Positions 1 through 64,000 of a stretch of 64,000 bases of DNA are shown in pieces. The notes beneath the pieces were generated by a model. It was not told the DNA's origin and searched no databases. It saw only the letters and a list, made by a program, of their open reading frames with translations. Source of the DNA: Halococcus saccharolyticus DSM 5350 (lineage in GTDB: Archaea > Halobacteriota > Halobacteria > Halobacteriales > Halococcaceae); assembly GCF_000336915.1 (NCBI RefSeq), contig NZ_AOMD01000030.1, forward strand, positions 328,357 to 392,356. The letters run 5' to 3'. The translations under genes were made by a program, and so were the position numbers. Each line of letters begins with the position of its first letter. Within the stretch, counting starts at the first letter, position 1.

Positions 1-1
1 G

Positions 2-20
2 AGATGTGTATAAGAGACAG
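2..20 (+). other. Tn5/Nextera mosaic-end adapter remnant
   Basis: These 19 bases are exactly the transposon mosaic end used in Nextera libraries (AGATGTGTATAAGAGACAG), and the G before it fits the read-2 adapter. Genuine rpoB1 sequence starts at base 21. This is untrimmed library sequence, not genomic DNA. Confidence 0.95.
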
Positions 21-1142
21 CTTCTGACCGTGCCGGCTCGCGAACTTGTCGCCGAGTTCGGGAATCCGTTGATCGCGAACCGAGACTTTCGAGAGTTTCG
101 AGCCGTCCTCGCCCTGCATCAGCGTCACGGTATCGACGACGCCCGACTCGCCCGAGCGCATCGTCACCGATGTTTCGCGGCGCTTCTGTGGTGAGAGGCC
201 ACCCATGTCGTCGGGCTCCTCCAGGAACCGTGGCGGCGAGGTCTTGCCGAGCAACACGGCGCTCTCGTCGACCGTGGTTTCGGGGTTTACGAGACCGTCC
301 TCGTCGAGGTGGGTGTACGCCTCCTCGCCGCGTGCACCGCGCACGTCGTCGTCGGGCATCTCGAAGCGATCCTCCTGACCGCCGGGATACCGTCGCTCCT
401 CGCCCTCGTACGTCCGGAAGAAGTGCGAGCGTGCGAGCGCGCGGTCGACCGACCCCTCGTTGAGCACGAGCGCGTCCTCGATGTTGAATCCCTCGTAGCT
501 CATCACGGCAACCACGAAGTTCTGGGCCGCGGGGCGGTCGTCGTACCCGATCTGTTCGGTGGTCTGGGTCTTGACCATCGAGAGCTGCGGGTAGTGCAGC
601 AGGTGCTGGCGGGTGTCCGGCCGGATCCGGTAGTTCGCGCTCGGCAGCCCGAGCGACTGTTTGATCATCCCCGCACCCATCGTGATCCGGGGCGAGGCGT
701 TGTGCTCGGGATAGGGAATCATCCCCGCACCGATCCCGAAGATGAGCTGCGGGTCGATTTCGAGGTGGGTGTGGTCCTTGGTGAGGTCGCCTTCGTCGAC
801 GCCCACGAGGATGTCCTCCTCCTCCTCGGCGTCGATGAATTCGATGTAGCCCCGATCGACGAGGTCTTCGAACTCGGTGTCGCCGTCGGTGAGCGTCTCG
901 ACTTCCTCCTCGGTGATGAGCGGTTCGCCCTCTTCGACCACGATGAGCGGTCGTCGCGCTCGGCCGGCGTCGGCGTTGATGATGACCTCGTTGGTGCGAC
1001 CCTTGACCGAGACGTTCACCGTCTCGGCCACGTCCCCGCGGCGTCGTGCCTCGCGGACCTGGTGGGCGAGCTGTTCGGGCTGGTCGTGCGTGCCGACCAG
1101 GCTGCCGTTGACGTAGACTTTCGCGTCGCGTGCCTGACTCAT
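21..1142 (-). CDS. rpoB1: DNA-directed RNA polymerase subunit B' (partial, 3' end missing)
   Basis: This is the C-terminal half of the archaeal beta-like subunit, which helps form the catalytic centre of RNA polymerase. The first 374 codons are present, starting [13 protein letters not shown] at 1142. The frame runs open to base 21, where it breaks into adapter sequence right after the conserved KFASRHGQK motif. The start lies 1 bp downstream of the rpoB2 stop, so the two are translationally coupled in an rpoH-rpoB2-rpoB1 operon; rpoA1 and rpoA2 would be expected to follow off the window. The split of B into B'' and B' is typical of haloarchaea and methanogens. Confidence 0.97.
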
Positions 1143-1143
1143 C

Positions 1144-2703
1144 TCAATCAGCGCTCGGGGTGACGCCCTCGATGCCGGGGATCCCCTCGACACCCATCGA
1201 CGCCAGCTCTCGTTTGAGTCCCTGTTCGTCCTCGATGTCCTGGGACAGCTCCATCGCCTGCGCGAAGTTCTTCACGAGGCCACAGTTCGGCCCCTCCGGC
1301 GTCTCGGAGGGACAGATCCGCCCCCACTGGGTGGCGTGGAGGTCCCGCGCCTCGAAGTGAGGCTGACTCCGCGAGAGCGGCGAGCGGAGCCGCCGGAGGT
1401 GCGAGAGCACGCCCATGTAGTCGGTCCGATCGACGAGCTGACTCACGCCCGAGCGTCCACCGACCCAATTCCCGGTTGCGATCGGGTGTTCGAGCCGCTC
1501 GGTTAGCACGTCAGACCGAACGACGGTGTTAACTGAGAGCTGCCGGTTGCGCATGTTCGCCCGCTCCAGCTGGTACTTCACGTCGCGTGCGAGCTTGTTG
1601 AGCGCCGTCCGGAACAGGTCGGTCATCAGGTCGCCCGACACCTTGAGGCGCTTGTTGGCGTAGTGGTCCTTGTCGTCGGATTCACGCCGCCCCAAGGCAA
1701 GCTCGAAGCACGCCTCGGCCATCCGGCAGAGGTAGAACGCCTTGTTGATCCGGGTCTCTTCGTCCGGAACGCCCTCCTCGTGGAGATGTGGCAGGAGATA
1801 CCGGTCGATGACGTAGTTCGCGCGCTTCAACTGGTAGTTCTTGCCCTGGCCCGACGCGACCCGCTCGCCGAGGTCCTCGATCGCGGCCTCCTCGGTCTGG
1901 ACCTCGGCCGCCTCGAGGTTTTCGAGCATGAACTTCACGATCTCGGGATCGTCGCTGACCCGGTGGACGATCTCCTCGTCGGATTCGAGCCCGAGCGCCC
2001 GGACGAGGGTCACGAAGTTGATGCTCCCCGACACCGAGGGGAAGCTGACTTCGAGCAGCCCCTCCCGGTTGCGCTCACAGAGCACCAGCGCCCGATACCC
2101 GCGGCGCTGGCTGAACGTCTTGGCGACCTGAATCTCGTCGCCGTACTTCGAGTCGTACTCCGCGAGGATCTTGTTCGGCGCGAGGTCCTCGCTGGTCATC
2201 AGGACGCGCTCGGAGCCATTCACGATGAAGTACCCACCCGGATCGGCGGGGTCCTCACCGAGTTCGATCAGCTCCTCGTCGGTCGCATCGGCGATGTTAC
2301 ACTTGTCCGAACCGACCATGATCGGGAGCCGCCCGATCTGGGTCTCGGCGGTGTCGACGACGCGCTCTTCTTCCTCTTCGCCACCCACGACGACCGCCAT
2401 CTCCATGAAGACGGGTGCGGCGTAGGTGATGTTTCGGAGGCGAGCTTCCTGGGGGTAGAGTCGTTCCTCGCTGCCGTCGGCCTCGCGGACGCGAGGTGTC
2501 ACGACCCGTACGTCGCCAAGCTCGACGTAGACTGGCTCCTCGCCCTCCTTGTCGCCGATGTCGGTGTCGATGGTCTCTTTCTCGTCGACCACCTGCTGCA
2601 TTCCGCGGCCGAGGAACGCGTTGAACGACCGGAAATGATGCTCTGCGAGCCGCTCCCGGGAGAAGTACTCCCGCGAGATCGAACGCCTGTCTTGCCTGTT
2701 CAT
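1144..2703 (-). CDS. rpoB2: DNA-directed RNA polymerase subunit B''
   Basis: This is the N-terminal half of the split beta-like subunit of archaeal RNA polymerase (519 aa, the usual length). It starts [19 protein letters not shown]. It holds the lobe/protrusion regions and, near residue 465, the highly conserved [14 protein letters not shown] fork-loop motif that borders the active centre. The start codon overlaps the rpoH stop (ATGA at 2700-2703), and the stop is 1 bp from the rpoB1 start. The subunit acts in the cytoplasmic transcription complex with B', A', A'' and H. There is no intein or other interruption. Confidence 0.98.
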
Positions 2704-2930
2704 TCTACCACGAGTCGGTATACGACCGCCTGGTCGGTCGTTCGGGAGTCCCGCACGATTCGGATCACGTCGCCCGCGGCGGCGTCGTCGGGGAGTGCCG
2801 GATCGGTTCGTTTGATCTTCGGAAGGTCGGTGCGCCTGATGTCGTACTCGTCGAGCACCTCGTCGATCTCGGAATCGTCCTCGACGATCGTGTGCTCGGG
2901 AACGAGTGTGTGCTGACCTACGTCCACCAT
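2700..2930 (-). CDS. rpoH: DNA-directed RNA polymerase subunit H
   Basis: This small archaeal subunit (76 aa) is related to the C-terminal domain of eukaryotic Rpb5. The start chosen is the ATG at 2930 ([16 protein letters not shown]). The frame stays open further upstream, but that extension is Arg/Ser-rich, non-acidic and overlaps the promoter. Family marks are VPEH near the start and the conserved tail [11 protein letters not shown]...[15 protein letters not shown]-like cttaag lies at about 2993-2998, about 65 bp upstream, so this is the likely head of the rpoH-rpoB2-rpoB1 operon. Confidence 0.96.
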
Positions 2931-3150
2931 GTGTGTCTGGCCGGGGGAGAAGTGGCTATCACGAGATACTACAGGGCCTACGCCGTGGGGCGACTTAAGC
3001 GTTGTCAACGCCGCCAGCGTGGGCTGGCAAGCGCAGCTCGGACCCGCCCGTTCGGTTCGAGATCGTCGAATCGATCGTAGCTGCACCGACGGTCGGGGGG
3101 AACATAGCGTTTCGGGCTCTCTCGGAAAGTACTGGATCGGTTTGGAAACC

Positions 3151-3156
3151 CTTAAG
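3151..3156 (+). promoter_or_regulatory. TATA-like element of tRNA-Asp
   Basis: The core cttaag sits inside the palindrome cccttaaggg (3149-3158), about 35 bp upstream of the mature tRNA 5' end. This is a normal spacing for an archaeal box A with a short 5' leader. Position and sequence are the only evidence. Confidence 0.5.
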
Positions 3157-3187
3157 GGCGTCTCCGGATAACGAATGGATGTCGCTT

Positions 3188-3260
3188 GCCCGGGTGGTGT
3201 AGTGGCCCATCATACGACCCTGTCACGGTCGTGACGCGGGTTCAAATCCCGCCTCGGGCG
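3188..3260 (+). tRNA. tRNA-Asp (GTC)
   Basis: The cloverleaf is complete. Acceptor GCCCGGG pairs with CTCGGGC with one G-U, and G is the discriminator. The anticodon stem CGACC/GGTCG encloses loop CTGTCAC, with anticodon GTC at 3222-3224. The T-loop is TTCAAAT. No intron, and CCA is not encoded, as is usual in haloarchaea. Confidence 0.97.
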
Positions 3261-3518
3261 CTTTCTGCTGACGCCGATTCGTGAGCGTCGTTGATCGGTA
3301 ACGAACGATGGCACGGTAACGAGAGGTGCATCGATAGGTTATCCACTATGAATAGGCGTGTGATCCCTCTCGAAACGATCGAGCAGACAGCAACTACCGG
3401 AGGCGAACGGTGTCGTTCTCGTCGCTGATCCGAATCGTTGTGGATCAGCGGAATCGAAACGTCGATCGAACGTCAGCAGGAAGGGCCACCGACTGAAGCG
3501 CAGCGGGGACGCGGACGA

Positions 3519-5741
3519 TTAGTTGTCGAGCGATTCAGGCTGAGTGGTGATCGAGACCGAGTCCTCGACCGAGGCCTGAAGCAGCCGGCCGGTGTAGTTG
3601 TAGACGTCGCGAGAGGAACCGACGCCACCTTCGACCGACTGGCCGTCGTCCGAGATTGGGTCGCCCGAGCTGTCTGCGTGTTCGAGTTCGCCGCTGACTT
3701 CGAGGGAGTAGTCCGTCGGGCCAGTGCTCTCCTTGCCGATCACCTTGATCGTCTGCGCGCTCGCATCGAGCTTGAGGATCGCACGGTCGTCGACTTCGAG
3801 TTCGACGATCTCACCCTCGTACTCGTAGCTGTCGCGCCACTCGTTGACGCCGCCCGAAGCGGTGTTCCCCGAGATGTTATCGTTGTCGTCCGCGGTTGCC
3901 CCGCCGGTTTTTGCCTTTTCGAGATCGCCGCTCGTCGCGAGCTCGTAGGGAATGCGGCCGCCGGACGTGTCAGTGTCCGTGACGACGAAGTTCGCGCTGT
4001 CGGACGGTTCGGGCACGTCCGATTCGTCGATGTTGCCGCTCAGTTCGTCGTCCGACCCGGCACCATCGGAGTTGCCCGACGAGGAATCGTCGGACGAGTC
4101 GCCCGAAGCCTCATCCGATGAGCTTTCCGAGGAGTCGCTATCCGACGAACCATCGTCACTGGATTCTTCGTCCGATGAACTGCTCGACGAATCCTCCGAG
4201 GAGCCGTCACTCGACGAGGAGTCCTCGGACGAACTGTCGGACGACGAATCACTCGAATCGTCGTTCGAGGACGAGTCGGACGAGGAATCCTCGCTCGAAG
4301 AGTCATCTGACGACCCGTCGGAGCCCGACGACGAGCTACCGGTGTAGTTCGACGAGCCGAGGCTCGGTGCGGGACAGGTCCCGCTCTCCTGGATGTTGCT
4401 GAGATTCACGTTGCCGCTCTTCACTCGAACCGCCTGTGCGCTCGCGTTGACGGTGGTGTTGGCCACTCGGCTGCCGTCACAGTTGTGGAGCGCGATACCG
4501 ACGCGACCGCCGCCGGTCTGCTGGATGCAGCTGTCCTCGATCGTGGTGTTCGGCCGATCTTCGATGAGAACGCCGACCGCACTGGAAGCGTTGCCCGTGA
4601 CGCTTACGTTTTGGAGCGTCCCGCCGACATCGCCGCCCGACCCGTTGGGCGACTTGCCGCGGATCGCGTACGCCTGATCCGGGTTGAACTCCACGCGGGT
4701 GTTCTTGATACTGAACGAGGGGTAGTTCCCGAAGATCTGGATCCCGCCGTCGGCGTTGACTTCGGGGCCGACGCGGACGTCACAGTTACGGACCTCCGCG
4801 CCCGAGCCGCCACGGTCGCTTTCGAGCCGGATCCCCGAACCGTTGAGCATGTCGCCCGGGTTCGGACTGTTGCTGTCGGAGAGGTCGGTCTCGATGGTGG
4901 CACCGTCGACGTAGCTGCCGGAGCTGCCGATTCGGACCTGTGAGAGGTCGTTGTTCTTGTAGGTGCCGCCTTCGATCTGGACGACGCCGGGTGTCCGGCT
5001 GGCGTACACACCGTTGTTCGAGAACCCTTCGACGTTGCAGTTACGAAGGGTGAGTGTCCCTTTGTGGTTGCTGCCGACCCAGATACCCGTCCGGGCGTAC
5101 GCACCCATCTTGCCAGCGTTGTTCGCGGTGAGGTTCGAAACGACGCCCTGGCCACCGGACGACCGGACGGCCGCGGCGAACGCGTCGGACGCGGAGTCGC
5201 TCGACGCCCGACCCTGACCGACGATCGAGAGACCGTGGACCTGGAGGTTGTCGTCCGGGGCACACTGTACCAACGGGGTTGCGCCGTTCTGGTCGACGGT
5301 AATGTTCTCGATCAGCAGCCCGTTGCCGTTGTTGATTGTCAGAAGTTTGTCGTCGAACCCGCCGGAGACGACGAACGTGACGTCGCCCTCGCCGACGATC
5401 CCGAAGTTGTCGTACCCGTTGAGCGCGTTCTTGCCGTTGAACTTGTAGGTACCAGACGGGAACTTGAGCAGCGTGTTGCTGCCCGCGGCCGACTGCAGCT
5501 TGCCGTCACACGCGCTGTTGCCGTTCGGATCACAGCCGGCGTCATCGACCATGTCGACGACGTTGTCGAAGCTGATTCCGTGACGCGACTCCGCTGCCCC
5601 CTCCCCAGCGAGCAGCGGTACCGACGCCACGGCCGCTCCGGCGGCCTTCAGATACGTACGGCGGTTCGTTCGAACGCCTTCGCCTGTGCTATCGCTATCG
5701 CCTCGTGCTCCGTTGCGCGGCATCACCTGTTCATTAGGCAT
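3519..5741 (-). CDS. Tat-exported right-handed beta-helix surface protein with Ser/Asp linker
   Basis: This is a roughly 740-aa exported protein. The N-terminus has a twin-arginine signal (NRRTYLKAAGAAVASVPLL). Residues of about 50-450 form a parallel beta-helix with repeated short Asn/Gly-rich turns (for example LTLRNCNVEGFSNNGVYA, IQIFGNYPSFSIKNTRVEF), the fold of pectate-lyase-like and phage-tail-spike proteins. A linker of more than 100 residues, almost only Ser, Asp and Glu, follows (about 4030-4330). The C-terminus carries two related beta-rich modules. No catalytic residues can be assigned, so polysaccharide binding or cleavage, or an adhesive role, are possible. The start at 5741 (MPNEQV) was preferred over an upstream TTG; the ATG at 5723, preceded by GGTG, is an alternative. 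Confidence 0.85.
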   Translation of the reverse strand: MPNEQVMPRNGARGDSDSTGEGVRTNRRTYLKAAGAAVASVPLLAGEGAAESRHGISFDNVVDMVDDAGCDPNGNSACDGKLQSAAGSNTLLKFPSGTYKFNGKNALNGYDNFGIVGEGDVTFVVSGGFDDKLLTINNGNGLLIENITVDQNGATPLVQCAPDDNLQVHGLSIVGQGRASSDSASDAFAAAVRSSGGQGVVSNLTANNAGKMGAYARTGIWVGSNHKGTLTLRNCNVEGFSNNGVYASRTPGVVQIEGGTYKNNDLSQVRIGSSGSYVDGATIETDLSDSNSPNPGDMLNGSGIRLESDRGGSGAEVRNCDVRVGPEVNADGGIQIFGNYPSFSIKNTRVEFNPDQAYAIRGKSPNGSGGDVGGTLQNVSVTGNASSAVGVLIEDRPNTTIEDSCIQQTGGGRVGIALHNCDGSRVANTTVNASAQAVRVKSGNVNLSNIQESGTCPAPSLGSSNYTGSSSSGSDGSSDDSSSEDSSSDSSSNDDSSDSSSDSSSEDSSSSDGSSEDSSSSSSDEESSDDGSSDSDSSESSSDEASGDSSDDSSSGNSDGAGSDDELSGNIDESDVPEPSDSANFVVTDTDTSGGRIPYELATSGDLEKAKTGGATADDNDNISGNTASGGVNEWRDSYEYEGEIVELEVDDRAILKLDASAQTIKVIGKESTGPTDYSLEVSGELEHADSSGDPISDDGQSVEGGVGSSRDVYNYTGRLLQASVEDSVSITTQPESLDN

Positions 5742-5832
5742 TCGTAAAATACCCGTTCTGGCCAATTACTTACGTTTACTATCGATTCGATCGTAGTTGC
5801 TGGCTGTTCACGTTCTAGGCTGGATAATTAGC

Positions 5833-5848
5833 TTCAATATCTATTGAA
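5833..5848. promoter_or_regulatory. Perfect inverted repeat upstream of the beta-helix gene
   Basis: TTCAATA-TC-TATTGAA is a perfect 7-bp-arm palindrome in an AT-rich intergenic stretch (about 5740-5860), about 92 bp upstream of the beta-helix start. It could be a regulator site for that gene or part of a terminator for the leftward methyltransferase genes that end at 6005. The sequence does not decide between these. Confidence 0.5.
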
Positions 5849-6004
5849 ATAATATTGCAGCCGGGGAACATCGCGCGAATGTGGGGTGTTTCCACGGTAC
5901 GGATGCTGTCAGGAATGATGGATTGGTTGATCGAAGGTACGAGGGTGAACCACGAGGGTGACTATCGCATTCGTGCGTCCGGATGGACGAGGCAGCAACG
6001 ACGA

Positions 6005-6730
6005 CTACTCCCAGTCGATCCAATCGTGTTCCCAGCCGGTGCGGCGCTGTGCGGTCCGTTCCGCCCGCTCGCGGTCCTCCCGATGGGTTCGGTTTCGCTC
6101 GACGGTATCCGACTGTTCGCCCTCGACGAGCAGCGGGGCGAACGATACCGGACCGAAGCGCTCCGTGGTTCCGCCCTCGACCGCGACGAGCGATTGATCG
6201 TGCGTGCCGACGGGGAGGACGAGACGACCATCGGCAGCGAGCTGGTCTTCGAGCGCGCGCGGCGGGCGGACGGCGGCGGCTTCGACCAGAATCCGGTCGA
6301 ACGGGGCGTACTCCGCTAGTCCGTGTGTGCCGTCGCGTCGATCGACGAGCACGCCGTCGTAGCCCGCACGCGCGAGATTGCGGCGGGCGTCGATCACGAG
6401 TCGGCGCGAGATATCGACCGCGTGGACGTTGTGCTCGCCCGCGATCGCCGCGCAGATCGCGGCGGTGTAGCCGACGCCAGCACCGACGACCAACACTCGA
6501 TCGCCTGACTCGGGTGCGAGCGCCTCGACGAGCCGTGCAGCGGTGCTCGGTGCGAGAACGCGCGTCCCCGCGTGTTCGAGCGTGTGGTCGGCGTACGCGG
6601 CCGCGTCGTCGACGAACTCGTGGCGGGGGACCGTCCGCATCGCGGCGCTCACCCGTTCGCTCTCGACGACGGCCTTGCTCTCGTGTTCGAGGCCCGCGAC
6701 CATGTCGTCGCGAAGCATCGCGGTATCCAT
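6005..6730 (-). CDS. Protein-L-isoaspartate methyltransferase-like protein (divergent paralogue)
   Basis: This 241-aa SAM-dependent methyltransferase is homologous to the next gene upstream. It keeps the VPRHEFV motif, a degenerate SAM motif I (VLVVGAGVGYTAAI in place of VLEIGTGCGYHAAV) and the C-terminal GRLVLPVG strand. The conserved substrate-loop motif QTISAP of true isoaspartyl methyltransferases is replaced by AGTRVLAPS, so repair activity is doubtful. The C-terminal 30 residues are unusually Arg/Glu-rich. The ATG at 6730 (MDTAMLRDDM) was chosen; the frame continues upstream only as low-quality sequence. It lies 136 bp downstream of the first paralogue, probably in one transcript. Confidence 0.85.
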   Translation of the reverse strand: MDTAMLRDDMVAGLEHESKAVVESERVSAAMRTVPRHEFVDDAAAYADHTLEHAGTRVLAPSTAARLVEALAPESGDRVLVVGAGVGYTAAICAAIAGEHNVHAVDISRRLVIDARRNLARAGYDGVLVDRRDGTHGLAEYAPFDRILVEAAAVRPPRALEDQLAADGRLVLPVGTHDQSLVAVEGGTTERFGPVSFAPLLVEGEQSDTVERNRTHREDRERAERTAQRRTGWEHDWIDWE

Positions 6731-6866
6731 GGCTAAAATTCCCCCTCGATCGTCTTGAACTGCGCGACAGTGCCGCCACACACGTCGACCGCGAGAACTG
6801 TCCGGCCACCGGACTGCCGACTCCCTCTCGACGCCGGGTCGACGATGAACCAACGCTCCGGGGCAC

Positions 6867-7553
6867 TCACTCCGACTGCATCGGGACGAACCGCACGCCA
6901 CCGTGGCGCTCGCGATCGAGCCCGCCGTCGGCCCGTTTGGTCGCGCGCACGAGCGTCTGTCGTCCCTGGCCGATGGGGGCGACGATCCGACCGCCGGGTT
7001 CGACCTGCTCGACGACGCGTTCGGGGAGGTCGGCCGCGGCGCAGGTGAGGTAGGCGGCGTCGTAAGGTGCGCCCTCAGGCCAGCCCGCGTGGCCGTCGCC
7101 GACCCGCACGTGGACGGGATATCCCAGCCTGTCGAGGCGTTCGCGGGCGGCCGCGGCGAGCGGTTCGTGGAACTCGACGCTGTAGACTTCGCCGACGTCG
7201 TCCCCGCCCTCGGTGTCGTCGTCTCTGGGCTCGGTGTCGTCGTTTCTGGCCCCGACCACCGCAGCCGTGACTGCGGCGTGGTAGCCACAGCCGGTACCGA
7301 TTTCGAGCACGCGATCGCCGAGTTCGAGCCCGAGCAGATCGGTCATCATCGCGACCATGTGGGGTGCGCTGATGGTCTGATCCTCGCCGATCGGGAGCGG
7401 CCGGTCGGCGTAGGCGCTCTCCTGGCGGCGTTCCGGAACGAACTCGTGGCGCGGCACGCGGAGGAGTGCCTCGCGAGTCGTCTCGCGCTCGATCCGGCCC
7501 TGTCGCTCCAGCCGATCGACCAGGCGCTCGCGCTGGACCGCCGGGTCGGTCAT
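6867..7553 (-). CDS. pcm: Protein-L-isoaspartate O-methyltransferase
   Basis: This enzyme repairs L-isoaspartyl residues in aged proteins by SAM-dependent methylation. The 228-aa protein has all family marks: VPRHEFVPE, the substrate loop PIGEDQTISAPHMVAMM, motif I VLEIGTGCGYHAAV, DGHAGWPEGAPYDAAYLTCAA and GGRIVAPIG. An acidic insert (about residues 105-120, NDDTEPRDDDTEGGDD) interrupts the Rossmann fold after motif I, as surface loops often do in halophiles. The start is 1 bp from the stop of the zinc-finger gene upstream, so the two are co-transcribed. Confidence 0.93.
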   Translation of the reverse strand: MTDPAVQRERLVDRLERQGRIERETTREALLRVPRHEFVPERRQESAYADRPLPIGEDQTISAPHMVAMMTDLLGLELGDRVLEIGTGCGYHAAVTAAVVGARNDDTEPRDDDTEGGDDVGEVYSVEFHEPLAAAARERLDRLGYPVHVRVGDGHAGWPEGAPYDAAYLTCAAADLPERVVEQVEPGGRIVAPIGQGRQTLVRATKRADGGLDRERHGGVRFVPMQSE

Positions 7554-7554
7554 C

Positions 7555-8202
7555 TCACCAGACCGACCACGCGCTCGAGGACTCGTCGTCGGCGTAGAGC
7601 CGATCGATGTCCTTCGCGAACGCCATGTCCTCCTCGTGATCGAGCCGATCGAAACCGTAGCCCGTTGCGTCCGCCCGGAGGTGAATCCCCTTCACTGTGA
7701 AGGTCTCGTCGGCGAGGTCCTCGCGCTCGCCGACCGTGAACTCGTAATCGCCAGGTACGCGAAGTTCGATGCTCCGGGTCTCGTCACGACCGTCTTGGGG
7801 ATTGAGCGTCACGTCGACGCCGACGTTCCCGACGACGCGGGTCCAGATCGTGTCGATGTCCTCGGCAGTGGCGCTCTCGGGGCGCTGGTCGTCACCGACT
7901 TCGAGGCTGGTGATCCTGACTGTGAGAAGGGCCTCGGGCGTGTCGAGGACGAACTCCTCGCCCTCGGCGAGCGACTCGCCCGCGGGAACGTCGGTCGCGG
8001 TCGCAAAGGACTCGCCGTCCTGGGAGACGATCACGTCGCACTCGACGGTCTCTGGTTCCTCGATTTTGGTCTTGTGGGTGTGGCTGCACTCGGTACACCG
8101 CACCGTAGTCTGACCGCCCGGTTTCAGCACTTCGTGAACGACCGGCTCCGCGGGCGAACACGACGGACAGGCGACCGCGACGCGCTCTGTAGCTTCGCTC
8201 AT
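7555..8202 (-). CDS. HVO_0476-type zinc finger protein
   Basis: This is a 215-aa haloarchaeal protein with two N-terminal CxxC pairs (CPSC near residue 12 and CTEC near residue 36) that would form a zinc ribbon. A roughly 150-aa beta-rich domain follows, which includes VTLNPQDGRDETRSIELRVPG and a conserved tail KGIHLRADATGYGFDRLDHE. It resembles the HVO_0476 family of Haloferax. Its biochemical function is unknown. In this window it heads the isoaspartyl methyltransferase operon, which would fit a role in protein quality control (inference). TTG/GTG alternatives were not needed: the ATG at 8202 gives MSEATERVAVACPSC. Confidence 0.8.
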   Translation of the reverse strand: MSEATERVAVACPSCSPAEPVVHEVLKPGGQTTVRCTECSHTHKTKIEEPETVECDVIVSQDGESFATATDVPAGESLAEGEEFVLDTPEALLTVRITSLEVGDDQRPESATAEDIDTIWTRVVGNVGVDVTLNPQDGRDETRSIELRVPGDYEFTVGEREDLADETFTVKGIHLRADATGYGFDRLDHEEDMAFAKDIDRLYADDESSSAWSVW

Positions 8203-8266
8203 GTCTACCGCTACTTCGTGAGTGTGTAAAAGCGTCCGGTGTGACTCGGGAGACAGTCGGCCCGTC

Positions 8267-9307
8267 TCAGTCGAGTTTCACCATGACCTTCACTGCCTCG
8301 CGCTCGTCCATCGCCCGATACCCCTCGGGGACGCCGTCGAGACCGACGGTCTTCGTGAAGATGGGTGACGGGTCAAGCGTACCCTGGAGAACGTCGGCCA
8401 TCAGCTCGTCGATGTAGGCACGAACGGGAGCGACGCCACCCTGAAGCGAGACGTTCTTGCCGAACATCGTGCCGAGGAAACCGGTGCTCTCGACGCCCAA
8501 CGGGACGCCGACGTAGCCGATCGTCCCGCCCGGGCGGGCGACCGCGGCGGCGGTCTCCATCGAGGACTCCGCGCCCACACATTCGAGCACGTGGTTCGCG
8601 CCGCCCGCTGTGAGTTCGCGTGCTTCCTCGATCGCGTCCTCGCCGCGGGCCGAGACGACCTCGGTCGCGCCGAACGATTCCGCGATGTCGAGGCGGTCTT
8701 CGTGGTGGCCCATCGCGACGATCCGCTCCGCCCCGAGACGCTGTGCGGCGAGTACGCCACAGAGCCCGACCGCGCCATCCCCGACGACCACGGCGGTGTC
8801 GCCAGCGCCGACACCCGCACTGACGGCGGCGTGGTGGCCGGTCCCCATCACGTCCGTGAGCGGGAGAAGGGCTTCGAGCGCGTCCTCGTCGTTCGCGTAC
8901 CGGTCGGGAACCCGGACGAGCGTCCCGTCGGCGTACGGCGCGCGGACTTTTTCACCCTGTGCGCCGCCACCGTCCTCACCCCACGACAGATCGCGGGCAC
9001 AGGACGTGTAGAGCCCTTTCCGGCAGAACTCACACTCGCCACAGGAGATCGAGAACGGTGCGAGCACCCGGTCGCCCGGCTCGACGTGACGGACGTCATC
9101 GCCGACCGCCTCGACGACTCCCATCGGTTCGTGGCCGATGGGTGAGCCTTCGGAAAGGTCGCGCTCGCCCCGATAAAACCAGAGGTCCGAGCCACAGATC
9201 GCCGTGTGGGTGATGCGGACGACGGCGTCCGTCGACGCCTCGATCTCGGGATCGGGAGTGGTCTCGATGCGAACGTCGCCGGGACCGCGAAAGATGGCTG
9301 CTTCCAT
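8267..9307 (-). CDS. Zinc-dependent alcohol dehydrogenase (MDR family)
   Basis: This 346-aa medium-chain dehydrogenase/reductase oxidises or reduces an alcohol/aldehyde pair with NAD(P). Catalytic-zinc ligands lie in ICGSDLWFY and GHEPMGVVE. The structural-zinc cysteines form CGECEFCRKGLYTSC. The Rossmann motif is VVGDGAVGLCGV. The C-terminal part resembles threonine/glucose dehydrogenases, but the substrate cannot be read from the sequence. The start at 9307 (MEAAIFRGPGDVRIE) matches the typical family N-terminus. The gene stands alone, leftward, with about 200 bp of spacer to the aminopeptidase gene. Confidence 0.9.
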   Translation of the reverse strand: MEAAIFRGPGDVRIETTPDPEIEASTDAVVRITHTAICGSDLWFYRGERDLSEGSPIGHEPMGVVEAVGDDVRHVEPGDRVLAPFSISCGECEFCRKGLYTSCARDLSWGEDGGGAQGEKVRAPYADGTLVRVPDRYANDEDALEALLPLTDVMGTGHHAAVSAGVGAGDTAVVVGDGAVGLCGVLAAQRLGAERIVAMGHHEDRLDIAESFGATEVVSARGEDAIEEARELTAGGANHVLECVGAESSMETAAAVARPGGTIGYVGVPLGVESTGFLGTMFGKNVSLQGGVAPVRAYIDELMADVLQGTLDPSPIFTKTVGLDGVPEGYRAMDEREAVKVMVKLD

Positions 9308-9505
9308 GATCGATGCATCGAACGGGGATGGCCAGCCCAAAGAACCCCCCAGCTACCGGCAACGCTGCCACCTCTTCGGCGTTTCCGTCCGCGTACTCTA
9401 CGAACCGTGACCCTCCGAGTGACGATTCCGGCAGCGCCATTCTCGCGCCGTCTCACGGTGTTACCGTCTTCTCGCGGGCCGCGCGAGACGGCTTCGCCGC
9501 TCGCA

Positions 9506-10474
9506 CTATTGCGGAAGTTCCACTTTCTCGCCGTCGGCGTAAACCGACGGCTCGCGGAGAATCCCGTCGAGGTGGAGCGGCGCTTCGACGTCGCCGCCGA
9601 TGCCGTGGTCGTCGCCGATCGCGATATGCACAGTCCCAGCCGCTTTCTCGTCGAGCAAGACCGACCCCACGAGCTCCGTGACGGCGAGATTGGTGCCGAT
9701 ACCGAGCTCGGCGAGGTTGTAGGCGTCCTCGCCGACCTCGTCGGCGGCGTTCTCGATCTGGTCGTGGATCGCGTCGTCGGATACCTCGGTCACGGAGCCG
9801 TCTTCGACCTCGAATTCGAGCTCGCGATCGAGCAGGCCGTGGGGCATCATCGTGCCGTCGACGACGTACGTTCCATCGGCGGTTTCGGGGCTGACGAACA
9901 CTTCTCCGGCGGGAAGGTTCGACATCGCGCCGGGCTCGTGGACGATTCCAGTATCTTTGAGCCACTCACGGTCACCCGGCTCGAACGTGATGTCGGTGCC
10001 AGCCGGCGACGTCACGCGGATTTCGGCCGCGTCGGCGACCGTGTCGTGGATCTCCTCACAGCACTGCTCGATCTCGCGGTAGTCGGTGTCGAGCCCCGTT
10101 CGAAAGACGTCCTCGGTGATTCCAGGGAGGGTGGCGACCCGCGCGCCGACCTCGTTCGCGCGCGAGCGAGCTCGCGTGTGACTCAAGCTCTTCGTCGTCG
10201 GACAGAGTACGACGTCGGCCCCCCGCATGGCGGCCGCGACGGGGGCTGGCGGTTCGGTCCCGTGTTGTTCGCCCGGCGGATAGCACGCGACCACGCAGTC
10301 CTCGGTCAGGTCGCGTGCGGCGTCGTACAGCGCCTCTCCGATCGCGCGACGCTTGTCGTCGGTGACCACCACACACGACTCGTTCGGTCTGAGCGCGAGA
10401 CACTGGTTGACCGCCGTTTCGGCCGCGGTCGAGAGCGCCCCCTCGCCCTCCCCACGTTCCCGTTCCTGGCTCAT
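9506..10474 (-). CDS. Aminopeptidase (M29-like, leucyl aminopeptidase)
   Basis: This 322-aa cytosolic metallo-aminopeptidase removes N-terminal residues from peptides. Family signatures towards the C-terminus are [31 protein letters not shown] and HLDGIL, which supply metal ligands in M29 peptidases. The N-terminal half is a Rossmann-like domain ([19 protein letters not shown]). The ATG at 10474 ([14 protein letters not shown]) was chosen because upstream codons run into the promoter of the divergent gap gene 83 bp away. The gene and gap share the same divergent promoter region. Confidence 0.85.
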
Positions 10475-10556
10475 GCCCGACGGTGGGGACCCGACCGCGT
10501 TAGGCTTTCGGCCGGCGCTCGAAACGGTTATTCCGCTCGCCCGTGCAGGGCCGATC

Positions 10557-11570
10557 ATGCTCCGAGTCGGGGTCAACGGCTACGGTACCATCGGCAAACG
10601 CGTCGCGGACGCGGTCCGCGCCCAGCCGGATATGGAAGTCGCCGGCGTGGCGAAAACCCGTCCGAACTTCGAGGCTGAGCGCGCAGTCGCGAAGGACTTT
10701 CCGCTCTACGCCGCTGTCGAGGAGCGCGCCGACCAGTTCGGAGAGGCGGGGATCGACCTCGCCGGGATGGTCGAGGAACTCGTCGAGACGGCGGACGTGA
10801 TGGTCGACGCCACACCGTCGGGGATCGGCGCGGAGAACAAGTCCCTCTACGAGGAGCACGACACGCCTGCGCTCTACCAGGGCGGCGAAGACGAAGACCT
10901 CGTGGACACGAGTTTCAACGCGCGCGCGAACTACGCCGACGCCGCCGGGGCTGACCACGTCCGTGTGGTCTCGTGCAACACTACGGGACTATCGCGATTG
11001 GTCGCCCCGCTCGAAGAGGAGTACGGCATCGAGAAGGTGCGCGCGACGCTCGTCCGGCGCGGCGGCGATCCCGCCCAGAGCGGCCGCGGTCCGATCAACG
11101 ACATCTTGCCGAACCCACGGACGCTGCCCTCCCACCACGGTCCCGACGTCAAGACGATCTTCCCCGACCTCGCGATCGATACCTTGGGGCTGAAAGTGCC
11201 AGCAACGCTGATGCACACCCACTCGATCAACGTCACGCTCGACTCCGACGCGACCGCCGACGCAGTCCGCGACCTCCTCCGTGACGAGTCCCGCCTGTTC
11301 GTGATCCCCGAACGCCTCGACATCGACGGCGCGGGCGCGCTGAAGGAGTTCGCGCTCGACGCCGGCCGGCCGCGCGGCGACCTCTGGGAGAACTGCATCT
11401 GGGGCGAATCAATTACTGTAGAAGACGACGACCTCTACCTGTTCCAGGCCATTCATCAAGAGTCCGACGTCGTACCCGAGAACGTCGACGCGATCCGCGC
11501 GGTCACGGGCTCCGCCGACGCGGCCGAAAGCGTCGCCACCACCGACGACGCGCTCGACATGGGGTTCTGA
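10557..11570 (+). CDS. gap: Type II glyceraldehyde-3-phosphate dehydrogenase
   Basis: This archaeal-type NAD(P)-dependent phosphorylating GAPDH has 337 aa and acts in glycolysis or gluconeogenesis. It has the N-terminal dinucleotide motif [17 protein letters not shown], and the catalytic Cys at residue 140 in [11 protein letters not shown], the position known for archaeal enzymes. The motif [17 protein letters not shown], with the phosphate-binding residues, follows. The start at 10557 ([10 protein letters not shown]) fits the family exactly. The upstream sequence contains ggttattcc about 25 bp before the ATG, so the message may be leaderless. Confidence 0.96.
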
Positions 11571-11602
11571 CGCGAACCCTTTTGTCCCGTCCTGACCTAC
11601 CG

Positions 11603-12001
11603 ATGTCCATGAGACGGGACGACCGTGATGACCGTGACGACCGTGATCCATTCGGGGATATCTTCGACGAGATCGAACGGATGATGAACGACATGGTCGG
11701 CGGCGACGTCAACATCCAGACCGACACCGTCGGCGGCACCGATCCCCACGTCAGCGTCTACGAAGACGAGGATCACGTGCGCGTCGTCGCGGACCTGCCT
11801 GGTGTCGACAAGGAGTCGATCGATCTCACCTGCGACGGCCAGCGGCTCACGATCGACGCTGCCGGCGACCGCCGCGAGACCACCGAACGCGTCCGGCTGC
11901 CCGTCCGCGTCGACGAACGCTCCGCGAACGCGACCTACAACAACGGGGTCTTGGAGGTCGTCTTCGAGCGCACCGACGCCTCTGCCGATATCGATCTCTA
12001 A
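11603..12001 (+). CDS. Hsp20/alpha-crystallin small heat shock protein
   Basis: This 132-aa ATP-independent chaperone prevents aggregation of unfolding proteins. The N-terminus has repeated Asp-Arg residues (RRDDRDDRDDRD) before an amphipathic segment. Residues of about 45-130 form the alpha-crystallin domain with VVADLPGVDKESIDL and the terminal NGVLEVVFERT strand. Two in-frame ATGs (11603 and 11609) are possible; the first was taken. It lies 32 bp after gap on the same strand, but its own TATA-like cttttgtcc suggests separate expression. Confidence 0.92.
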   Translation: MSMRRDDRDDRDDRDPFGDIFDEIERMMNDMVGGDVNIQTDTVGGTDPHVSVYEDEDHVRVVADLPGVDKESIDLTCDGQRLTIDAAGDRRETTERVRLPVRVDERSANATYNNGVLEVVFERTDASADIDL

Positions 12002-12004
12002 CAC

Positions 12005-12290
12005 CCACCTTTTGCTGCGCTCGCTCGTTCGCGCCGCTCACTCGCTCGCTGGCAAAATCTGGACCAAAAGCCTCGTCACCCCCTTCGGGGGTTTCTCGGC
12101 CCGCTCGCTCACTCCGTTCACTCGCGGTAGAGCTGCACATGCCCTCCGCCTCCGCAACCGCACAGCACCGCCGAAGCCCTCGCTCGCTCCGCTCACTCAC
12201 CCTTCATCCACCAGGAGAACAAGCTCTCCTGAGCCTCGACTCACTTCGCTCGTCGAGACGCCAGGCCCGCGCCGCCCCGTAGCCGCACCG
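12005..12290. repeat. Low-complexity CGCTCGCTCACT-type intergenic tract
   Basis: This 290-bp non-coding stretch is built from variants of gctcgctcgttcgc and ctcactcgctcg, mixed with short palindromes such as cccccttcggggg (about 12080-12092). Reading frames here have none of the acidic bias of the real genes. The reverse-complement motif recurs at about 59265-59470. Such tracts are frequent between haloarchaeal genes; their role is unknown. Confidence 0.7.
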
Positions 12291-12294
12291 CTAG

Positions 12295-13158
12295 TCACAC
12301 CTGGTCTTCGATGAGCGCCGCGAGGTCGTCATAGAATCCGGATTCGTACTTCGTCTCGTCGTCGATCGTCGGCCGGGCGTTGGTTTCGGAAACTACCACG
12401 CGATCGTCGGTCACGAGCAGATCGACACCGAGCCACGGAATCCCCAGCTCCTCGGCGGTTCGCTCGGCGAGATCGCGGAGATCGTTCGAGAGGTCGACGC
12501 CCTCGGCCTCGGCCCCACGGTGGACGTTGTGCTTCCACCGCCCCACGCTCCGGGCCGGGTCGGGTAGACGGCGCTCGACCGCGCCGACGTACTCGCCATC
12601 GATACACATCGCGCGGTAGTCTGTCGCATTCGGGATGTACTCCTGGACGAGGAAGGATCGATCGCCGGTCGCCTGGTAGTCGTGCACCAGCGCGAGGTAG
12701 TCCGCGACCCCGAGGAAGGAATCGAGATCGCCGACCTTCACGACCCCAGTCCCGCGCGTCGTGGAGTTCGGTTTCACCACCACAGGCGGGTCGAACCGCT
12801 CGAAGACGGCCTCCAGTGCGGTGTCGTCGACCGGGTTCGAGATCAGTACTGTGTCGGGTACAGGGACGTCGGCACGGGCCAGGCGCGCGATCACGTCGGC
12901 TTTGTTCCGGGAGGTCAGGATCGCTTCGCGATCGTTGACCCAAGGCACGTCGAGCAGCGCGTCGGCGACCCCGCCCTCCATAATCCGCGAAGGGTGGACG
13001 AAGCCGACGTCGAACCCATTGAACTCGTTCGGCGGGTCGGTCAGCGCTGTCGTCCGTTCCTCGCACTGGACGTGCCGCGCGTCGATCCCGCGATCGGCCA
13101 ACGGATCGGCCATCCGCTCGAAAGTCTCTTCGCGTGTGGCGACCGCCAGCCTGAGCAT
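12295..13158 (-). CDS. RimK-like ATP-grasp ligase
   Basis: This 287-aa ATP-grasp enzyme would join a carboxylate to an amine using ATP. It has the central ATP-binding segments PPVVVKPNSTTRGTGVVKVG and FLVQEYIPNATDYRAMCIDG, and the metal-binding end GVDLLVTDDRVVVSETNARP. The N-terminal pre-ATP-grasp domain begins MLRLAVATREETFERM. The closest families are RimK/LysX-like (amino-acid or cofactor tailing), but the substrate cannot be assigned. It has no clear operon partner: the neighbour upstream is rpl10e, 59 bp away in the same direction. Confidence 0.85.
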   Translation of the reverse strand: MLRLAVATREETFERMADPLADRGIDARHVQCEERTTALTDPPNEFNGFDVGFVHPSRIMEGGVADALLDVPWVNDREAILTSRNKADVIARLARADVPVPDTVLISNPVDDTALEAVFERFDPPVVVKPNSTTRGTGVVKVGDLDSFLGVADYLALVHDYQATGDRSFLVQEYIPNATDYRAMCIDGEYVGAVERRLPDPARSVGRWKHNVHRGAEAEGVDLSNDLRDLAERTAEELGIPWLGVDLLVTDDRVVVSETNARPTIDDETKYESGFYDDLAALIEDQV

Positions 13159-13217
13159 AGCGGATCGAGGCCGGCGAGGAACAAAAGCGTTCGAAAAGAG
13201 GACGGTTCGGGGAGTGC

Positions 13218-13748
13218 TCAGGCGACGAGGAGTTCCTCGCCGCGCTCGACGGTGACGTCACACGGCGAGCCGATCTTGTTGTACGCGCGCCGGAGTGCCT
13301 CCTTCGCGACGTCGGCCTGGTCGACGTCACACCAGATCGTGAAGATGCGCTCGCCGGCGTCGATCCGTGCAGCGGTGCCGACGGGCTTGCCGAACGCCTG
13401 GCGCATCCCATCGGAAACACGGTCCGCGCCCGCGCCAGTTGCCTGCTTGTTCTCCCGAAGGACGTGGTGGGGGAACTTCCGGAGGATCATCTTGTAGTTG
13501 CCCTCCCCGAGGTTCTTCAGCAGGTGACGGTTCGCCGACAGTCGCGAGGACTCCATCGCACCGTGGCGGAGCTGGATCTCCTCGTCGACAGAGAGGCTGA
13601 TCTGGACCGGGTAATCCTCCGGATCGGCCCGGATGTCGCCCATCTTGTGCTGTGCGATCTTCGAGCCGGGGATGCCAGTGATGTACTCCTTGCGGGTGTA
13701 GGGAGGCTTCGAGATCTCCCGATACATCGAGGCAGGTTTCTCGGACAT
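13218..13748 (-). CDS. rpl10e: 50S ribosomal protein L10e (uL16 family)
   Basis: This 176-aa large-subunit protein sits near the peptidyl-transferase and tRNA corridor. Family motifs are [41 protein letters not shown] and the loop [31 protein letters not shown] (shown here only by its ends). The ATG at 13748 ([12 protein letters not shown]) gives the expected length. It is a strongly conserved housekeeping gene. Confidence 0.97.
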
Positions 13749-13856
13749 GGTCTTACCGACGGGAAGCCGACGGCGCGAATAAAGCCTTCGAAGCCGGCGT
13801 GCGCAGCCCACACACGTCGCCGACGGGGCTTTGGGTCCCGAACCCGTACTGTGGCC

Positions 13857-14864
13857 GTGAACCAACTCATCGACGGCGAGTGGGTATCCGACGCCTACGA
13901 GTCCACGAACGACGACGGCGAGTTCGATCGTCAGGAGACGAGCTTCCGGGACTGGATCGAGCCGGACTCGGACGCCGAGTTCCCGGCTGAGGCCGGGCGC
14001 TACCACCTCTACGTCTCCCTTGCCTGTCCGTGGGCCCACCGCACGCTCGTGACGCGCGCGCTGCGCGGACTCGAAGACACGATCTCGGTCGACGTGGTCG
14101 ATCCCTACCGCGCCGAGGACGGCTGGCAGTTCACCCCCGAGCGCGAGGGCGCGACCCCCGACACCGTGAACGGGTTCGACTACCTCCGGGAGGCGTACGT
14201 CGCAGCCGACCCGAACGCGACCGGTCGCGTGACGGTACCCGTGCTCTGGGATAAGAAAAAGGACACCATCGTCAACAACGAGTCCGAGGAGATCATGCGG
14301 ATGCTCGACACCGCCTTCGAGGAGTTCGCGAACGACGCAACGCTCTACCCGGAGGGCAAGCGTGACGAGATCGACGAGACCATCGACGCGATCTACGAGC
14401 CGATCAACAACGGTGTCTACCGTGCGGGCTTCGCCGGGAGCCAAGACGCCTACGAGGATGCGGTCTCGGAGCTGTTCGACGCGCTCGATCACTGGGAGGA
14501 CGTGCTCGCCGACCAGCGCTACCTCTGCGGCGACGTGCTCACCGAGGCCGACGTCTGCATGTTCACCACGCTGATCCGGTTCGACGACGTGTATCATACC
14601 CACTTCAAGTGTAACGTCAGGAAGATCGCGGAGTATCCGAACCTCTGGAACTACCTGAAGGAGCTCTACCAGTTGCCCGGCGTGGCCGCAACGGTGAACA
14701 TGGACCACATCACCGAGCACTACTACGAAACCCACACCGACTTGAACCCGAAACGGATCGTTGCGGTGGGGCCGAACCACGATTTCGACGCGGAACACGA
14801 CCGCGAGCGGCTGGCTGGCGGACCGCCGGAGGGTGTTAGTGCGAAGGCGTCAGCTGACGATTGA
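13857..14864 (+). CDS. Glutathione S-transferase family protein (Ecm4/YqjG-like)
   Basis: This 335-aa protein is of the Xi-class, glutathionyl-hydroquinone reductase type. The thioredoxin-like part contains the active-site motif [11 protein letters not shown], and [15 protein letters not shown] forms the ligand-binding side. The all-alpha C-terminal domain has the typical [19 protein letters not shown] and [16 protein letters not shown]. Haloarchaea use gamma-glutamylcysteine rather than glutathione, so the natural thiol is probably different (inference). The start is GTG at 13857; an in-frame GTG two codons upstream (13851) is equally possible. It is divergent from rpl10e. Confidence 0.9.
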
Positions 14865-15040
14865 ATACGACTCGGGCACTATCGGGAAGCCAACTAACCA
14901 TCCCTTCGAACCGTCGTACAGCACACGAACGAGGTGATCGAGGATTCTGGCTCGACAAAGGGAACGACCAGTACAGCGTTCGGTAGGACTCGTGCTACGA
15001 ACCGGAATCCGGCAAATGTTTCTATTCATCTTCTATGATA

Positions 15041-15049
15041 AATACTTAT
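15041..15049 (+). promoter_or_regulatory. TATA box of the CBS-domain gene
   Basis: aatacttat, within the AT-rich run tgataaatacttatc, is centred about 28 bp before the ATG at 15074. This is the spacing expected for a leaderless haloarchaeal transcript and supports that start over an upstream ATG at 15035. Confidence 0.65.
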
Positions 15050-15073
15050 CACGGGCCGGAGACATTCACAGCT

Positions 15074-15478
15074 ATGGACGATATTTTCGCGGGCCAGCTC
15101 ATGTCGACCGATCTGTACACGGTCGCCCCGGACACGCTCGTTGAGGAGGTGGCGGGGACGATGCTCGACAACGAGATCGGCTCAGTCCTCGTGGTCGACG
15201 AGGACAACCAGCTTCTGGGGATCGTCACCACCACCGATTACGTCGAGATCGTCGCCGAGAGCCATCCGAAGGCCGAGACCACGGTAGAGCGATACATGAC
15301 CACCGACGTCGTGACGGCCACGCCCCAGGACTCCATTCGCGACATCGCGGACGCGATGATCGAACACGGGTTCCATCACGTGCCCGTCGTGAGCGAACCC
15401 GACGGCGTCATCGGGATGGTGACGACGAGCGATCTCACGGGATACATCTCGCACGTCCAGACGCCGAGTCCATCGTAG
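15074..15478 (+). CDS. CBS-domain pair protein
   Basis: This 134-aa protein consists of two CBS domains only (about residues 8-62 and 73-127), which fold as a Bateman module binding adenine nucleotides. Conserved core stretches are GSVLVVDEDNQLLGIVTTTDYVE and HHVPVVSEPDGVIGMVTTSDL. Stand-alone CBS proteins of this type are common in haloarchaea and are thought to sense AMP/ATP or SAM; the partner is unknown. The start at 15074 (MDDIFAGQLMSTD) is fixed by the nearby TATA box. Confidence 0.92.
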   Translation: MDDIFAGQLMSTDLYTVAPDTLVEEVAGTMLDNEIGSVLVVDEDNQLLGIVTTTDYVEIVAESHPKAETTVERYMTTDVVTATPQDSIRDIADAMIEHGFHHVPVVSEPDGVIGMVTTSDLTGYISHVQTPSPS

Positions 15479-15549
15479 CTCCCCCGCTGGTGGGACCAGC
15501 GCGGTGACGGACCGGAGGGACGAAGCCCGTCGCGCCAGTGGATCGATCC

Positions 15550-15906
15550 ATGCCCGATCGACGCGACACCGACGTCACCAGGGGAGAAATCGACGACACG
15601 CCCACGGTCGCGTGCAGTCGGTGTGACCGCGAGTGGGACCTCGACTACGAACTCGACGAGCTCCACGCCGGCAACGGGGCGCTCGAACAGTTCGCGCTCG
15701 ATCACCGCCAACATACGGGCCATTTCCCCGACGACGTGACGCCGTGGCTCGCGGAGTGTCGTCGCTGTCCGGACCACGAGGCGTTCCTGTCCGAACGTCC
15801 CGCGCGGCGGTGGGCCGAAACCCACGCGCGCCACACTCGCCACGGCGTCGCCCTCCAGCACGCCTCGGTCGACGAGACGATCATCATCGAACCGCCGTCG
15901 CAGTAA
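15550..15906 (+). CDS. Conserved haloarchaeal protein with paired CxxC motifs
   Basis: This 118-aa acidic protein has two zinc-ligand-like pairs, CSRCDREW and CRRCPDHEAF, and several conserved histidines (DHRQHTGH, ETHARHTRHG). It is probably a small zinc-binding protein. No enzyme motif is visible and the function is unknown. The start at 15550 (MPDRRDTD) was preferred to the in-frame GTG at 15538. It lies 71 bp after the CBS gene on the same strand. Confidence 0.7.
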   Translation: MPDRRDTDVTRGEIDDTPTVACSRCDREWDLDYELDELHAGNGALEQFALDHRQHTGHFPDDVTPWLAECRRCPDHEAFLSERPARRWAETHARHTRHGVALQHASVDETIIIEPPSQ

Positions 15907-16174
15907 CGACGCCGGCGATTGCTACGGACTATCGCGTCATCGGATTTTCCTCGGTACCGCTTTCGTCCGTCGGGCCGAGCAGTCGTGGTCTATTCGGCGA
16001 GTGTGGCATAGAATTTCCCTCGCACATCTGTGTGTCTATCCAACGAGCGGAACATTCAGAGTAAGACTACATCCTTGGTATCGTGAAGCAGGTCCTGAAT
16101 GGTGGACGGGGCCATACAGAGCCCTGAAAGTGGCCAAAGAATGAATGGGTCTGTTCTCACATTATGGACGCGCA

Positions 16175-16396
16175 ATGGCTATCGAAGAGACTGCTTCCAG
16201 TGATCGGTATCTGACGAAGCGGAACTTCGTACGATTTTATAAGTGGCTCACGGTTCTCGCACTCGCAGCTGTCGTCGTGTCTGCTGTCGCCAGTGTGGTT
16301 GTCCCGAGGGTTGTCACTGGAGTTGTCGTCGGTTCTTGGCTTCTCGTGAGTCTCCTCTTGCTTGTACATATGGGAACCCACAATGATCCAATATAG
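16175..16396 (+). CDS. Small two-helix membrane protein
   Basis: This 73-aa hypothetical protein has two hydrophobic segments (WLTVLALAAVVVSAVASVVV and VVTGVVVGSWLLVSLLLLVH) after an amphiphilic N-terminus. Both are consistent with membrane-spanning helices. No family was recognised. The ATG at 16175 was taken; an in-frame ATG at 16145 would add ten residues. It is flanked by AT-rich spacers of about 250 bp on each side. Confidence 0.6.
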   Translation: MAIEETASSDRYLTKRNFVRFYKWLTVLALAAVVVSAVASVVVPRVVTGVVVGSWLLVSLLLLVHMGTHNDPI

Positions 16397-16650
16397 AGAC
16401 ACATCCAGAACTACTCACGTTCGTCTCGTCGAGTGCGACTCCTGCCGACCGTCCGTCCGCAGCGCGATTGCAGTAGATCGCTGTGAAACCCTCCTCAGAC
16501 ACGTTATTCGGTAGTTACGTGACCACCGAAACACCATGATGGTTGCTAGCACGAATCAGAAACATTCTCGCGTATGTAACGATAAATAGAGCATCGAAAT
16601 AGAAGAAAGGAAGCCCTATATTCCCCCATCCAGTAGAGCCTTCGTTCGTA
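16397..16650. other. AT-rich spacer carrying the MATE promoter
   Basis: No gene is seen. The TATA-like cctatattcc at about 16614-16623 lies about 30 bp before the GTG at 16651, consistent with a leaderless MATE transcript. Confidence 0.5.
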
Positions 16651-18081
16651 GTGGTCCGTCTTTCAAACCCAATCAGAGTAGTCGTACTGTATATCGGTCT
16701 CGCGCTCGTGCGTGCCGATCTCATCGAATCGGAGCGGGCACGCCGGACGACCGATCTCGCGTGGCCGCGTATTCTCACCGGTATCGCGCGGATGTCGAAG
16801 AACGCGGTCGACATCGCGATGGTCGGCGTCGCGGTCGGTTCCGTCGGTATCGCCGGCGTGGGCTTCGCGAGTCCTTTCTGGGGCCTCGCGTTCGCCGCCG
16901 GTGGCGGGATCGCCGCCGGGACGATCGCCCTGGTCTCTCAGCGCTACGGGGCCAAGCGCCTCGGCGCGATCGACCAGGCCGTGCGATCGAGCGCCGCCGT
17001 CGTGGTCGCGCTCACGTTGCCGCTCATCGCGATCTTCTGGGTCTTCGGAGGCGATCTCGTCGCCTTGCTGAGCAACGACGCCGAGGCGGTCGCGCTCGGC
17101 GCGACCTACCTCCGGATCGTCGCGTTCGGCATCCCCTTTGCGGCGCTCAACCTCATCGGGAGCCGGGTGTTCCTCGGCGTCGATGACGCCAGAACACCGA
17201 TGATGCTCCGTTCCGGCGGCGCGGTCGCGAACGCCGTTCTCAACGCAGCCTTGATCTTCGGTCTCGATCTCGGTGTCGCCGGTGCGGCGCTCGGTACTGT
17301 GCTCTCGAACGCGATCGTGACCGGCATCTTCGCGGTCGGGCTCGTCGCGGGGCGGCTCCCCGTCATCGGCGAGCTCCCGGTGCAGATCGATCCTCGGGGC
17401 AGCTACCTCGCCGATGTCCGCGAGCTCGTCGACATCGGGATCCCCGTGATCGGCCGCAACCTCGTCTGGACGGTCGCGGAGTTCCCGATGCTCGCGATCG
17501 TCGCGCTGTTCGGCCCGCAGGTCGTGGCGGCGTACGTGATCGCACGCCGGATCTGGGGGCTGATGAACACGCCCGGCTGGGGATTCGGCCTCGCTTCCTC
17601 CAGTCTCGTCGGTCAGGCGCTCGGCAGCGGCCACGAGGAGACCGCAGAAGCGTACGGTCGGGAGATCGTCCGGTTCGCGGTCGCGGTCTACATCGTCTCG
17701 GCCGCGATCGTCTTCGTGCTCGCCGAGCCCATCGTCGCCACCTTCGCCGGCGGCGGCTCCGAGACCGTGATCTCGGTCGCGGTGTCGCTGGTGACGGCGG
17801 CCTGTGTCGCGATCGTCCTCCAGGGCGTTTCGGGGGCTGCTGCTGGCCCGCTCGACGCGAGCGGCGACACCGGCTGGCCCTTCTACAGTCAAGCACTCGG
17901 CATCTTCGGCGTCGCCATCCCCTTCGCCTACCTCGGTGCGACGACCTCGCTCGGCCTCTACGGGCTGTATCTCGCCTTCCTCGCCGAGACGACGGTCCCG
18001 GCGGTGCTCAACTACTACCGCTTCGCCACCGACAAGTGGAAGCAAGTCAGTCGGCGGCACCGGCCAGACGCCCCGGCCTGA
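16651..18081 (+). CDS. MATE family multidrug/sodium-type exporter
   Basis: This 476-aa membrane protein has about 12 hydrophobic segments in two homologous halves. It is a cation-coupled exporter in the cytoplasmic membrane. Typical features are the N-terminal LAWPRILTGIARMSKNAVDIAMVG, FGIPFAALNLIGSRVFLGVDD in the first half and RRIWGLMNTPGWGFGLASSSLVGQALGSG in the second. Substrate cannot be assigned. The start is GTG at 16651 (MVRLSNPIRVVVLYIG), supported by a TATA element about 30 bp upstream. It is convergent with the thiamine importer genes. Confidence 0.92.
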   Translation: MVRLSNPIRVVVLYIGLALVRADLIESERARRTTDLAWPRILTGIARMSKNAVDIAMVGVAVGSVGIAGVGFASPFWGLAFAAGGGIAAGTIALVSQRYGAKRLGAIDQAVRSSAAVVVALTLPLIAIFWVFGGDLVALLSNDAEAVALGATYLRIVAFGIPFAALNLIGSRVFLGVDDARTPMMLRSGGAVANAVLNAALIFGLDLGVAGAALGTVLSNAIVTGIFAVGLVAGRLPVIGELPVQIDPRGSYLADVRELVDIGIPVIGRNLVWTVAEFPMLAIVALFGPQVVAAYVIARRIWGLMNTPGWGFGLASSSLVGQALGSGHEETAEAYGREIVRFAVAVYIVSAAIVFVLAEPIVATFAGGGSETVISVAVSLVTAACVAIVLQGVSGAAAGPLDASGDTGWPFYSQALGIFGVAIPFAYLGATTSLGLYGLYLAFLAETTVPAVLNYYRFATDKWKQVSRRHRPDAPA

Positions 18082-18146
18082 CGACTCTGGCATGATCTCG
18101 ACGGCGCGATGAGGAGTCGCGCGAAAGTCACGGAAACACCGGATTC

Positions 18147-19232
18147 TCACTCACCGGACAGCAGGTGGACATCGGCTGCGTCGAACCCCACCTTGATGGA
18201 GTCATCCGGCGGCTGCCTGGCGTCGGTTTTCACCAGCAGCGAGCGGCCGTTCCACGTACAGTGGAGCCGATAGGCGTCGCCGAGGAATTCGCTGTTCTCG
18301 ACGGTCGCGGTCAGCGTCGTTTCGCCGCTATCGAGAGAGATCGCCTCGGGGCGAACGCACACCGCCACCGACTCCCCGGTCGACACGTCGGCGGATTCGG
18401 GAAGTCGTATCTCGTGATCGTCTACGAGCGCACGCGGCGGTTGGGTCGCGGACACCTCGCCGTCGAAGAGGTTGTTGTCCCCGACGAACTCGGCGACGAA
18501 CCGCGAGGCGGGTTCGCGATAGAGTCGTTCCGGCGTATCGACCTGCTCGATGCGGCCGTCGTTGACCACCGCGACGCGATCGCTGATCGCGAGCGCCTCG
18601 GCCTGATCGTGGGTGACGTACACCGTCGTGATCCCGAGATCCTGCTGAATGTCGCGGACGGTCACCCGGAGTCGCTCGCGGAGGCGTGCGTCGAGCGCCG
18701 AGAGCGGTTCGTCGAGCAAGAGGAGTTCGGGACCGGGAGCGAGTGCCCGGGCGAGCGCGATCCGTTGAGCCTGACCACCCGACAGCGCCGACGGGTCGCG
18801 CTCGCCCATTCCCGCCATGTCCACTAGTGAAAGAAGTTCGTCGACCCGCTCCTCGGTGGTGGCGTCGCCTGGCGGGTCGCGAAAGTGGAGGCCGTACGCG
18901 ACGTTCTCGCGCACACTCATGTGGGGAAAGAGTGCGTAGTTCTGGAAAACGATCCCGACGTCGCGCTCTTCGGGAGGAACGTCATCGACTCGCTGGCCGC
19001 CGATCCGGACCTGACCGGCCGCGGGCGTCTCGAACCCTGCAATGGTGCGGAGGGTCGTGGTCTTCCCGCAGCCAGACGGCCCGACGAGGGTGAAGAACTC
19101 GCCGTTTGCGACCGCGATGGAGACGTCCCGAAGCGCGGTCACGCCGCCGAAAGTCACGCTGACTCCGTCGAGTTCGACGCCCGGATCCGTCCCGCCGTCG
19201 GTGGCCTCGACGCCGGTTTCGGATCGGGTCAC
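18147..19232 (-). CDS. thiQ: Thiamine-type ABC transporter ATP-binding protein
   Basis: This 361-aa ATPase powers the importer. It has Walker A GPSGCGKTTTLRTIAG, the signature LSGGQAQRIALARAL, Walker B LLLLDEPLSALD, the H-loop VYVTHDQ, and a C-terminal TOBE-like domain of about 120 aa. It belongs to the ThiQ/PotA/FbpC group. The assignment to thiamine rests on the adjacent binding protein. The GTG at 19232 makes a GTGA overlap with the permease stop, the same coupling used one gene upstream; a GTG at 19241 would add three codons. It is the last gene of the operon. Confidence 0.88.
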   Translation of the reverse strand: MTRSETGVEATDGGTDPGVELDGVSVTFGGVTALRDVSIAVANGEFFTLVGPSGCGKTTTLRTIAGFETPAAGQVRIGGQRVDDVPPEERDVGIVFQNYALFPHMSVRENVAYGLHFRDPPGDATTEERVDELLSLVDMAGMGERDPSALSGGQAQRIALARALAPGPELLLLDEPLSALDARLRERLRVTVRDIQQDLGITTVYVTHDQAEALAISDRVAVVNDGRIEQVDTPERLYREPASRFVAEFVGDNNLFDGEVSATQPPRALVDDHEIRLPESADVSTGESVAVCVRPEAISLDSGETTLTATVENSEFLGDAYRLHCTWNGRSLLVKTDARQPPDDSIKVGFDAADVHLLSGE

Positions 19233-21025
19233 GGCTCCCACCGCCCGCCGAGGCGTTCGATCACCAGAAAGCTCGCGGCCGTCACCGCCAGCAGTACCGT
19301 TCCCATCGCCGTCGCCGGCCCGAGACTCGGCCCGAGCGAGCGGTTCCCGATGTAGCGTTCGAGCGCGACCGGCATCGTGTAGCTGCTGACGCCCTCCGCG
19401 AGTAACACTGTCGTATCGAACTCACCGATGGAGATGGCGAACGCGAACGCGCTCCCGGCGAGCACGGCCGCCGCGACGAGGGGCAACTCGATATCGAGGA
19501 GCACCCGAAACCGGCTTGCGCCGAGCGACCGGGCCGCGTCGAGCAGCTGGGTGTCGAGGCCACCGAGCGCGGGGGTGACGTTGCGGGTCACGAACGGGTA
19601 GGCCGCGACAGCGTGGGCGGCGACAACCGCGACCGCGCCGCCCACGACGATCCGGTGGCCGAGTATCTCGGTGCCGAAAACCAGAGTCTGTAGCAGCCCG
19701 AGCCCGACGACGACGCCGCTGACGGCGAGCGGGGCGGTCATGATCGTTTCCGCGAGCCGCGAGCCGGCCCCGCCCCGCACCGCCACCACCGAAACCACGA
19801 TCCCCATCGGCACCGCGAGGATCAGAGTACTGAAGCCGAACGTGAGCGAGTTCGTGATCGCCGGGAGCGGCCGGACGGTCCCCGTCCCCGTGGCGGCCTG
19901 TTGGCGAACGAGGAACTCGTAGTACGCCGTCGTGAATCCGCCGTTCGGTCCGGTCACGCTTTCGAGAACCATACTCGCGAGCGGGCCGACGAACAGAACC
20001 AGAATCCCCACCCCGTAGATCCCGAGACCCATCCGGACGGGGTCGCGAAGCGTCCGCCAGCCCTGGACGAACACCTGTCGTGGACGGGAGGCTCCCCCAC
20101 CGCGTGCGCTCGTCTGCCGGGCCTCGTATCGGAGATAGAGATAAGTCAGCCCGAGCGAGAGGGTGGTTTCGATCGCTCCGAGGGTGGCGGCCTCGGCGAG
20201 CGCGAGGTCCTGGACCCGGGCGTAGAGCCAGACCTCGACGGTGGCGAGCCGGAGCCCGCCGAGCGCGAGCACGATCGGAAAGGACAGAAAGGTGAAGACG
20301 AACGTGAGCAGCGCCGCGGTCAGGAGGGCGGGCAGCAGCTGAGGCGCGACGACGTCCCGAAACGCACGCAGCGGCGACGCGCCGAGCGCGCGTGCGGTCT
20401 CGACGCGCCGCGCGTCGACGGTCTCCCACGCGGCGGTCACGAGTCGGGTCACGAGTGGCGCGTTGTAGAAGGCGTGGGCGAGCACGATGGCTTCGAGCGT
20501 GAACAGCAGGTTCACCTCACCGAGCCCGAGCGCACCGAGAACGTCGTTGAGGACCCCTGTCTGGCCGAACATCGCCAGAAAGCCGACCGCGACCATGATC
20601 GACGGCAGCACGAACGGCAGGATGGTGAGCGAGCGGAGCGCCCGCCGGCCACGGAACTCGTAGCGCGCGAGCAGATACGCTCCCGGCAGGCCGACGACGA
20701 CGCTCGCCACCGTCGAGAGCAGCGCCTGGTTGGCCGTGAAGCCGAACAGCCCGAACTCCACGGACGGAAACCCGGCTCGCATCCACGCGAGCACGCCGGC
20801 CGGCACGCTCGTCGGGTCGTCGAACAGGTGGTGGGCGACGCCGGTGTAGAACGGATCGGCGAGCACGTCGGCTAGCGGGGCGACCGTCAGTCGGCCGCCG
20901 CGAACCACGGCCTCGGCGAGGACGCTTCCAACTGGATAGTAGAAGATCGCGATCAGTATCGCGAGCGTCAGCGCGAAGCCGGCCGGAAGCGCGAGTCGGC
21001 TAGTCCACCGCCGCAGCGTCGTCAC
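19229..21025 (-). CDS. thiP: Thiamine-type ABC transporter permease (fused double domain)
   Basis: This 598-aa inner-membrane permease has about 12 helices in two tandem binding-protein-dependent transport domains. Each half has an EAA-type loop: ETARALGASPLRAFRDVVAPQLLPAL in the first and DAARSLGASRFRVLLDIELP in the second, which dock the ATPase. The fused arrangement is that of ThiP and FbpB. The GTG at 21025 (MTTLRRWTSRLALPAG) overlaps the binding-protein stop as GTGA. The product works with the lipoprotein and the ATPase of the same operon. Confidence 0.9.
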   Translation of the reverse strand: MTTLRRWTSRLALPAGFALTLAILIAIFYYPVGSVLAEAVVRGGRLTVAPLADVLADPFYTGVAHHLFDDPTSVPAGVLAWMRAGFPSVEFGLFGFTANQALLSTVASVVVGLPGAYLLARYEFRGRRALRSLTILPFVLPSIMVAVGFLAMFGQTGVLNDVLGALGLGEVNLLFTLEAIVLAHAFYNAPLVTRLVTAAWETVDARRVETARALGASPLRAFRDVVAPQLLPALLTAALLTFVFTFLSFPIVLALGGLRLATVEVWLYARVQDLALAEAATLGAIETTLSLGLTYLYLRYEARQTSARGGGASRPRQVFVQGWRTLRDPVRMGLGIYGVGILVLFVGPLASMVLESVTGPNGGFTTAYYEFLVRQQAATGTGTVRPLPAITNSLTFGFSTLILAVPMGIVVSVVAVRGGAGSRLAETIMTAPLAVSGVVVGLGLLQTLVFGTEILGHRIVVGGAVAVVAAHAVAAYPFVTRNVTPALGGLDTQLLDAARSLGASRFRVLLDIELPLVAAAVLAGSAFAFAISIGEFDTTVLLAEGVSSYTMPVALERYIGNRSLGPSLGPATAMGTVLLAVTAASFLVIERLGGRWEP

Positions 21026-22239
21026 GCGCCCGCGACCAGCCTCGCCCACTCCTCGACCCACGTCCCGACCGAACCCGCGAGTTCGTCATACGAGAACGTC
21101 ACCGGTTCGGGCGGTTCCTTCGCGTACTTCGCGAACTCATCGCTGGGAGTGACGCCCTTGACGGCGGGGAACTGGACGTTCTTGACGGCGATGTTCGATT
21201 GGGCGTTCTCGGTGAGGACGAACTCCATGAACCGCCGACCGAGTTCGGCGTTCTCGCTGTCCGCGAACAGCGCCATCGTCTCGGGGTTCGCGTAGCCCTG
21301 ATCGTTGAGGAACCCGATCTGGTGTTTCGCCATGTTCACGTCCGGCCCGTGGTAGAACACTTGGTCCGTGGAGTACGAGACCACCATCGGGGCTTCGCCG
21401 TCCATGTACGCCTGATAGGCCGGCTCCCAGTCCGAGAGCACGCTGACGCCGTTCCCGAGGAGTTGCTCCCAGTAGTCGAGGTAGCCGTCCTCACCCTGAG
21501 TGATGATCGACCAGAGCAAGAATGCGCGCCCCGGATCGGACTGCTGGGCGTTCTGGGTAATGAGATCACCCTCGTAGCGCGATTCGAGGAGCGATGCGAA
21601 GGTCTGGGGCTCCTCCACCTCGTCCTCGTTGTAGACGAGGCTGATGTAGCCTGTGTCGTACGGGATCGCGCGCCCGTTCGGGTCGACGTTCAGCTCGTCT
21701 TTCACCGTGTCGGCGCGGTCGAGGCTGTCCGCAGCGGTTTGGAACAGCGACGTGTCGAGTTGCTGGCTGACCCGAACGAGATCGCTCGCGTTTAGCCCGA
21801 CGTACACGTCGGCGTCGATCGGCGCGCCCTGCTTGGCCCGCTGGATGTACTGGTTGACGCCGTTCTCGGGAGTCACGAACTCCACGGTCGTGCCCGAGTG
21901 CTCCGCCTCGAAGGCGGATTTGAGCCAGTTGCCTGCGGTGTCCTCGCCGGTGAACGAGGAGTACGTCGCGACGGTCAGCGTCCCGCTCGCCGACGCGCTG
22001 CCGGTCGTCGCACCCGTCTCGTTCGTGGCGCTCGTCCCGTTTCCGCCAGCCGTTCCATCGCCACCGGCTGTTCCGTTCCCGCTGGACGTCCCGTTCGATT
22101 CCGTACTTCCGTTCGTGGCCGACGAGTTGGACGCGTTCTGCCCGCTGCCGCCACCGTCGTTGCTGCCGGTGCAGCCCGCGAGCAGCGTCAGCCCCGCCAC
22201 GCCAGCACCGGCTCGGCGGATGAATCGTCGTCGTTGCAT
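21022..22239 (-). CDS. thiB: Thiamine-type ABC transporter substrate-binding lipoprotein
   Basis: This 405-aa exported binding protein has a Tat signal (QRRRFIRRAGAGVAGL) ending in a lipobox (LLAGC, Cys near residue 23), then a long Ser/Asn/Gly/Thr linker that lifts the domain off the membrane. The ligand domain starts LTVATYSSFTGEDTAGNWLK, the ThiB/TbpA-type opening. The stretches YDTGYISLVYNEDEV and FPAVKGVTPSDEF also fit. It is the first gene of a three-gene importer. A thiamine-binding MTH1187 protein is encoded at 55 kb. Confidence 0.88.
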   Translation of the reverse strand: MQRRRFIRRAGAGVAGLTLLAGCTGSNDGGGSGQNASNSSATNGSTESNGTSSGNGTAGGDGTAGGNGTSATNETGATTGSASASGTLTVATYSSFTGEDTAGNWLKSAFEAEHSGTTVEFVTPENGVNQYIQRAKQGAPIDADVYVGLNASDLVRVSQQLDTSLFQTAADSLDRADTVKDELNVDPNGRAIPYDTGYISLVYNEDEVEEPQTFASLLESRYEGDLITQNAQQSDPGRAFLLWSIITQGEDGYLDYWEQLLGNGVSVLSDWEPAYQAYMDGEAPMVVSYSTDQVFYHGPDVNMAKHQIGFLNDQGYANPETMALFADSENAELGRRFMEFVLTENAQSNIAVKNVQFPAVKGVTPSDEFAKYAKEPPEPVTFSYDELAGSVGTWVEEWARLVAGA

Positions 22240-22378
22240 TACTCGGTGATTCCACTGGGTGGCAATTACCCTGTCGGTCGGGAGTCAGTACGTCGCTCAG
22301 TGAACAGGAACGGCGACGATGGATCGAATCGTGAGGGATCGAGAAATCACACCGGTCGGGTATCGATTCGACCGGCCG

Positions 22379-23128
22379 TCACCCACCGGAACCGGTCGAA
22401 ACGGCGGTGGCGGGTGATCCGAGACTCGGGAGGTTCGGATCGCGGTAGGGGTTGCGGCCGTACACCGCGCCGTGGAGATCCTGCTCGTCGAGCTGCTCGG
22501 TCAAGGTTCGGCGCAGCCGGTTGAGAGCGGTGACGTCGAGATCGTACGTCGAACAGAGATCGGTGAATCGGTCCTCGTCGGTGATCGAGTGGAACTGGTC
22601 GTAGAGGTCGGCGAGGCGCTCGGGCGACTGCTCGGCGATCCACTCGTCGTCGTGGAGGCCGAGGTGGCGCTCGCGTTCGCGGTCGACCACGTGGCGGATC
22701 ACGACCAGCGCGACCTTCTCGATCGCGCGCTGGCTGCCGAACGCGGTGAGGTCGAGATCGACCATGATCCCGATGGAGCGGTCGCGCTGCCACGGCGTGA
22801 GTGAGCAATCGCCGCACAGGGCGTGGGTCAGCCGGAGCTTTTCGAGGCGGTGAGCACGCTCGCTGTACCCTTCCATCGCGGGATGGCGCTCCTCGTGGAG
22901 CCGGCGGAGGTTCTCTCGGAGGTCACCGTCGGGTGAGTCGGCCCGGCCGATCCGGGTCGCGCTCGGCGTGACCAACCCCCACCGGCGAACGGTTTCGTCG
23001 CGCTGGAGATCAGCCCGTGCGACGGCGCTGTCGCCGGGTCGTCGGCTCAATCGGACGATCGTCGGCTCCCCGGCCGAACCCTCGTCCGCATCCGTCGGCG
23101 CGACCGGTTCGGGCGTGTCGTCGGCCAT
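22379..23128 (-). CDS. Haloarchaeal 'RNA polymerase subunit epsilon' protein
   Basis: This 249-aa protein is specific to haloarchaea and is annotated in relatives as an epsilon subunit of RNA polymerase. Recognisable stretches are RRWGLVTPSATRIGRADSPD, NLRRLHEERHPAMEGYSER, LTPWQRDRSIGIMVDLDL and EQDLHGAVYGRNPYRDPNLP. Its actual association with polymerase is inherited from annotation and should be treated with care. The start at 23128 gives a disordered acidic N-terminus. The promoter may include the repeated element at 23210-23244. Confidence 0.8.
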   Translation of the reverse strand: MADDTPEPVAPTDADEGSAGEPTIVRLSRRPGDSAVARADLQRDETVRRWGLVTPSATRIGRADSPDGDLRENLRRLHEERHPAMEGYSERAHRLEKLRLTHALCGDCSLTPWQRDRSIGIMVDLDLTAFGSQRAIEKVALVVIRHVVDRERERHLGLHDDEWIAEQSPERLADLYDQFHSITDEDRFTDLCSTYDLDVTALNRLRRTLTEQLDEQDLHGAVYGRNPYRDPNLPSLGSPATAVSTGSGG

Positions 23129-23209
23129 GTCGACGGCGTAACGGCTACCGACAGTTGAATGGTGGGTTACTGCGAAAAAGCATCACGAACGGATGCCGAC
23201 TACACCCCG

Positions 23210-23244
23210 CTCGTATCTATACCTTGTCGCCAGAGGCACTTAAA
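23210..23244 (-). repeat. 35-bp intergenic element, copy A (promoter-like)
   Basis: 31 of 35 positions match a second copy at 33241-33275. Read leftward it starts with the TATA-like ctttaagtg and continues ctggcgacaaggt...agatacgag. It lies 82-116 bp upstream of the RNA polymerase epsilon gene, in the right direction to be its promoter and transcription start region. Confidence 0.6.
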
Positions 23245-23307
23245 GAACTGTCGAGCAGCCGCCGGCAGCAGAGGGCGAGGAACGGAGGACCGCTCCGGTT
23301 CGGCCTG

Positions 23308-25743
23308 TCAGTCGGAGTGTGTCGGGGTGCCGATCCGATCGTCGCGGTCGTCAGGGTCGGTTTCGACCGGTTGCCGCTCGTTCGTCGGGAGGAGTCGGCG
23401 CTTCGAGTTGAAAACGACGATGAGACTGCTGATCGCCATCATGACGGCGGCGATCAGCGGTGTGATGATACCGGCCATCGCGAGCGGGAGCGCGATGGCG
23501 TTGTAGCCCGCCGCCCAGACGAGGTTCTGCTTGATCCGTCCGCGAGTGTTACTCGCTAGCTCGAACAGTTCGGGGACGGCGTCGAGGCGGTCGTCGAGCA
23601 CGACCGCGTCGGCCGCCTCGATCGCGAGTTCGGTGCCGCTCGACACCGCGATCCCGAGGTCCGCGCTGGCGAGTGCGGGCGCGTCGTTCGTCCCGTCGCC
23701 GATCATCGTCGTCGTCCCGCGCTCGCGGAGGCCCTGGACGATCGCCTCCTTCGACTCGGGGCGCACGCCCGCGAACACGTGATCGACCGCTGGATGGTTC
23801 GCGAACGTCCCGGTCATCCGCTCGTCGTCACCGGTCAGGACGACGATTTCCCGGCCCGCGTCCGCGAGTTCCGAAACCACCGTCTCCCAGTTCTCCCGAG
23901 GCGTATCCTGAACTGTGACGACCCCGCGGACGACACCCCCCCACGCGACCGCCGTGGGATGGGTGCCCGACTCGTAGGCGTCCGTGACGGCCGCCTCGAT
24001 CGTAGTAGAATTCGTCCACTCGTCGGTGTCGAAGACGTCGGGATGGCCGACCACCACGCGGGTGCCGTCGACGAGCGCCGACACGGTGCGGTCGGCGCGC
24101 TCGAAGCTCGACACCGAACGGGTTGTCGGTGGGGCAGCGTCGTCGATCGCGGCGGCGATCGGGTGGCTCGACCGGCGCTCGACGGCGGCCGCCATCGCGA
24201 GCACCTCGTCGGGATCGTCGCCGACGACGTCCGCGAGTTCCATTTTCCCTGTCGTGAGCGTCCCGGTCTTGTCGAACACCACCACCGAGGAGTCGTCGAC
24301 CCGTTCGAGCACCGTCTCGTTGAGCACGAGCATCCGGTTGTCGGTGGCGTCGCGGGTGGCCGCCGCGAGCGCGAGCGGGGTGGCGATCCCGAGCGAGCAC
24401 GGACACGAGACCACCAGCACCGAGACGCCAGCCATCACGGCCGTGTTCGGGTCGTTGCCGAGCACGAACCAGCCGGCGGCGGTCAGTCCGGCGAGCACGA
24501 GCACGAAAGGAACGAACAGCACCGCAAACCGGTTGACGAGGCGCTGGACGCCCGTCGACGAACTCTTGACGTTCCAGAGGAGTTCGACGAGGCGATCCAT
24601 CGTGCTGGTGGCGTCGGGGCCGACTTCGACCACGATTGCACTGTCGGTGAGGATCGAGCCGCCGAGCACCTCGTCGCCCACGGATTTGCGCTGAGGGACG
24701 GACTCGCCGGTGACGAGCGCCTCGTCGATCGCGGCGGTCCCGTCGACGATGGTGCCGTCGACCGGGATGCGCTCGCCGGGCTTGACCAGCAGGCGGTCGC
24801 CGGGCTCACAGTCGGCGATCTCGATGGTTTTGGTGGCGTCGCTGTCGTCGTCGAGTCGGCGGGCCTCGTCGACGCGCGAATCGGTGAGGTCGGCGCGGTT
24901 GCCGAGTGCGGCGCGTTTGACACGGGATTCGAGGTGGTTGCCGATGGTGACGATCGCGAGCACCATCACTGCGACGTCGAAGTACGGGTCGCGCCCGCCC
25001 GTGAGATAGGTGACCATCGAGTAGCCGTAGGCCGCAAGCACCGCGATGGCGATCAGCACGTCCATGTTCGGACGGCCGACACGGAGGCTGACGTAGGCCC
25101 CGCGGAAGATCGGGTAGCCGAGTCCGACGAGGATCAACGTGCTCCAGACCGCGAGCGGACCGAACACCATCGCCTCGACGGTGGTTCCGTAGAGGAAGCT
25201 CTCGGGATAGATGCCGAGATACACGGGGTAGATGAACAGCACGTAGAGCACCAACACCGGCATCATCAGAATGGCCGCGAGAACGGCGCGGTACTTGCCG
25301 AACTCGACGCGCGAGCGCAGCGAGTCGTTCTCCTCGTCGGGGCCGTGGGCCTGGTATCCGAGACGGCTCAGAGCCGTGGCGATCGCGTCGCGGTCGATCC
25401 GGTCGGGATCGTACACCACCTGGACCATCTCGGTCGCATAGCTCGCTCTGGCTTCGTGGACGCCCGCTTCCTCCTCGGCGAGCAGCTCGATGAACCCCTC
25501 GCAGGTCTGACAGTGCATCCCGTCGATCGAGAGGTAGGCGGTCTCGGCACCGTCGGGAACCTCTGGTCGGGAGTCCTCGGCCGCGACGCGGTCGCGGACG
25601 GCCGCGATCGAGAGGTCGACGTCCTCGCCGTCGTCGACGAGCCGTGCGACCTCCAGACAGCCCCGACAGCAGAACTCGCCGTCAACCTCCGTACTCGTGA
25701 TCGGGTCCTCGACGGAGAGTTCACAGAGGGTACAACTGGACAT
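23308..25743 (-). CDS. Copper-transporting P-type ATPase
   Basis: This 811-aa P1B ATPase exports copper ions (or delivers them to oxidases) across the membrane. The N-terminus has a cysteine-rich segment (CTLCEL, CCRGC) followed by a heavy-metal domain with GMHCQTC. The membrane metal-site motif is SCPCSLG, the phosphorylation site DKTGTLT (Asp near residue 491), and the dehydratase TGES and hinge GDGTNDAPAL motifs are intact. The N-terminal CCRGC segment is typical of the CcoI/FixI-like group linked to cytochrome oxidase assembly. The start at 25743 is 1 bp after the stop of the SafE-like gene, so the two form an operon. Confidence 0.93.
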   Translation of the reverse strand: MSSCTLCELSVEDPITSTEVDGEFCCRGCLEVARLVDDGEDVDLSIAAVRDRVAAEDSRPEVPDGAETAYLSIDGMHCQTCEGFIELLAEEEAGVHEARASYATEMVQVVYDPDRIDRDAIATALSRLGYQAHGPDEENDSLRSRVEFGKYRAVLAAILMMPVLVLYVLFIYPVYLGIYPESFLYGTTVEAMVFGPLAVWSTLILVGLGYPIFRGAYVSLRVGRPNMDVLIAIAVLAAYGYSMVTYLTGGRDPYFDVAVMVLAIVTIGNHLESRVKRAALGNRADLTDSRVDEARRLDDDSDATKTIEIADCEPGDRLLVKPGERIPVDGTIVDGTAAIDEALVTGESVPQRKSVGDEVLGGSILTDSAIVVEVGPDATSTMDRLVELLWNVKSSSTGVQRLVNRFAVLFVPFVLVLAGLTAAGWFVLGNDPNTAVMAGVSVLVVSCPCSLGIATPLALAAATRDATDNRMLVLNETVLERVDDSSVVVFDKTGTLTTGKMELADVVGDDPDEVLAMAAAVERRSSHPIAAAIDDAAPPTTRSVSSFERADRTVSALVDGTRVVVGHPDVFDTDEWTNSTTIEAAVTDAYESGTHPTAVAWGGVVRGVVTVQDTPRENWETVVSELADAGREIVVLTGDDERMTGTFANHPAVDHVFAGVRPESKEAIVQGLRERGTTTMIGDGTNDAPALASADLGIAVSSGTELAIEAADAVVLDDRLDAVPELFELASNTRGRIKQNLVWAAGYNAIALPLAMAGIITPLIAAVMMAISSLIVVFNSKRRLLPTNERQPVETDPDDRDDRIGTPTHSD

Positions 25744-25744
25744 C

Positions 25745-26587
25745 TCAGGCCATCGTCCCTGATCCGGCGAGCGGTTGGTAGTACGGGATATCGGGCAGCG
25801 GGAGCATGACGCCAAAGCGCATGAATCCCATCGCCAGCAGTACGTACCCGAGCCCAATGAACAACACGCCCAGCCCGTAGTGGACGACCTGCCGCTGGCG
25901 GGCGCTCACCGACCCGATCACCGTTCCGTAGAGGAACACGCTCGGCACGGTGCCGATCCCGAGCGCGCCGAGCGAGAGGAGGCCGTAGAGAGGCGATCCC
26001 TGCGCGAACGCGTACAGGAAGGCCGGATAGAGCAGCATGCACGGCAGGAGTCCATGTAGCGCGCCGAGGCCGAGGATGCCGACGCCGTTGACCCAGCGAT
26101 CGATCCGTGTCGAGATCGCCGTGTAGCTCCGTGCGAACACCGACCCGATGCCGGTGCCGGCGATGACGCCTTCGACGGCCCCCTGGCGGTAGCCCGCCAG
26201 CCGGGTGAGTCCCATCACGAGGATCGCTGCGCCCGTGAGTACACCGACAGCGCCCTGAAACGGGCCGAGGATTCCGGCGAGACCGATCGTCCCGTACAGC
26301 AGCGCACCGGCAGCGCCGAAAACGGTTCCGATGAGCGCGTAGCTCACCGTCCGACCGAGGTTGAACAGCGTGTGCTGGCGCACTTCGTAGAGGGTGAGCG
26401 CGCCCGACCACCGGTCGTCTGACTCCATGCGCTCGACGTAGGTCGCGACGAGCGGCCCGCACATCCCGATACAGTGTGCGCCGCCGAACAGCCCGATGAG
26501 GAAGAACACCGCGAGGCCGTAGCCGGCCGTGACGCCGAGCCCACCGATTTGTGTCGGGAGCAGGCTCGTGACCGGCAAGGGCTGCAT
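25745..26587 (-). CDS. Sulfite exporter TauE/SafE-family (UreH-like) membrane protein
   Basis: This 280-aa protein has six to seven membrane segments. Two half-repeats each have a conserved Cys/Pro loop: GGAHCIGMCGPLVATYVE near residue 36 and LHGLLPCMLLYPAFLYAF near residue 178. This DsbD/UreH-like type is often encoded next to CcoI-type copper ATPases and is proposed to help copper insertion into cytochrome oxidase. That role is inferred from the neighbour. The ATG at 26587 gives MQPLPVTSLLPTQIGGLG. It is the head of a two-gene operon. Confidence 0.88.
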   Translation of the reverse strand: MQPLPVTSLLPTQIGGLGVTAGYGLAVFFLIGLFGGAHCIGMCGPLVATYVERMESDDRWSGALTLYEVRQHTLFNLGRTVSYALIGTVFGAAGALLYGTIGLAGILGPFQGAVGVLTGAAILVMGLTRLAGYRQGAVEGVIAGTGIGSVFARSYTAISTRIDRWVNGVGILGLGALHGLLPCMLLYPAFLYAFAQGSPLYGLLSLGALGIGTVPSVFLYGTVIGSVSARQRQVVHYGLGVLFIGLGYVLLAMGFMRFGVMLPLPDIPYYQPLAGSGTMA

Positions 26588-26665
26588 GATGCGTTCGGTA
26601 CGATTCCCGCGGCGTAATGGGTTGTGGTTCGACTCGCGAATTCGAGAATCACTTTCGAGTCTGCG

Positions 26666-27385
26666 TCACGAAACGAGATCCCGGACGTCCGGATGGGTCG
26701 CGTGCTGGTCCAACTTCGGTGGTCGCTCCTCGGGCGTCATCCTCGCGAGCGCGTCGCGGACCCGCTGCCACGCCTCGTGACGCCGGAGGACGTACACCGG
26801 GATCGTATCGACGCCCGCGAGGGCGGCGAGTACGAGCCGGTGAAACCCCTCGGTCCAGATGATTTCTCCCTCGCGGCCGACGAGCACCATCGGCTCCAGG
26901 TCGTGGATGTAGCCGGCGTCCTCCGGCTCATCGTACACGACTCCGCGATTCGGGCGGTACCCCTCGTCGCGGATGTCCGCATACAGATCGTCGAGGGCCG
27001 GAAGAAGCCCTTCGCGTAGCTCGCCGACGCTCTCGACGCCCTTGTGTTCGCTGTCGTCCTCGATTTGCTCGATAGCGTGCCCGTAGTAGACGGTCTCTGT
27101 CCAGTCGCGTCCCTCTTCGAACCGCTGTGTCAGTCCTTCATGGATGGGTGTTTCATCGATCCGCCGACAGTTTGCCGGTCGGTCCCAGTCACCGTCGTGT
27201 ACGCTGCCGAGTCCCGACCGTAGCGAGACGACAGTGAATCGCCCGACAGCGCTCGGGTCCACGTGGACGAACGTCCACGGATCGGTCGGGGCGTCGTACC
27301 GTCGCTGGTTGGCGGCGGCGTTCCACACCGTCCGGTGACGGAAGGCATCGAGCCACACCCTTCGGACTGTTCGAGGTAACGTCAA
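26666..27385 (-). CDS. ParB-like haloarchaeal protein
   Basis: This 239-aa protein belongs to a haloarchaeal family with a ParB/sulfiredoxin-like fold near the C-terminus (IHDLEPMVLVGREGEIIWTEG followed by FHRLVLAALAGVDTIPVYVLRRH). The N-terminal part has the family stretch FRHRTVWNAAANQRRYDAPTD. Its biochemical role is unknown. The start is uncertain: TTG at 27385 (MTLPRTVRRVWLD) matches relatives in length, GTG at 27343 is an alternative, and the open frame further upstream overlaps the divergent gene. Lower GC than the core genes marks the start of the accessory stretch. Confidence 0.7.
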   Translation of the reverse strand: MTLPRTVRRVWLDAFRHRTVWNAAANQRRYDAPTDPWTFVHVDPSAVGRFTVVSLRSGLGSVHDGDWDRPANCRRIDETPIHEGLTQRFEEGRDWTETVYYGHAIEQIEDDSEHKGVESVGELREGLLPALDDLYADIRDEGYRPNRGVVYDEPEDAGYIHDLEPMVLVGREGEIIWTEGFHRLVLAALAGVDTIPVYVLRRHEAWQRVRDALARMTPEERPPKLDQHATHPDVRDLVS

Positions 27386-27461
27386 ATGGATTTCGACGAC
27401 AGCGATCCGTCCGACTGCGGACCCCGAAGACTCACCTGAGATGGTAGCATGCCTGGTGACA

Positions 27462-28574
27462 ATGGAACCCTCAACGGTCGCCGTCGTCGGGGCCGGAGCG
27501 ATCGGTGTGACTGCCACTGCGGAACTCGCCACACGAGGGGCGGACGTGACGTTGTACGAACGGGGATCGCTCGCGGCCGGAAGTAGTGGACGGGCCGCAG
27601 GCGTTTGCTACGACGCGTTCGCCGATCGAACCGACGCGAGAATCGCCACCCGCTCGCTGGAACGGTTTCGGGAGCTTCCGAGCGTGTTTACCGAGTTACC
27701 CTACGTCTGGCTGGCTCGGTCCGGTGACGAAAAGCGGGCAACCGCGATCCGAACGCAATCGAGACGGATGCACGAGTTGGGGCTCGACGTCTCGCTCGTC
27801 GCTCCGGACGACCTCTACGACAGGTTTCCGGGATTGGTTACCGACGACGTCGCCGTGGCGGCGATCGCACACGGGGCTGGCTACGCCGAAACCGAGAACT
27901 ACGTCGAAGTGATGGCGGAACGCGCCAGGAAAAACGGTGCAGCGATTCGGACCGAAACACCGGTCGAGATCGCCACCGATCCGCTACAAGTCCCTGCGGC
28001 GGACGAGAAGCGATCGTTCGATGCAGTACTGGTCGCCGGTGGAGCCCATTCGAAACACATACTCGACACCGCTGGCGTCTCGATCCCGCTGAAGCCGTAT
28101 CGAGTTCAGGCGCTCGTGACGGACCCCATTCCGACCAGCGAGACCGTGCCGATGTGCTTCGACGCCACCGGTAACTACTATTTCCGGCCGCACACGGGCG
28201 GTCTCCTCGTTGGCGACGGGACGGAACGAGTCGAGAGCGATCCCGAACACTGGCAGCGCGACGCCGACGAGGAGTTCGTCCAGCAGACACGCGAACGGAT
28301 CGCTGAGCGGATCCGACCGGACGAGATCGGCGTTCGCAAGGCGTGGGCAGGACTCTGTACTGCGACCCCGGACGGCGATCCGCTGGTTGGCGAACTCCGA
28401 TCGGGACTGTTCGTCGCAACGGGGTTCCACGGGCACGGATTCATGCGTGCCCCGGCACTCGGTGAGCGAATCACGGACGAGATACTCGGCGGTGACGGTG
28501 TTCGGCGGTTCGATCCGACACGGTTCGATGGCACTGAGACGTTCGAAATCGTCGCCGGGATGGATATCGAATGA
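27462..28574 (+). CDS. DAO-family FAD-dependent oxidoreductase
   Basis: This 370-aa flavoprotein is related to glycine/sarcosine/D-amino-acid oxidases. It has the N-terminal FAD motif VAVVGAGAIGVTATAELATRG, the second marker SLAAGSSGRAAGVCYD, VLVAGGAHSKHI in the middle, and the C-terminal GLCTATPDGDPLVG and FVATGFHGHGFMRAP typical of the family. The substrate is unknown. The ATG at 27462 (MEPSTVAVVGAG) was chosen over an earlier ATG at 27441 because it places the GxGxxG motif at the usual position. It is divergent from the ParB-like gene. Confidence 0.88.
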   Translation: MEPSTVAVVGAGAIGVTATAELATRGADVTLYERGSLAAGSSGRAAGVCYDAFADRTDARIATRSLERFRELPSVFTELPYVWLARSGDEKRATAIRTQSRRMHELGLDVSLVAPDDLYDRFPGLVTDDVAVAAIAHGAGYAETENYVEVMAERARKNGAAIRTETPVEIATDPLQVPAADEKRSFDAVLVAGGAHSKHILDTAGVSIPLKPYRVQALVTDPIPTSETVPMCFDATGNYYFRPHTGGLLVGDGTERVESDPEHWQRDADEEFVQQTRERIAERIRPDEIGVRKAWAGLCTATPDGDPLVGELRSGLFVATGFHGHGFMRAPALGERITDEILGGDGVRRFDPTRFDGTETFEIVAGMDIE

Positions 28575-28881
28575 CGCAGTACAGCTAGCACTGTTTGGGT
28601 AATTCGCGACCGTCGTTACGGGTAAATAAAGATTTAAGAAATCGAACAAACTCGTGTCATCTGAGATCTGCATGATAGCTCCCACTAAGTTATCAGTAGG
28701 GCTCAACGGGCCATAAATACCAATCGTTTAATCTTAACACTTGATAGCAGCTAATTCCAACCGTCCGAATTACAATGTACTCCAAATATGATATCGTAAC
28801 AACGAGTATGTAAAGTTACTAGTCGGTTTTATTATGGGGTGTAGTGAAGTTGGTGGTCGGTGGCGACACCCACGGTATCCG
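28575..28881. other. AT-rich intergenic region upstream of the M14 peptidase
   Basis: This is about 300 bp without a gene and clearly AT-richer than the core genome. ggttttattatgg at about 28824-28836 is the best TATA candidate for the downstream gene (ATG at 28882). No RNA gene or mobile-element end was recognised. Confidence 0.5.
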
Positions 28882-31737
28882 ATGACACAACCAGATATAG
28901 ACGATGACGGTTCGGTAGAGCAAAACAAGAAAGAAACACGGTACACCTATCAAGAAGCCACAGCACTGGGCGAGGACGCGTTTGAGGATAGTTCGGTCGA
29001 TCGACGGACGTTCCTCCGAGTTGCAGCGGTAACCGGAGCTGCACTTGCCCTCCCGAGCACGGCCGCTGGCCAAGAGACGGTCGAAGCGGACGTCACCGAC
29101 GACTCGATGACGGATCTGGCGGCGTTCGTCGTCAACTCGACACCCGCGGAATACGAGGCCGCGCTTGCGATCGAGTTCGCAGATAGCGGGTCACTAGAGG
29201 AGTTTTACGACGAGTACGGCGAACCTGATTGGAATATCGACGATGACAACCGTGCGCCGAAAGTGGTGACACGTGACGCTCCCAGCCCGTCTGCACACGC
29301 ACACATCACGGCACAGGAACTCGAATTCGCGTTCGATGGAATCGGCGGCATCGAACACGTCGATTTCTCACCGGGTGCCAACCCGTTCTGGAAGCTGGAC
29401 GAGCCGTATTCGGACGGTGTCTTTCCCGATGTCGAGGACGCACGTGACTGGATCTCACATCCAGAAGCGGGCCAGGCACTCGACCACCTCGCAGCGGAGT
29501 ATCCCGACAGGGTCCGCGTCCACCGGATCGGCCAAGGACCGGGGTGGCAGAACTTCTACACGGGCGAAGAGCCCGACCCACAGGACATCTACGTCGCAGA
29601 ACTAACCAACGACATCCAGGACGAGGCGTCGTTCCAAGAGAAGGACAAGGCCGTCTTCATCGTCGGTATCCATGGCAACGAGCGTGCCGGCGTCGAAGCC
29701 GGAAGTCGAATCGTCGAGGAAGCCGCCAAGGGCGAGGCTGAGGAGTTCACCAGTCTCCTCGACGATATCGTTATCGTCTGGGTCTACATCAACCCAGACG
29801 GCTGGACCGTCCGCAAGCCACAGTTCGGACCGAACCCGTACGCTAGCTTCTTCGGCTCACCCCACTATGGCCACTACCGGGGGAACGCATCGGAAGTCGA
29901 CACTAACCGCCAATACCCGACGATCGGATGGGCGAATCCCGCGTTCTGGCCAGCCGATCACGGAAATGCTCCCGACGTACGCCCCGGCTACGACGTGGGA
30001 TACGACGACGTCGTCCCGGACGCTCTAGCGACCGTCGGTCATCTCCGTGAATACGACAATATCGAGTATCTCTGTGATTACCACATGATGGGGTTCGCGG
30101 ACACGATGGTGCTAAACCTCGAGTCCAACGCCGCGTACGAGCATGACGGTACCCACAACCTCGACGAGGTGAACAGGCGCATCGACGCGGCGATGACCGA
30201 CCAGTGGGGGAGTCCAGAGGCGATCGCTGCCGACACCATCCGTGCAGGGAAGGACACCATCTTCGGCGACCCGGACAACTACGTTCCGGACGAACTGCTC
30301 GACTACGGGTCGATCTACGACTCGCTGGGCTACAACATCACCGGTGGACTGCTCGGCTGGGCGGGCCAGCCGGAAGAGTTCGGTGGCCTCGGTGCCGTCA
30401 CGGTCGCCCCCGAATTGGCGATGCGGGCTTGGGTAAACTGGCGTCCGTACATCGAGCGCCACTTGGCGACGGCCTATCGACTTTCGATGCGCGAGTTCGC
30501 TGAGATGTGCGCAGCGAACACGGACGCGACGGTCGCGACGGGTGACCAGGACACCGCCTACGTGACGACCTCGGAGCTCACCCGAAAGTCGGCCGACCTA
30601 TCACACACCGACGAGAGCCCCGGCAAGGGCAACGGCCGAGGGCAGGGCCGAGCGACGGAGGTCCAGACCCGACACGAGACGGTGCAACCGGGCCCGTCGG
30701 GGCGGACAGATGTCTCCTCGCAGAGGCAGACACATTCCCTCGCCGTGGAACTCCACGACAATGGGGTTGAGGAGGGGGTCGTGAAACTGGTCAATCCAGG
30801 TGGGCAGGTCGTTCGGACTATCGACCTCGCCGAGACGGACGATCAGAGCTTCTACGTCCCGGGACCGGCAGACGGCGACTGGTCGGTCGAGTTCGATGGT
30901 GACGGAGAAGTTGGGGCCGACTTCGTTACCATCGAAAGCGAGGAGGAACACCCCGACCCAGAGGAGGCCTTCGGGTACTCTCAGGAGGAGTACGTTGTCA
31001 ATCCGATGCAGTTCTTCGCCGATCTCGCACCAAATCTGGAATCCGGGAGCATGGAGGGATTGCGGGTCCACGATGTCCGGATCGGCCGCCTGATGCGCGG
31101 CAACTCCGGCAAGCGTCACTTCGACAAACTCGTCGTCTCCCATGATGTCGGTCGTAACGACGACGAGTACATCGCGGAGATCGAGGAGTTCGTCGAGGCA
31201 GGTGGTGACCTCGTGTTGACGGACACGGGTTTGTATCTCCTCGACGAGCTCGACGTGGGCGACGCCGAAGCAATCTCTGCAGCGGACATCCAGACCGTCG
31301 AAGTCGGGATTGCTAATCTGATCGATCGGAACTTCGACCAATACCTCCTCGATGACATCAGACCGCTCCAGCGCGAGATGTGGAAGAGCCCGCAGGTCGG
31401 GTATGTTCCCAATACGAACGACCAACCAGCGACGATTATTGACGACGAAGCCTTCACGGCTGCCGGCGGGGATATCGCCGGGCGGATGCGAGGTGTCGAG
31501 GGATCGGGACAGAGTGAGGAGGGCGTTGCAGCCGGGTCACTCCAGGCTGGTGCTGCGGAAATCAACCTCCTCGGCTCGGTCCTCCCACCGGCGAACCAGC
31601 GTGAGCTACACCCGTTCGGGATGGCCGACTACGCCGTTTCCTTCATGGGCCACACGATGATCTGCAACGCGCTCGGATTCCAGCAGCGCCGGTTCTACGA
31701 GGGTGACCTCGTCGGCACGTGGGGCGAGGTCCGGTAG
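28882..31737 (+). CDS. Tat-exported M14-family zinc carboxypeptidase with C-terminal GATase-like module
   Basis: This is a 951-aa secreted protein. A Tat signal (DRRTFLRVAAVTGAALALPS) lies near residue 50. The peptidase domain spans roughly residues 190-560: HGNERAG near residue 263 supplies the first His and Glu ligands, DTNRQYP the substrate-binding Asn-Arg, and DYHMMGF the third His ligand. A Gly/Ser/Thr linker and a beta-sandwich of about 100 aa follow. The C-terminal 250 aa contain a Rossmann-like stretch (IEEFVEAGGDLVLTDTGLYLLDEL) reminiscent of class I amidotransferase-like domains. It probably trims extracellular peptides. The start at 28882 (MTQPDIDDD) was preferred to 28834. Confidence 0.88.
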   Translation: MTQPDIDDDGSVEQNKKETRYTYQEATALGEDAFEDSSVDRRTFLRVAAVTGAALALPSTAAGQETVEADVTDDSMTDLAAFVVNSTPAEYEAALAIEFADSGSLEEFYDEYGEPDWNIDDDNRAPKVVTRDAPSPSAHAHITAQELEFAFDGIGGIEHVDFSPGANPFWKLDEPYSDGVFPDVEDARDWISHPEAGQALDHLAAEYPDRVRVHRIGQGPGWQNFYTGEEPDPQDIYVAELTNDIQDEASFQEKDKAVFIVGIHGNERAGVEAGSRIVEEAAKGEAEEFTSLLDDIVIVWVYINPDGWTVRKPQFGPNPYASFFGSPHYGHYRGNASEVDTNRQYPTIGWANPAFWPADHGNAPDVRPGYDVGYDDVVPDALATVGHLREYDNIEYLCDYHMMGFADTMVLNLESNAAYEHDGTHNLDEVNRRIDAAMTDQWGSPEAIAADTIRAGKDTIFGDPDNYVPDELLDYGSIYDSLGYNITGGLLGWAGQPEEFGGLGAVTVAPELAMRAWVNWRPYIERHLATAYRLSMREFAEMCAANTDATVATGDQDTAYVTTSELTRKSADLSHTDESPGKGNGRGQGRATEVQTRHETVQPGPSGRTDVSSQRQTHSLAVELHDNGVEEGVVKLVNPGGQVVRTIDLAETDDQSFYVPGPADGDWSVEFDGDGEVGADFVTIESEEEHPDPEEAFGYSQEEYVVNPMQFFADLAPNLESGSMEGLRVHDVRIGRLMRGNSGKRHFDKLVVSHDVGRNDDEYIAEIEEFVEAGGDLVLTDTGLYLLDELDVGDAEAISAADIQTVEVGIANLIDRNFDQYLLDDIRPLQREMWKSPQVGYVPNTNDQPATIIDDEAFTAAGGDIAGRMRGVEGSGQSEEGVAAGSLQAGAAEINLLGSVLPPANQRELHPFGMADYAVSFMGHTMICNALGFQQRRFYEGDLVGTWGEVR

Positions 31738-32339
31738 CTCCGAGTTCACGCCTCGAGTGGATTTTACGATTTTCCACGTTCGACTCAGCGAACTTGATTC
31801 GGCAGACCTTGCGTGCGTAGCCGTTCCACGATGATCTCTTTATCGAATGACTTCTCAGTGGGCTCTGTCATACCGGTCTAACCGATAAATGGCGGCGAAA
31901 AGTCGATCCAATGTCGGACAAAGAAAACGCCGTGGTGAAGGCACCCTCTAAATCGATTGGGCGGGAGCTGGCAGAGATACGGTAGTTCTGAACGACGGTG
32001 CTGACTACAGAGCACGTATCTTGCATGGGTTCACCAAAGGTGGGCCGCTCGGATGTCTCACCACCCGTTTACCAGGATCAGTTTCCTATTTCGCACCCAA
32101 TAGTCACAGTTTCGGACGAATTACCGAATGAGACGCTCGATTTCGCACATCGAATCGGAACATACGATTGATTGATATGTGGGGGAGATGATGACGATTT
32201 TTCTCGGCGTACACCCAGGTACAGTTGCGTGGAATGTGGTCTCAACCTGCTCTGACATGTCTCTTTCTGTAATGGGTTATGTCGGATTTTGATACGGTAT
32301 CTTTATTAGACGTCAGAAATATAGTAAGTATCACACTAC
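31738..32339. other. Gene-poor AT-rich spacer
   Basis: This is about 600 bp with no convincing gene. A 28-codon frame on the minus strand (31785-31871, starting MTEPTEKSFDKEIIVERL) has plausible composition but no visible ribosome site or homologue. No complete mobile element or terminal inverted repeat was found. The composition suggests decayed accessory DNA. The promoter of the next gene lies at the right end (tatctttatta at about 32298-32308). Confidence 0.5.
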
Positions 32340-32720
32340 ATGAAGAGAAGGCCACAGCTTTGTGTTCTCGTGGCAGTCTCTCTGATGGTTCTGATAATTG
32401 GCCACACGGCGGCCGCTGATGTTGCTGTCTCACCAACGAGTAAAGAAGCACCTGTAAGTGATCATCCGGGTCAACGCTCGCTCGACGTTGAAGTATCGTC
32501 CGACGGCGAGGCTCTCGACAACACGGCAGTTACGATCATCAACGACAAGACCAAGGACCAGGTCTTCAGCGGATTCACCGACAGCGCTGGACAGGTCAAC
32601 GTCACGCTGCCTCAGGGCAAATACACCGTTGTTGCTCAGGGCAAGTCGAAGCAGACCAACCTGAACAAGGACCAAACCGTTGGCTTCGAACTCAACGGCG
32701 ACGAGCGGCCTAAAGGATGA
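32340..32720 (+). CDS. Small secreted protein with carboxypeptidase-regulatory-like domain
   Basis: This 126-aa protein has a Sec-type signal (LCVLVAVSLMVLIIGHTAAA, cleavage near residue 26) and a single small beta-sandwich. Its core (VTIINDKTKDQVFSGFTDSAGQ followed by VNVTLPQGKYTVVAQG; two adjacent pieces) resembles the regulatory/transthyretin-like domain found at the end of M14 carboxypeptidases and in many surface proteins. Sec rather than Tat export and low GC are unusual for this genome. It lies 600 bp downstream of the M14 peptidase on the same strand, possibly a partner (inference). The ATG at 32340 is clear. Confidence 0.75.
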   Translation: MKRRPQLCVLVAVSLMVLIIGHTAAADVAVSPTSKEAPVSDHPGQRSLDVEVSSDGEALDNTAVTIINDKTKDQVFSGFTDSAGQVNVTLPQGKYTVVAQGKSKQTNLNKDQTVGFELNGDERPKG

Positions 32721-33240
32721 TCACTTTCCGTCTTTTCTCCAAATCGATTTTCGGAATCTCGCCAAATTGACCGGATCCGTTACAGAATAGTTGATCTACT
32801 CATCATTGGTTGATAAGAGATACTATCGGTTACAATTGCTCTATACCAGCAGATATCGGCTCAGTGGATTCATCGTGACCCTCTTGCTGGCTACAGTCTC
32901 TCCATCTCGCACACCGATTCTATCAGAAAGCGAGCCGTTCTCGGACTCCCGCAACAAAGAGCCCATCAATCGACGGTTGGCGCACCACTACCTTCTCCAC
33001 AAACAATCCGTTTTCTTGCTTTCCTGCGGAGTGTTCTGACAGCGACGAGATCAGCCGGATCGCCGTCGTATCGACTTCCCTACCGAGTCACAGTACACCT
33101 CTCTGGCCACAACGCCCGGGCTGAGCCTGAGCGCCGCAACAGGACTGAATCAGGTGCTTGCGACGATCAAGTTCGTCCGAACGATGTCTATGCGCTGCTT
33201 TCGGGAATCACGTTGTAAGGAGAACCGCCGCGTGTAGCCT
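32721..33240. other. Gene-poor stretch between small secreted protein and DUF106 pseudogene
   Basis: No supported gene. Open frames such as 32791-33039 (+) have a composition unlike haloarchaeal proteins (Tyr/Leu/Ser-rich, few acidic residues). The right half rises in GC and may be remnants of former coding DNA, but nothing could be identified. Confidence 0.45.
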
Positions 33241-33275
33241 CTCGTATCTTCACCTTGTCGCCAGAACCACTTAAA
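33241..33275 (-). repeat. 35-bp intergenic element, copy B (promoter-like)
   Basis: 31 of 35 bases match copy A at 23210-23244. Read leftward it starts gtttaagtgg and continues ctggcgacaaggt...agatacgag. It lies 18 bp downstream of the end of the DUF106 pseudogene and has no intact gene behind it, so it may be an orphaned promoter of a deleted gene. Confidence 0.6.
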
Positions 33276-33293
33276 CGCCGAGCCACGAGTACG

Positions 33294-34179
33294 CTACGTC
33301 GGACTCGTCCGGATGTTGAACGTCTTCTGGATGAACTGACGCGAGGTGACCGAGCAGATCATGTACCAGAGCAGCTATGCCTGCATCGGTCCGATGACTT
33401 TCGCGGTCCACGCAATTCGGCCAAGGATCGGGAACACCATCGCTGTTGGCGTCACCGCTTGAGCGGGCGAGAGCATCAGCCAGTAGAGCCAGAGGAGTAC
33501 TGGCACCGTGAACAGCATCGTCCACGCCAACGGACGAAGCAGCCGGATGAACCCTCCTAATTGGTCGGTTATCACAGCCATCTGTTCTTCCTACATTCGT
33601 TCGACAGCGTCCTCGTCACCACGCTCTTTGGCGTCTTTCAGTCGCTCGCTGATGGCACTCATCCGCTCTTGGCGCTCGCCCATCCGTTCGTAGTCCATCA
33701 TCCGCGACTGGATGCCGATCGAAACGAGGCCCGTCCCTGCTGCCAGTACCAACACCACGAGATAGAACGGTAGTATTGCCTCCAGTGGCGCGAGGGGGGC
33801 ATCGACCAGCGGCCCGACTGAGTCACGGATGACGGGAAGCCGATAGCCGAGAGCGAGACCAACTGCGCCAACTCCTGCCATTTTGTCGGATACCGACCAC
33901 CCTGTGTCCTCGTTCTGTGCTGCTGTTGGGGCCCTCCGTGTTCTCTAGTGCTTCGGTGACTGCGACTGGGCCATCGATGACGAACCGGTCGCCTGCCTCG
34001 ATCAGTACGCCTGTTCCGAGGAGACGACCCCACTACGCATCAGCGATGTCGGCGTTGACATCGCTCCACGCGACGGTTCCGTCACCGGATTCTGCAACAT
34101 CGAGCACGACGGCCAACGAACCAGCTAGTTCGTCATCTCGACCGATGAGTGCATGGAGTTCCTCGGTGTTCTCCACCAT
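33294..34179 (-). pseudogene. Oxa1/EMC3-family membrane insertase (DUF106), inactivated
   Basis: Both ends of the gene are preserved over about 295 codons. Start MVENTEELHALIGRDDELAG at 34179; end FNIRTSPT and stop at 33294. Three in-frame TAG codons interrupt it: at 34033-34035 (before WGRLL, where relatives have QWGRL), at 33591-33593 (VERM-stop-EEQM, expected Gln) and at 33375-33377 (GPMQA-stop-LLWYM, expected Trp). A frame change near 33900-33960 separates the N-terminal winged-helix-like domain from WSVSDKMAGVGAVG. Hydrophobic segments and the ERMGERQERM coiled coil are otherwise kept. The family inserts membrane proteins and normally sits in the secY-adk locus; this looks like a dead second copy. 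Confidence 0.82.
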
Positions 34180-34767
34180 TGATAGATATCATTGTGTCGT
34201 TGTGACGAATTCCGGTCGGTTTCCGTCATCATTCTGACCCCATCAGCCACCTCCCAGCACCGTGGGACTGAACGTCTGGACGGCAGAAACCAGCCGAGTA
34301 TTCAGTCGTCAACCCAACCAGCGGCCTCATCGCAATCGTCAAGCGCCGTGAAATTTCGACCCCGAGCCACCTGCGAACGTCCGGTCGACGGACAGCACTT
34401 TGAACACAACCCCACGCAACGTCAACACCACTAACGGGCTGAATCGGGCCACACGACCGAGGTCTGAAACGAGTTCGACATCTACACGAGGACACCAAGG
34501 TCGCGGTGCTCTCCACACATCAGGCACGCGCCCGCAGATGGAGCCGGTGTTGTTCACGCGTCCACCCCCTGTGAGGCTGCCGCTGGATGCCTCTTAGGAT
34601 TTATACAACGGGCATGTGGGTTTGAAGTAGAGTGCCGTCTCCCGAATTCGAACAGATGCCAGACGTTCCGGGCATGTGGCTCACTCCGTTCGCCATTCCG
34701 GGGCTGCGACTGGCGTGCTCGAATCGGGTCGGGAGCATTTTCACTGCTCTCGTTGGTCGCAGGAAAA
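34180..34767. other. Non-coding region between pseudogene and tRNA-Phe
   Basis: This is about 590 bp without a supported gene. The sequence upstream of the pseudogene does not encode recognisable adenylate kinase, the usual neighbour of the intact gene. It contains the degraded tRNA 3'-end copy at 34632-34652 and a short direct repeat gggcatgtgg (about 34610 and 34671). Confidence 0.5.
34632..34652 (-). repeat. Degraded copy of the tRNA-Phe 3' end
   Basis: 17 of 21 bases match 34768-34788, the acceptor/T-arm end of tRNA-Phe, in the same orientation and 136 bp beyond the tRNA 3' end. This looks like an old attachment-site duplication. Confidence 0.5.
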
Positions 34768-34841
34768 TGCCGCCTCCCCGATTTGAACGGGGGACAGCTC
34801 GATCTTCAGTCGAGTGCTCTCCCAGTCTGAGCTAAGGCGGC
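34768..34841 (-). tRNA. tRNA-Phe (GAA)
   Basis: The cloverleaf is complete on the minus strand. Acceptor GCCGCCT pairs with AGGCGGC, and A is the discriminator. The anticodon stem CTCGA/TCGAG encloses loop CTGAAGA, with anticodon GAA at 34805-34807. The T-arm has loop TTCAAAT. No intron or CCA is encoded. Its 3' end faces the accessory stretch to the left. Confidence 0.97.
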
Positions 34842-34889
34842 CCGTCCGGATCGACGCCGAGCGACTGAAAAAGGGTTTCGGAATCCCGG

Positions 34890-35009
34890 TCAGTGAACAA
34901 AGAGATCGGCCACGTCGAACTCGGTCCCACAGTCCTCACAGACGTAGCCGAGTCCGTCCTCGGTCGTCACGTGACCGCCACACTCGGGACACGTCGATCC
35001 GGAGATCAT
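34890..35009 (-). CDS. Small CPxCG-type zinc ribbon protein
   Basis: This 39-aa protein (MISGSTCPECGGHVTTEDG onward) has two CxxC pairs (CPEC, CEDC) that form a one-zinc ribbon. Such micro-proteins are common and conserved in haloarchaea; most have no known function. The ATG at 35009 was chosen because the frame upstream loses acidic character and overlaps AT-rich promoter DNA. It is transcribed towards tRNA-Phe, 48 bp away. Confidence 0.8.
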   Translation of the reverse strand: MISGSTCPECGGHVTTEDGLGYVCEDCGTEFDVADLFVH

Positions 35010-35105
35010 CGTATCGTCCACGAAGCCGAGTGCTAAAGGCCTTTGCCGTCCGCCGAACCTGGCCGAATGGCGGGAGCCTTTCACCGCTCAGCACCAACGG
35101 CGGGT

Positions 35106-35195
35106 ATGTCGACTGGCCGTGCCCTGTTGCTCCTCGGAACGATCGCTACGCTGGTGTTCACTGCCGGCATCCTCATCGTCGCCCTGCTCAGCTAG
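35106..35195 (+). CDS. 29-residue single-helix membrane microprotein
   Basis: ATG at 35106 to TAG at 35195 encodes a hydrophobic peptide beginning MSTGRALLLLGTIATLVF and ending LIVALLS, almost entirely one membrane helix. GC and codon use match nearby core genes. Function unknown; it is divergent from the zinc-ribbon gene. The call rests on composition alone. Confidence 0.5.
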   Translation: MSTGRALLLLGTIATLVFTAGILIVALLS

Positions 35196-35335
35196 TGGGA
35201 TGATCGTTCGACGGGCCGGGAACGCCACCGCCAAACCTGACGACAGACGGGTGTTTGCTCGGGCACGATCCTGTGCCATCGCTCTGGTCGTGTAAGCTCA
35301 TCCAGCGCTGGAGGCGACGTGGGGGGTGGGTGGAG

Positions 35336-36085
35336 CTACTCTTCTCGTAGGCTCGGGTGTGTGCGTTGCTCGTCCGGATGGGGTTCGGCGACGTACTCTC
35401 GTATCGTCTCTCGCGATTCGTCCTCCCGTCGTCGGCGCTCTCGATCGTCGATCTCTTCACAGCCGGGCGGCAGGTCCCGCCCGCGGTCGGTGAAGTAGCC
35501 GTCCGGGGCGACCCAGTCGTGGTAGAACGGCCGATCGTCGTCCTCCAGTAGCGTGACGGCAACCTCGGCACCGTGGCCGGCGTTCACGATCGCTTGATGG
35601 GGTTTCTCGGCGAGTCGTCCGGCGGCGTACAGCCCCTCTACGCCGGTTCGGCCTCGTTCGTCCGTATCGACGTACGTCTTCCCGCGATCGATGATTCCGA
35701 TGTCCTCGATACCCGCGAGGTAATCGGTGGTGTTCTTCGTCGCGGCGATCACGTACTCGGTGTGATAGCGATCCCCGCCGGCTGTTTCGACGGCGAACCC
35801 CTCGGACGTCGTCTCGACGACTGTCACTTCCGTCTGTTGGCGGTCACAACCGCCGTTGTCGGCCTGCTCCTGCATCATCTCCAGCAGGAGGCGGGCGTTG
35901 ATGCCGGCGGGAAAGCCTGGATAGTTTTCGAGGTGAGCGTTTCGTCGGAGGAGTGACTCGCCGGCGTCGATAATGAGTGTATTGAGGCCGTGTCGAGCGG
36001 TGAAGGTTCCCGCCGATAGACCGGCCACACCTCCACCGACGATGACGACGCCGTACGCGCTGTGGTGGTCCGATTCAGTTGTCAT
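35336..36085 (-). CDS. Thioredoxin-reductase-like flavoprotein without NADPH domain (small)
   Basis: This 249-aa protein has the FAD-binding GVVIVGGGVAGLSAGTFTAR at the N-terminus, the thioredoxin-reductase-type HLENYPGFPAGI, and the second FAD motif GRTGVEGLYAAGRLAEK followed by QAIVNAGHGAEVAV. The roughly 110-aa NADPH-binding domain and the redox CxxC of thioredoxin reductases are both missing. The tail is a charged domain (CEEIDDRERRRREDESRETI) also found in the next gene. It is the third gene of an operon with the siderophore-type binding protein, overlapping the previous stop as ATGA. Electron donor and acceptor are unknown; a role in iron release is inference. Confidence 0.8.
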   Translation of the reverse strand: MTTESDHHSAYGVVIVGGGVAGLSAGTFTARHGLNTLIIDAGESLLRRNAHLENYPGFPAGINARLLLEMMQEQADNGGCDRQQTEVTVVETTSEGFAVETAGGDRYHTEYVIAATKNTTDYLAGIEDIGIIDRGKTYVDTDERGRTGVEGLYAAGRLAEKPHQAIVNAGHGAEVAVTLLEDDDRPFYHDWVAPDGYFTDRGRDLPPGCEEIDDRERRRREDESRETIREYVAEPHPDEQRTHPSLREE

Positions 36086-36963
36086 GGTCGTTGATCGAGG
36101 GTTTCTGCGTGCTCACGGATGAGATCGTCGTCGAGGTGGGTTAGTAACTGCCGTTGTCCGTCCCGGTCGCGTCGACGGCGTTCCTCGGTGTCGATACACC
36201 GACCCAGAAACTCCGTTTTGAGATCGGTGCGAGCAGCGTCGACCGTCGTCTTGTCGAGGTCGTGCTCCTCGGGAAGCATCTCGTCGTCGAACCACTCGTC
36301 GACGTGCTCGTCCCAGCCGTCGCCGCCGTAGCGTCCATCATGGACGACCCAGTCGACGTAGCGGTCACCGACCGCCGGCCAGTAGCGCTCGCTCATGTCG
36401 TCGCGGGCGAGTGCGAGACCAGCCCGGGCTCCATGGCCGGCGTTGACGCCGACCTGGTGGACTGTCTCGTCGCTCATCCAGCCCGCAACATACAGTCCGT
36501 CGACGTTCGTTCGCCCTCCCTCGGTGGGCGCGAACGGATCGGGACTCGGGAGTTCCTCTGCGAGCCGATCGAGGACTTCGGCGTCGTAGGCGGCCGCGAT
36601 GACGACCCGGTCAGCGACGACTGGTTGGTCGGTCGTCTCGACGACGAAGCCGGACGCGTCGTGGCGATCGACTGCCGTAACGCGCTCGTCGACCATCGTG
36701 GCTCCCTCGTGAGTGGCGTGTGCCCGCCCGAGTTCGAGGAAGCGGTCGGGAGCGATTCCGCCCGGGAATCCGAGATAGTTCTCGATGTGAGCGCACTGGG
36801 TGATCGCGGCTTTCCCGCCGTCAAAGACGACGGTGTCGAGTCCATACCGAGCAGTGAACACCGCTGCGGCCAGGCCCGCAGCACCACCCCCAGCGACGGC
36901 AACGTCGTGATCGACTGGAGAGGACGAATCGTTCGCCGGCGTTTCCTCCGGAAGCGTGGTCAT
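36082..36963 (-). CDS. Thioredoxin-reductase-like flavoprotein without NADPH domain (large)
   Basis: This 293-aa protein is a paralogue of the following gene. It keeps HDVAVAGGGAAGLAAAVFTAR for FAD, HIENYLGFPGGI, and GRTNVDGLYVAGWMSDE with QVGVNAGHGARAG. It lacks the NADPH-binding insert and any CxxC in the active-site position. The C-terminal 110 aa form a charged helical domain with GRCIDTEERRRRDRDGQRQL, aligned with the tail of its partner. The start is 1 bp after the stop of the binding-protein gene, so expression is tightly coupled to iron uptake. The two flavoproteins may form a heterodimer (inference). Confidence 0.82.
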   Translation of the reverse strand: MTTLPEETPANDSSSPVDHDVAVAGGGAAGLAAAVFTARYGLDTVVFDGGKAAITQCAHIENYLGFPGGIAPDRFLELGRAHATHEGATMVDERVTAVDRHDASGFVVETTDQPVVADRVVIAAAYDAEVLDRLAEELPSPDPFAPTEGGRTNVDGLYVAGWMSDETVHQVGVNAGHGARAGLALARDDMSERYWPAVGDRYVDWVVHDGRYGGDGWDEHVDEWFDDEMLPEEHDLDKTTVDAARTDLKTEFLGRCIDTEERRRRDRDGQRQLLTHLDDDLIREHAETLDQRP

Positions 36964-36964
36964 C

Positions 36965-38215
36965 TTACTGGTTACCTTTGACGATGTCCGCGACGCGCTG
37001 CCGGTCGAACAGCTTCTCGTCGGTCGGGAACGCCTCGGAATACTGCTGTTGAGCGAGCAACTCGGTCTGGAACAGGTTCGTGATCGGCCCCTGCTCGCCG
37101 GTACCGCCTTTGAACACCCGATCGTTTTGTACGGCCGTCAGCTGTTGGCCGACTGAATCCTGTTTCATGGGTTCGAAGTACTGGTTTCGAAACTCCTCGT
37201 CGGAGTTGAGCACACCCCAGTGAATGAATATCTGCTTCGGGTCGACCTCCAGCAGTGTCTCGTAGTCGATCATCCCGTTCTCACCGGTGTCCACGCCCGC
37301 GAACGCGTTCCGAACACCGACGTCGCGGTAGTGTTTCATCTCGTAGCCCTTCGCGGTGGGGTCGATGGCGTAAAATTTCCCCTTCGAGGGATCGGACCCA
37401 CCGTTGAGCAATCCGATCTTCGGGCGCTCTCTTTCCGGCGGGAGTCGGGAACGGACCTTCTTCCGAAACTCCTCGTGGAGCGCGGCGAACGCCTCGTAGC
37501 GTTCCTCGCGCTTGAACACCTTCGCCACCTTCTCGAAGGCCTCGTACAGCGTGTAGAACTCGTAGGGTTCGCCCCACGATTCGTCGCGCTTGCGGCGAAT
37601 AAAATTCCCGAAGAAGGGCGCGACGTTCTCTCCGATCTCTTCGACATCCCCTTCTTTCCAGTCGAAGTAGATGGCCGGGAGGTTCGGGTCCATCAGATGG
37701 AGGTCCGCATCGACCTCGTAGAAGATCTCCTTGTCGATGCTCTCGCCGTTCGCCCGGATGTTCGCCATCGAGTCGGTGTCGAGCGAAAACCCCGGCAGTT
37801 CGTCGTAGTACAGTTCCTTCAGCACCGCCAGTCCCTCCGAAGGGCGATCGATACCGGCGAGTCCGTCGCCCATCCCGAGTGCGATACCCATCTCTCCATA
37901 GCCCTCCTTGTAACAGGCCCACCGCTCGGGCACCGACTCGAATGCGACGTCACCCATCGGGGCCATCGTCACCGAGTACGAGCTTTCTCCGCCGCCGCTC
38001 GTCGCGTTTTCGCTCTCAGAGTCGGACGAGCCAGCCGTTTCTCCTCCGCTGGTGGTCGTATTGCTACTGTCGGAGCCAGTCGAACCGTTTGCGCCCGTAC
38101 CGGAACCACTCCCGCCGGTACATCCTGCGAGCAGGCCGCCGGCGATGACTGCGCCGCCGTACTTCACGCAGTCGCGCCGCGTCTGTCCCTCACGCACCGC
38201 GGACTCGTCTTCCAT
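36965..38215 (-). CDS. Siderophore/iron-type ABC transporter substrate-binding lipoprotein
   Basis: This 416-aa exported binding protein has a Tat signal (TRRDCVKYGGAVIAGGLL) with lipobox LLAGC and a long Gly/Ser/Thr linker. The ligand domain is of the helical-backbone FepB/FecB type, with FVAVE-like elements replaced by YSVTMAPMGDVAFESVPER at its start, a typical opening for iron-complex binding proteins. No permease or ATPase is encoded beside it. It heads a three-gene operon with two flavoproteins, and a DtxR/IdeR-like palindrome overlaps its promoter, which supports an iron role. Confidence 0.85.
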   Translation of the reverse strand: MEDESAVREGQTRRDCVKYGGAVIAGGLLAGCTGGSGSGTGANGSTGSDSSNTTTSGGETAGSSDSESENATSGGGESSYSVTMAPMGDVAFESVPERWACYKEGYGEMGIALGMGDGLAGIDRPSEGLAVLKELYYDELPGFSLDTDSMANIRANGESIDKEIFYEVDADLHLMDPNLPAIYFDWKEGDVEEIGENVAPFFGNFIRRKRDESWGEPYEFYTLYEAFEKVAKVFKREERYEAFAALHEEFRKKVRSRLPPERERPKIGLLNGGSDPSKGKFYAIDPTAKGYEMKHYRDVGVRNAFAGVDTGENGMIDYETLLEVDPKQIFIHWGVLNSDEEFRNQYFEPMKQDSVGQQLTAVQNDRVFKGGTGEQGPITNLFQTELLAQQQYSEAFPTDEKLFDRQRVADIVKGNQ

Positions 38216-38220
38216 GCGGC

Positions 38221-38234
38221 TTAGGCTTGCCTAA
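38221..38234. promoter_or_regulatory. DtxR/IdeR-type iron box
   Basis: TTAGGC-TT-GCCTAA is a perfect 6-bp-arm palindrome that matches half-sites of the DtxR/IdeR operator. It lies 6-19 bp upstream of the binding-protein ATG, between a TATA-like ctaagtagt (about 38238-38246) and the start. A metal-loaded repressor bound here would block transcription when iron is plentiful. Confidence 0.75.
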
Positions 38235-38283
38235 AACTACTTAGCCATTCCGATTTTTCGGATAGCCAAAAACGACACAAAAT

Positions 38284-39297
38284 TCAGTACGGTGCACCAC
38301 ACTGCGGGCACATCGGTGGACCACCCTCGGGGAGTGTCAGTCCACAGTGGGGGCACCCGTCGCCGTCGGGTGCCGTGATCTCCGACACAGCCTCGTCGGT
38401 CGTTTCCCGTATCGCGTCGATGCTGCCGATCCCGTTGTCCGTCTCGGGCTGTTCGTTCCCGTTGTCGGGTCCGTTGAGCGTGAGGGCGAAGCGGACTCGC
38501 TTGGCGACGAATGGCTCTCCGTCGTCGCCCAGTTCCGCGAGTGGCTCCGAGAGCGACACGTCGGCTTCCGAGTGTGTGAGCAGGCCGAGTGCCTCGGCAG
38601 CCCGTCCCTGGACGTGGGCATTCTCGTCGGCCAGCCGTGCGCCGAGCGCGTCGCTCGCTTCGGCGAGCCGTCGGGGGTGCTCACAGCCGACGACCGTCAG
38701 CGCCGTACTCAGATGGTAGCGCACGAGGACGTTCTCGTCGTCGAGGTGGTCGGCGAGGGCCGGAACGTGGTGTCTGAGTCTCTCCGGATCGCCCAGCGCG
38801 ACGTGTTCGAGGGTCTTCGCCAGTTTCTCCTTCACCTCGGATTCGTCGAACGACAACCCGATCCTGAGGTCCGCCAGTAACTCGGGTGAGACAACGATGT
38901 CGGGATGTTCGAGCGCCGCGTACCCCAGCGCCTCCGCCGAGCGGGCGCGAACGTAGTAGAACTCCTCCTCGTCGGCCAACCGATCGGCGAGCGCCGGCAC
39001 CATCGGAACGACCGCTTCGGGGACGGCCTCCGCGACGGCGACGAACAGCTTTGTGGTGGTCAGCCGCACCGAGCGCTCGGCGTCTTCGAGCAGCGCTTCG
39101 CATGCCGGGAGGGCTGGCTCTACTGGAGCTGGATCATCGGTCACGGCGGCTTTCAGCGATCGAAGACACGCTTTGCGAGTCTCGACTGACGCCGACGGGA
39201 GGGTCTCGACGAGCGCTGCGACTTCCGTGCCATCGCTCCGCTCTAACGCTTCGTCGACCGCCGCTTGCAGTGACGAATCCGGTCCTGCATCACCCAT
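38284..39297 (-). CDS. HEAT-repeat protein with C-terminal zinc ribbon
   Basis: This 337-aa protein is mostly alpha-helical HEAT/PBS-lyase-type repeats (for example YYVRARSAEALGYAALEHPD, VLVRYHLSTALTVVG, VQGRAAEALGLLTHSE), a scaffold for protein binding. The last 25 aa form a zinc ribbon, CPHCGLTLPEGGPPMCPQCG. It lies upstream of the iron operon in the same direction, but a separate promoter with an iron box lies between them. The partner is unknown. Confidence 0.85.
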   Translation of the reverse strand: MGDAGPDSSLQAAVDEALERSDGTEVAALVETLPSASVETRKACLRSLKAAVTDDPAPVEPALPACEALLEDAERSVRLTTTKLFVAVAEAVPEAVVPMVPALADRLADEEEFYYVRARSAEALGYAALEHPDIVVSPELLADLRIGLSFDESEVKEKLAKTLEHVALGDPERLRHHVPALADHLDDENVLVRYHLSTALTVVGCEHPRRLAEASDALGARLADENAHVQGRAAEALGLLTHSEADVSLSEPLAELGDDGEPFVAKRVRFALTLNGPDNGNEQPETDNGIGSIDAIRETTDEAVSEITAPDGDGCPHCGLTLPEGGPPMCPQCGAPY

Positions 39298-39610
39298 CGT
39301 AAATCATCTCTCGTTGTTGCGGATACGCGCGGGTTCGAGCACGGAGATGAAAACAGTTGTCCACGGGTTCGTGGAGTGACTGATGCTCTCTGGCGTTCGG
39401 AACCCGTCTATTCATTCGTCGAAACCAAATCGCTCGCTGTCTCTATTTCCGACCGCGATCCGATGAGTGCGACAGCAGAAAACGAATGGGTTCGGGCGGC
39501 GTTGGAACCACGGTCGTTCCGCTTCGCTTCACTCCCTGATTCAAATCCGCCATCACCACTTCGACGGCGCTGACGACTCGCTCCGCTCGTCGTATTGTGT
39601 CGTCAGAAGA
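39298..39610. other. Intergenic region upstream of the HEAT gene, with tRNA remnant
   Basis: This is about 310 bp without a gene. It contains the promoter side of the leftward HEAT-repeat gene and the degraded tRNA-Val 3'-end copy at 39486-39499. Confidence 0.5.
39486..39499 (-). repeat. Partial copy of the tRNA-Val 3' end
   Basis: atgggttcgggcgg is identical to 39610-39623, the acceptor 3' end of tRNA-Val, in the same orientation and 124 bp beyond it. The likeness continues weakly into the T-arm (gttggaacc versus atttgaacc). Confidence 0.55.
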
Positions 39611-39685
39611 TGGGTTCGGGCGGATTTGAACCGCCGGCCTCCTCCATGTCAAGGAGGTGTCATAACCAGCCTAGACCACGAACCC
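39611..39685 (-). tRNA. tRNA-Val (GAC)
   Basis: Complete cloverleaf on the minus strand. Acceptor GGGTTCG pairs with CGAACCC, and A is the discriminator. The anticodon stem CCTCC/GGAGG encloses loop TTGACAT, with anticodon GAC at 39648-39650. The T-loop is TTCAAAT. No intron is seen. Confidence 0.97.
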
Positions 39686-39789
39686 GTCGAGTGCGTACCC
39701 CGATATCGCATACGGATGCAATTGAACGTTTCGGAACGAGCGCCCGGCGGCGGTCGCTCGTCCGGCTTGCAGCCGGTACGGTTAAGTAG

Positions 39790-39827
39790 ATGTACGATCT
39801 TGTCCATTACAACGCGGAACCGTACAT
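39790..39827. promoter_or_regulatory. Putative trp operator (inverted repeat around the predicted transcription start)
   Basis: ATGTACG (39790-39796) and CGTACAT (39821-39827) are exact inverted repeats. Between them lies a second small palindrome, TTGT-CCATT-ACAA (39800-39812). A TATA-like ggttaagtag sits just upstream (about 39780-39789), so the predicted start of transcription (about 39810) falls inside the repeat. The half-sites resemble the TGTACA TRP box known from methanogens. Confidence 0.5.
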
Positions 39828-39839
39828 TAGCGATCCACA

Positions 39840-40862
39840 ATGCAAGAGTACATCGAGCGTGCGACCGACGGCGAGGACCTCTCGTTTGCAGACGCGCGTG
39901 CGGCGAGTACGGCGGTGTTCGAGGGGGCGAGCGACGCACAGATCGGGGGCTTGCTCACGGCGCTGCGGACGAAAGGCGAGACTGAGACCGAGATCGCGGG
40001 CTTCGCGGCGGGGATGCGCGGTGCCGCCCGCACTATCGATCCCGACTGCCGGCCCGTGGTCGACACCTGCGGGACGGGCGGCGACGCCCACGACACGATC
40101 AACGTCTCGACCACGAGCGCGGTCGTCGCCGCTGGCGCGGGCGTGAACGTCGCCAAGCACGGCAACTACTCGGTGTCGTCGTCGTCGGGCAGCGCCGACG
40201 TCTTCGACGAACTCGGCGTGACGATCGACGCCGAACCCGGTGAAGTCGAACGTTCGATCGAGGAGCGTGGGATCGGATTCATGCTCGCGCCGGTGTTCCA
40301 TCCTGCGATGAAAGCGGTCATCGGCCCACGGAAGGAGCTCGGGATACGGACACTCTTCAACGTGCTCGGGCCGCTGACGAACCCGGCGGGCGCGGACGCC
40401 CAGGTCGTCGGCGTCTACGATCCCGACCTCGTTCCGGTGCTCGCCCGTGCGCTCGCCCAGCTGGACGTCGAACGCGCGCTCGTGGTTCACGGTGGCGGGA
40501 TGGACGAGATCTGTGTCCACGACGAAACCACTGTCGCCGAGGTTCGGGGCGAGGTGATCGAGGAGTACACGATTTCGCCCGACGATCTCGGCCTCGCGAC
40601 GTACGAACTCGATGCGGTCGCCGGCGGTACGCCCGCCGCAAACGCCCGCGATCTCGAAGGGATCGTCACCGGCGACGTCGGCGGCGCGAAGCGCGACATC
40701 GTGCTCGCGAACGCCGGCGCGGCGATCTACGTCGCCGGCGCTGCCGACTCACTCATGGCGGGCGTCGAGCGCGCCCGTGAGGCTATCGACGCGGGGCACG
40801 CGGCCGAGAAGCTCGCCGCGCTCCGGACCACCGACGAGGCGATTGCGGGCGAGACCGCATGA
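39840..40862 (+). CDS. trpD: Anthranilate phosphoribosyltransferase
   Basis: The enzyme transfers phosphoribosyl from PRPP to anthranilate, the second step of tryptophan synthesis. The 340-aa protein has the PRPP/Mg motif DTCGTGGDAHDTINVSTTSA, the anthranilate-site KHGNYSVSSSSGSADV, and GPLTNPAGADAQVVGVY. The stop overlaps trpF as ATGA (40859-40862). It is the first gene of the trpDFEG operon; in haloarchaea trpCBA lie elsewhere. A possible operator overlaps its promoter. Confidence 0.97.
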   Translation: MQEYIERATDGEDLSFADARAASTAVFEGASDAQIGGLLTALRTKGETETEIAGFAAGMRGAARTIDPDCRPVVDTCGTGGDAHDTINVSTTSAVVAAGAGVNVAKHGNYSVSSSSGSADVFDELGVTIDAEPGEVERSIEERGIGFMLAPVFHPAMKAVIGPRKELGIRTLFNVLGPLTNPAGADAQVVGVYDPDLVPVLARALAQLDVERALVVHGGGMDEICVHDETTVAEVRGEVIEEYTISPDDLGLATYELDAVAGGTPAANARDLEGIVTGDVGGAKRDIVLANAGAAIYVAGAADSLMAGVERAREAIDAGHAAEKLAALRTTDEAIAGETA

Positions 40863-41500
40863 CCCGCGTGAAGATCTGCGGGCTGACCCGCGAATCCGAC
40901 CTCGACGCCGCCATCGAGGCCGGCGCGGACATGGTTGGGTTCGTCTGTGGCGTGCCGATCGAGACGCCGCGCGAACTCGCGCCCGCCCGCACCGCCGGAC
41001 TCGTCGAACGTGTTCCGGAAGGAGTCACGAGCGTACTCGTCACGATGCCCGAAACGCCCGGTGCGGGAGTCGAACTCGCTGAACGGGTCGATCCCGACGC
41101 GATCCAGGTTCATGACTGCTCGCCCGACGAGGTGGCGGCGCTCGCCGACCGCACCGACGCCCGGGTGCTGGCTGGCGTCGATGCGGCCAGCGACGACCTC
41201 GACCAGTACGCGACGGTCGCCGACGCGCTCGTGCTCGACTCGACCGACGAACAGGGGGCCGGTGGGACGGGCGAAACCCACGACTGGGATCGTGCCCGGA
41301 CGGTCGTCACCGACCTCGACGTTCCGGTGTTGCTTGCGGGCGGCCTCACGCCCGAGAACGTCGCCGATGCAGTTCGAACGGTCGATCCCTTCGGCGTGGA
41401 CGTTTCGAGCGGAACGGAACGGAGCGGGGGCGTGAAAGACCACACAGCGATCCGGCAGTTCGTCGATCAGGCGACTGCCTCGCAGCCGGTGACGACATGA
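40859..41500 (+). CDS. trpF: Phosphoribosylanthranilate isomerase
   Basis: This 213-aa TIM-barrel enzyme makes the third-step isomerisation in tryptophan synthesis. The catalytic Cys is in VKICGLTRESDL near the N-terminus and the catalytic Asp in ALVLDSTDE near residue 126. The phosphate-binding C-terminal loops are LLAGGLTPENVADAV and GVDVSSGTERSGGVKD. It is coupled to trpD by an ATGA overlap and to trpE by another (41497-41500). Confidence 0.96.
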   Translation: MTRVKICGLTRESDLDAAIEAGADMVGFVCGVPIETPRELAPARTAGLVERVPEGVTSVLVTMPETPGAGVELAERVDPDAIQVHDCSPDEVAALADRTDARVLAGVDAASDDLDQYATVADALVLDSTDEQGAGGTGETHDWDRARTVVTDLDVPVLLAGGLTPENVADAVRTVDPFGVDVSSGTERSGGVKDHTAIRQFVDQATASQPVTT

Positions 41501-43116
41501 GCGAAGACGGACTATCCCTCGACCGCGAGGAGTTCGTCTCCCTCGCCGAGGACGCCGACCGACCGGCGGTCGTCCGAACGACGGTCGATCTCGATGTCGA
41601 CGTCGAGCCGCTGGCGGCGTACGCGGCGCTCGCGGATGCGTCGGACGCGGCACATACCTTTCTCCTCGAAAGCGGCGAGAAGCTCGCGTCGAGCGATCCC
41701 GACGGCGCGTTCGCCCCCGCCGACGAGGAACGCCACGCGCGCTACTCGTTCGTCGGGTACGACCCGGCGGCCGCCGTCACTCTCGATCCCGACGGAACCG
41801 CGGTCGACGTGTTCGACGCGCGATACGCGGACCTCGTCGATCCCGGTGGGGGTGACGTGCTCGACCGGCTCCGGGACGCGCTGTCGGACGTCGAGCGCGT
41901 GAACTTCCCCGCGACCGACCGCCAGCAGCTCGACGGCGGCCTCGTGGGCTTTCTGGCCTACGACGCGGTGTACGATCTCCATCTCGACGAGGTGGGCGTC
42001 GAGCGGCCCGACTCGCGGATGCCCGACGCGCAGTTCGTCCTGACCACGAAGACCCTCGCGTTCGATCACGCCGCCGACGCGGTGTCGCTGGTGTGCACCC
42101 CGCTCGTCCGGCCAGGCGACGATGCAGGCACGGTCCACGACGCCCTCGTGCGCGAAGCCGAGCTGGTCCGCGGGGTCCTCGACGATGCGACGGTCGATCC
42201 GGGTGGGTTCGTCCGCGAGCAGGAAACTGCGGGGTCGCGCGAGACGTACGAGGCGGCGGTGGAGCGCGGGAAGGAGCATGTCCTCGACGGCGACAGCTAT
42301 CAGGTGGTGCTCTCGCGTGCCCGCGAACTCGTCGGCGAGGTCGACCCGCGCGGGCTGTACGCCGCGCTCCGCGATATCAATCCCTCGCCGTACATGTACC
42401 TCCTCGAATACGGCGATCGATCGGTGGTGGGTGCGAGTCCCGAGACCCTGGTTTCCGTCAGGGGCGACGAAGTGGTCTCGAACCCGCTCGCCGGTACTTG
42501 TCCGCGGGGCGCGAGTCCGGTCGAGGACCGCCGGCTCGCTGGCGAGCTGCTCGCCGACGAGAAAGAGCGCGCCGAGCACACCATGCTGGTCGACCTCGCG
42601 CGCAACGATGTCCGTCGAGTCAGCGAACCGGGCTCGGTACGCGTCGCGGAGTTCATGACCGTCCTCAAATATTCCCATGTGCAGCACATCGAGTCGACTG
42701 TTACGGGGAGGCTCGCCGAGGGGACGGACGCGTTCGACGCGACGCGCGCGGCGTTTCCGATGGGGACGCTCTCGGGCGCGCCGAAGATCCGGGCGATGGA
42801 GATCATCGACGCCCTCGAAACCTCCTCGCGGGGCCTCTACGGTGGCGGCGTCGGCTACTTCTCGTGGGACGGCGACGCCGACATCGCGATCGTGATCCGC
42901 ACCGCGCTGATCGATCACGCACCGGATGAACACGTGGCCAGCGAGGGAACCACGGCGGACCGCATCACCGTGCGAGCGGGTGCGGGGATCGTCGCCGACT
43001 CCGATCCCACGAGCGAGTACGAGGAAACCGAGCGCAAGATGGACGGCGTGCTCGCCGCACTCGACCGAATCGAGCAGCCCGCGGACGCGACGCCACCGCC
43101 GGAGGTGAGCCGATGA
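41497..43116 (+). CDS. trpE: Anthranilate synthase component I
   Basis: This 539-aa enzyme converts chorismate and ammonia into anthranilate. The tryptophan feedback-binding element HTFLLESGEKL is present near residue 50, so end-product inhibition is likely. The chorismate-binding domain has DGDSYQVVLSRAREL, the conserved PMGTLSGAPKIRAMEIID and GLYGGGVGYFSWDGD. Ammonia comes from the amidotransferase encoded next. The gene overlaps trpF and trpG by 4 bp each. Confidence 0.97.
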   Translation: MSEDGLSLDREEFVSLAEDADRPAVVRTTVDLDVDVEPLAAYAALADASDAAHTFLLESGEKLASSDPDGAFAPADEERHARYSFVGYDPAAAVTLDPDGTAVDVFDARYADLVDPGGGDVLDRLRDALSDVERVNFPATDRQQLDGGLVGFLAYDAVYDLHLDEVGVERPDSRMPDAQFVLTTKTLAFDHAADAVSLVCTPLVRPGDDAGTVHDALVREAELVRGVLDDATVDPGGFVREQETAGSRETYEAAVERGKEHVLDGDSYQVVLSRARELVGEVDPRGLYAALRDINPSPYMYLLEYGDRSVVGASPETLVSVRGDEVVSNPLAGTCPRGASPVEDRRLAGELLADEKERAEHTMLVDLARNDVRRVSEPGSVRVAEFMTVLKYSHVQHIESTVTGRLAEGTDAFDATRAAFPMGTLSGAPKIRAMEIIDALETSSRGLYGGGVGYFSWDGDADIAIVIRTALIDHAPDEHVASEGTTADRITVRAGAGIVADSDPTSEYEETERKMDGVLAALDRIEQPADATPPPEVSR

Positions 43117-43775
43117 GCGAGCCCGCCCATCGCCCCCACGAGGCGGGCCACCCGGCCGGCGACGACGCCGATCGACCGCGCGTGCTGTTCGTCGACAACT
43201 TCGATTCGTTCACCTACAACCTCGTGGAGTACGTGAGCGAGTACGCCGAAACCGAAGTCGTCCGGAACACCGCCTCGCTCGCGGATGTCCAGGCCGCCGA
43301 TCCGGACGCGATCGTGATCAGTCCCGGGCCTGGCCACCCCGAAAACGACCGCGACGTGGGCGTCACGCTCGACGTGCTCCGCGAAGTGAGTCCGGACGTT
43401 CCGACGCTTGGCGTCTGTCTCGGCCTCGAAGCCGCGGTGTACGCCTACGGCGGGGCGGTCGGGCGCGCGCCGGAACCCGTCCACGGTAAGGCGTTCGCGA
43501 TCGACCACGACGGCCGAGGCGTCTTTGCGGGGCTGGAGCAGGGCTTTCGCGCCGGCCGGTATCACTCCCTCGTCGCCACCGAAATCCCCGACTGCTTCGC
43601 CGTGACCGCACACACGGACGACGACCTCGTGATGGGCGTGCGCCACTGCGAGCACCCGATCGAGTGTGTCCAGTTCCATCCCGAAAGCGTTCTCACCGGC
43701 GTCGGCCACGACGTGATCCGGAACTTTCTCAACGGAATCGAGCCTGGTGTCGAGTACGCAGTCGTCGACGATTGA
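43113..43775 (+). CDS. trpG: Anthranilate synthase component II (glutamine amidotransferase)
   Basis: This 220-aa class I amidotransferase supplies ammonia to TrpE. The oxyanion loop ISPGPGHP and nucleophile elbow GVCLGLEAAVYAYGG are visible; the catalytic His-Glu pair is in ECVQFHPESVLT. The elbow reads GLE where bacterial enzymes have GHQ. The protein starts with about 20 extra acidic residues before RVLFVDNFDSFTYNLVEY. It is the last gene of the operon. Confidence 0.96.
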   Translation: MSEPAHRPHEAGHPAGDDADRPRVLFVDNFDSFTYNLVEYVSEYAETEVVRNTASLADVQAADPDAIVISPGPGHPENDRDVGVTLDVLREVSPDVPTLGVCLGLEAAVYAYGGAVGRAPEPVHGKAFAIDHDGRGVFAGLEQGFRAGRYHSLVATEIPDCFAVTAHTDDDLVMGVRHCEHPIECVQFHPESVLTGVGHDVIRNFLNGIEPGVEYAVVDD

Positions 43776-44122
43776 ACCCGCGCGGACGGTTCCAGACGAA
43801 AACCCCCTCTCGCTTCGCGTGGATTTCCGCGCTCCCTCCCGTGATTCGGTCGAGACGACAACTACTTTCACTCCGGTCTACCTACCGTTATAAGACTGCC
43901 AGACGCACGTCAATACCGTAACTCGGCGTGTCTCATCAGACTCGCACGAACAGCCATCACGCCAGCGACCCGACCCGAAACGATGCCGACCGAAGACCGA
44001 TGCCGAAGCGTTGATGACCCTCGCTTCGGTAGGAGATCGCCGCTACAAATGACTGGTACACCCCCCTCTCACGATCCGCGTATCGCCTGTCGAACGACTG
44101 TTCTCGGCCGGGAGGCGGACGC
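43776..44122. promoter_or_regulatory. nrdJ promoter and long leader
   Basis: This is a 347-bp gap between trpG and nrdJ. The TATA-like gttataag at about 43887-43894 predicts a start near 43918 and a leader of about 200 bases. A Shine-Dalgarno ggagg at 44111-44115 precedes the GTG, unusual in a genome with many leaderless genes. A stretch at about 43980-44000 (gaccgaagaccgatgcc) weakly recalls a B12 box; this is not strong. Confidence 0.5.
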
Positions 44123-47100
44123 GTGAGTCGCGCGAACCGCTCGGCCGACGAGGTCACGCTGCCGGTGAAGCGCACCGACGGTGACACCCTCGAAGAGCGA
44201 CTGACCGCCAACGCCTACGACAACATCCTGCCCGCGCGCTATCTCCGGAAGGATGCCGACGGTGAGCTCGTCGAGACCCAGGAGGACCTCTTCGAGCGCG
44301 TGGCGCGCAACGTCGCACTCGCGGAAGCGGTGTTCGAGGCCGGACGCCAGGACACCGAGATCACCGTCACGCCCGAGCAGCTGAAACCCGACCACCCACG
44401 GCGAGACGATCTCGCGAGCGAAGTGTTCGGGAAGGGAACCACCGCTGACGACGACGCCGAAACCACCCTCTCGGCGTACAACGTCAACAAGTTCGCCTAC
44501 GAGACGGTGGTTCCCGACCTTCCCGAGGAGATCCGCGAGCACGTCGAAGCAACCGCCGACGCGTTCCAGGATTCGATGGAGGACCTCTCCTTCATGCCGA
44601 ACTCGCCGACGCTGATGAACGCTGGCGACGAACTCCAGCAGCTCTCGGCGTGTTTCGTCGACTCGCCAGGCGACGACATCGACGACATCCACGAGACCGC
44701 GAAGGAGGCCGCCCAGGTGTTCCAGTCCGGCGGTGGGATGGGGTACGCGTTCTGGAAACTCCGACCGTACGGCGACGCCGTCGGGAGCACGGGCGGGATC
44801 GCGTCGGGACCGATCACGTTCATGCGGACGTACGACCAGATGTGCGAGACGATCGCCCAGGGCGGCGCGCGCCGTGGCGCACAGATGGGCGTGATGCGCG
44901 TCAGCCACCCCGACGTCATCCAGTTCATCCACGCGAAGAACAAGGACGTCTCGCTCGCGCACTCGCTCCGGCTGAACGACCCCGACGACTTCACCCATAC
45001 CCAGTTCGTCGACGCGCTGGAGGAAGCCCGCGAGCTCATCGACGACGAGGGCAGAGTCCCCGAACACCTCCGGAACGCCGTCGAGGGCCACCTCTCTAAC
45101 TTCAACATCTCGGTGGGCGTGACCGACGACTTCATGGACGCGCTCGAAGAGGGCGGCGAGTTCACGTTCACCAATCCTCGGACCGAGGAGCCGCACATCG
45201 CCACCGCCGAAACCAAGGAACTCTACGACTGCTACGGCCTCGGCGAGCACGTCGAGGTCGGCGAGGAACTCTCGATCCCCGCGGCCGACCTCTGGGAGCA
45301 CATCGTCGACGGGGCCTACCAGAACGGCGAGCCTGGCGTGATCTACCTCGAACGGGTGAACAAGGAACACTCCTTCGACGTCGAGGAGCACCCCGACCAC
45401 GAGATCCTCGCGACGAACCCCTGTGGCGAGCAGCCGTTGGAGGAGTACGAGGCCTGTAACCTCGGTCACATCAATCTCTCGACGCTCGCCGCAAGCGATG
45501 CGCCGGACTGGCGGGTCTGGTCCGACGAGCACGCCGCCGAGTACGACACACAGGAAGCGGCGATCGAGGCCTACCTAAAGGAAGCCATCGACGTCGAGGC
45601 GTTCGACCGTCGGATCGAACTCGGGACGCGGTTCCTCGAAAACGTCGTCACGATGAGCGACTTCCCGGTCGAGAAGATCGAGCAGAAGGTCCGGGAAATG
45701 CGCAAGATCGGGCTCGGGATCATGGGGCTCGCCCAGCTGTACATCCAGCTCGGCGTGCGCTACGGCTCCGAGGAGGGCAACGAGATCGCGCGCCAGCTCA
45801 TGCGCCACATCAACCACGGCTCGAAGCACGCCTCCCACGAACTCGCCGAACAGCGCGGGAGCTTCGAGGACTGGGAGGACTCGAAGTACGCCGATCCCAC
45901 CGCGTACCGCGAGTGGTTCGAGGCCCAGACCGGCGAGTCGGCCGACGACTGGGCCGACGGGTTCCCGATTCGGAACCACAACACGACGACCATCGCCCCG
46001 ACCGGCACGACCTCAATGGTCGGCAACACTACCGGGGGCTGCGAGCCCATTTACAACGTCGCCTACTACAAGAACGTCTCCGACGACGTCCAGGGCGACG
46101 AGATGCTGGTGGAGTTCGACGACTACTTCCTCCGAGTGCTGGAGGCCAACGACATCGATGTCGACGCCGTGAAGCGAGAGGCCCAAGAGCAGATGGGAGA
46201 CAACGAATTCGACGGCGTCGAAGGGCTCGACAGCGTGCCCGACGCCATCGGCGAGCTGTTTGTCGTGACCTCGGACCTCTCGGGCATCGAGCACGCGGGT
46301 GTGCAGGTGGCGTGTCAGGCGGGCGTCGACTCGGCGATCTCGAAGACCTGCAACTTCCCGAACTCCGCGAGCAAGGAAGACATGGACGAGGTGTACCGAT
46401 ACATCTACGACAACGGTGGAAAGGGCGTCACGGTTTATCGGGACGGCACGCGCTCGAAGCAGGTCCTCACGACCCGGGCGGACAACGCCGAGTTCGCCGA
46501 CGAGGGCGAAGCCGCGGCGGTCCTCGTCGAGCAGATCGAGGAAGTGTTCGGCGGGATCGAGGGCTTCCTCGACAACGAGGACGTCCGCGCGGCGCTCGAC
46601 GCCGACCTCGCATCGGTGGTCGACACCGAGCCGGTCTACGCCGCGAAACAGCCCCGGCCCGACGTGCTCCACGGCGTGACCCAGCGCGTCGATACCGGCT
46701 ACGGCAAGCTCTACGTCAACATCAACGAGGACGACCAGGGACGGCCGTTCGAGCTGTTCGCCAACATCGGCCACTCCGGTGGGTTCACGAACTCCTTCAC
46801 CGAGGCGCTCGCGAAGGTCATCTCGACCGCGCTCCGATCGGGCGTCGACCCTGGGGAGATCGTCGACGAACTTGACGGTACGCGGAGCCCGAAGGTGGCG
46901 TGGGACAAGGGCGAGCAGATCCAATCCATTCCGGACGCCATCGGTACCGCGATGCGGCGGTATCTCGACGGTGAGATCGAGAAGACCTACCCCCAGCAGC
47001 GCAACTTGGACGAGATCGCGAGTGAAGAAACCGAGAGTGGGACGACTGGAGACGCAGCGACCGAACCCGACGGTGGTACGCGGGCTGACGCGGCCGGCGG

Positions 47101-47251
47101 ACCGGAAGCCGATACCGATCGGTCGACGGGCGACGTGCAGGCGATGATCGACAGCGGCGAGAGCCCCGAGTGTCCCTCGTGTGGCTCGCTGTCGCTCTAC
47201 TACTCCGAAGGCTGCAAGACCTGCGAATCGTGTGGCTGGTCGGAATGCTGA
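44123..47251 (+). CDS. nrdJ: Adenosylcobalamin-dependent ribonucleotide reductase (class II)
   Basis: This 1042-aa enzyme reduces ribonucleotides to deoxyribonucleotides with a B12-generated thiyl radical. The N-terminus has the family opening LEERLTANAYDNILPARYL. The barrel includes SPTLMNAGDELQQLSACFV and the radical-site segment NPCGEQPLEEYEACNLGHIN. The C-terminus ends with a zinc-ribbon-like CPSCGSLSLYYSEGCKTCES. No intein is present, although this family often carries one in haloarchaea. The GTG at 44123 follows a good ribosome site; the upstream gap is long (347 bp). Confidence 0.96.
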   Translation: MSRANRSADEVTLPVKRTDGDTLEERLTANAYDNILPARYLRKDADGELVETQEDLFERVARNVALAEAVFEAGRQDTEITVTPEQLKPDHPRRDDLASEVFGKGTTADDDAETTLSAYNVNKFAYETVVPDLPEEIREHVEATADAFQDSMEDLSFMPNSPTLMNAGDELQQLSACFVDSPGDDIDDIHETAKEAAQVFQSGGGMGYAFWKLRPYGDAVGSTGGIASGPITFMRTYDQMCETIAQGGARRGAQMGVMRVSHPDVIQFIHAKNKDVSLAHSLRLNDPDDFTHTQFVDALEEARELIDDEGRVPEHLRNAVEGHLSNFNISVGVTDDFMDALEEGGEFTFTNPRTEEPHIATAETKELYDCYGLGEHVEVGEELSIPAADLWEHIVDGAYQNGEPGVIYLERVNKEHSFDVEEHPDHEILATNPCGEQPLEEYEACNLGHINLSTLAASDAPDWRVWSDEHAAEYDTQEAAIEAYLKEAIDVEAFDRRIELGTRFLENVVTMSDFPVEKIEQKVREMRKIGLGIMGLAQLYIQLGVRYGSEEGNEIARQLMRHINHGSKHASHELAEQRGSFEDWEDSKYADPTAYREWFEAQTGESADDWADGFPIRNHNTTTIAPTGTTSMVGNTTGGCEPIYNVAYYKNVSDDVQGDEMLVEFDDYFLRVLEANDIDVDAVKREAQEQMGDNEFDGVEGLDSVPDAIGELFVVTSDLSGIEHAGVQVACQAGVDSAISKTCNFPNSASKEDMDEVYRYIYDNGGKGVTVYRDGTRSKQVLTTRADNAEFADEGEAAAVLVEQIEEVFGGIEGFLDNEDVRAALDADLASVVDTEPVYAAKQPRPDVLHGVTQRVDTGYGKLYVNINEDDQGRPFELFANIGHSGGFTNSFTEALAKVISTALRSGVDPGEIVDELDGTRSPKVAWDKGEQIQSIPDAIGTAMRRYLDGEIEKTYPQQRNLDEIASEETESGTTGDAATEPDGGTRADAAGGPEADTDRSTGDVQAMIDSGESPECPSCGSLSLYYSEGCKTCESCGWSEC

Positions 47252-47293
47252 ACTGACGCGAGGAATCGCTCCGAAGCAGTTCGGACGAATCGA

Positions 47294-48958
47294 TTACTTC
47301 TCGATCGTCTTCGAGACCCAGCCCATCGAGCCGCTCGGGAACCGTCCGGTTTCTTTCTTCGGCTGAAGAGTGCCAGTGCCGTCGACCGCGCGGACGACGA
47401 CCTCGTGTTGCTCACCGGGCTCGTCGTAGTCGTACCGCCACTGCCGCCAGACGTCGCCGCCGAGGTTCGGTGTCAGGACCGGGGAGAGCTCCGCGTCGTT
47501 CCACGAACTCCCGCCGTCGGTCGAGACCTCGACGCGCTCGATTCCTTGGACGCCGGCGTTCGCGTGGCCGGCGACCGTGATCCGCCCGTCCGCACGGTTC
47601 GTCGCATGGAGCTTCGCGACCGTGTGCACTGGCCCAGTACCCTTCCAGCCCTTCTTCTCCCAGAACCCCTTGGCAGGTCGATCGAGGATCTCGAGCTCGT
47701 CGATCCACTTGACGTTGATCTCGCCCCAGTGGCCGGGGATCAGCGCGCGCACGGGGTAGCCGTGAGCGCGCGGGAGCACCTCGCCGTCCATCCCGTAGGC
47801 GAGAAAGCCAGTCCGGAGCGCCTCGACGGGAAACTCCTCGTAGTAGCCGTCGACCGATCGGGCCATTACGAACTTCCCCTGGAGGTCCACGCCGTCGAGC
47901 ACGCGCTCCATCGGGACGCCGGTCCAGAGGGCGTTGTCCATCTTGTTCCCGTTGCGCGGGTCGCTGACACACCGTAGCGTCATGAACCGGTGCTCCGAGC
48001 CCATCGACGTGATCTCGTCGTAATCGAACGTGTGTTCGCCGTCGACCGCGCCCGTGATCGAGAGCGTCCAGTCGTCGGCGTTCACGTCGGGATTGGGGTT
48101 CGCGGTGTCGACCACGTAGAAGTCGTCGCCGCTGACGAGCTCTTCGAGGCCCTCGATGGCGAACGACGCCGCTTCGGCGTCGGCGAGGAGGTCGTCGGTC
48201 GATTTCGGCTGTGCGTCAGCACTGCTGTTACCCTCCTCGACAGTATCCGATCCGCCACCGTCAGCGCCGCCGTTCGTGTCGTTGCCAGCGTCGCTATCCG
48301 CACCGATCGCGCCGCCCGTTCCGTTCGCATCGCTTGAGCCGTTGGTGACGCTCGAAAGTGACGCCTCCTGTGCCGACCCGGTGTCGCGACCGCCCAGGAC
48401 GTAGCCGATGACGCCGACCCCGAGCGCGCTCGCGAGGCTCCCGAGCATCGTCCGCCGGCCGCGCGAGACTCCCGATTCGGCAGTTCCGTCGTCGGCTGTC
48501 ACGAGCGTGGCGGTGGCGACGCCGACGACGACCGCGCTCCCGACGCCGGCCCCGAGTGAGGGGATCGGCGCGCCCGTCAGCACCGCGGTCGCGAGCCACG
48601 CACCGAGTCCCGCGAGGCTCACCGCGGCGGCCGGGCTGTCGAGTCGGTGGCCGGTCGCGAGCGCCGCAAGAGCGAGACTGCCGAGCAGGCCCGCACCGAG
48701 CGTGAGCGCGAGCAGCAGGTTGGCCTGCTGGCCGAGATGCTCGATCCCGAACGCCTGGCCGACGTCGGTGAGCGTGACGATCGCGAACTGGAGCACCGCG
48801 CTCGGCATCACCGCCGTCAGAAACGAGGTGATCGGCGACGCGAGGAAGGCAGGCGTGAACCCCGCGAGCGCATACGACCCCGCGACGCCCGCGATCCCCG
48901 CGAGCACTGCCGTGACGAGTGCCGCGCCGATCGACTCATCGAGGATATTTCTGGCCAT
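47294..48958 (-). CDS. Membrane-anchored molybdopterin oxidoreductase of the sulfite oxidase family
   Basis: This 554-aa protein starts with four to six hydrophobic segments (about residues 1-190), then a Ser/Asp/Gly linker and the catalytic part outside the membrane. The molybdopterin domain has the metal-ligand Cys in TLRCVSDPRNGNKMDNALWTG and YGMDGEVLPRAHGYPVRALIPG. A C-terminal immunoglobulin-like dimerisation domain is marked by GIERVEVSTDGGSSWNDA. No haem domain is fused, so the electron acceptor is separate. The substrate (sulfite, nitrate or protein methionine sulfoxide) is not fixed by the sequence. The start at 48958 is MARNILDES. Confidence 0.9.
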   Translation of the reverse strand: MARNILDESIGAALVTAVLAGIAGVAGSYALAGFTPAFLASPITSFLTAVMPSAVLQFAIVTLTDVGQAFGIEHLGQQANLLLALTLGAGLLGSLALAALATGHRLDSPAAAVSLAGLGAWLATAVLTGAPIPSLGAGVGSAVVVGVATATLVTADDGTAESGVSRGRRTMLGSLASALGVGVIGYVLGGRDTGSAQEASLSSVTNGSSDANGTGGAIGADSDAGNDTNGGADGGGSDTVEEGNSSADAQPKSTDDLLADAEAASFAIEGLEELVSGDDFYVVDTANPNPDVNADDWTLSITGAVDGEHTFDYDEITSMGSEHRFMTLRCVSDPRNGNKMDNALWTGVPMERVLDGVDLQGKFVMARSVDGYYEEFPVEALRTGFLAYGMDGEVLPRAHGYPVRALIPGHWGEINVKWIDELEILDRPAKGFWEKKGWKGTGPVHTVAKLHATNRADGRITVAGHANAGVQGIERVEVSTDGGSSWNDAELSPVLTPNLGGDVWRQWRYDYDEPGEQHEVVVRAVDGTGTLQPKKETGRFPSGSMGWVSKTIEK

Positions 48959-49089
48959 GGTCGAGAACGGATTCCCACGGGAATGAACGTTGTCCGGACT
49001 CCCACCCAAATCTCTCGAAACTCCTTCGAAACTCCCTCGACAGTCCCTTCAGCGGAAGCTTCAACCCCTTGCCGCCGATCGGATGAGAC

Positions 49090-49305
49090 ATGGCCGGCGC
49101 GAGCGAGCGACGGGAGGGCGGCGACTCGAACGAGGCTGATGGGGAAAGCGCCGCAAACCGGCGCAATATCGTGGAGTCGAACGCCACGACGGACGGATCG
49201 GGTCGACTCTGTCCGGTCTGCGGAACGGCAATGAATCGTCGTCACTGCAAGTACGTCTGCCCGCGCCACGGCGTGGTCTACGACTGCTCGGACACGTTCT
49301 GGTGA
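49090..49305 (+). CDS. HVO_2523-type small zinc finger protein
   Basis: This 71-aa protein has a disordered acidic N-terminus and a compact C-terminal zinc finger (LCPVCGTAMNRRHCKYVCPRH, then GVVYDCSDTFW). It resembles a conserved haloarchaeal family annotated HVO_2523-like. The function is unknown. Its last 28 bp overlap the end of the convergent TVP38 gene. The ATG at 49090 is the only reasonable start. Confidence 0.8.
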   Translation: MAGASERREGGDSNEADGESAANRRNIVESNATTDGSGRLCPVCGTAMNRRHCKYVCPRHGVVYDCSDTFW

Positions 49306-49958
49306 GGCCGCCGCCGCTCGCGCAGCAACTCGTAGGCCGGCCCGGCGAGCACGAGGAGCGCGACCGCGCCCGCCGCGACCGCGAGTTCGACGCTTGCGCC
49401 GGCCAGTCCAGCGGTCGTGAGTCGGTCGAGTGACTGCCCTGCGAGCACCGCGGCGATCGTCCACGGAACCTCACCGAGGGCGGTCCCGAGGAGATACGAT
49501 CGGAGACCGACCCCGGCGAACCCTGCACCAGCCGACACCGGGTCGGCGGGCAGCGGCGCGAGCCGGGCAGCGGCCACCCCGCGAGCGCCGCCGGTCCGTT
49601 CGAAAAAGCGCTCGCCGGCTCCGCCGAGGCGACCGAGGACGCCGCTTTCGGTGTCACTGCTGGCGTAGCGGCTGAGCAGGTACGGCGGGAGACAGGTGAC
49701 ACAGACGCCGGCGAGCGCGAACGGAAGACCGACGAGTCCGTAGCCGTAGCCAACGACCGCCGAACAGAGACTCAGGGGCCACGCGAGAAGCGGCCGAACG
49801 AGGTAGAGCGCCGCCACGACCGCCGCGAACACGGCTGGTTGGGATCGAAGCGCGGCGAGCCGTGCGAGCACCCGATCCGGGGACAGCGTGAGTGCGGCGA
49901 GCGCCACTACAGCGACGACGATCGCGACCCCGACCAGCCGGCGTCGAGCGCGTTGCAC
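49278..49958 (-). CDS. TVP38/TMEM64-family membrane protein
   Basis: This 226-aa protein of the DedA/VTT (SNARE-associated) superfamily has about six hydrophobic segments. Conserved parts are LYLVRPLLAWPLSLCSAVVG, RLAPLPADPVSAGAGFAGV with the re-entrant loop residues, and LLGTALGEVPWTIAAVLAG. The family includes lipid scramblases and undecaprenyl-phosphate flippases; the archaeal substrate is not known. It is convergent with the small zinc-finger gene and overlaps it by 28 bp. Confidence 0.88.
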   Translation of the reverse strand: MQRARRRLVGVAIVVAVVALAALTLSPDRVLARLAALRSQPAVFAAVVAALYLVRPLLAWPLSLCSAVVGYGYGLVGLPFALAGVCVTCLPPYLLSRYASSDTESGVLGRLGGAGERFFERTGGARGVAAARLAPLPADPVSAGAGFAGVGLRSYLLGTALGEVPWTIAAVLAGQSLDRLTTAGLAGASVELAVAAGAVALLVLAGPAYELLRERRRPHQNVSEQS

Positions 49959-50076
49959 GCACGATCACGGGCGCGGAATCGGCAAACTCGTTCCGGTTCG
50001 AACCGGTGGCGAGTTCCGGCGGACGTGGACGGACCGATCGCACAATACTTACCACGTCACCCGACCGAGTGAGCGC

Positions 50077-50436
50077 GTGAGCGACGCCGATCCGGTCGAA
50101 CTCGGTGTGGAACTCCTCGCGACGCTCGACGACGCTTCGCTCGACCTCGCGACCGCGATCGACCGGCTCGAAACCGTGACCGACGATCCCCACACGACTC
50201 GCGAAATCCTCGATACGGCCGAAATGCGCGGCGTGATCGAACGGGAGGACGGTCTCGTGCGGGTGCTGTCCGGCGAGTTCGTCCGCTTCGGGCGCGACGT
50301 CGTCACCCGTGAGGGCGAGTTCACCTGCCGGCGTTGCGGAGCCAGCGTCTCGACGGGCTACTTCCTCTGCCTCGATGTCGGCGAGCACGGTCCGTTCGGA
50401 TCGTCGTGCATCGAGAAAGTCGTCGGCCGTCGCTGA
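50077..50436 (+). CDS. DUF5830-like haloarchaeal protein
   Basis: This 119-aa protein has an N-terminal helical winged-helix-like part (LATAIDRLETVTDDPHTTRE, LDTAEMRGVIERED) and a C-terminal CxxC zinc ribbon (FTCRRCGASVSTGYFLC, with FGSSCIEKVVGR). It resembles the haloarchaeal DUF5830 family and may be a small regulator (inference). The GTG at 50077 (MSDADPVELGVEL) was chosen; a TATA-like caatacttac lies about 30 bp upstream and supports it. Confidence 0.75.
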   Translation: MSDADPVELGVELLATLDDASLDLATAIDRLETVTDDPHTTREILDTAEMRGVIEREDGLVRVLSGEFVRFGRDVVTREGEFTCRRCGASVSTGYFLCLDVGEHGPFGSSCIEKVVGRR

Positions 50437-50513
50437 GCCAACTCACAGGTGCGATCGCTCCATCGGACCTACTGTCGGGCAGCCACCGACTTACCGTCGG
50501 CCGCAACGCCGAA

Positions 50514-51716
50514 TCAGCGCTCGTCGTCGAGCCGGTCGGCGAGCCGTTCGAGCGTTGCCTGCTGGCGTTCGAGAAGTTCGGTCTGACGATCGACCGCTTC
50601 GCGAAGCGCGTCGATCTCGTCGACGATCTCGGCAGCGGCGCTCGAATCGGCATCCCGCCGAGCGGCGTCCGAAGCGGTGGGGGCCGTGGTCCGAGCAGTT
50701 TCGGTGTCCTCGATCGCAACCGTGGGTTCGGTGGACGACGCGCTGGCACCCGGTTGGGTCTCCATGGATCGACCGCTGGTGTCGGACGACTGAGCGTCCT
50801 CGCCCGACGATCGAATGTCGTCGGATGGCTGGCCGACGTTTTCTGACGGTTGACCGGCGGCATCGGACGGTTGCGCGGTAGTGTGGGGACGGGATGGCGA
50901 TTGCTCCGTGCTCGTGTCGGTCTCGGCTTCCTGAACGTCGGTGTTGGGCGACCGCGTTCGGGGCTGTTTGGGGGTATCGGGGTTCGACGACTGCTGATCG
51001 GCTGTCTCGGGGGATGTCGTCTGTTGGTGGGATGTTGTCTGCTGGTCGGGCGTTCCTCCGTCGTCGTTCGACGTGGTTCGCGGGCGGAACTCGTCGGTAT
51101 CCTGTGATCCGATCTCCTCGACGGTGTCGACGTTGTGGTACGCGAGCAGCGCGTCCTCGACGGTTTGGTAGGCCTCTCGATCGCCCTCGCCGGACAGATC
51201 GAGCCGCCGCCGCTGGCCGCCGATCGCGATCAGCAGTGTTCCTGCCTCGAACGCCACGTCCGTGACGTCCGCGAAGGCATAACTCTCGTAATCGCGGTCC
51301 CAGACCGCCTCGCCGACCGAGGTGAGCAGCCGTCGATCGGTGACCACCAGCGTACGATCGCCGAATCGGTAGCTCTCGGCGATCGACTCGTCGTCGTCGA
51401 TCAGCCCGGTGGAGCGGAGCACGCCCGCGATCACTGGCGGGAGAACGGTCTCGATCCGGTCGCTCGGGATCGCAAAGCCGCGCACCCCGTCGTCGTACTC
51501 GAAGGCGAAGGAGGCCTCGCGGCGGCTGGCCGAGATGTCGAACCGGATGGCGTCGTGGGGGTACTCCTCGACGGACTCGCTGCTGAACAGCCCCGCTGAG
51601 TGATAGACGAGCGTCCGCGACGGCGTGACGTACACCCGGTCGTCGTTCCCGATGCTCACGCTGGTCAGCCGCGACTCGTCGGCGAGGCGCTCGCTGACGA
51701 TCCCGGGAACGTCCAT
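50514..51716 (-). CDS. Haloarchaeal protein with PH-like domain, disordered linker and coiled coil
   Basis: This 400-aa protein has three parts. Residues 1-200 form two beta-rich, PH-like modules (VYVTPSRTLVYHSAG, FGDRTLVVTDRRLLTSVGEAVWDRDYE), recalling short PH-domain proteins of bacteria. Residues of about 205-345 are a Gln/Ser/Thr/Pro-rich linker with repeated pieces such as QQTTSHQQTTS and GQPSENVGQPSDD. The last 40 aa are a coiled coil (LREAVDRQTELLERQQATLERL). There is no membrane segment. The family is seen in haloarchaea only; the function is unknown. Confidence 0.75.
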   Translation of the reverse strand: MDVPGIVSERLADESRLTSVSIGNDDRVYVTPSRTLVYHSAGLFSSESVEEYPHDAIRFDISASRREASFAFEYDDGVRGFAIPSDRIETVLPPVIAGVLRSTGLIDDDESIAESYRFGDRTLVVTDRRLLTSVGEAVWDRDYESYAFADVTDVAFEAGTLLIAIGGQRRRLDLSGEGDREAYQTVEDALLAYHNVDTVEEIGSQDTDEFRPRTTSNDDGGTPDQQTTSHQQTTSPETADQQSSNPDTPKQPRTRSPNTDVQEAETDTSTEQSPSRPHTTAQPSDAAGQPSENVGQPSDDIRSSGEDAQSSDTSGRSMETQPGASASSTEPTVAIEDTETARTTAPTASDAARRDADSSAAAEIVDEIDALREAVDRQTELLERQQATLERLADRLDDER

Positions 51717-51798
51717 GTGCCGTCTGTGCCACCGTCCGACATAAGACTGCCGGACCAGATGGGAAGGTTAATGACTCCGAGTCGAATACCAACGGACA

Positions 51799-51925
51799 GC
51801 CCGGGTGGCTTAGCTGGACATAGCGCCGCACTCATAGGGTTTCGAGACGGGCGCGATTCCCTTCGAGGCCGCCGCCTCGAACCTGGGACATGCGGAGATC
51901 GTGGGTTCGGAGCCCACCCCGGGCA
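51799..51925 (+). tRNA. Elongator tRNA-Met (CAT) with intron
   Basis: Exon 1 is 51799-51836 and exon 2 is 51890-51925; the intron is 51837-51889 (53 nt), between positions 37 and 38. The junction forms a perfect bulge-helix-bulge: helix CTCA (51831-51834) with TGGG (51884-51887), three-base bulges TAG and ACA, outer helix CCGCA/TGCGG and inner helix GGTT/AACC. The acceptor GCCCGGG/CCCGGGC and discriminator A fit. The acceptor is unlike initiator tRNA. The homologous Haloferax gene also has an intron. Confidence 0.95.
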
Positions 51926-52132
51926 CTTTACAAAAATGATATATACCGCCAGGTAGCGATGGGTGCGGCTGGTTCTGGACGTGTGTACGCGTGACAGTTC
52001 GTCGTTGCGAGCGCTGCGTTGTCGCTTCGAGCACGATCCCGAATCATAATCGCGCCGGTGCTCGCGGTAATCGGGTTCGTGTTCTGTCGGTGGTCGCCAG
52101 CCTAAGTAGCAACTGAGGTGGCGATTGCGAAG

Positions 52133-53059
52133 CTATCCTGTCGAGAGCGACCACTCGCCGTTGGCATTGATGTTCAGGTACGCCATCCCACTCACCCGGC
52201 CGGTCGTTTCACCCTCGAATTGGCCGATCTCGTTGAACACAAGCGATCCAACAGCCGACGAATCGAGCGGGACCGTTTCAACGATGAAGTTCCCGTCCCC
52301 GTTGTGTGCCCCCTGGAACGTGGCTGGACCACTGAACTCGAATGGGCCGATATAGCTCGGCCCCTCGCCGCTCGCATCGATCGGGAGCGACTCGGGCTGC
52401 GGACTGCCGGGCTGTTCGAGCGTGATCTCCCAGTCCCCGTCAGCGTCGACGTTGAGGTTGTGTTCGCCGGGCGCGTTGACCAGTGCGGCTTGGGAGCCCT
52501 CAACCTGACCGATCAGGTTCGTCAGCGAGACGTCTTGGAAGGATTCGCCCTCGAGCGTGACCAACGTCACGATGAAGTTGCTCTCACCGCTGTGGCTGAA
52601 CTCCGCAGTGATCGGGCCGGGAGAGAGCTGTAGGCCTTCCTCTGTCGAGGTGCCGCTGCCGGAGAACGTCTCCGAGAACCCACCGCCGGACGATGCAGCC
52701 GACGCGTTCCCGGTGGCGTTCGTGCTACCGTTGGCCGCATTCTCGGTGGTCTGTGGTCCAGCAGTCGTGGGCTCGTCGCCTGAAGTCGTCATGGCCTCGG
52801 TTTCGTCGTTCGCCATCGTGGTCTCCTCGCCGGTGGCCGTCTCAGCTTCGGTCGCCACCTGTGTCTCGACATTGCCAGCAGTCGTCGGCATCTTGGTTTC
52901 AGCTTCGGTCGCCGTCGCAGCCTCGGTATCCGTGGCCGCTTCGGTCGCATTGGATCCACCGCTGCCGTTTGAACTGTTGTTCCCACCTGAGTCACCAGAA
53001 CAGCCTGCTAGGCCGACTGCCGCGAGTGCCGCTGTGGAGAGGTACTTACGTCTGTCCAT
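52133..53059 (-). CDS. Tat-exported lipoprotein with two tandem beta-sandwich repeats
   Basis: This 308-aa protein has a Tat signal with lipobox (DRRKYLSTAALAAVGLAGC) and a linker of about 90 aa made of Glu/Ala/Thr repeats (TDTEAATATEAETK). Two related modules of about 80 aa follow: FSHSGESNFIVTLVTLEG...GEHNLNVDADGDWEITLE and GAHNGDGNFIVETVPLDS...AYLNINANGEWSLSTG. No enzyme motif. It is probably a surface-exposed binding protein. The promoter lies in the AT-rich stretch at about 53060-53200. Confidence 0.82.
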   Translation of the reverse strand: MDRRKYLSTAALAAVGLAGCSGDSGGNNSSNGSGGSNATEAATDTEAATATEAETKMPTTAGNVETQVATEAETATGEETTMANDETEAMTTSGDEPTTAGPQTTENAANGSTNATGNASAASSGGGFSETFSGSGTSTEEGLQLSPGPITAEFSHSGESNFIVTLVTLEGESFQDVSLTNLIGQVEGSQAALVNAPGEHNLNVDADGDWEITLEQPGSPQPESLPIDASGEGPSYIGPFEFSGPATFQGAHNGDGNFIVETVPLDSSAVGSLVFNEIGQFEGETTGRVSGMAYLNINANGEWSLSTG

Positions 53060-53360
53060 TGTCCACCTAACGGTACAGTCACAACATGTTAAAACTACGC
53101 CAGAATAGCACTTCTTGAAGACCCACTGCGCAGCGAGCCGGCGCTGCTATTCTCTGATCATGTAGACACGCTTCGCTGGCCAAGATTTATCCTGTCCTAC
53201 GACGCTTTGTCCGGATCATGTCACAATCAAGCGAACCCGGCACTAAATCACACGTCAACGGATATCGATCGTCCGCCGCGTGACGCTGCTTGACGACGAA
53301 GAACTGCTGTTTGACGTCAGTCCGCCGTAGTGTTTATGACACTCCGACCGGAGGAAGACG
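53060..53360. other. Divergent promoter region
   Basis: This is about 300 bp between the leftward lipoprotein gene and the rightward microprotein gene. A 21-codon frame (53218-53283, starting MSQSSEPGTK) is present after a TATA-like gatttatcc, but it is too short to call. No other structure was seen. Confidence 0.4.
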
Positions 53361-53528
53361 ATGAAGAAACCGATCAACACTGCAACGTACATGAGTGGAA
53401 ACAAGCCAGGCAGAACTCCCGAAGAACAGCGAGTAATCGACTGGGTAGCGGAGGATAAGAGTGAGAAGTGGGCCGAGGAGCACGCGGAGCTGATACTAGC
53501 GCAGGCCCGGTTAGTCGGCGAGCTGTAG
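53361..53528 (+). CDS. 55-residue acidic hypothetical protein
   Basis: ATG at 53361 to TAG at 53528. A strong Shine-Dalgarno (ggaggaag) lies 6-10 bp upstream and decides the start over an out-of-frame ATG at 53336. The product begins MKKPINTATYMSGNKPGRT and continues with two charged helices (EEQRVIDWVAEDKSEKWAEE, HAELILAQARLVGEL). Its acidic composition is typical of real haloarchaeal proteins. Function unknown; it may be a small helical regulator or antitoxin-like peptide, but nothing proves this. Confidence 0.65.
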   Translation: MKKPINTATYMSGNKPGRTPEEQRVIDWVAEDKSEKWAEEHAELILAQARLVGEL

Positions 53529-53561
53529 ACGATTTCAGACGAAGTCTCGTGAAGCGTGGGT

Positions 53562-54935
53562 TCACCGGCCACCGTCACCGATCGGTTCGGTACCGACGGC
53601 GCTCGGGGACACCTCGCCAGTACCGCCCCGCTCGATGATCCGATCGGCACAGGCGAATCCGGCGACGATCCCGCCGTTGAGGCTGCGCTCCGGGTACTGT
53701 GCCCGACTCGCCATCCCAGCGTAGTAGATCCCTTCCGCGACCTCGTTGTCGAGATCGTAGGGAATCACCATATCGAGATAGCCTCGTTCGTAGACCGGCG
53801 CGGTGCGAGGGTTCCGTGCGGTTTCGATCCAGTTCACGCTCCCGCGATCGAAGTCGGGAAACAGGTCCTCGATTCCGGAGAGCCAGGTTTTCTCGACACC
53901 TTCGTCGTCCATCCGCCAGAGTTCCTCCTCGGAATCCTGGACGTAGCTCACGGCGTAGAGGAGATGCTCGCCGCCGTAGCGTTCGGGTGGAACGAAGTTG
54001 GTGTGTTCGATCAGCGCGCCGAAGGGGGCGTCGTCGGCGATGTTGAGCCAGTAGGTGTCCATTACCGACTCCGAGAGGCTCAGGACCGAACAGACCGTCC
54101 CCTGGAAGTCGATCTCGCAGGTGTAGCCCGTGAGGTCCTCTAGTACATTGGGCATCGCGGCGATCACGACACCGTCGACATCGTGGGTCGCGGTTCCAGT
54201 CTCAGCACCGACGGTGAGCGAGTCGACCGCGCCGCCGTCGATCTCGATGTCCGTGACCCGCGCCCCGGTTTCGACGTGTTCGCGCCCTACTGCGGACACC
54301 AAGGCGTCGATCAGGCGGTGGAACCCCCCGTCGAAGTAGCCGAGGAACTCCCCGCGGAGGAGGTCGCGCTCGCCACGGAACTTGACCCGGCCGAGGAGCC
54401 ACGCCGCGCTCACGTCCTCTTTTCGCGAGCCGAACTTCGCCTCCAGCAGCGGTTCGAAGAAGTTCTCGTACACCCCACGGGTGGTGTGATCGAGCAGGAA
54501 CTCCGTGATCGGCACGTCCTCGAAGTCCCGAAGATCGTCGTAGGTGTCGAGCTTCGGAATCCCACCGCGCACGTCGATATCGAGGGTCAACATGCCGAGC
54601 CGGAACGTATCGTAGAGACTCAGATGGGGGTAGGCGAGGATCTCCCACGGCTTGTCCATTGGATGGACCACGCCGTCGACGTAGTAGGCGTTCTTCCCGA
54701 CGTGCCACTCGACCGCGTTCCCGAGGCCGAGCTCCTCGGCGAGTTCGACGATGGTCTCCTCCGATTTCGAGAGGTGGTGGTAGAATTTCTCGATCCGGTC
54801 CCCACGAGTCTCGTAGGTCGCGGCGAGTCCGCCGGCGTCGTCGCTCGCCTCGAACACTCGCACGTCGTGGCCGGTCTTCCGGAGACGATAGGCCGCAGCG
54901 AGGCCCGCAACGCCGCCGCCGACGATACCGATCAT
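53562..54935 (-). CDS. FAD-dependent oxidoreductase (protoporphyrinogen oxidase-like)
   Basis: This 457-aa amine-oxidase-superfamily flavoprotein has the N-terminal MIGIVGGGVAGLAAAYRLRK with GHDVRVFEASDDAGGLA. A substrate domain with FYHHLSKSEETIVELAEELG follows, and the C-terminal FAD motif is GIYYAGMASRAQYPERSLNG. Relatives in gene clusters for lipid or glycan synthesis are often annotated NAD(P)/FAD-dependent oxidoreductase. The product could act on a carotenoid, porphyrin or sugar nucleotide; the sequence does not say which. The gene stands alone and is divergent from the thiamine-binding gene. Confidence 0.88.
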   Translation of the reverse strand: MIGIVGGGVAGLAAAYRLRKTGHDVRVFEASDDAGGLAATYETRGDRIEKFYHHLSKSEETIVELAEELGLGNAVEWHVGKNAYYVDGVVHPMDKPWEILAYPHLSLYDTFRLGMLTLDIDVRGGIPKLDTYDDLRDFEDVPITEFLLDHTTRGVYENFFEPLLEAKFGSRKEDVSAAWLLGRVKFRGERDLLRGEFLGYFDGGFHRLIDALVSAVGREHVETGARVTDIEIDGGAVDSLTVGAETGTATHDVDGVVIAAMPNVLEDLTGYTCEIDFQGTVCSVLSLSESVMDTYWLNIADDAPFGALIEHTNFVPPERYGGEHLLYAVSYVQDSEEELWRMDDEGVEKTWLSGIEDLFPDFDRGSVNWIETARNPRTAPVYERGYLDMVIPYDLDNEVAEGIYYAGMASRAQYPERSLNGGIVAGFACADRIIERGGTGEVSPSAVGTEPIGDGGR

Positions 54936-55061
54936 GGTCCGCGTTCCCGCCCGGAGGGAATGGGTGTTGTGATCGCCGGGTCAGGACGGAACGGCTGTGC
55001 GCGATCGTCAGCGACGCCGACGGCCCACAGGGTTAGGTGAGTGCCGGATGTACCCGCCACC

Positions 55062-55379
55062 ATGACTGTCGTTGCACTACTCAGCGTCGCCCCAGTTCGG
55101 GAAGGCAGCATGGCCGGAGAGGTCGCGAAGGCCGTCGACACACTCGACGACTTCGACGTGAGCTACGAAACCAACCCGATGGGCACCGTGATCGAGGCCG
55201 AGGACGTGGGCGAACTGTTCGCTGCGGCCCAGGCGGCCCACGAAGCCGTCGACGGCGATCGGGTGAGCACGGTCCTGAAGGTCGACGACAAACGCGCAAG
55301 CGAGGGCTCGGCGAGCGAGAAAGTCGATGCGGTCGAGCGCGAACTCGGTCGGGCGGCGAGCGACAGTCCCGCCGAGTAG
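55062..55379 (+). CDS. MTH1187-family thiamine-binding protein
   Basis: This 105-aa ferredoxin-like protein binds thiamine in characterised relatives. Family signatures are VVALLSVAPVREGSMAGEVAKAVD, the central SYETNPMGTVIEAED and RVSTVLKVDDKR. The ATG at 55062 (MTVVALLSVAP) is fixed by the family N-terminus. The product may act as a cytoplasmic thiamine carrier or sensor. In this window it is 33 kb from the thiamine importer genes, so there is no operon link. Confidence 0.9.
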   Translation: MTVVALLSVAPVREGSMAGEVAKAVDTLDDFDVSYETNPMGTVIEAEDVGELFAAAQAAHEAVDGDRVSTVLKVDDKRASEGSASEKVDAVERELGRAASDSPAE

Positions 55380-55442
55380 GTCGGTTGCCGACAGGATCGA
55401 TCGGACCGACAGACCGTTGACCCATGCCGCCGAATCCGCCGT

Positions 55443-56375
55443 ATGGACAGCCTCAATCGGATGGCACTCGAACTCGTCGAGGAGGCCATCGAGTTCGCCG
55501 ACGAACTCGGGATCGCGATCGCCGAACTCGACAACGGGGCCACGGTGCTCGACTTCGGTCACGATGTCGCGGGCGGTATCGAGGCGGGCTTGCTTCTCGC
55601 CGAGATCCAGACGGCGGGGCTCGCGACGATCCAGAACCGTCTGGACGAGGTCGCTGGCGCGCCCGTCCCACACATCGATCTCACGACTGACCGTCCGGCG
55701 CTCGCGCTGCTCTGCGCGCAGAAGGCGGGCTGGGAGCTCGACGCCGATGAGCTCGAGGGATTGGCGAGCGGGCCGGGGCGCGCATTGTTCGCCGAGGAGG
55801 AGATCTTCGCGCGGGTGGGCTACGAGGACGACTTCGACTTCGCGACACTCGCGGTCGAGGCCGACGACCTCCCAGGGGAGGCGGTCGCCGAGCGGGTCGC
55901 CGACCGAACCGATGTCGGGGCGAACGCGGTCTTCCTGCCGTCGTTCCCGAGCGCGAGCCTCGTCGGCAGCGTCACGGCCGCTGCGCGCGCCGCCGAACTC
56001 GCGACTGTTCGCCTCGCCGACCTCGGCTACGATCCGCTCGATATCCGATCGGTGAGTGCGAACGCGCCGATCGCACCCGTGGCGAGCGACGAGGCGACCG
56101 CGATCGGCCTCGCGAACGACGCACTCGCTTACGGCGGCCAGGTCCACCTCACTGTCGACGAGGATTTCGGACGGTTCGACGACCTCACTTCGGTCGCGAG
56201 CGACGAGTATGGGGCCCCGTTCGAGGAGATTCTCGATAGCGTCGACTGGAACTTCGCCGAGCTCCCGGACGGGCTGTTCGCGCCGGCGCAAGTCACCGTC
56301 GACGTCAGCGGCGGCCCGACCCACGCGTTCGGCGAAACCAGCGAGGACGTGCTGGGTGACGCCTTCGGACTGTGA
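55443..56375 (+). CDS. mch: Methenyltetrahydromethanopterin cyclohydrolase
   Basis: This 310-aa C1-pathway enzyme interconverts methenyl- and formyl-tetrahydropterin. Typical segments are NGATVLDFGHDVAGGIEAG, the conserved ALALLCAQKAGWEL and VSANAPIAPVASDEATAIG. Haloarchaea keep it although they do not make methane, for C1-transfer reactions. It starts at 55443 (MDSLNRMALEL), 63 bp after the thiamine-binding gene, and overlaps the next gene as GTGA. Confidence 0.95.
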   Translation: MDSLNRMALELVEEAIEFADELGIAIAELDNGATVLDFGHDVAGGIEAGLLLAEIQTAGLATIQNRLDEVAGAPVPHIDLTTDRPALALLCAQKAGWELDADELEGLASGPGRALFAEEEIFARVGYEDDFDFATLAVEADDLPGEAVAERVADRTDVGANAVFLPSFPSASLVGSVTAAARAAELATVRLADLGYDPLDIRSVSANAPIAPVASDEATAIGLANDALAYGGQVHLTVDEDFGRFDDLTSVASDEYGAPFEEILDSVDWNFAELPDGLFAPAQVTVDVSGGPTHAFGETSEDVLGDAFGL

Positions 56376-56854
56376 AATTCAAGATCGTTCCCGAACCCCG
56401 AGACGCAGCGTTCGTCGCGGAGGCCCAGCGGGCGCTGCCGCTGGTCCCCGGAAACGAGAACGACTGCTGTGCACGGCTCGTCGAGCGGACGGACCTCGAC
56501 GCGCGCGAGGTGGCTCGTGAGTGGATCACGTTCCTCCGTGCGCTCGGCCTCGCCGAGGAGACCGAGTCGGGCTATCGGCGGCTGCGACGTGACCCCGCTT
56601 CCGAGGAGCTCGCCGACGCCTTTCGTGAGAGGGTTTTCGGAGCCGAAGCCGTCCTTTCGGTGCTCGATGCAGCCGACGAGTCGCTCGGTGTCGAGGCGGT
56701 CTACGAGCGGTTCCGCGAGGAAGTGCCGAACTGGGAACGGTATCGACGGACGGATTGGGACGAAGAGTGGCGCGAACGCGTCGAACGGCTGCTCGACTGG
56801 GCGGTCGTGTTCGATCTCGCCGAGCGAGTCGACGGCGCGTATCGTACCGTCTGA
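56372..56854 (+). CDS. Conserved haloarchaeal helical protein
   Basis: This 160-aa protein starts with GTG at 56372 inside the mch stop (GTGA), so it is translated with mch. The sequence is helical, with WITFLRALGLAEETESGYRRL recalling a winged helix and many Trp/Arg residues in WERYRRTDWDEEWRERVERLL. A DNA-binding or small adaptor role is possible. No function is known. Confidence 0.75.
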   Translation: MKFKIVPEPRDAAFVAEAQRALPLVPGNENDCCARLVERTDLDAREVAREWITFLRALGLAEETESGYRRLRRDPASEELADAFRERVFGAEAVLSVLDAADESLGVEAVYERFREEVPNWERYRRTDWDEEWRERVERLLDWAVVFDLAERVDGAYRTV

Positions 56855-56885
56855 CTTTTGACCTCGATGCCCCTACCACGAGTTG

Positions 56886-57560
56886 ATGAGCGCACCCGTC
56901 GACACGGTGCTGTTCGACATCGACGATACGCTGTGTGCGTATCGCCGGTCGGGGGCGGAGGTGCTCGCGGCGGCCTTCGAGGCCGCCGGCGTCGAGCCGT
57001 TCTTCGCGATCGAGGACTACTACGACCGCTACTCCCGATTCGCGGATCGGACGGACTCCATTCGGGAGCTCCGTACGGCGTGCTTCGCCGCCATCGCCGA
57101 CGAGCGCGGCCACGACCCCGATCGCGGGCGAACGGTCGCGGCGGCCTACACCGCCGAGCGCGATCAGTGGAACGTCGACGCGCTGCCAGGCGCGCGCGAA
57201 GCCGTCAACCGGCTCACGGCCGACCACCGCCTCGGCGTGGTCACCAACGGCGCACCCGGAATGCAGGCGAAAAAGCTCGCCGCGATCGGCCTCGACGACG
57301 CCTTCGAAGTCGTGATCCACGCTGGCTACGACGCACCCGCGAAACCCGATCCCGCGCCGTTTCGCCGGGCACTCGACGCGCTCGATACCGACCCCAGTTC
57401 GACTGTCCATGTCGGCAACTCCCTGACTTCGGACGTGCCCGGTGCGCAGGCTGCCGGCCTCCGGGCCGCGTGGCTTTCGGACGGCTCGACGCCCGACCCG
57501 GTGCCCGCGTACACGCTCGACTCGATGGCCGATCTCCACGACCCGCCGTGGCGACGCTGA
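56886..57560 (+). CDS. HAD-family hydrolase
   Basis: This 224-aa phosphatase has the nucleophile motif DTVLFDIDDTLCAYR, motif II LGVVTNGAPG, motif III Lys in AKPDPAPFRRAL and the metal-binding VHVGNSLTSDVPGAQAAG. In motif IV the usual GD is GN, still seen in some active members. Cap domain: helical, type C1. The substrate is unknown. The ATG at 56886 directly follows an in-frame TTG. It may be in the same transcript as the mch pair, 31 bp away. Confidence 0.88.
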   Translation: MSAPVDTVLFDIDDTLCAYRRSGAEVLAAAFEAAGVEPFFAIEDYYDRYSRFADRTDSIRELRTACFAAIADERGHDPDRGRTVAAAYTAERDQWNVDALPGAREAVNRLTADHRLGVVTNGAPGMQAKKLAAIGLDDAFEVVIHAGYDAPAKPDPAPFRRALDALDTDPSSTVHVGNSLTSDVPGAQAAGLRAAWLSDGSTPDPVPAYTLDSMADLHDPPWRR

Positions 57561-57563
57561 CGG

Positions 57564-59168
57564 TCACTCCGCGGACGTCACGTCCGTCACGGTCCCGACG
57601 CCCTTGCTCTGGCCCTCGCGGAAGACGAAGCGCTGGCCCTCTTCGACGAGATAGGGGCGGAACTTGAACCGGACGGTGGTTTGGCCGGTGTCGCCGGGCA
57701 GGAGCTGCCCTTCGGCGGGGTGGAACGCGGCGGCTTCGCTCACGGTCTCCAAGTGGACGACCGGCTCGTAGCCATCGTCGATCCGCGTGGGGTGGTTGAG
57801 TACCATCACCTCGGCCTCGAACTCTCGGACCGGCTCCGGCTCGGCTTCGCGCGGCAGGAGCACCATCCCACGCTCGACGTCGGCCTCGCGGACGCCCTTC
57901 AGCGCGATCCCGACGATTCGCCCGGCCTTCGCGCGGTCGACACGGTGGTAGTGCATCTCGATCGAGCGCGCCTCGACGTCCCGGAAGGAGCCGTCGGGGA
58001 ACGGACCGAGCAGGAGTTCGTCGCCGGCTTCGACGGTGCCCGAGCGCACAGTTCCGGAAGCGACTGCACCGACGCCCGTGATCTTGTAGCTCCGGTCGAC
58101 GTACATCGAGAACTCGCCCGTGCTGTCGCCGGTCTTCGGCAGGCGCTCGAACAGGTCGTCGAGCGTGTCCAGTCCGTCCATCGTGACCGCGCTCGTTCGG
58201 AGGACCGGGACGACGGAGCCACCGATCTCCTCGACCGCCGTGTCGACACCGTGACGCTCGACGCGCAGCGGCGTCTGCCCGACGTCCCGGAGCAGGCGCT
58301 CGACCTCGCGCTCGACTTCGAGGGCGCGCTCGCCATCGACCATATCCGCCTTCGTGATCGCGACCATCGTGGGGAGCTCGGTCGCGAGGAGCACTCCGAG
58401 ATGTTCGCGGGTGGTCTTGGTGGGGCCGTCGTCGGCCGCCACCGTGAGGAGGCCGTAGTCGAGCTTCTGGCCGACGAGGCCTCTGATGGTGGTTCGGAGC
58501 CACGGCTCGTGGCCCACGGTGTCGACAAAGGAGATCAGCTTGTCGGCCGACTCGACCACCGCGGCGCGGTCCGCCTTCCGGTCGGGGTTGTCGGTCCGGA
58601 CCGGTTCGCCCTCGGCGAATCCGTAGACCGCGTAGGAGAGATCCGCCGAGAGGCCGCGCTCGACCTCGTGGGGCTGGACATCGAGGAAGCTGCGCGTGCC
58701 GCCCTCGCCGTCGTCCGGCCGGCCGGTGACGAGCGATCCGACCAGGGTGCTCTTGCCGTGATCGACGTGACCCGCGGTGCCGACGACGATGTGACCGTCG
58801 TCTTCCAGCAACGCACCCTCCCTGACTGTGGCGACGCCGACGAGTCCCCCCTCGATCCCCCACGTGTCGACCGACTCGATGTGGGCGTCGGCCTCCTCGG
58901 CGAGCAGCGAGAGCACGTCCATCGACTCCGAGAAGTCGTCGGTGGCGATCCCCGCGAGTCCGCCGTCGTCGGTGACGCCCACCACGTACGTGGCCTCGCC
59001 GTCGCCCGAGAGCACGCGGTGGCGGAGCTGGGCCGCGAGGCTCTCGCGCTTGCCTTCGGCGAGGTGGAGGTCCTTCGTGAGCCGTTCTTTGAACTCGACG
59101 CTGCCGCCCTCGCGCTCGCCCGCATCGAGCGCCCGCTTGAGGACGGCCCGGTCGGGGGCCATGTGCAT
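57564..59168 (-). CDS. GTPBP1-like translational GTPase
   Basis: This 534-aa GTPase is related to elongation factor 1-alpha and to eukaryotic GTPBP1/2. The N-terminal 120 aa are a specific domain (ATYVVGVTDDGGLAGIA). The G domain has GTAGHVDHGKSTLVGSL (P-loop), DTVGHEPWLRT (G3) and VAITKADMVDGE, where the usual NKxD is TKAD. Domains II and III follow (GTVRSGTVEAGDELLLGP, TVRFKFRPYLVEEGQRFVFRE). Relatives act in ribosome rescue or mRNA surveillance; the role in haloarchaea is not established. Two possible ATGs (59168 and 59162). Confidence 0.9.
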   Translation of the reverse strand: MHMAPDRAVLKRALDAGEREGGSVEFKERLTKDLHLAEGKRESLAAQLRHRVLSGDGEATYVVGVTDDGGLAGIATDDFSESMDVLSLLAEEADAHIESVDTWGIEGGLVGVATVREGALLEDDGHIVVGTAGHVDHGKSTLVGSLVTGRPDDGEGGTRSFLDVQPHEVERGLSADLSYAVYGFAEGEPVRTDNPDRKADRAAVVESADKLISFVDTVGHEPWLRTTIRGLVGQKLDYGLLTVAADDGPTKTTREHLGVLLATELPTMVAITKADMVDGERALEVEREVERLLRDVGQTPLRVERHGVDTAVEEIGGSVVPVLRTSAVTMDGLDTLDDLFERLPKTGDSTGEFSMYVDRSYKITGVGAVASGTVRSGTVEAGDELLLGPFPDGSFRDVEARSIEMHYHRVDRAKAGRIVGIALKGVREADVERGMVLLPREAEPEPVREFEAEVMVLNHPTRIDDGYEPVVHLETVSEAAAFHPAEGQLLPGDTGQTTVRFKFRPYLVEEGQRFVFREGQSKGVGTVTDVTSAE

Positions 59169-59566
59169 TCGTGGCGCGGTGGGGGCAAAAGCCCTTCTCT
59201 ACGGCCCGTGCTGCCGTGTCACGATGTCTCGTCCTCGGTGGCGTGAGGCGAAGACCGTCCGTTGTCAGGGGCGGTGGCGCGCGGGAGTGCGCCACAGGTG
59301 CACAACTCGCACGAGGTCTGCACGAGCGAAGCGAGGTGCGACCATAGGGAGCACCTCGATGCGAACGGCGAACGAAGTGAGCCGTGAGCGAAGGGAATGC
59401 AGGCTCGTCAGAACGTTGCTCTGACGATGGATGAGCGAGTGAGCGAAGCGAACGAGGGAATCGGCTGGGGAGGGTGTGGTCTGCGGTTCTCACTTGTGTC
59501 GTGATTCGTCCGCGGTGAATCAGCCGTCGCCACCGAATCTCATGCTGCGGTTGCTGTTTCCGGATC
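59169..59566. repeat. Intergenic region with GAGCGAAGCGAAC-type tract
   Basis: This is about 400 bp without a gene. About 59265-59470 is built of variants of gcgaacgaagtgagc, gagcgagtgagcgaagcgaac and short inverted repeats (cagaacgttgctctg at 59411-59425). It is the reverse-complement type of the tract at 12005-12290. The left part holds the GTPase promoter. Confidence 0.65.
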
Positions 59567-60280
59567 TCACGAGGAAGACCGCACGATCCGGAGCGCTTCG
59601 AGAAATCCATCGGCGTACGCCGCGTCCGTCACCCGATCGGCTGCCCGTGTCGCCGCCTCGTCGGCGTTCGCCACAGCGAACGACCGCCCTGCGGCCTCGA
59701 ACGTCGCAACGTCGTTCGCGGAGTCACCGATCGCGACGAACTCCGCAGGATCACGTCCGAGGCGGTCGGCGACGATCGAGAGCCCGTAGCCTTTGTCCAC
59801 GTCGGGCGAGACGACGTGGTACGCGAACCCGGTATCGACCACGTCGAGTCCGTGATCGACGGCGATCTCTCGAAGGGGAGCGAGGGGCGCGTCGCGGCTC
59901 ACCGCGATCTCGGTTTCGCGCCACCGGTTGACGAGATCGAGACTCCCCCAGCCGAGATCGTGGCCGGCGTCGCGGTAGGCTGCGGCGACGCGGTCGGCGG
60001 CCGCTCGATCGCCGGCGGCGACGATCTCGTCGTGAGTGTCGGTATCGAGACAGACCACGCCACCGTTTTCGGCCACGACGAGCGTCGGGAGACCGACGAA
60101 CTCGCAGAGTGCGACCGGGTACGGCAGTGCCTTGCCGGTGGCGAGAACGACCGGTGCTGGCCAGCCCCGGAGCGCGTCGAAGATACGTGGATCGACGACC
60201 CGATTGCGGTCGGTGAGGGTGCCGTCGATGTCGACCGCCAGCGGCGGTCGTGCGTCGGGAGCGTCGTCTGCGCGGTCCAT
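59567..60280 (-). CDS. Phosphoglycolate phosphatase (archaeal HAD-IIB type)
   Basis: This 237-aa HAD phosphatase resembles the archaeal TA0175-type phosphoglycolate phosphatase. It has the nucleophile motif LAVDIDGTLTDRNR, motif II VLATGKALPYPVA, the C2 cap (residues of about 85-160) with the conserved Lys in VDKGYGLSIVADRLG, and the metal motif FVAIGDSANDVATFEAAG. It would remove 2-phosphoglycolate; sucrose/sugar phosphatases of the same subfamily are the alternative. It starts at 60280 (MDRADDAPDARPP). Confidence 0.88.
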   Translation of the reverse strand: MDRADDAPDARPPLAVDIDGTLTDRNRVVDPRIFDALRGWPAPVVLATGKALPYPVALCEFVGLPTLVVAENGGVVCLDTDTHDEIVAAGDRAAADRVAAAYRDAGHDLGWGSLDLVNRWRETEIAVSRDAPLAPLREIAVDHGLDVVDTGFAYHVVSPDVDKGYGLSIVADRLGRDPAEFVAIGDSANDVATFEAAGRSFAVANADEAATRAADRVTDAAYADGFLEALRIVRSSS

Positions 60281-60357
60281 ACGTGGTGTGGGCGAGCCGG
60301 TCGGTTACGGGTTCGGATCGCGGTGTGCAGCCGAGCGGTGGGTCGCACTCGTGGTCG

Positions 60358-60903
60358 TCAGTCCGAAAGGTGGTCGTAGGCGCTCTGGACTCGCTTGAAC
60401 GCGCGCTCGTTGCCGTCGTCGGTGTCGGGGTGGACTTCCTTTACTTTCTCGCGGTACGCGCTCCTGACAGCCGCCTCGTCCGCACCCGGTTCGAGATCGA
60501 GGGCACGGTACGCCGCCGCCGTGCTCGGGCCACGACGCTGGCGCTGTCCGCCGGCAGTCGCTCGTCGTCGGCCGCCGCCATCGAAACCGCCGTCGCTTCG
60601 CGGTCCGGTCCACTCCTCGCGCGGTCCCGCACCGAACCCACCGGTCTCGGTTCGGCCGGTCCGTGCGGTTCGTTTGGTCCGCGTCGTTCGGTCGGCCCGC
60701 CGGGAACCCGCAGTGCGTGTCTGTCGATACACTCGCTCGCGGAGCCGACCACTCACGTGATACCAGAGGAAGTAGGTCACGGCCCCGAACGGCACTGCGA
60801 GCGCGAGCGCTACCGGACTGTAGACGAAGCCGAGCACCGTCGTGAAGACGGTCAGTCCGGCGAACACTCCGCCGAGCCCGACCACGAGCCCCGACCTAGT
60901 CAC
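60358..60903 (-). CDS. Membrane-anchored J-domain protein
   Basis: This protein of about 181 aa has two membrane segments near the N-terminus (GLVVGLGGVFAGLTVFTTVL, SPVALALAVPFGAVTYFLWY). An Arg/Gly/Thr-rich linker follows, then a C-terminal J domain (YRALDLEPGADEAAVRSAYR with the HPD motif in KEVHPDTDDGN). J domains recruit Hsp70/DnaK, so it may bring the chaperone to the membrane. The GTG at 60903 was chosen to avoid overlap with the divergent zinc-finger gene; the start is uncertain. Confidence 0.8.
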   Translation of the reverse strand: MTRSGLVVGLGGVFAGLTVFTTVLGFVYSPVALALAVPFGAVTYFLWYHVSGRLRERVYRQTRTAGSRRADRTTRTKRTARTGRTETGGFGAGPREEWTGPRSDGGFDGGGRRRATAGGQRQRRGPSTAAAYRALDLEPGADEAAVRSAYREKVKEVHPDTDDGNERAFKRVQSAYDHLSD

Positions 60904-60975
60904 GACAGTGCTTGTGGCCCGAGCGGCGTAAGCTTCCCGCCACAGGTTGAAGTTGCCTGACGACGAACGTCGGTC

Positions 60976-61182
60976 ATGAGCGTATCCGGACTGTGTCAGG
61001 TCTGTGAGAGCGCCGAAGCGAGTCACACCTGCGATCAGTGCGGGCGGGCCGTCTGCGACCAGCACCACGACGACGCGTTCGGACTCTGCCTCGACTGCTC
61101 GGCGGAAGCCGGCGGCAGTGGTGGTGCCGAGACCGGTGAGGATCCTGGCCGGAGCGACGCTGGCGACGACGTTCGGTTCTGA
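60976..61182 (+). CDS. Small B-box-like zinc finger protein
   Basis: This 68-aa protein has a cysteine/histidine-rich N-terminus (CQVCESAEASHTCDQCGRAVC followed by DQHHDDAFGLCLDC, adjacent segments), which would bind two zincs like an abbreviated B-box. The acidic Gly-rich tail is disordered. It resembles small zinc proteins conserved in haloarchaea. The ATG at 60976 is clear. It is divergent from the J-domain gene. Confidence 0.8.
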   Translation: MSVSGLCQVCESAEASHTCDQCGRAVCDQHHDDAFGLCLDCSAEAGGSGGAETGEDPGRSDAGDDVRF

Positions 61183-61214
61183 GTGTCCGGACTGGTGTGC
61201 AGCGCTGATGCCGC

Positions 61215-61508
61215 TCAGTCGTCGACGGCGTCGTGATCAACGTACTGACTTTCCCACTCGTGACGGGCCGCGATCGCTGTCCGGCCCTGCTCGGTGACCG
61301 CGTAAAAGTTGGTGAGCTCGTTCTGCGAGCCCTTTTCGACCAACCCTTTCTCGACGAGCGTATCGAGGTTCGGGTAGAGTCGCCCCTGTCTGATGTCGTT
61401 GTCGTAGGCGTGCTGTAACTCCTCGCTGACCCCGAGGCCCTTCGGGTCGTCCATCCCCGCGATGACGTACAGGAGGTCGCGCTGAAACCCCGTGAGATCG
61501 TCCATCAT
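61215..61508 (-). CDS. PadR-family winged-helix transcriptional regulator
   Basis: This 97-aa regulator has a winged helix with LTGFQRDLLYVIAGMDDPKG, the recognition part VSEELQHAYDNDIRQGRLYP, and wing NELTNFYAVTEQGRTAI. Haloarchaeal relatives are small and dimerise through the last helix. Two adjacent ATGs (61508 and 61505) are possible. A TATA-like aaaatataagg precedes it, with a palindrome just upstream (61559-61571), suggesting autoregulation. Confidence 0.88.
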   Translation of the reverse strand: MMDDLTGFQRDLLYVIAGMDDPKGLGVSEELQHAYDNDIRQGRLYPNLDTLVEKGLVEKGSQNELTNFYAVTEQGRTAIAARHEWESQYVDHDAVDD

Positions 61509-61558
61509 TGCTCCATCGGTCTCCACCACGACTGCGAAGTGCCTTATATTTTCGTGCT

Positions 61559-61571
61559 TTAGTGGAACTAA
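61559..61571. promoter_or_regulatory. Palindrome upstream of the padR-type gene
   Basis: TTAGT-GGA-ACTAA is a perfect 5-bp-arm palindrome that lies just upstream of the TATA-like element (about 61543-61553) of the regulator gene, 51-63 bp before its start. Position suits an operator or activator site. Confidence 0.5.
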
Positions 61572-61647
61572 TACTACGGGTCTCGGTGTATGAGCACAGC
61601 GCTACTGGTCTTCCGATCCTCCGGAAAGCCCGGTGTGTGGCTGCTCT

Positions 61648-62457
61648 TCAGCGATACTCGTTCAGCCGTCTCTTGAGCCGCTTCGCCGCCTCGCCAGCCG
61701 CCCGTGCGAACCCTTCACCGCGATCCTCGCCGGCGAAGATGATCCCACGCGAGGAGTTCACGAGCCCGACGCCGTCGGCGAGGCCGTACTCGATCGCGGC
61801 TTCGACGTCTCCGCCCTGTGCACCGACGCCGGGTACGAGAAAGGGGAGGTCGGGAACGAGGTCGCGTACCGCTTCGAGTTCTTCGGGAGCGGTCGCGCCG
61901 ACCACGAGGCCGACGTTGCCGCGCTCGTTCCAGTCGTCGGCGAGCCGCGCAACCCGTTCGTAGAGGCACTCGCCGTCGGCGAGTTCGCGGTCCTGAAGGT
62001 CTCCTCCACCAGGATTCGAGGTCCGACAGAGCACGAACACACCCGCCTCCTGGGAGAGAAACGGTTCGATCGAGTCCCGACCGAGATAGGGGTTGACGGT
62101 GATCGCGTCGGCGGCCGTCCCGCCGGCCGCATCGAGGTGGGTCGCGTACTGGCGGGCGGTGTTGCCGATGTCGGCGCGCTTCGCGTCGAGGAGTACTGGA
62201 ACGTCCTTACCATGGGCGTAGGCGACGGTTTCACGGAGCGCGCGCCACCCGTCGGGGTCCTCGTAGAACGCGGCATTCGGCTTGTAGCACGCGGCGTGGT
62301 CGTGTGTCGCGTCGATGATCCGGCGGTTGAACGCCCACCGTGGTAGGTCGTGATCGTGGAGGTGGTCGGGAAGTCGGTTGAGGTCGGGATCGAGTCCCAC
62401 AGAAAGCACGCTGTCGGTCGCATCGATACGGTCAGCGAGCCGGTCGAAAAATCCCAT
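61648..62457 (-). CDS. pyrF: Orotidine 5'-phosphate decarboxylase
   Basis: The enzyme makes UMP, the last step of pyrimidine synthesis. The 269-aa protein is of the longer, type 2 class. It has LSVGLDPDLNRLPDHL, KPNAAFYE, the catalytic VLLDAKRADIGNTARQY and the phosphate-binding VPGVGAQGGDVEAAI and VNSSRGI. The ATG at 62457 (MGFFDRLADRI) is typical. It is divergent from a HAD phosphatase gene, 80 bp away. Confidence 0.95.
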   Translation of the reverse strand: MGFFDRLADRIDATDSVLSVGLDPDLNRLPDHLHDHDLPRWAFNRRIIDATHDHAACYKPNAAFYEDPDGWRALRETVAYAHGKDVPVLLDAKRADIGNTARQYATHLDAAGGTAADAITVNPYLGRDSIEPFLSQEAGVFVLCRTSNPGGGDLQDRELADGECLYERVARLADDWNERGNVGLVVGATAPEELEAVRDLVPDLPFLVPGVGAQGGDVEAAIEYGLADGVGLVNSSRGIIFAGEDRGEGFARAAGEAAKRLKRRLNEYR

Positions 62458-62537
62458 ACGCTCCGCTGTTCGTGACTGTGCAAGGACTTTCGGGTTCGTC
62501 TCGCCACACTCATGTGGGAAGCGGCCTACGGGTGTGT

Positions 62538-63194
62538 ATGACCATCAGGGCGGTCGCGTTCGATCTCGACTACACCCTCGCTGTCCCCGAACGCGATCGC
62601 CAGACGCTGCTCGACGAGGCGAGCGCGGCGGTCGACGGTCCCTGTCTCTCACGCGAGGCGTATCTCGACGCCCACCGGCGACACCTCACCAACCGAACCC
62701 GCGAGCCCATCTTCGACGATCTGCTCGCCGACTGCGATACCGACGCTTCGGCCGCGGCGCTCGCGGACACCTACCGTGAGACGATCGCGAACGCGCTCGT
62801 CCCGGTCGCCGGGGCCGAGGAACTCGTCAGATCACTCCGCCAGGAGTACCGCGTCGGCCTCCTCACCGACGGACCAGTGCGCGCCCAACAGGCCAAGATC
62901 GACGCACTCGGCTGGAACGACCTGTTCGACGCGGTCGTGATCACCGGCGCTCTGGAGGCGGGAAAGCCGGACGACCGTGCGTTCCGGGCCGAACTCGACG
63001 CGCTCGGGACGACCGCCGACGAGACGATCTACGTCGGTGACTCCGCCGAACTCGACATTGCTGGTGCGCGTGCTGCCGGCCTTCGAGCGATTCACGTTCT
63101 CGACGACGGCACGCCGTCGCCGGCAGCCGACGCCACGATCGAACGCGATGCGCTCGCCGAGCAACTGCCGGGAGTCGTCGCGCGATTCAACTGA
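62538..63194 (+). CDS. HAD-family hydrolase
   Basis: This 218-aa phosphatase has nucleophile motif AVAFDLDYTLAVPER, where the usual DxDxT/V is DLDYT. Motif II is VGLLTDGPVRAQQAK, the Lys is in EAGKPDDRAF and motif IV is IYVGDSAELDIAGARAAG. The cap is helical. It resembles haloarchaeal HAD proteins near pyrF; the substrate is not known. The ATG at 62538 was chosen (MTIRAVAFDLD). The end overlaps the convergent DUF2240 gene by 8 bp. Confidence 0.88.
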   Translation: MTIRAVAFDLDYTLAVPERDRQTLLDEASAAVDGPCLSREAYLDAHRRHLTNRTREPIFDDLLADCDTDASAAALADTYRETIANALVPVAGAEELVRSLRQEYRVGLLTDGPVRAQQAKIDALGWNDLFDAVVITGALEAGKPDDRAFRAELDALGTTADETIYVGDSAELDIAGARAAGLRAIHVLDDGTPSPAADATIERDALAEQLPGVVARFN

Positions 63195-63651
63195 GGTCTA
63201 CAGATTCGACGTCGAGATCGTCGAGTGCGCGCTCGGCCGCATCGCTCACGTCGACGCCTCGCCGACGGGCGTACAGCACCGCCGCGGCCTCGACGGTGAC
63301 GCCGAGTGAACTCTGCAACTGATTGATCTCCGCGACTGCCTCGCGCTTCTCGACGCCACTCGCAACCACCGTTTCGATCACTCGCTCGAATGTCGACCGC
63401 TGCTGGAGGAGCTCCTCGCTCGGCACGAACTCTTCGGGGATCGTCACGTCTTCGGGCTCGAACGTCGGCACCAGCCCGTCGTCGGTCCGGTCGAGCAGCC
63501 CCTCACCCACCGCGACGTCGGCGAGCCGGGTGGCCTGTTCCGGCGAGAACCAGTTCCGGTCGAGTGAGAGCGCCACCACGAACTCGCTTTCGGCGAGGCG
63601 GGTCTCACCTCGCCCGACGAACGGTGCGGCAACCGCACTGCGAAGGCTCAC
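63187..63651 (-). CDS. DUF2240 family protein
   Basis: This 154-aa archaeal protein begins MSLRSAVAAPFVGRGETRL. It has a winged-helix-like middle (FSPEQATRLADVAVGEGLLD) and a helical tail (KREAVAEINQLQSSLGVTVE, AAAVLYARRRGVDV). This layout matches the DUF2240 family, of unknown function and possibly nucleic-acid binding. It converges with the HAD gene (8-bp overlap) and is divergent from rps8e, 83 bp away. Confidence 0.8.
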   Translation of the reverse strand: MSLRSAVAAPFVGRGETRLAESEFVVALSLDRNWFSPEQATRLADVAVGEGLLDRTDDGLVPTFEPEDVTIPEEFVPSEELLQQRSTFERVIETVVASGVEKREAVAEINQLQSSLGVTVEAAAVLYARRRGVDVSDAAERALDDLDVESVDLS

Positions 63652-63733
63652 GACGGACCGGCGAGGGGGACTCGCCTAAACCTGACGGTGCGGCATCGAT
63701 CGATTCAAGTAGCACGCTCGTCGGTGTTCGGGT

Positions 63734-64000
63734 ATGAAAGACCACGGACGCTCGGTCCGAAAGCGAACCGGCGGACGACGACGCCCGATCCGCGGCAAGC
63801 GAAAACACGAACTCGGTAGCGAGGCGACCGAGACTCAGGTCGGCGAACAGGCTCTCAAGACTATCGATGCGCGCGGTAACACCGAAAAGGTCCGCGCGAT
63901 CGCGACCGATCGCGCGACCGTCGCAACCGACGGCGGGACCACGAGCGCGACGATCGAGGACGTTGCCGAGAACCCCGCGAACCCGAACTACGTCCGTCGG
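63734..64000 (+). CDS. rps8e: 30S ribosomal protein S8e (partial, runs off the window)
   Basis: This small-subunit protein is shared by archaea and eukaryotes. The first 89 codons are present: MKDHGRSVRKRTGGRRRPIR at the start, then KRKHELGSEATETQVG and ENPANPNYVRR at the window edge. The basic N-terminus and conserved GGRRRP/KRKHELG motifs are diagnostic. The frame is open to base 64000, so about 30-40 residues are missing. Confidence 0.95.
   Translation, partial: MKDHGRSVRKRTGGRRRPIRGKRKHELGSEATETQVGEQALKTIDARGNTEKVRAIATDRATVATDGGTTSATIEDVAENPANPNYVRR

Follow-up and report, generated by a model that had tools for sequence, protein, structure and literature searches.

An FhuD-like lipoprotein operon with two single-domain flavoproteins in the haloarchaeal iron regulon, and its possible role in releasing siderophore iron

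To our knowledge, the way in which archaea release iron from imported siderophores has not been established. A locus of Halococcus saccharolyticus DSM 5350 raises this question directly: a gene for an FhuD-like lipoprotein is followed by genes for two FAD proteins, here called FP1 and FP2, and neither a FecCD permease nor an ABC ATPase was found beside the trio. Is this a system of its own, and what could the flavoproteins do in it? The locus was analysed within a stretch of 64,000 nucleotides, referred to as the window, and comprises the following features.

38284..39297, minus strand: HEAT-repeat protein of 337 aa with a zinc ribbon at the C-terminus; conserved gene upstream of the trio
38257..38270, minus strand: distal iron box TTTGGCTATCCGAA, degenerate with 3 mismatches, located 36 bp upstream of the proximal one
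38248..38253, minus strand: TCGGAA, BRE-like element between both boxes, matching the consensus of 72 aligned promoters
38221..38234, palindrome without strand: perfect iron box TTAGGCTTGCCTAA, TTAGGC-TT-GCCTAA; putative DtxR-family operator
36965..38215, minus strand: FhuD-like siderophore-binding lipoprotein (assigned by family), 416 aa; Tat motif, lipobox, PF01497
36082..36963, minus strand: FP1, single-domain thioredoxin reductase (TrxR)-like FAD protein with helical C-terminal extension, 293 aa
35336..36085, minus strand: FP2, shorter single-domain TrxR-like FAD protein, 249 aa

The locus and its iron boxes

A first-pass annotation of this DNA had described three genes with 1-bp and ATGA spacing behind a perfect palindrome, and both the gene coordinates and the gaps were confirmed. 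The stop codon of the lipoprotein gene is separated from the FP1 start by 1 bp, and FP1 and FP2 overlap by 4 bp at an ATGA. The palindrome, located at 38221-38234, ends 5 bp before the lipoprotein ATG, and no second perfect copy exists in the window. Gene maps were drawn with a simple codon-composition ORF caller, and hence single genes may be missed or mis-started in them. An anti-phage role of the trio was also considered and dropped, as PADLOC gave no match.

Boxes with at most two mismatches occur twice in the window, against 0.37 expected from shuffles. Across the whole genome, 11 sites were found with at most one mismatch, compared with 4 for a reversed control pattern. Several of the genomic boxes precede paralogous lipoproteins, a lipoprotein-led ABC operon (C18) or a FecCD permease (C21). 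A paralogous lipoprotein with its own FP1, also at C21, has two boxes upstream, and at C33 a box lies ahead of a tandem pair of lipoprotein genes and the ABC ATPase gene after them. Among homologous lipoprotein genes, 77 of 118 (65%) carry a box with at most two mismatches no more than 150 bp upstream. By the same criterion, 41 of 700 other genes of the same loci carry one, and shuffled sequence gives 0.4 of 118; since the promoter loci were fetched around these gene families, the contrast between genes is weightier than the raw box rate. Thus, the iron box proposed in the first-pass annotation is borne out by its excess in the genome and by its recurrence at homologous lipoprotein genes.

The spacing of the boxes was also analysed. 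In 65 cases the box ends 4-5 bp before the ATG of the lipoprotein gene, and a second box often lies further upstream by 34-37 bp (47 of 48 pairs). Between the paired boxes, a TCGGAA element (consensus at -19..-14 from the proximal box in 72 aligned promoters) and a T-rich stretch were observed. The window follows this layout: the near box is perfect, the far box, which had been overlooked earlier, is degenerate in the same 34-37 bp register, and TCGGAA is in register as well. As judged from the promoter sequences, the paired boxes fit two operators flanking a haloarchaeal core promoter with a presumed leaderless start. The proximal box would then be the putative operator of a DtxR-family repressor, and three strong DtxR-type repressor genes are present in the genome. 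Across the lipoprotein-gene promoters of the fetched loci the double-operator design is very regular.

The HEAT-repeat/zinc-ribbon gene, likewise overlooked before, is transcribed in the same direction as the trio and lies outside the boxed transcript. Homologues were detected in 116 of 391 genomes of the class. Considering the best 30 HEAT loci, found with the gene's own sequence and including its own locus, 16 have an uptake-system gene (lipoprotein, permease or flavoprotein) downstream on the same strand, inside the flank that was fetched, and in 17 a box lies within 400 bp downstream.

Place of the trio in haloarchaeal siderophore uptake

The lipoprotein shows both a twin-arginine motif and a lipobox (TRRDCVKYGG...LLAGC), and PF01497 matches it with 41.4 bits (cut-off 27.5). 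A further Pfam match, to CysG_dimeriser (E 0.089), was taken as noise. That the transport partner must be encoded elsewhere had been proposed previously, and boxed partners were indeed found. The genome encodes two FecCD permeases (PF01032), one of which (C21:178185-179168) is preceded by a box at 179359, 85 bp from its predicted start. At C33, the start of the ABC ATPase gene lies 5 bp behind a box with 2 mismatches; this ATPase shares 61% identity with a Halobaculum gene annotated as ABC transporter ATP-binding protein. Neither IucA/IucC synthetases nor PF06276 were found in this genome, and the siderophore used is therefore probably made by other organisms.

Such a distribution of parts is familiar from Haloferax volcanii, for which 11 FhuD paralogues and two permeases are described (PMC11349517). 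There, a ferR signal precedes all fhu genes, whose regulon membership is the ground for assigning them to siderophores (citing Leyn and Rodionov 2015), and several FhuD proteins and one FhuG protein are raised in iron-starved cells. The haloarchaeal FhuD-FhuG-FhuC system shares with our locus the many lipoprotein copies, the few permeases and the iron-regulon signal before each gene or operon. It differs in that the trio has two FAD proteins in place of permease and ATPase; flavoproteins are not mentioned in the excerpted account of the Haloferax fhu genes (PMC11349517). Under denitrification, Haloferax mediterranei lowers the expression of an "NAD(P)/FAD-dependent oxidoreductase" (log2 fold change -4.06) along with that of other iron-uptake genes, and the locus tag of this oxidoreductase adjoins those of an iron permease and ATPase (PMC11218638). 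By this neighbourhood and by name only, it fits FP1.

The earlier statement that no named system of this composition is known could consequently not be upheld: the lipoprotein is a member of the FhuD family, which has many copies and is already assigned to the FerR regulon and siderophores in Haloferax (PMC11349517), many relatives have a flavoprotein between FhuD and the FecCD permease/ATPase, and the H. mediterranei oxidoreductase is already listed among co-repressed iron-uptake genes (PMC11218638). We rejected a stand-alone new system because the permease/ATPase partners and the same flavoprotein occur together in relatives. The trio branches off from the DtxR/FerR-type, iron-boxed FhuD-FhuG-FhuC siderophore uptake regulon already known in haloarchaea; it is a real, conserved and largely known system, and FP1 is an uncharacterised enzyme within it.

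Whether the trio order extends beyond this strain had been set beforehand as a check. The order lipoprotein-FP1-FP2 was found in at least five other sampled genomes (G003, G009, G322, G214 and G102, which is Halobaculum sp. CBA1158), spanning four genera and three families when the own genus is counted; the FP1 of G003 and that of G009 are of the commoner FP1 subclade. FP1-like genes are present in 359 of 391 class genomes, a count that can include close paralogues. When 53 FP1 loci were sampled from the list of genomes with FP1-like genes, 45 had a same-strand lipoprotein or permease gene no more than 0.8 kb away and 9 had a box of their own; either feature applied to 50. One of the three remaining loci adjoins an ABC ATPase. 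FP1 is hence a hallmark of the siderophore uptake locus. The order lipoprotein-FP1-permease(-ATPase) is frequent in relatives. Among named records, lipoprotein-FP1-permease was seen in Halospeciosus flavus and Halobaculum sp. CBA1158, and FP1-permease-ATPase-lipoprotein on pNG700 of Haloarcula marismortui. When contigs of named genomes were scanned with the FP1 alignment, at least a few haloarchaea were among the matches listed.

Several of these loci show variations. At L183, L187, L194 and L200, FP1 has its own iron box directly upstream and no lipoprotein ahead. At L005:9440-14804, a lipoprotein-led ABC operon (lipoprotein at 12229-13551, probable permease, ATPase) carries one-mismatch boxes, TTAGGACAGCCTAA at 13565 and TTAGGACGGCCTAA at 14791, and the regulon may therefore include a second transporter type.

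Two flavoproteins without an NADPH domain

Both FP1 and FP2 match Pyr_redox_2 and cover only the FAD part of thioredoxin reductase, the alignments to solved TrxRs skipping the NADPH domain. TIGR01292 matched them with 76.5 and 92.3 bits, far from its equivalog cut-off of 343, and no CxxC motif was found in any of 41 FP homologues. Since NADPH domain and CxxC are both missing, an identity as classical TrxR was ruled out. Neither PF04954 (SIP) nor PF06276 (FhuF) is among the families matched by FP1 or FP2. The two proteins form separate clades (99/95 support).

The structural model of FP1 (pLDDT 89.8) is a single Rossmann domain, of which about residues 14-207 match TrxR-type FAD domains with Z 21-24, and the C-terminal part (about 208-293) is helical. 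The best match is the TrxR-related protein TTHA0370 of Thermus thermophilus (2CVJ; Z 24.2 over 174 residues, 1.7 A, 31% identity). The FP2 model (pLDDT 65) was too poor for a fold search; by sequence, FP2 also matches TTHA0370 (E 2e-21). FP1 holds a near-invariant Cys57 in the loop QCAHIENYLGFP, which aligns with the flavin loop of TrxR, and FP2 has an invariant Asn49 at this position.

TTHA0370 (2CVJ/2YWL) is the best match of FP1 in sequence as well as in fold and, like FP1, consists of a single FAD domain with no NADPH domain. However, it is only 180 aa long, has neither the C-terminal helical extension nor the flavin-loop Cys, and has no known iron link. Related in fold (Z 23) is the ferredoxin-dependent flavin thioredoxin reductase (5J60/6XTF), which takes electrons from ferredoxin rather than NADPH and illustrates that TrxR relatives fed by ferredoxin exist (PMC12796991). 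In contrast to FP1, this enzyme keeps a second domain and reduces thioredoxin via a redox disulfide.

Known types of siderophore reductase were sought in the same genomes. The SIP-type (PF04954) was found in 0 of 391 class genomes over the curated cut-off. PF06276 is present in 114 of 391, mostly paired in frames of about 600 aa or more; this arrangement suits the C-terminal portion of an IucA/IucC synthetase better than FhuF, and on the basis of these paired matches an FhuF-type reductase was set aside as a competitor. A precedent is IruO of Staphylococcus aureus, a TrxR-like enzyme that reduces hydroxamate siderophores with NAD(P)H (cited in PMC10294844). As with FP1 and FP2, a TrxR-type FAD domain is combined with an iron-regulator box and proposed ferric siderophore reduction. 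Unlike FP1 and FP2, however, IruO possesses an NAD(P)H domain and works with NAD(P)H; by lacking that domain the two also stand apart from TrxR-like ferredoxin-NADP reductases. Taking the precedents of IruO and the ferredoxin-fed TrxR relatives together with the absence of SIP, we regard FP1 as the most likely ferric-siderophore reductase of this locus, presumably with a protein as electron donor.

A proposed route of iron release and its alternatives

We consider it probable, at roughly 60%, that the trio forms a module of the siderophore uptake regulon of haloarchaea which is repressed by iron and in which FP1, perhaps with FP2, releases iron by reduction. At low iron, a DtxR-family repressor would dissociate from its box or boxes at the core promoter, allowing all three genes to be expressed together. 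The lipoprotein, anchored outside the membrane, would bind a ferric siderophore, probably made by other organisms, and pass it on to a FecCD-type permease and ATPase that are shared with other loci and lie elsewhere in the genome. Once the ferric complex has reached the cytoplasm, FP1 would reduce it via FAD, perhaps with the help of FP2, and Fe2+ would be released. Electrons would probably be supplied by another protein, for example ferredoxin or a further flavoprotein, as neither FP1 nor FP2 has an NADPH domain. Reductive iron release, which the first-pass annotation had proposed, appears the most plausible role on the combined evidence, with FP1, perhaps aided by FP2, as the leading candidate for this step. 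A flavoprotein that occurs in nearly every sampled uptake locus and is without the NADPH domain of its relatives would give the iron-release step a specific protein, and raises the question of its electron donor.

The TrxR-like fold, the closest named models (TIGR01292) and the near-invariant Cys57 in the loop aligned with the TrxR flavin loop would also suit proteins that are not ferric reductases and act after import on the siderophore, its breakdown products or a thiol/disulfide partner. Without the NADPH domain and without a CxxC in the 41 homologues, ordinary disulfide reduction by FP1 or FP2 is unlikely, and the nearly constant linkage of FP1 to iron boxes argues against this explanation, which we judge improbable. 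The cargo of the lipoprotein bears on the reading as well. The protein has no close solved relative, and PF01497 also covers vitamin B12 and haem binders, so that another iron-linked compound such as haem or cobalamin could be carried instead of a siderophore. Set against this are the assignment of the Haloferax fhu genes to siderophores and the rise of several FhuD proteins in iron starvation (PMC11349517), and the many lipoprotein paralogues fit diverse xenosiderophores. We therefore consider such a cargo very unlikely.

FP2 homologues occur in 341 of 391 genomes, yet only 4 of 14 close and 1 of 7 distant homologues sampled adjoin a lipoprotein or permease or carry a box, a count that ignores FP1 as a neighbour. 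FP2 is tied to iron only loosely, being mostly away from uptake genes outside some lineages, and the case for its role in iron release is accordingly weak. Possibly FP2 is a flavoprotein of general use in haloarchaea that was captured by the iron operon in some lineages and plays no special role in iron release, while FP1 is uptake-linked. This is compatible with iron release by FP1. However, the translationally coupled FP1-FP2 order recurs in several genera, and in other genera FP2 directly follows the lipoprotein; we hold capture to be a serious possibility, somewhat short of an even chance. Similarly tentative is a wider proposal for FP1, namely that it represents a new class of ferric-siderophore reductase, single-domain, NADPH-independent, TrxR-derived and with a conserved flavin-side Cys and a helical C-terminal extension, which would receive one-electron equivalents from ferredoxin or FP2 and serve haloarchaea generally as the enzyme of intracellular iron release.

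Further genes were noted around the flavoproteins. In several genomes of the same genus, including the own second FP1 locus, a 71-aa protein is encoded between lipoprotein and FP1 (L009:4801-5016, L080:6518-6721, L121:433-618, L082:5627-5830). Downstream of FP2 in siderophore clusters, two uncharacterised proteins of about 315 and 263 aa recur, as does a 126-aa DtxR-like protein that is annotated as "metal-dependent transcriptional regulator" in Halobaculum (FP2-downstream genes at L161:4881-7133, L155:10690-13005, L172:11870-13196).
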